A stretch of DNA of 13,636 bases from Comamonas sp. (GTDB lineage Bacteria; Pseudomonadota; Gammaproteobacteria; Burkholderiales; Burkholderiaceae_C). Shown here one piece after another: positions 1-13,636 of this stretch (positions are counted from its first letter, which is position 1; each line of letters begins with the position of its first letter). The notes below the pieces were generated by a model. It worked only from the letters and a program-made list of their open reading frames with translations, did no database searches and was not told the DNA's origin. Location: positions 1 to 13,636 of the forward strand of contig JAFAIY010000239.1 of the NCBI GenBank assembly GCA_019236485.1, in the 5' to 3' direction. The translations under genes were made by a program, and so were the position numbers.

Positions 1-132
1 GGGTTTTGCGGTTATGGTTGGGCTCTGCTGCGCAACTATTCGGATGCGCTGGCACGCAAGACCTTCCGCTTTTCCCTGATTCATCTGAGCCTGCTGTTTG
101 CAGCCTTGCTGGTGGATCACTACACAGCCTGA
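1..132 (+). CDS. cyoE: Haem O synthase (protohaem IX farnesyltransferase), C-terminal fragment
   Basis: This is the 3' end of a gene that starts before the window. Frame 1 is open from base 1 to a TGA at 130-132, giving 43 residues. The stretch [19 protein letters not shown] followed by a hydrophobic run ([12 protein letters not shown]) matches what I know of the end of CyoE/CtaB, the UbiA-family membrane prenyltransferase that turns haem B into haem O for terminal oxidases. The last residues form the end of a final membrane helix. The SCO-type gene 6 bases downstream supports a cytochrome oxidase biogenesis operon. The catalytic aspartate-rich motifs lie outside the window, so the call rests on the tail and the context. 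Confidence 0.82.
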
Positions 133-138
133 CTGACC

Positions 139-744
139 ATGGACAAACGAGGTGCGCTGCGCGCATTGGGCGCGGCAACTCTGGCCTGCACGGCCGCTTT
201 GGCATTGACTGCCTGCAACAAGAACGAACAGCCCAAATTCCAGGGCGTGGATGTGACCGGGGCCGAATATGCCAAGGATATTCCGCTGGCCGACGTGAAC
301 GGCCGGCGCCGCAGCCTCAAGGACTTTTCCGGCAAGGTGGTGGCCGTGTTCTTCGGCTATACCCAGTGCCCCGATGTCTGCCCCACGACGCTGGGGGAAC
401 TGGTCGAGGTCAAGCAGGCCCTGGGCGCCGACGGGGACAAGCTGCAAGCCATCTTCGTCTCGCTGGATCCGGAGCGCGACACGCCTGAGATGCTCAAGGC
501 CTATCTGGCCAATTTCGACGACAGTTTTGTGGGCCTGCATGGCACGCCCGAAGAGATCGCGGCCGTGGCCAAGGATTTCAAGATCTTCTACAAGAAGGTG
601 CCGGGCAAGACCGAGGGCAGCTACACGCTGGACCATTCGGCGGGCACCTATCTGTACGACCCCCAGGGCCGTTTGCGCATCTACGAGCGCTATGGTGCGG
701 GCCCGCAGGTCCTGACCCAGGACGTCAAGGCCTTGCTGGGCTGA
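139..744 (+). CDS. SCO1/SenC/PrrC family copper chaperone lipoprotein
   Basis: A 201-residue thioredoxin-fold protein that is expected to deliver copper to, or reduce the cysteines of, the CuA centre of cytochrome c oxidase on the periplasmic side of the inner membrane. The N terminus has a charged start (MDKRGALR), a hydrophobic stretch and a lipobox (LTAC) with Cys26 as the likely lipidated residue. The copper-binding set is complete: Cys77 and Cys81 in the CPDVC motif after FFGYTQ, and His166 in TLDHSAGTYLYD. The conserved DPERDTP segment is at 110-116. The length is normal for the family. The ATG at 139 follows the cyoE stop by 6 bases, so translation is probably coupled. No strong ribosome binding site is visible. 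There is no clear terminator after the stop. Confidence 0.93.
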   Translation: MDKRGALRALGAATLACTAALALTACNKNEQPKFQGVDVTGAEYAKDIPLADVNGRRRSLKDFSGKVVAVFFGYTQCPDVCPTTLGELVEVKQALGADGDKLQAIFVSLDPERDTPEMLKAYLANFDDSFVGLHGTPEEIAAVAKDFKIFYKKVPGKTEGSYTLDHSAGTYLYDPQGRLRIYERYGAGPQVLTQDVKALLG

Positions 745-782
745 GTCCCGGTTAGCAAGCGTTTGCCAGCTGGGGAAACTCC

Positions 783-825
783 TTGTCACACATTCATCTT
801 TGATATAGCGCAAGCAGATTGCTTG
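783..825 (+). promoter_or_regulatory. Weak candidate promoter with adjoining dyad
   Basis: A possible -35 (TTGTCA, 783-788) and -10 (TATAGC, 804-809) are 15 bases apart, which is shorter than ideal. They are followed at once by a perfect dyad, CAAGCA-GAT-TGCTTG (811-825). The dyad could be an operator or a small hairpin near the transcription start of the downstream PAS-GGDEF-EAL gene. It lacks a T-run, so it is a poor terminator for the SCO gene. This is pattern matching only. Confidence 0.22.
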
Positions 826-963
826 TTACGCTGCGCATAGTTGGCGTCTCGAAACACTTGGTAGGGCCGGCCGCCCGGCTGCGGAAGCCGGCGGCAGGCC
901 TCTGATGCAGCATGGGGAGGTGCGGCACGCAGGAACGCCGGGGTGGATGCTAGGAGTGCGCAT

Positions 964-2757
964 ATGGGCGACTGCCCTTTTTCCTCATTGACGGAACCCG
1001 TTTCCACAGCGGCGCTGGTCGAATGCCATAACCGGCTGGCTCAGGCCCTGTCCGCCTGGGAGGCGGGAGCGGACCCGAGCGCCGCGCCGCTGCAGCGCTG
1101 GCTGCTGACCCAGCGCGAGCGCGATGCGCTGGACGCGGCTCCGGACGGCATTTTGCTGGTGGGGCGCGACGGCTGCATCGTCGCCGCCAATGCCGCCATG
1201 CTGGCCATCTCGGGCTATGAGCGCAGCGAGCTCGAGGGGCAGGGGCTGGACATTCTGCTGGCTCCGGACGTGCGCGCCACGCATGGCCACTATCTGCGCA
1301 GCTATTTTGCCCAGCCCTCGCGCCGGCCCATGGGCCTGGGCGGAGCGCTGTGGATGCAGCGCAAGCCGGGGGGCGCGATACCCGTGGACATCGCGCTGGG
1401 CTATTTCGGCCATGAGAGCCATGGGCTGGCCGTGGCCTTTGTGCGCGACGTGACCGAGCTCAGCCAGATGCAGCAGCGGCTGAAGTTCCAGGCCACGCGC
1501 GATACCTTGACGGGGCTCAACAACCGCTGGCAGTTCGGCCAAGACCTGCAGGAGCAGCTCAAGATCGCCCAGGCCAATGGCGATGCGCTGGCCCTGCTGC
1601 AGCTGGATCTGGACAACTTCAAGGCCATCAACGACGGCTATGGCCACGCGGCGGGCGACCAGTTGCTCCGGGAGGTGGCGCGGCGCCTCAAGGCTCAGCT
1701 GCGCAGCGAAGGCATTCTGGCGCGCCTGGGTGGCGACGAATTCATGCTGCTGCTGGTGGGGGAGGGCGCGACGCGCGCCAGGTTCTGGAGCGAGCAGATC
1801 CTTGCGGCGCTGGCCATGCCTTTCAAGCATGACGGCCTGGCGCTGGACTTCGGCGCCAGCATAGGCATTGCGCTCTATCCCGACAATGCGCAGTCGGGCG
1901 ACGACCTGATGCGGTTTGCCGACATGGCGATGTACAGCGCCAAGGCCCAGGGCCGGGGCAAGGCCGTGTTCTTCGAGCCCTGCATGGGCAAGGAGATGGC
2001 CGAGCGCGTGCTGCTGGCCGAGCGGCTGCGCATGGCGCTCGGCTATGGCGGCCTGCAGCTGCACTACCAGCCGCAGGTGGATGTGAAAACGGCCAGGGTG
2101 GTGGGCGTGGAAGCCCTGCTGCGCTGGAACGATCCCGTGCTCGGCAATGTGAGCCCCGCGCGCTTCATCCCCGTGGCCGAGGCCTCGGGCCAGATCGTGG
2201 CCCTGGGCAACTATGTGCTCGATGCGGCTTGCAAGCAGATCGCGGCCTGGCTCAAGGCCGGGACGCCGCTGCGCGTGGCCGTCAATCTGTCGGCCTATCA
2301 GCTGCGCCAGGTGAATCTGGTCGAGCAGGTCGCCGGCTGCCTGCAGCGGCACGAGGTGCCGCCGCAATGGCTGGAGCTCGAGGTGACGGAATCCCAGGCC
2401 ATGATCAACCCCGACCAGGGGCGCCAGGTGCTGGCCGAGCTGGCCGAACTGGGGGTCACGATTGCGCTGGACGACTTCGGCACCGGCCATTCGTCGCTGG
2501 CCTATCTGCAATACCTGCCGCTGCAGCGCGTCAAGCTGGGGCGCGAGTTCCTGCTGCCCTCGCCCTGCCGGGACCGGCTCATGGAGGGCATTGTCCACAT
2601 GGCCCATGCGCTGGATCTGGAAGTGGTCGCCGAGGGGGTGGAGCAGAGCGACCAGCTCCAGCTGCTGCGCGACATCGACTGCGAGTGCTTCCAGGGCTGG
2701 CTGCATTCCAGGGCCATGTCCGCCGACCAGATGCAGGCCTGGCTGGCCGTGGCCTGA
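964..2757 (+). CDS. PAS-GGDEF-EAL c-di-GMP signalling protein
   Basis: A probable cytoplasmic sensor with output domains for making and degrading cyclic di-GMP, 597 residues. I chose the ATG at 964 over an in-frame GTG at 943 because AGGAG (952-956) sits 7 bases before the ATG. Residues ~50-170 form a PAS domain (AAPDGILLVGRDGCIVAANAA, ending AVAFVRDVTE). Residues ~175-340 form a GGDEF domain with the intact motif LGGDEF at 255-260 and DLDNFKAIND before it. The product-binding I-site RxxD is RSEG at 247-250, so its Asp is lost. Residues ~350-597 form an EAL domain with EALLRW (383-388), Asn441, Glu473, DDFGTG (503-508), Lys524, Glu557 and Gln577. The usual KID motif reads KLG, so Gly526 replaces the Asp. 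No membrane segment is visible. Diguanylate cyclase activity is plausible, while phosphodiesterase activity is doubtful. The gene is monocistronic and converges on the gene at 2783. Confidence 0.93.
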   Translation: MGDCPFSSLTEPVSTAALVECHNRLAQALSAWEAGADPSAAPLQRWLLTQRERDALDAAPDGILLVGRDGCIVAANAAMLAISGYERSELEGQGLDILLAPDVRATHGHYLRSYFAQPSRRPMGLGGALWMQRKPGGAIPVDIALGYFGHESHGLAVAFVRDVTELSQMQQRLKFQATRDTLTGLNNRWQFGQDLQEQLKIAQANGDALALLQLDLDNFKAINDGYGHAAGDQLLREVARRLKAQLRSEGILARLGGDEFMLLLVGEGATRARFWSEQILAALAMPFKHDGLALDFGASIGIALYPDNAQSGDDLMRFADMAMYSAKAQGRGKAVFFEPCMGKEMAERVLLAERLRMALGYGGLQLHYQPQVDVKTARVVGVEALLRWNDPVLGNVSPARFIPVAEASGQIVALGNYVLDAACKQIAAWLKAGTPLRVAVNLSAYQLRQVNLVEQVAGCLQRHEVPPQWLELEVTESQAMINPDQGRQVLAELAELGVTIALDDFGTGHSSLAYLQYLPLQRVKLGREFLLPSPCRDRLMEGIVHMAHALDLEVVAEGVEQSDQLQLLRDIDCECFQGWLHSRAMSADQMQAWLAVA

Positions 2758-2782
2758 GCCGTCCATGGACCGGGCCGGGGAC

Positions 2783-3688
2783 CTAGGCGGCCTGCTGCGC
2801 CCTGGCCAGCTCGCGTGCGGGAATCGGCGCCTCGCCGCTGGCCATGCGCATCAGCAGCGAATGCAGCATCTCGGTCGACAGTCCGTGCAGCACCAGCCGG
2901 TAGGCCGCATACAGCGTGGACAGCGGCACCATGGGATGCTTGTTGTTGAGCAGCACCAGATGCTCGGGCGAGGCCAGAATCTTGGCGCAGTAGATGGCAA
3001 TGGTTTCGTCGAGCTGCAGCGAATTGCTGGCGCGCCAGAAGTCGTTGTCGGTCAGCAGCAACTGGTAGACCGGCGTGTAGATCTCGATGGCGCTTTGCAG
3101 GTCCAGCAGATTCAGCCTGCCGCGCGGCATGTCCTCCAGCCTGAGATCCGGATCGTGGATCATGGAGAAGTCCGGCTCCGGCACGGCGACCAGCTCCTGC
3201 CCGTTTTCGCGCAGCGCCTTGTTCAGGCGGATCACGAAGTTGAACAGATTCAGGTCGTGCCTGAGGAATAGCTCGTCCTTCACGTCGTCGATCTGCGTGG
3301 GCGTCAGCGGCGTGGTGCCGACCTTGGTCGGCGCGTTGGCGGCCACGAACTGCAGCACCTGCGAGCCCAGGTGGAAGTGCCGCATGATCAGCCAGTTGGC
3401 CTCGGGCGAGACGAATTTGTTCATGCTGAAGGCCAGCAGCCGGTGCAGCAGCATGGAGTGGGCCCAGCGCTTGGGCAGAAAGATCTTCAGCGCCTGGATC
3501 ACGATCATGCTAAGCCGTGCCAGCGGCCGGATGGCGGGCAGAAAGAACTGGCGCGATGCGCCGCTGCAGTCGCGCAGCCAGGCGGCCTTGACCTCGTCGG
3601 GCAGGGGCGTGCTCCGGTCCAGATACAGCGCCAGCCAGGGGCTGGGGTCGCGCTCGTCCCAGACATGGTCTATGAACTCGTTCTTCAT
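2783..3688 (-). CDS. Unrecognised protein, last gene of the ketosynthase/desaturase operon
   Basis: A 301-residue protein that I cannot assign to a function. It starts 12 bases after the ketosynthase stop with a strong ribosome binding site (GAGGAAGG), so it is translated from the same message. The N terminus is polar (MKNEFIDHVWDERDPSPW). Residues ~48-75 are rich in hydrophobic and basic residues (FFLPAIRPLARLSMIVIQALKI), which could be an amphipathic or membrane-associated helix. No signal peptide is evident. The middle has HFHLGSQVLQF and a helical segment with DDVKDELFLRHDLNLFNFVIRLN. The C-terminal half looks mostly alpha-helical. There are scattered His, Asp and Glu residues but no motif I can name. 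Its position suggests a partner, carrier or tailoring role for the lipid-like product. It could instead be an accessory membrane-binding protein. The gene itself is certain; its role is unknown. Confidence 0.85.
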   Translation of the reverse strand: MKNEFIDHVWDERDPSPWLALYLDRSTPLPDEVKAAWLRDCSGASRQFFLPAIRPLARLSMIVIQALKIFLPKRWAHSMLLHRLLAFSMNKFVSPEANWLIMRHFHLGSQVLQFVAANAPTKVGTTPLTPTQIDDVKDELFLRHDLNLFNFVIRLNKALRENGQELVAVPEPDFSMIHDPDLRLEDMPRGRLNLLDLQSAIEIYTPVYQLLLTDNDFWRASNSLQLDETIAIYCAKILASPEHLVLLNNKHPMVPLSTLYAAYRLVLHGLSTEMLHSLLMRMASGEAPIPARELARAQQAA

Positions 3689-3700
3689 CGGGCCTTCCTC

Positions 3701-5632
3701 TTACTCGGCCAGCACATGCTGGAACTGCATCAGATACATGGCCGCGGTGTGGCGCGCCGTCTGCAGGATGGCCTGCTGGGCCGTGCCCGCTCCGTTCAGC
3801 TCCAGCGCCATCTGCACGGCCAGCAGCCAGCGCTCCAGATGGTTCTCGTCGTTGGCGCCGTGATACTCAAGGAAGCGGAAGGCGTCGGGTGGCAGCGGCA
3901 GACTCTGGCGCAGCAGCGGCAGCAGGCTGGGCACGATGCGCTGGCCCGTGCCTTCGATGATGTAGATCGCGCCCAGCAGGCCTATGGGGTCGGGCGTGGC
4001 GGCCAGGCCGTGCAGATAGGCGTTGAGTGCCTCGCCGCCGGGGTTGCGGCGCAGCTTGGCGATATCGGTCTCGGTGCCGCCGGCCCTGAGGTAGTCGGCA
4101 TGCAGGATCTTGAAGTCGTGCTGTTCGTCGCTCGCATGCAGGTCGATCAGCGAGGCCAGGGCCGCATAGTCGCCGGTCAGCGAGGCCGCGCCCTCGCGCA
4201 TCCACAGGCTGCCTTCGCGCACCTGGGGAATCCAGTGGCTCATCCAGCGCACATAGTCGGCCGTCTGCAGCCGGCGCGTGCGTATGCGCTGCAGCAGCGG
4301 CGTGCGCCAGACACGCGAGCGGTAGTCCTGCCAGATGCTGGCCAGCTCGGTCAGCAGCGGCGCGAGCGCCGCGGGGGCCTGGGCCGGGTCGTGCGGCGCG
4401 GCGATGCTGGAGACATCGGGCAGCGCATCGTCGGCAATGGCTGCTGAGGCCTCGGTCTTATGAGGGAAAGCCGCCTGCTGTGCTTGTGCAGCGGGCGCGT
4501 CAGCCTCCACTTCCCATAGCATGTAGCCGGCCGTGAAGCGGCCCGACTCGGGAATGAAGCACAGCAGCGTGTCGCCGGCCTTCAGGCGCGAGCCTTGTTT
4601 CTGCAGGAACTCGGACAGCATGATGAAGATGGACGCCGCGCCGGTGTTGCCGCGCCAGGCCAGATTGCTCCACCAGCGCTCGCGCGGGATGGCCAGCTGG
4701 GCCTTGCCCAGTAAATCGTCGACCACGGGGATGAAGCGCTCCGACGAGTAATGGCAGAGAAAATGGTCTATGCCGCGCTCGGGCACCCAGCCCTTGTGGG
4801 CCAGGTCCGCGTACTCATGGATGCAGACGTCGAACAGATGCGGCAGCAGGCGTATGTCCTGGCGCAGCGCCAGCGCGCCGGCGGCCTCGGCATCGCCCCA
4901 GGCCGGGAAGTCCAGATGGCTTTTGCTGCGGTCGGCCGTCATGCCCAGCTGCATGCACACGGGATAGTCGCCCGCAAAGCTGCGCAAATGGGTCCATTTG
5001 AGCTTGAGGCGCAGGCCGCCGGCCTGGGGCAAGGCCTTGGGGCCGCCCAGCAGCACGGCGCCCGCGCCGTCGGACAGCATCCAGCGCAGAAAGTGGGCGT
5101 CGAAATCCGTGTCATAGCTTTGCGCCGCAAAGCGCGAGCGCTTGAACAGCCGCGACGGCATCTCGCTGGCCACCGACAGGGCCAGGCTGTGCGCGCCGCT
5201 TTCCACGGCCATGGCGGCCGCCTGCATGGCGCCCACGCTGGCCGCGCACACGCCGTGAACCGACAGCGTCTCCATGGGAGGCGCGGCCATTTCGCCCTGG
5301 ATCATGCTCGCGAAGCCGGGCATCAGCGCATCGCCGCCCGAGGAGCCGCTGGAGAGAAAGCCGATATCGGCCAGCGTCTTGCCGGCGCCGTCCAGCGTGG
5401 ACTGTATGGCCGAGGCCGCCATCTGCGCATTGCTGAACACGGTATGGCCCGCGCCGTCGATCGCATAGTGGCGGGTCTGGATGCCGTTTTCGGCGAGTAT
5501 GCGGCGCTTGATGCGCTCGGAGATGCGGTTCAGAGGGGCAACGAACGCATCCATGCCGGCGTTGTCCACCGGGGCGCCGGGCAGAAACATTCCGGCAGAC
5601 TGCAGATAGACGTTCGAATAGGCAACAGGCAT
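3701..5632 (-). CDS. KAS III-type ketosynthase fused to a haem-oxygenase-like diiron oxidase domain
   Basis: A 643-residue two-domain protein. Residues 1 to ~375 are a thiolase-fold ketosynthase of the FabH/DarB type, with catalytic Cys129 (VHGVCAASVGAM), His294 (CHYSSERF) and Asn329 (RGNTGAASI), the complete Cys-His-Asn triad. Such enzymes condense an acyl thioester with malonyl-ACP or a second acyl chain. Residues ~376-425 are an Ala/Pro-rich linker (bases ~4360-4507). Residues ~426-643 resemble the PF14518-type iron-containing redox enzymes related to UndA and TenA/PqqC folds. Candidate metal ligands are Glu473 or Glu480, Glu503/His505 (SDEQHDF), Glu560 (YIIEGTGQ) and the H-x3-D-x2-H motif His591-Asp595-His598. 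A GAGG ribosome binding site lies 4 bases before the ATG, 16 bases after the desaturase stop. The ketosynthase is certain. The diiron domain is inferred from its motif pattern. The substrate is unknown. Confidence 0.88.
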   Translation of the reverse strand: MPVAYSNVYLQSAGMFLPGAPVDNAGMDAFVAPLNRISERIKRRILAENGIQTRHYAIDGAGHTVFSNAQMAASAIQSTLDGAGKTLADIGFLSSGSSGGDALMPGFASMIQGEMAAPPMETLSVHGVCAASVGAMQAAAMAVESGAHSLALSVASEMPSRLFKRSRFAAQSYDTDFDAHFLRWMLSDGAGAVLLGGPKALPQAGGLRLKLKWTHLRSFAGDYPVCMQLGMTADRSKSHLDFPAWGDAEAAGALALRQDIRLLPHLFDVCIHEYADLAHKGWVPERGIDHFLCHYSSERFIPVVDDLLGKAQLAIPRERWWSNLAWRGNTGAASIFIMLSEFLQKQGSRLKAGDTLLCFIPESGRFTAGYMLWEVEADAPAAQAQQAAFPHKTEASAAIADDALPDVSSIAAPHDPAQAPAALAPLLTELASIWQDYRSRVWRTPLLQRIRTRRLQTADYVRWMSHWIPQVREGSLWMREGAASLTGDYAALASLIDLHASDEQHDFKILHADYLRAGGTETDIAKLRRNPGGEALNAYLHGLAATPDPIGLLGAIYIIEGTGQRIVPSLLPLLRQSLPLPPDAFRFLEYHGANDENHLERWLLAVQMALELNGAGTAQQAILQTARHTAAMYLMQFQHVLAE

Positions 5633-5648
5633 AAATCCTCAACAGGTT

Positions 5649-6581
5649 TTACTGGACAGCTTCGGGCGGCATTTGCGGCCGGGTTCGGGCTGCGGGCCGG
5701 ACCAGACCCAGCACAAACACGCGCCCCATATAGGGCAGCAACCCACCCTCGTTCAGGGCGGGGGTGACCCGCTGGCGGTAGATCCGGTCGTGCAGCGTGC
5801 TTAGCTCGGACCAGTGCGCATGCGGGCACTCGTGGTGTGCGGTGTGCAGGCCAATATTAAAAAGCAGGGGGTTGACCAGCCCCTCGAAGTTGCGCGCGTA
5901 GTTCAGCTCGATACCCGGAGTATTGCGCTGCGCCCTGGACAGCGGTCTGCCGTCAGCATGGGCATGCTGCAGATAGTTGGTGGCCAGCAGCCAGTGCAGG
6001 CCGTGGAGCTGGGGCAGGATCACGAAGAGCAGGGCTTTCTGCCAGTCCAGCCAGAGAAAAAAGCCCCAGCTGCTCAGCCACAGCAGGTACTGCCCCATGC
6101 AGTAGCGGAAGGCTCCGGGCCAGTGCCGGCGCAGATTGCTCAGCCAGCGAAAGAACAGAGGGTAGAGCATCCAGGCGGCCTGCAGCGGATGGATCAGATA
6201 GCCCCATAGGTGGTTGGTGTCGCCGCCGAACTCGGGGCGGTAGGTGCGTGCCACATCCCTGGGGCCGTGCCGGAAGCGGTGATGGTTGCCCACATGGGCG
6301 GGCCAGAACACAAAGGTCGGATGGCCTTGCAGCAGCGTGAGCCAGTAGTCGGTAAAGCGGTTGGTCCAGCGGCCCCACCACATGCGCACATGGGTGTGGT
6401 TGTGGTGTATCACCCCCACGCCCAGCGTCAGGAACAGCTCCAGCGCATAGAGCACGAAGTTGAAGCCATGGCTCCACTGCCACCAGACCAGCAGCGGCAT
6501 GAGCAGCATGTAGAAAACGGATTGCCAGTCGCGCCAGTGGCGCAGGCTGGGCAGCAGGCGCCGGCCGGGATGTTTGCGCAT
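5649..6581 (-). CDS. Membrane fatty acid desaturase family protein
   Basis: A 310-residue integral membrane protein with the histidine boxes of the fatty acid desaturase superfamily, which bind two irons and use O2 to introduce a double bond or hydroxyl group into acyl chains. Box 1 is HHNHTH (59-64), box 2 is HVGNHH (96-101) with a further His at 105, and box 3 is HTAHH (246-250). Extra His residues in NYLQHAH (206, 208) and PHAH (254, 256) fit the third cluster. Hydrophobic segments lie around residues 20-57, 125-148 and 160-200. The ATG directly follows the TGA of the upstream gene with no spacer and no obvious ribosome binding site, which points to termination-reinitiation coupling. The next gene, a ketosynthase, suggests the substrate is the acyl starter or the condensed product. 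Regiochemistry cannot be read from sequence. Confidence 0.9.
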   Translation of the reverse strand: MRKHPGRRLLPSLRHWRDWQSVFYMLLMPLLVWWQWSHGFNFVLYALELFLTLGVGVIHHNHTHVRMWWGRWTNRFTDYWLTLLQGHPTFVFWPAHVGNHHRFRHGPRDVARTYRPEFGGDTNHLWGYLIHPLQAAWMLYPLFFRWLSNLRRHWPGAFRYCMGQYLLWLSSWGFFLWLDWQKALLFVILPQLHGLHWLLATNYLQHAHADGRPLSRAQRNTPGIELNYARNFEGLVNPLLFNIGLHTAHHECPHAHWSELSTLHDRIYRQRVTPALNEGGLLPYMGRVFVLGLVRPAARTRPQMPPEAVQ

Positions 6582-7313
6582 TCAGCGGGGATCGGAGGAC
6601 TTGACCTGGGTGCGCATGAACCGGTCCATGAAGGCCAGCGAAAAGCCGTAATTGCCGGCCGGGCGCGCATGATGCAGATGGTGGCGGCGGCTGGCGGCCA
6701 GCAGATGGCTGTCCGAGACCCGGGGGAAGAAGTCGTAGTTGGAATGGCCTATCGTATTGAGGATCAGGCTCAGCACGGGCACCGAGGCCAGCGACCAGAA
6801 GCTGAAGTCATGTACCACCATGGGAAGCAGGATGATGTTGCCCAGCATCAGCGCCTCGACGGGGTGAAAGCTGTAGGTAGACCAGGGCGTGGTCACCGTG
6901 GAGCGATGGTGATCGCCGTGATAGCGCACCAGTTGGCGGGTGTGCAGCAGGCGGTGGTTGACCCAGAAATGCACCTCGTTCCAGAGCAGCAGGGCCAGGA
7001 TTTCCAGCGCTATGCGTCCCGCGCCGGCCGTGGGCGACAGATGTGCCCAGCCCAGCTTGAGAAAGCCCCAGGGCACGATCGTGCCCAGGCCGAAGACCAG
7101 GACGGAATTGAAGGACAGGCGCCGCTCGCGCTGCAGCTGATCGGGCTTGAGCGGGCGCGTATCCAGCGTCCGCCCCAAACCGTGGCGCGCCAGCCAGCGC
7201 GTGAATGCGCTCATGCCCCAACCGCCCAGCAGATAGAGCGTGCCGAAAGAAACCAGCCCCAGTGCCATGACTTGCCAGGCATTGAGCTGTATGAACCAGG
7301 TACCAGCGTCCAT
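6582..7313 (-). CDS. Sterol desaturase/fatty acid hydroxylase superfamily membrane protein
   Basis: A 243-residue membrane protein of the ERG3/PF04116 type, non-haem diiron enzymes that hydroxylate or desaturate lipids. The histidine pattern is complete: HFWVNHRLLH (115-124), HGDHH (132-136), His190 in GHSNYDFFP, and HHLHH (211-215). Hydrophobic segments near residues 10-32, 68-90, 100-118 and 155-188 fit a multi-pass topology. In prokaryotes, family members often act on fatty acids, carotenoids or alkyl chains rather than sterols, so the sterol label should not be taken literally. It is the first gene of the operon. GGAG lies 5 bases before the ATG, and a long dyad begins about 40 bases upstream. 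Its stop abuts the start of the desaturase gene. Confidence 0.9.
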   Translation of the reverse strand: MDAGTWFIQLNAWQVMALGLVSFGTLYLLGGWGMSAFTRWLARHGLGRTLDTRPLKPDQLQRERRLSFNSVLVFGLGTIVPWGFLKLGWAHLSPTAGAGRIALEILALLLWNEVHFWVNHRLLHTRQLVRYHGDHHRSTVTTPWSTYSFHPVEALMLGNIILLPMVVHDFSFWSLASVPVLSLILNTIGHSNYDFFPRVSDSHLLAASRRHHLHHARPAGNYGFSLAFMDRFMRTQVKSSDPR

Positions 7314-7352
7314 GAAGGCTCCAAAAGCGGTGGCGCTGCCCCAGATGAAACA

Positions 7353-7396
7353 ATGCGCCCGATGACATAGCGTAAACGTATGCCGGTCGGGCGCAT
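7353..7396 (-). promoter_or_regulatory. 44-base dyad in the leader of the lipid operon
   Basis: Two perfect 10-base inverted arms, ATGCGCCCGA (7353-7362) and TCGGGCGCAT (7387-7396), flank a 24-base spacer. The spacer contains a nested, nearly symmetric core, CATAgCGT-aa-ACGTATG, with one extra G. The whole element lies 40-83 bases upstream of the first operon gene. It could be an operator for a dimeric or tetrameric repressor, or a leader hairpin. On the - strand only a weak T-rich run (TGTTTC) follows it, so it is not a convincing terminator. Confidence 0.5.
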
Positions 7397-7537
7397 GATA
7401 AGGGATGCGGTAGTAGCTCTATCTGATACTCAAAGGCGTATCAAGCGAGCAAGGTGGTCTTGAAGCCGGCATATTCCAGGTGATACGCACCGGGCAGGAG
7501 CCTGGGCGGCCCCGCCGCCTCGCGGCGAAGCTGCTGT

Positions 7538-7558
7538 CTCCCTCTCGAACAGAGGGAG
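7538..7558 (-). terminator. Stem-loop after the Bug receptor gene
   Basis: A perfect 8-base stem (CTCCCTCT/AGAGGGAG) with a 5-base loop starts 7 bases after the TGA of the Bug gene. A second GC hairpin (GGCGGC-CCC-GCCGCC, 7505-7519) follows in the same direction. There is no T-run, so it may be a processing or stability structure rather than a true intrinsic terminator. Confidence 0.38.
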
Positions 7559-7565
7559 CGTGCGA

Positions 7566-8555
7566 TCACTGCGCCGTGATGTGCTGCTCGCGGATGATGG
7601 TGCCCAGGGCCTTCACATCTTGCTGGATGCGGTTGTGCAGGCCTTCGGGCGAGCTGCCGACCGCCTGCCAGCCTTGCATGGCCAGCTTCTGGCGCATTTC
7701 GGGGCTGCGCACGATTTCGCTCACGGCAGCCGCCAGCTTGTCCACATGGGCCTTGGGCATGGACTTGGGCGCGGCCACGGCATTCCAGATCTCGAGGTCG
7801 AAGTTGTTGATGCCCAGGTCTTTGAGGCTGGGCAGGCCCGGGGCCAGCGGGCTGCGGGCCGCCGAGGTCACGCCTATGCCGTGCAGCTTGCCGGCCTGGA
7901 TCTGGTTCATGGCCAGTGCCGGCGGCAGCATGGACAGCTGCAGGTCGCCGCCCTGGATGCCGTTGAACACCTGGGGATAGCCTGCATAGGGCACATGCAC
8001 GGCCTTGATGGTCGAGCGGCTCTTGAGCAGCTCCATGCCCAGATGGCCCACGGTGCCCACGCCGGGCGAGCCGTAGCTCCATTTGTCGCCGGCCTTGGCG
8101 GCGGCATCGAGGAAGGCCTTGCCCTGGGGCGCCGAAGCCGGGGCCACCAGCACCAGCGGCGCCACGCCGATCAGGCTCACGGGCTGGAGATCCTTGACCG
8201 GGTCGTAGCGCACGGCGGGGTTGAGCAGCTTGGCAATCGTCATATTGCCGTTGATCATCACGCTGAAGGTATAGGCATCGGCCTTGGCCACATATTCGCC
8301 GGCGATATTGCCGCCCGCGCCCACGCGGTTTTCCACGATGATGGTCTGGCCCAGCTTTTTCTCCAGCGGCTCGGCCAGAGCGCGGGCCGTGAGGTCGGGG
8401 GAGGAGCCCGCGGGGAAGCCCACGATCAGGTGCAGGGGCTTGTCGGGCCAGTTTTCGGCAGCCATGGCCGCGGGGGCCATGGCTGCGGCCAGCAAGGCGG
8501 CGCCGGCAGCGACCAGGCCGCGGCGAGACAGATTCTTCGATGTGTGAGCAGGCAT
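7566..8555 (-). CDS. Bug/TctC family periplasmic solute-binding receptor (orphan)
   Basis: A 329-residue substrate receptor of the tripartite tricarboxylate transporter type. Such proteins bind small carboxylates, aromatic acids or amides in the periplasm with a two-lobed fold. The N terminus has a twin-arginine signal (SRRGLVAAG, Arg11-Arg12), a hydrophobic stretch and a likely cleavage after AMA (residue 32). Family hallmarks are IVGFPAGSSPDLTAR near residue 45, VENRVGAGGNIA, YGSPGVGTVGHL and VPYAGYPQVFNGIQGG. No TctA or TctB membrane subunit is nearby, which is usual for the greatly expanded Bug families of Burkholderiales. The ribosome binding site is weak (AAGAG). The gene sits between the rpoH terminator and the lipid operon but has no spacing evidence for co-transcription with either. 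The ligand cannot be inferred. Confidence 0.92.
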   Translation of the reverse strand: MPAHTSKNLSRRGLVAAGAALLAAAMAPAAMAAENWPDKPLHLIVGFPAGSSPDLTARALAEPLEKKLGQTIIVENRVGAGGNIAGEYVAKADAYTFSVMINGNMTIAKLLNPAVRYDPVKDLQPVSLIGVAPLVLVAPASAPQGKAFLDAAAKAGDKWSYGSPGVGTVGHLGMELLKSRSTIKAVHVPYAGYPQVFNGIQGGDLQLSMLPPALAMNQIQAGKLHGIGVTSAARSPLAPGLPSLKDLGINNFDLEIWNAVAAPKSMPKAHVDKLAAAVSEIVRSPEMRQKLAMQGWQAVGSSPEGLHNRIQQDVKALGTIIREQHITAQ

Positions 8556-8617
8556 GGCAGGTCTCTTGAGTCTTGTTGGTATGGCTAGGGGCAGCGACGC
8601 CGGGCGGCATCGCGCCG

Positions 8618-8649
8618 AAAAATAAAAAACCCGGAAATTATCCGGGTTT
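8618..8649 (-). terminator. Intrinsic terminator of rpoH
   Basis: On the - strand, AAACCCGGA (rc of 8641-8649), a 5-base loop and TCCGGGTTT (rc of 8627-8635) form a perfect 9-base stem, and the transcript continues as a T-rich run interrupted by one A (rc of 8618-8626). It lies about 50 bases past the rpoH stop and separates rpoH from the Bug gene. Confidence 0.88.
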
Positions 8650-8697
8650 GGGTTTCAGCATTTCTGCCTTTTTAGGTGCTCACGCGCAGGCTGGCGT

Positions 8698-9642
8698 TCA
8701 CGCAAACTCGGCCAGCGCTTTTTTCATCTTTTTCATGGCCGCGACCTCGATCTGGCGAATGCGCTCGGCGCTTACGCCATACTCGGCAGCCAGCTCATGC
8801 AGAGTCATGCCGCCCGAGCCGTCGTCGTTGACCTTGAGCCAGCGCTCTTCCACGATGCGGCGGCTGCGCGCATCCAGGCCTTCCAGCGCCATGCTCAGGC
8901 CGTCGGTGGCCAGATGGTCGCGCTGGCGCGACTCGATCATGGCCGTGGGTTCGTGGCTGGCGTCGGCCAGATAGGCGATGGGACCATAGGCCTGCTCGCC
9001 GTCCTCGCTGGGCGAGGGGTCCAGCAGCACATCGCCGCCGGCCAGACGGGTTTCCATCTCGATGACGTCCTCGCGCTTGACGTTGAGCTTGGCCGCCATG
9101 GCGTCAATCTCGTGTGTCGTGAGGGTCTCGCGCATGACGGCATCGTCGTCGGCCAGGGCCGCGTCGGACTTCATGTCGTGCTTCATCGAGCGCAGATTGA
9201 AGAACAGCTTGCGCTGGGCCTTGGTGGTCGCAACCTTGACCATGCGCCAGTTCTTCAGGATGTATTCGTGGATCTCGGCCTTGATCCAGTGCATGGCATA
9301 GCTGACCAGGCGCACTCCCTGGTCCGGGTCAAAGCGCTTGACCGCCTTCATCAGGCCCACATTGCCTTCCTGGATCAGGTCGCCATGCGGCAGGCCATAG
9401 CCCAGGTACTGGCGGGAAATGGAGACCACCAGACGCAGATGGGACATCACCAGGCGCCCGGCGGCGTCCAGATCGTTGTTCTCTTTGAGCTTGCGTGCGT
9501 ATTCCTGCTCTTCCTCTAGGGTGAGCATGGGCAGACGGTTCACGGCCGAGATATAGGCATCCAGGTTGCCCAGCGGTGGCACCAGAGCCCAAGGGTTCGC
9601 GGGTGCCAGGGCAGTAGCAATGGAGCCGGAGGCAGATTTCAT
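8698..9642 (-). CDS. rpoH: RNA polymerase heat-shock sigma factor RpoH (sigma-32)
   Basis: Sigma-32 directs RNA polymerase to heat-shock promoters. The 314-residue form starting at 9642 shows region 2 (LIQEGNVGLMKAVKRFDP, 89-106; YAMHWIKAEIHEYI, 115-128), the RpoH box that defines the subgroup (QRKLFFNLR, 143-151), and a region 4.2 helix-turn-helix (MTLHELAAEYGVSAERIRQIE, ~279-299). I prefer the ATG at 9642, which follows AAAGGA by about 8 bases and gives a family-like N terminus (MKSASGS). An in-frame ATG at 9672 with GGAG 7 bases before it would add ten residues (MKIMEERKSA) and cannot be excluded. A perfect CIRCE operator ends one base before that upstream ATG. A strong terminator follows the gene. 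I found no convincing -35/-10 pair in 9701-9945. Confidence 0.97.
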   Translation of the reverse strand: MKSASGSIATALAPANPWALVPPLGNLDAYISAVNRLPMLTLEEEQEYARKLKENNDLDAAGRLVMSHLRLVVSISRQYLGYGLPHGDLIQEGNVGLMKAVKRFDPDQGVRLVSYAMHWIKAEIHEYILKNWRMVKVATTKAQRKLFFNLRSMKHDMKSDAALADDDAVMRETLTTHEIDAMAAKLNVKREDVIEMETRLAGGDVLLDPSPSEDGEQAYGPIAYLADASHEPTAMIESRQRDHLATDGLSMALEGLDARSRRIVEERWLKVNDDGSGGMTLHELAAEYGVSAERIRQIEVAAMKKMKKALAEFA

Positions 9643-9673
9643 TGCAGATTTCCTTTCTTCCATGATCTTCATG

Positions 9674-9700
9674 TTAGCACTCCATTGGAGGGAGTGCTAA
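9674..9700 (-). promoter_or_regulatory. CIRCE operator (HrcA binding site) at rpoH
   Basis: TTAGCACTC (9674-9682), a 9-base spacer and GAGTGCTAA (9692-9700) match the CIRCE consensus TTAGCACTC-N9-GAGTGCTAA at every arm position. CIRCE is the operator of the HrcA heat-shock repressor. On the - strand, the arm nearest the gene contains the GGAG that would serve the ATG at 9672. The element therefore lies in the leader of rpoH and may act both as a DNA operator and as a structured RNA. Confidence 0.95.
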
Positions 9701-9945
9701 AGACAAAGTTCCCAAGGCTTTGTCGCTGCTCAATAGTGTGCGGTCTCCGTGTAAACCCTTGGTAAACAAAGGCATTGTGGCCGCGGTATTTCGCAACAGT
9801 GCGCATCCTTGGCTGGATTGCCCTCCGGCTGAAGCCTCCGCCGGCGGCCACCCAGGCGGGTGAAAAAGGCAAAGAATTGTCTGCCGACACAGGCGCTACA
9901 CCTCCCCGTGTCTGTGCTTGCCCCCGGCGGGCAGGTTTTCGGTTC

Positions 9946-11559
9946 TCAGGCCACCATCCGGAGCAGCTGCGACACATGTTCCGGCGACAGGAATTTGTCA
10001 TTGTCGGCCCAGGCCACGAAGGCGTCGGGGCGCACCAGAATCAGGTCGGAGCCATAGCGCGCAAACTCTTCGGTCCTTGCCGTCTCTACAAGTTTCAGAC
10101 TGAGCTCCATGGATTGAGCGGCGCGCCGGAACAGTTCCAGCGTGTGTGCGGGCACGTCGGCCGCCAGCAGCGTATAGCCCGCGCCAAAATGCTCGAACAC
10201 ATTGCTGCCGTCGCTGAGCGTGGCCGGAGCCAGATGGTGGCCGGCGCGTGCCGTGAACACATGCGAGCCCTTGGCGCTGCATGGGCCGCCTGCCGCCGGC
10301 CCGGCCACCATGGGCGAGCCCGCATAGTTGGGCTCGAAGGCATGAACCTCGCCGACTGCGCCGGCGGCCCGCTGATTCCAGGCGGCTTCGAAGGCGGCCG
10401 GGTCTTTCTCGGGGTCGAAGCTGTCCAGAAAGCGGTGGTCGGTGTCTATGGATTTCGCAATGAAGTCGTCAATGGTCGATCGGAACACGGGACGGCGTTC
10501 CAGATCATAGGAGTCCAGCAGTCTTTCGCTGCCCCAGCCTTCGAGCATGGCGGCGAGCTTCCAGCCTAGATTGCGCGCGTCTTCCAGGCCCGAGTTCACG
10601 CCATAGCCGCCATAGGGGGGGTGGCTGTGCGCCGCATCGCCGGCCACGAAGACCCGGCCCGCGCGGTAGCTGTCGGCCAGCATGAAGCGCAGATCCCAGA
10701 AGCCTATGTGTTCGAACTCGACGTCGAAAGCTGCGCCTACGGCGTCTTCGAGATAGGCCTTGAAATCGAAGTTGTCGGCCGTGGTTCCGGGCGGGACCGG
10801 CGCGTGGAAGAACCAGGTGTTGCCGAGGTCGACGCGGCCGAAGAATTTCCAGTAGCCCTTGAGCTCCGGCTGGAGCACGTTGTAGTAGGACTTGCCGGGA
10901 AAGCGCTCCAGCAGCCGGTGCAGCTCCTGCGAGCGGAACACCAGCAGCACCATGAGTCGGTCGTGATCGGTCCTGGTCTGGCTGATGCCGGCCTGCTGCC
11001 TGACGCTGGAGCGTGCGCCGTCGCAGCCGACCGCATAGCAGGCGCGCAGCGTCTTCCGGCCGCTGCCGTTCTTTTCGGAGATCGTGACGCAGACGCCATC
11101 GTCGTCCTGCACCAGCGTGTCGAAGTTCCAGCCATACAGAGTCTGGATGGAGGGCAGCTCTGCGGCGCGGGCGCGCAGCACGGCTTCGGTGGCGTACTGA
11201 GGCAGGCGCTCGTTGGCGGTGAAGTAATAGGGCTTGACCAGATCGCGCTGGAGCCAGTCGTAGGAATACGGGCCCAGCAAGCTGTTGTAGGCGGTCAGGC
11301 CGCCAATCCCGTACTCGGGCGGAATGGTGCGCGCGGCGCGCAGCTGCTGTTCCGCACCCCAGGCATGGAAGTGCTCCATGGTGCGCTGCGTGAGGTTCTG
11401 GCCCTTGGGAATCGGCTGCGGCGTGGCATAGCGTTCGACCACGATGCAGCGAATGCCTCGCTGCCCCAGTTCGATCGCCAGGCCCATGCCCACCGGGCCT
11501 CCGCCCACGATGATCACGTCCGCGTCTCGGTGTTGTTCTTGTATTGGATTGACTTGCAT
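9946..11559 (-). CDS. FAD-dependent aromatic-ring-type monooxygenase (group A, FAD_binding_3)
   Basis: A 537-residue single-component flavoprotein hydroxylase of the PheA/TfdB/MhpA type. These enzymes use NAD(P)H and O2 to hydroxylate phenolic or other aromatic compounds in the cytoplasm. The three nucleotide-binding motifs are present: GGGPVG (19-24) with Glu42 at the end of the second strand (VVERY), the DG motif YAVGCDGARSSVR (175-187), and the GD motif GRVFVAGDAAHSHPP (301-315). These are followed by YGGYGVNSGLEDARNLGWKL. The region from ~390 on resembles the thioredoxin-like C-terminal domain of this class. It is the second gene of an operon with the Bug receptor at 11590, 30 bases upstream. 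The ribosome binding site is weak. The substrate is unknown. Context suggests an aromatic acid taken up through the neighbouring receptor. Confidence 0.9.
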   Translation of the reverse strand: MQVNPIQEQHRDADVIIVGGGPVGMGLAIELGQRGIRCIVVERYATPQPIPKGQNLTQRTMEHFHAWGAEQQLRAARTIPPEYGIGGLTAYNSLLGPYSYDWLQRDLVKPYYFTANERLPQYATEAVLRARAAELPSIQTLYGWNFDTLVQDDDGVCVTISEKNGSGRKTLRACYAVGCDGARSSVRQQAGISQTRTDHDRLMVLLVFRSQELHRLLERFPGKSYYNVLQPELKGYWKFFGRVDLGNTWFFHAPVPPGTTADNFDFKAYLEDAVGAAFDVEFEHIGFWDLRFMLADSYRAGRVFVAGDAAHSHPPYGGYGVNSGLEDARNLGWKLAAMLEGWGSERLLDSYDLERRPVFRSTIDDFIAKSIDTDHRFLDSFDPEKDPAAFEAAWNQRAAGAVGEVHAFEPNYAGSPMVAGPAAGGPCSAKGSHVFTARAGHHLAPATLSDGSNVFEHFGAGYTLLAADVPAHTLELFRRAAQSMELSLKLVETARTEEFARYGSDLILVRPDAFVAWADNDKFLSPEHVSQLLRMVA

Positions 11560-11589
11560 GCTTACTCGGTCTAAGGGATTCGGGGCGGC

Positions 11590-12576
11590 TTATTCGGCGC
11601 TAATGCCCTGGGATTTGATGAGGCTGCCCCAACGCTTGGCATCCGCGCCGATCAGGGCCTGGAAGGCCTGGGGCGTGCTGTGCTGCGGCGTCATGCCCTG
11701 CGACTCGAAGGCCTTGGCCACATCGGGCTGGGCGAGCATGGTTTTCAGGGCGTCGTTGAGGCTGCGCACGAACTCCGGCGCCAGCCCCTTGGGGCCCAGC
11801 AGGCCGTACCACATGTCCACATTCATATCGCCGAGGTTCAATGTCTTGAGCGGCGGCACGGCGGGCAGCAAAGGGGAGGGGGAGTCCGAGCTGATGGCGA
11901 TGGCGCGCAGCTTTCCGGCCTTGATGTGCTGCAGCGCGACGTGAATGGGCAGGAACATCAGGTCTATCTGTCCGCCCAGCAGGTCGGTCAGGACCGGAGC
12001 CGTGCCGCGGTAGCTGACATGCGTGAGCGATATCCGGGTTTTGCTCTTGAGCAGTTCCATCGCCAGGTGGTGCGGCGTACCTGCGCCGGGAGAGCCGTAG
12101 TTCAGCACGCCGGGATTCTTCCGGGCGTAGTCGATGAGCTCCCTGAGGTCGGCAATCCTGGACTGCGTGCCGGTGACCAGCACCAGCTGGCCCACGCTGG
12201 TCTGGCTGATGGCCGTGAGATCGCGGACCGGGCTGTAGCCCATCTTCGGGTACAGCTCGGTATTCATCACCAGGGTGTTGACGGTGACCAGCAGGGTGCT
12301 GCCGTCGGGCGTGGAGCGCACGACTTCCAGCGTGCCGATATTGCCCGAGGCACCGGGCTTGTTGTCCACGATGAACGGCCGCTGGAAGCGCTCGGCGAGC
12401 TTGGGGGCCAGCACGCGGGCGATCAGGTCGATCCCGGTGCCGGGCGTGAACGGCACTACAAGGCGCACCGGAGCCTGCGGGTTGGCCAGAGCGGGCAGGC
12501 CGACGCTGCCGGCGGCCAGGGTGAGCAGGGCCCGGCGGCGGTTGATGGGCAGCATGGCTGCGGACGTTTTACGCAT
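11590..12576 (-). CDS. Bug/TctC family periplasmic solute-binding receptor (catabolic locus)
   Basis: A 328-residue periplasmic receptor of the Bug family. I chose the ATG at 12576 over one at 12618 because AGGAG lies 5 bases before it and the shorter form begins directly with an export signal. The signal has a twin-arginine-like start (NRRRALLTLAAG, Arg13-Arg15) and a probable cleavage after ALA at residue 31. Family hallmarks are VVPFTPGTGIDLIARVLA, VDNKPGASGNIGT, NYGSPGAGTPHHLAMELL and VSYRGTAPVLTDLLGGQIDLMF. It precedes the monooxygenase by 30 bases and faces a LysR regulator across a 68-base gap. It therefore probably binds the substrate, or an inducer, of this pathway. No TctAB transporter genes are in the window. 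Confidence 0.92.
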   Translation of the reverse strand: MRKTSAAMLPINRRRALLTLAAGSVGLPALANPQAPVRLVVPFTPGTGIDLIARVLAPKLAERFQRPFIVDNKPGASGNIGTLEVVRSTPDGSTLLVTVNTLVMNTELYPKMGYSPVRDLTAISQTSVGQLVLVTGTQSRIADLRELIDYARKNPGVLNYGSPGAGTPHHLAMELLKSKTRISLTHVSYRGTAPVLTDLLGGQIDLMFLPIHVALQHIKAGKLRAIAISSDSPSPLLPAVPPLKTLNLGDMNVDMWYGLLGPKGLAPEFVRSLNDALKTMLAQPDVAKAFESQGMTPQHSTPQAFQALIGADAKRWGSLIKSQGISAE

Positions 12577-12644
12577 GGTGTCTCCTGTTTTTCTGTGCTG
12601 CAATTGCAACGCGTCCATTGATTTGAATCAAACGGGAATTTTTG
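12577..12644. promoter_or_regulatory. Divergent control region with two palindromes, probable LysR target
   Basis: This is the shared 68-base gap between the receptor/monooxygenase operon and the LysR gene. It contains TGCAATTGCA (12599-12608), a perfect 10-base palindrome, and TTGATT-TG-AATCAA (12618-12631), a perfect 6+6 dyad. The second has the T-N11-A form typical of LysR-type binding sites (T12619 to A12631). The receptor ribosome binding site is also at the edge. Binding by the adjacent LysR protein is inferred. Confidence 0.55.
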
Positions 12645-13574
12645 GTGAATTCATCAGTAAAGCTGATTAATGTCGGCAGCCGCCAGCTGCAGGCCTTCCT
12701 GGAGATATGCAAGTGCGGCAGTTTTGCTGCCGCTGCCGAGCGCGTGCATCTCTCGCCCTCGGGGGTGAGCATGCTGGTCAAGGAGCTGGAGCGCCAGCTC
12801 GGGGTCAGGCTGTTCGAGCGCACCACGCGGGCGGTGGCTCTGACCGAGGCCGGCCGGGTGCTGCAGCCCTATGCGGAAAAAGTGGTGGCGGAGTTGCGCC
12901 AGCTAGGCCTGGCTTTGCAGGGCAGCTCTGCGGCGGTGCGCTCCACCCTGACGATTGCCGCCACGCCCGTGATCGCGACCTGTCTGCTGCCCAAGGTGGT
13001 GGCGGAGTTTGCCCGGCAGCATCCCGATGTGCGCATCCAGGTCATGGACGGAAGCCTGGATACCGTGCGCCAGGCGGTACTCGATGGCCATGCGAATATG
13101 GGGATCGCTTTCTTTGTGAAGCCGGCCGCGGGCATGCTCAGGGAGCCGGTATGCAGGTTCAGGCTGATGAGCATAGGGCCGGCAGAGAAGCGGCGCGATC
13201 AGAGGGTTCGGAGTCGATCATGGAAATCTCTCGCCGGTCTGCCCATGATCGCCCTGCCGATACAGAACCCGATCCAGGCCTTGATCGATGCGCATCTGCC
13301 CAATGCCAGGGCCAGCCAGGAGGAGCGTGCCGAAATGAATTTTCTGGGCACCATGATCGCCATGGTGGAGGCCGGACTCGGCAATGCCGTCGTGCCCTCC
13401 TTCATGATGGAGGAGTGCCGGCAGCATGGGTTGAGCATTGCGCTGCTCACGGATCCGCCGGTGCATCTGAATATGTATGTCGCGCTGCGAAGAGGCACGG
13501 ACCGCCAGGCGGCCGAGACCCAGTTCATAGCGGCGCTCAAGGCCCATATCGGGTCTTCGGACGGCCTGGACTGA
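12645..13574 (+). CDS. LysR-type transcriptional regulator
   Basis: A 309-residue regulator with an N-terminal winged helix-turn-helix (about residues 12-72; GSFAAAAERVHLSPSGVSML and LERQLGVRLFERTTRAVALT) and a C-terminal periplasmic-binding-like effector domain (from ~residue 95, STLTIAATPVIATCLLPKVV). The length is normal. The likely start is the GTG at 12645, which has GGGA 7 bases upstream; a TTG at 12642 is the alternative, and no in-frame ATG is close by. It is divergent from the Bug-monooxygenase operon, the classical layout for a LysR protein that activates its neighbours in response to a pathway metabolite. The segment AEKRRDQRVRSRSWK near residue 190 is unusually basic but does not break the frame. 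Confidence 0.93.
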   Translation: MNSSVKLINVGSRQLQAFLEICKCGSFAAAAERVHLSPSGVSMLVKELERQLGVRLFERTTRAVALTEAGRVLQPYAEKVVAELRQLGLALQGSSAAVRSTLTIAATPVIATCLLPKVVAEFARQHPDVRIQVMDGSLDTVRQAVLDGHANMGIAFFVKPAAGMLREPVCRFRLMSIGPAEKRRDQRVRSRSWKSLAGLPMIALPIQNPIQALIDAHLPNARASQEERAEMNFLGTMIAMVEAGLGNAVVPSFMMEECRQHGLSIALLTDPPVHLNMYVALRRGTDRQAAETQFIAALKAHIGSSDGLD

Positions 13575-13602
13575 GTTTCTTGGAAGTTTTTTGCCGCCAA
13601 AT

Positions 13603-13623
13603 TGACTCGCAAAAATCGAGTCA
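13603..13623 (+). terminator. Dyad downstream of the LysR gene
   Basis: TGACTCG and CGAGTCA form a perfect 7-base stem with a 7-base A-rich loop, 28 bases after the LysR stop. Only a short run (AAATTTT) follows a few bases later, so it is a weak intrinsic terminator candidate. It could equally be an operator for a gene beyond the window edge. Confidence 0.3.
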
Positions 13624-13636
13624 GGAAATTTTCGGG

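Follow-up and report, generated by a model that had tools for sequence, protein, structure and literature searches.

A Comamonas operon encoding a predicted StlD/DarB-family ketosynthase, a haem-oxygenase-like oxidase domain and DUF6999

Dialkylresorcinols and cyclohexanediones from DarB/StlD-type pathways have been described as signals (PMC4414361), and antifungal compounds also come from pathways of this type (PMC6403133). The underlying DarA-DarB gene pair has been described, with darC given as an ACP gene in a table for Azoarcus (PMC3949708). In Pseudomonas chlororaphis, a darA mutant is reported to make no resorcinol and a darC mutant to make it still, in lower amount (PMC6403133), so that the absence of DarA from a locus carries meaning and a missing ACP gene is no obstacle to resorcinol formation. 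Genome mining tags loci of this kind "resorcinol" without a known product (PMC8248536, PMC9045143). The pairing of a DarB-type ketosynthase (KS) with a dimetal enzyme has a precedent, because the dimetal-carboxylate halogenase CylC sits in eight cyanobacterial dialkylresorcinol clusters with DarA and DarB (PMC8406957). Here, we describe an operon in a 13,636-nucleotide stretch of DNA from Comamonas sp. (hereafter, the window) that is a variation on DarB/StlD-type systems and includes a conserved but unexplained protein, DUF6999. A reading made from the sequence only had put the operon forward as an undescribed system, and in the literature searched we likewise found no description of the unit.

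Architecture of the operon and identity of its ketosynthase

The operon runs from position 7313 to position 2783 on the minus strand of the window in the order hydroxylase, desaturase, KS-oxidase fusion and DUF6999 protein, with gaps of 0, 16 and 12 bases, confirming the tightly packed four-gene unit of the sequence-only reading. The two accessory genes encode an ERG3-type membrane hydroxylase (6582..7313, minus strand; 243 aa; FA_hydroxylase, PF04116; Pfam 4e-22) and a membrane fatty acid desaturase (5649..6581, minus strand; 310 aa; FA_desaturase, PF00487; Pfam 3e-16), and His-box motifs are found in both. The core is made up of a 643-aa protein (3701..5632, minus strand), in which a KS (ACP_syn_III_C, 1.5e-7) and a haem-oxygenase-like dimetal oxidase (HDO; Haem_oxygenas_2, 5.5e-8) share one chain, and of a 301-aa protein (2783..3688, minus strand). 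The four Pfam matches bear out the claim that three diiron-type oxygenase families are combined with a ketosynthase; the fourth gene, correctly counted as part of the unit but left without a name, belongs to a named family, DUF6999 (PF22523; Pfam 5e-126). All four genes are under purifying selection when compared with Comamonas odontotermitis, with dN/dS values of 0.22 (hydroxylase), 0.12 (desaturase), 0.22 (fusion) and 0.24 (DUF6999).

When the operon and seven other open reading frames of the window were put to family models, none of them was recognized as an ACP, a ligase, a thioesterase or a reductase, in line with the sequence-only reading, and the four operon genes have no transporter or regulator gene among them. 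A 42-nt inverted repeat (7354..7395, minus strand) lies 40 bases ahead of the first operon ATG; both of its 9-base arms are exact in four of eight aligned upstream sequences, the hairpin has a z score of -3.25, and it is present as a single copy in genome G000. It may serve as a leader or an operator, or it may terminate transcription of the gene upstream. Genes flanking the operon in the window do not accompany it elsewhere; the adjoining sigma factor gene, for instance, was seen in 17 of 80 fetched loci, some of the fetched stretches being short.

The KS domain (4508..5632, minus strand; aa 1–375) had been read as a KAS III enzyme. It is a KAS III-type enzyme, but not an unspecific one: the closest solved structure by sequence profile is StlD from Photorhabdus (PDB: 5gk0; E 2.7e-90), and the alignment with StlD, in which stretches near the active site are identical, has the motifs FLRWMLSDGAGA, HYSSE and GNTG in common. 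A Foldseek search with the model of the fusion likewise returned StlD first (5.7e-27, compared with 2.7e-17 for the next enzyme), with rows 1–6 all StlD at 36–37% identity, and OleA and FabH rank far below StlD in both the sequence and the structure listings. Thirty-nine alignment columns are invariant across 20 core KS (i.e., those encoded with HDO and DUF6999) and 8 DarB-type KS, and they include Cys129, His294 and Asn329, the last of which we take to be the catalytic Asn. StlD was solved as a KS chain on its own, whereas the operon KS carries a C-terminal HDO. The fusion model has a mean pLDDT of 80.5 with a low-confidence linker at residues 380–405, and because its pTM is 0.57 the arrangement of the two domains is uncertain.

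Among NCBIfam models, the best match of the KS is StlD/DarB, with 312.8 bits (below the cut-off of 450), and the DarB model gives 247.5 bits (cut-off 550); because the KS falls below both cut-offs, its reaction may have changed. Five core KS scored on the StlD/DarB model (those of the window, L110, L111, L112 and L113) reach 312–398 bits, compared with 587 for the DarB of locus L127. In a KS tree, the grouped core KS and the grouped DarAB KS, ungrouped rows being uncounted, fall on opposite sides of a 100/99 branch; the KS of the distant core L116 is not firmly placed, and a single clade of all core KS is neither supported nor rejected (p-AU 0.076). As judged from its sequence, the window KS is a member of the StlD/DarB family, whose enzymes make cyclohexanediones and resorcinols, and this membership argues against a linear fatty-acyl derivative and for a ring of the 1,3-cyclohexanedione or resorcinol type.

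DarA and the distribution of the core

The operon thus resembles DarAB(C) clusters, including those of flexirubin and arcuflavin producers, in having a KS of the StlD/DarB family whose catalytic residues are the same, but differs from them in that the KS is fused to, or followed by, an HDO and then DUF6999, in that membrane oxygenases stand in front of it in many loci, and in that DarA is lacking. A search for DarA turned up nothing in the 53 genus genomes (E ≤ 1e-8, with a positive control in a separate local tblastn search), which agrees with the view that this is not a standard dialkylresorcinol cluster, or in 22 core-type loci (L108–L126, L019, L132 and L133; tblastn, E ≤ 1e-3). The query came from one of five Burkholderiales loci in which a conserved 315-aa protein lies directly ahead of a plain DarB-type KS, the other four proteins being 68–84% identical to it. 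No family model matched this protein, which we take to be DarA from its gene position, in light of the described DarA-DarB pair (PMC3949708). The query detects relatives in L025–L027 and L134, as well as a relative (32% identity, 1.5e-37) that immediately follows the StlD/DarB-type KS gene on a Streptomyces plasmid, and it finds none beside three StlD/DarB-type KS on Bacteroidales plasmids. DarA therefore adjoins the KS in six of nine HDO-less StlD/DarB-type loci (the five Burkholderiales loci, including the query's own, and the one in Streptomyces). The DarA result gains support from the wider control search, with its Streptomyces relative, and loses weight through the three Bacteroidales loci: since these KS also stand without DarA, its lack is not peculiar to the KS-HDO-DUF6999 system. 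Two Variovorax genomes (G379 and G1211) carry both a DarAB pair and a KS-HDO-DUF6999 operon.

Within the genus, presence was counted for the hydroxylase, the fusion and DUF6999 in 53 genomes. Each is found in 40, and these are the same 40 genomes, the same 13 lacking all three; among Comamonas relatives, the operon has been retained or lost as a whole. Named genomes yielded 503 DUF6999 loci when scanned, and the closest 80 of these, which we analyzed, come mostly from Comamonas, Delftia, Variovorax and Achromobacter, together with two Bordetella, one Pararobbsia and a few others. All four genes occur in the order hydroxylase, desaturase, KS-HDO, DUF6999 in 78 of these best 80 loci, so that the co-occurrence on which the sequence-only reading had staked its proposal is frequent. 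In both exceptions (Variovorax L085 and L095), hydroxylase and DUF6999 are at one site and desaturase and KS-HDO on another contig; that is, the unit is split and no part is lost.

The picture of a fixed four-gene unit holds for these close relatives but not farther out. In overlapping samples of 398 genomes from the phylum, 369 from the class and 300 from the order, DUF6999 was found in 18 further genomes outside the genus, and in 16 of these KS and HDO lie directly ahead of it (G379 being judged from its named copy, L076). Of the remaining two, G656 has DUF6999 next to a transposase-like gene, with no KS-HDO found genome-wide at E ≤ 1e-10, and G636 has a broken remnant. Two more core genomes reached through a search with the fusion (G514 and G558) bring the core-bearing genomes to 18: ten have all parts, one has the desaturase without the hydroxylase (L110), two have the hydroxylase without the desaturase (L121 and L122), and five have neither membrane enzyme (L111, L112, L113, L115 and L116). 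A Pseudoalteromonas plasmid (L019) also has the core without hydroxylase and desaturase. L111, L112, L115, L116 and L019 have unfused KS and HDO genes, and in L019, L111 and L115 a different, 185-aa histidine-bearing membrane protein (64–67% alike) precedes the KS, with no Pfam match in the two of these that were scanned. Hydroxylase and desaturase vary across the distant loci, so that these membrane oxygenases are exchangeable additions to a near-constant core of KS, HDO and DUF6999. Lipid genes adjoin two of the distant cores (DAGK in L110; MFS/acyltransferase/AMP-binding protein in L112).

The HDO domain and DUF6999

The HDO domain (3704..4357, minus strand; aa 426–643) belongs to the Haem_oxygenas_2 family (PF14518, which matches 17 of 18 HDO domains compared) together with UndA, CADD, SznF and PolF, and differs from these in being fused to a KS. 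Six residues (H499, E503, E560, H591, D595 and H598) are invariant in 18/18 domains, a candidate 3His/3carboxylate ligand set, and E473 is nearly invariant. On its first candidate ligand helix the residues follow the order H-x3-E, which differs from the order in CADD. The halogenase CylC belongs to a different dimetal family from HDO. A 3His/3carboxylate ligand rule for HDO enzymes is set out in a 2026 review whose main text uses neither the word "ketosynthase" nor the word "fused" (PMC13108848). The cyanobacterial CylC clusters have DarA, unlike the operon, and the part of the account that describes them mentions neither HDO nor DUF6999 (PMC8406957).

The DUF6999 protein matches its family profile with 419.8 bits against a cut-off of 27; no mention of the family was found in the literature searched. 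Its structural model (mean pLDDT 88.2, pTM 0.88) consists nearly entirely of helices and has no significant match among solved structures. Seventeen residues are invariant, including H104, H144, D145, D227, H268 and E273, which are located on four long helices of the model, and the model allows for the possibility of a metal site. DUF6999 most likely acts on the product of the KS or the HDO, its putative catalytic role being a guess from the invariant polar residues on the long helices.

Proposed pathway and alternatives

The reading that we prefer, tentatively and at somewhat short of an even chance, is a DarB/StlD-type pathway that works without DarA and builds a ring-bearing alkyl lipid from fatty-acid-synthase intermediates. 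The KS would take two acyl thioesters supplied by type II fatty acid synthesis, one with a beta-ketoacyl chain and the other with an acyl or 2-enoyl chain, and join them into a product of the 2,5-dialkyl-cyclohexane-1,3-dione type, as with StlD and DarB. The tethered HDO, with DUF6999, would then carry out an O2-dependent aromatization in place of DarA, or another ring oxidation such as hydroxylation, to give a resorcinol, a hydroquinone or another oxidized ring, and the membrane hydroxylase and desaturase would hydroxylate and desaturate the alkyl chains, with lineages swapping the tailoring set. We infer ring formation, the oxidizing role of HDO and DUF6999, the tailoring of the chains and the nature of the final product alike. 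A more far-reaching proposal, which we regard as somewhat doubtful, is that KS, HDO and DUF6999 together constitute a new DarA-less route of three enzymes to an oxidized aromatic or cyclohexanedione lipid, with DUF6999 a new enzyme family of new all-helical fold and possibly a metal-dependent oxygenase or aromatase.

The sequence-only reading had favored a linear hydroxylated, desaturated and perhaps decarboxylated fatty-acyl product, which stays in consideration because HDO enzymes such as UndA also cleave C-C bonds, but is not the best reading given a KS family that points to a ring. The KS would here perform a single Claisen condensation, and the fused HDO would cleave or decarboxylate the beta-keto product in the manner of UndA before the membrane enzymes oxidize it to a ketone or alkene. 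The fusion of the HDO to the KS, the presence of two fatty-acyl oxygenase families in the operon and the fact that the fatty acid decarboxylase UndA is itself an HDO (PMC13108848) are all in its favor. We nevertheless consider it unlikely, as sequence, structure model and motifs all place the KS in the ring-forming family, far ahead of OleA and FabH, and as DUF6999 is left without a role. The operon could also make an ordinary 2,5-dialkylresorcinol, with HDO or DUF6999 as a non-orthologous replacement of DarA, as the antiSMASH label of a Delftia tsuruhatensis cluster implies. This cluster, BGC-4, present in all genomes of one study and without similarity to known clusters, is labeled "resorcinol" only, with no genes or product given in the part of that account that deals with it (PMC9045143). 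It is probably the KS-HDO-DUF6999 operon, because in D. tsuruhatensis genome G196 a search at E ≤ 1e-30 gave no StlD/DarB-type KS other than the fusion (true DarB-type KS score near 1e-64 in a fusion-type search) and DarA was not found. The extra oxygenases would be superfluous for a plain dialkylresorcinol, and the two Variovorax genomes keep the operon beside a DarAB pair, which argues for different products; an ordinary dialkylresorcinol therefore seems to us decidedly unlikely.

It is highly improbable, in our estimate, that the operon serves a housekeeping function by modifying fatty acids or the bulk lipids of the membrane, with no dedicated small molecule. Its wide occurrence in Comamonas, Variovorax and Achromobacter, the lack of a transporter or regulator between the four genes and the lipid genes beside L110 and L112 would suit such remodeling, but the whole block is missing from 13/53 genus genomes, and we know of no bulk membrane-lipid role for a StlD/DarB-family KS.

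For annotation, DarA-less clusters with HDO and DUF6999 can be set apart from true dialkylresorcinol clusters, and the ring-lipid pathway that we prefer gives a lead to the function of DUF6999, on whose role it depends whether the system is categorically new. If the three-enzyme route were true, its product would be a lipid of a new class (a signal, an antibiotic or a membrane quinol) common to many Comamonas, Delftia, Variovorax and Achromobacter and to some Bordetella.

Region upstream of the operon

A 42-nt inverted repeat with perfect 9-base outer arms lies 40 bases upstream of the operon (window 7354-7395), and folding predicts that it forms a strong hairpin (z -3.25). The 9-base arms are exact in four of the eight Comamonas-group upstream sequences, and the repeat is present as a single copy in the genome from which the window comes. 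Possible roles for this hairpin are those of attenuator, operator, or, for the gene lying upstream, terminator. Farther upstream of the operon are a gene for a TctC/Bug-type solute receptor (window 7566-8555; TctC family, 7e-51) and, at window 11590-12618, a putative second one, whose product we take to resemble a receptor of the same type and which gave zero matches to NCBIfam models.

Variation in operon composition and integrity

At three loci outside Burkholderiales, a gene for a 185-residue membrane protein precedes the ketosynthase (KS) gene, in place of the hydroxylase and desaturase genes (L019, a Pseudoalteromonas plasmid, 7439-7993; L111, 11444-12007; L115, 2626-3171). His residues are conserved in this protein, the L019 copy has four hydrophobic stretches, and the two copies that were scanned against Pfam gave zero matches. 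In genome G223, which belongs to a different class within the phylum, a TetR-family gene lies divergently upstream of the KS gene of locus L112; downstream of the DUF6999 gene, on the same strand, is a gene (5200-8598) whose product combines MFS, acyltransferase, and AMP-binding domains. In two Variovorax genomes (L085 and L095, with L132 and L133), the operon is found in two pieces on different contigs, namely hydroxylase-DUF6999 and desaturase-KS-HDO, HDO being the haem-oxygenase-like dimetal oxidase. A broken copy of the KS-HDO-DUF6999 core, consisting of DUF6999 pieces and a KS fragment, was also seen (L117).

StlD/DarB-type ketosynthases in other settings

In all three Bacteroidales plasmid records examined (L136, L137, and L138), a StlD/DarB-type KS gene is located immediately 3' of a regulator gene of the TetR or helix-turn-helix type; DarA, the usual aromatase partner of DarB, was not found in these records by tblastn, and neither HDO nor DUF6999 is among the annotated neighbours of the KS. 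On a Streptomyces plasmid (L135), the "hypothetical protein" encoded after the StlD/DarB-type KS (7151-8116) is, judging from its sequence, a distant DarA relative, and the cluster also includes ACP, FAD monooxygenase, FabF, and P450 genes. Two Variovorax genomes carry a DarA-DarB pair alongside the KS-HDO-DUF6999 operon (L127 and L076, respectively, in G379; L134 and L083 in G1211), making these convenient strains in which to distinguish the DarA-DarB product from that of KS-HDO-DUF6999.
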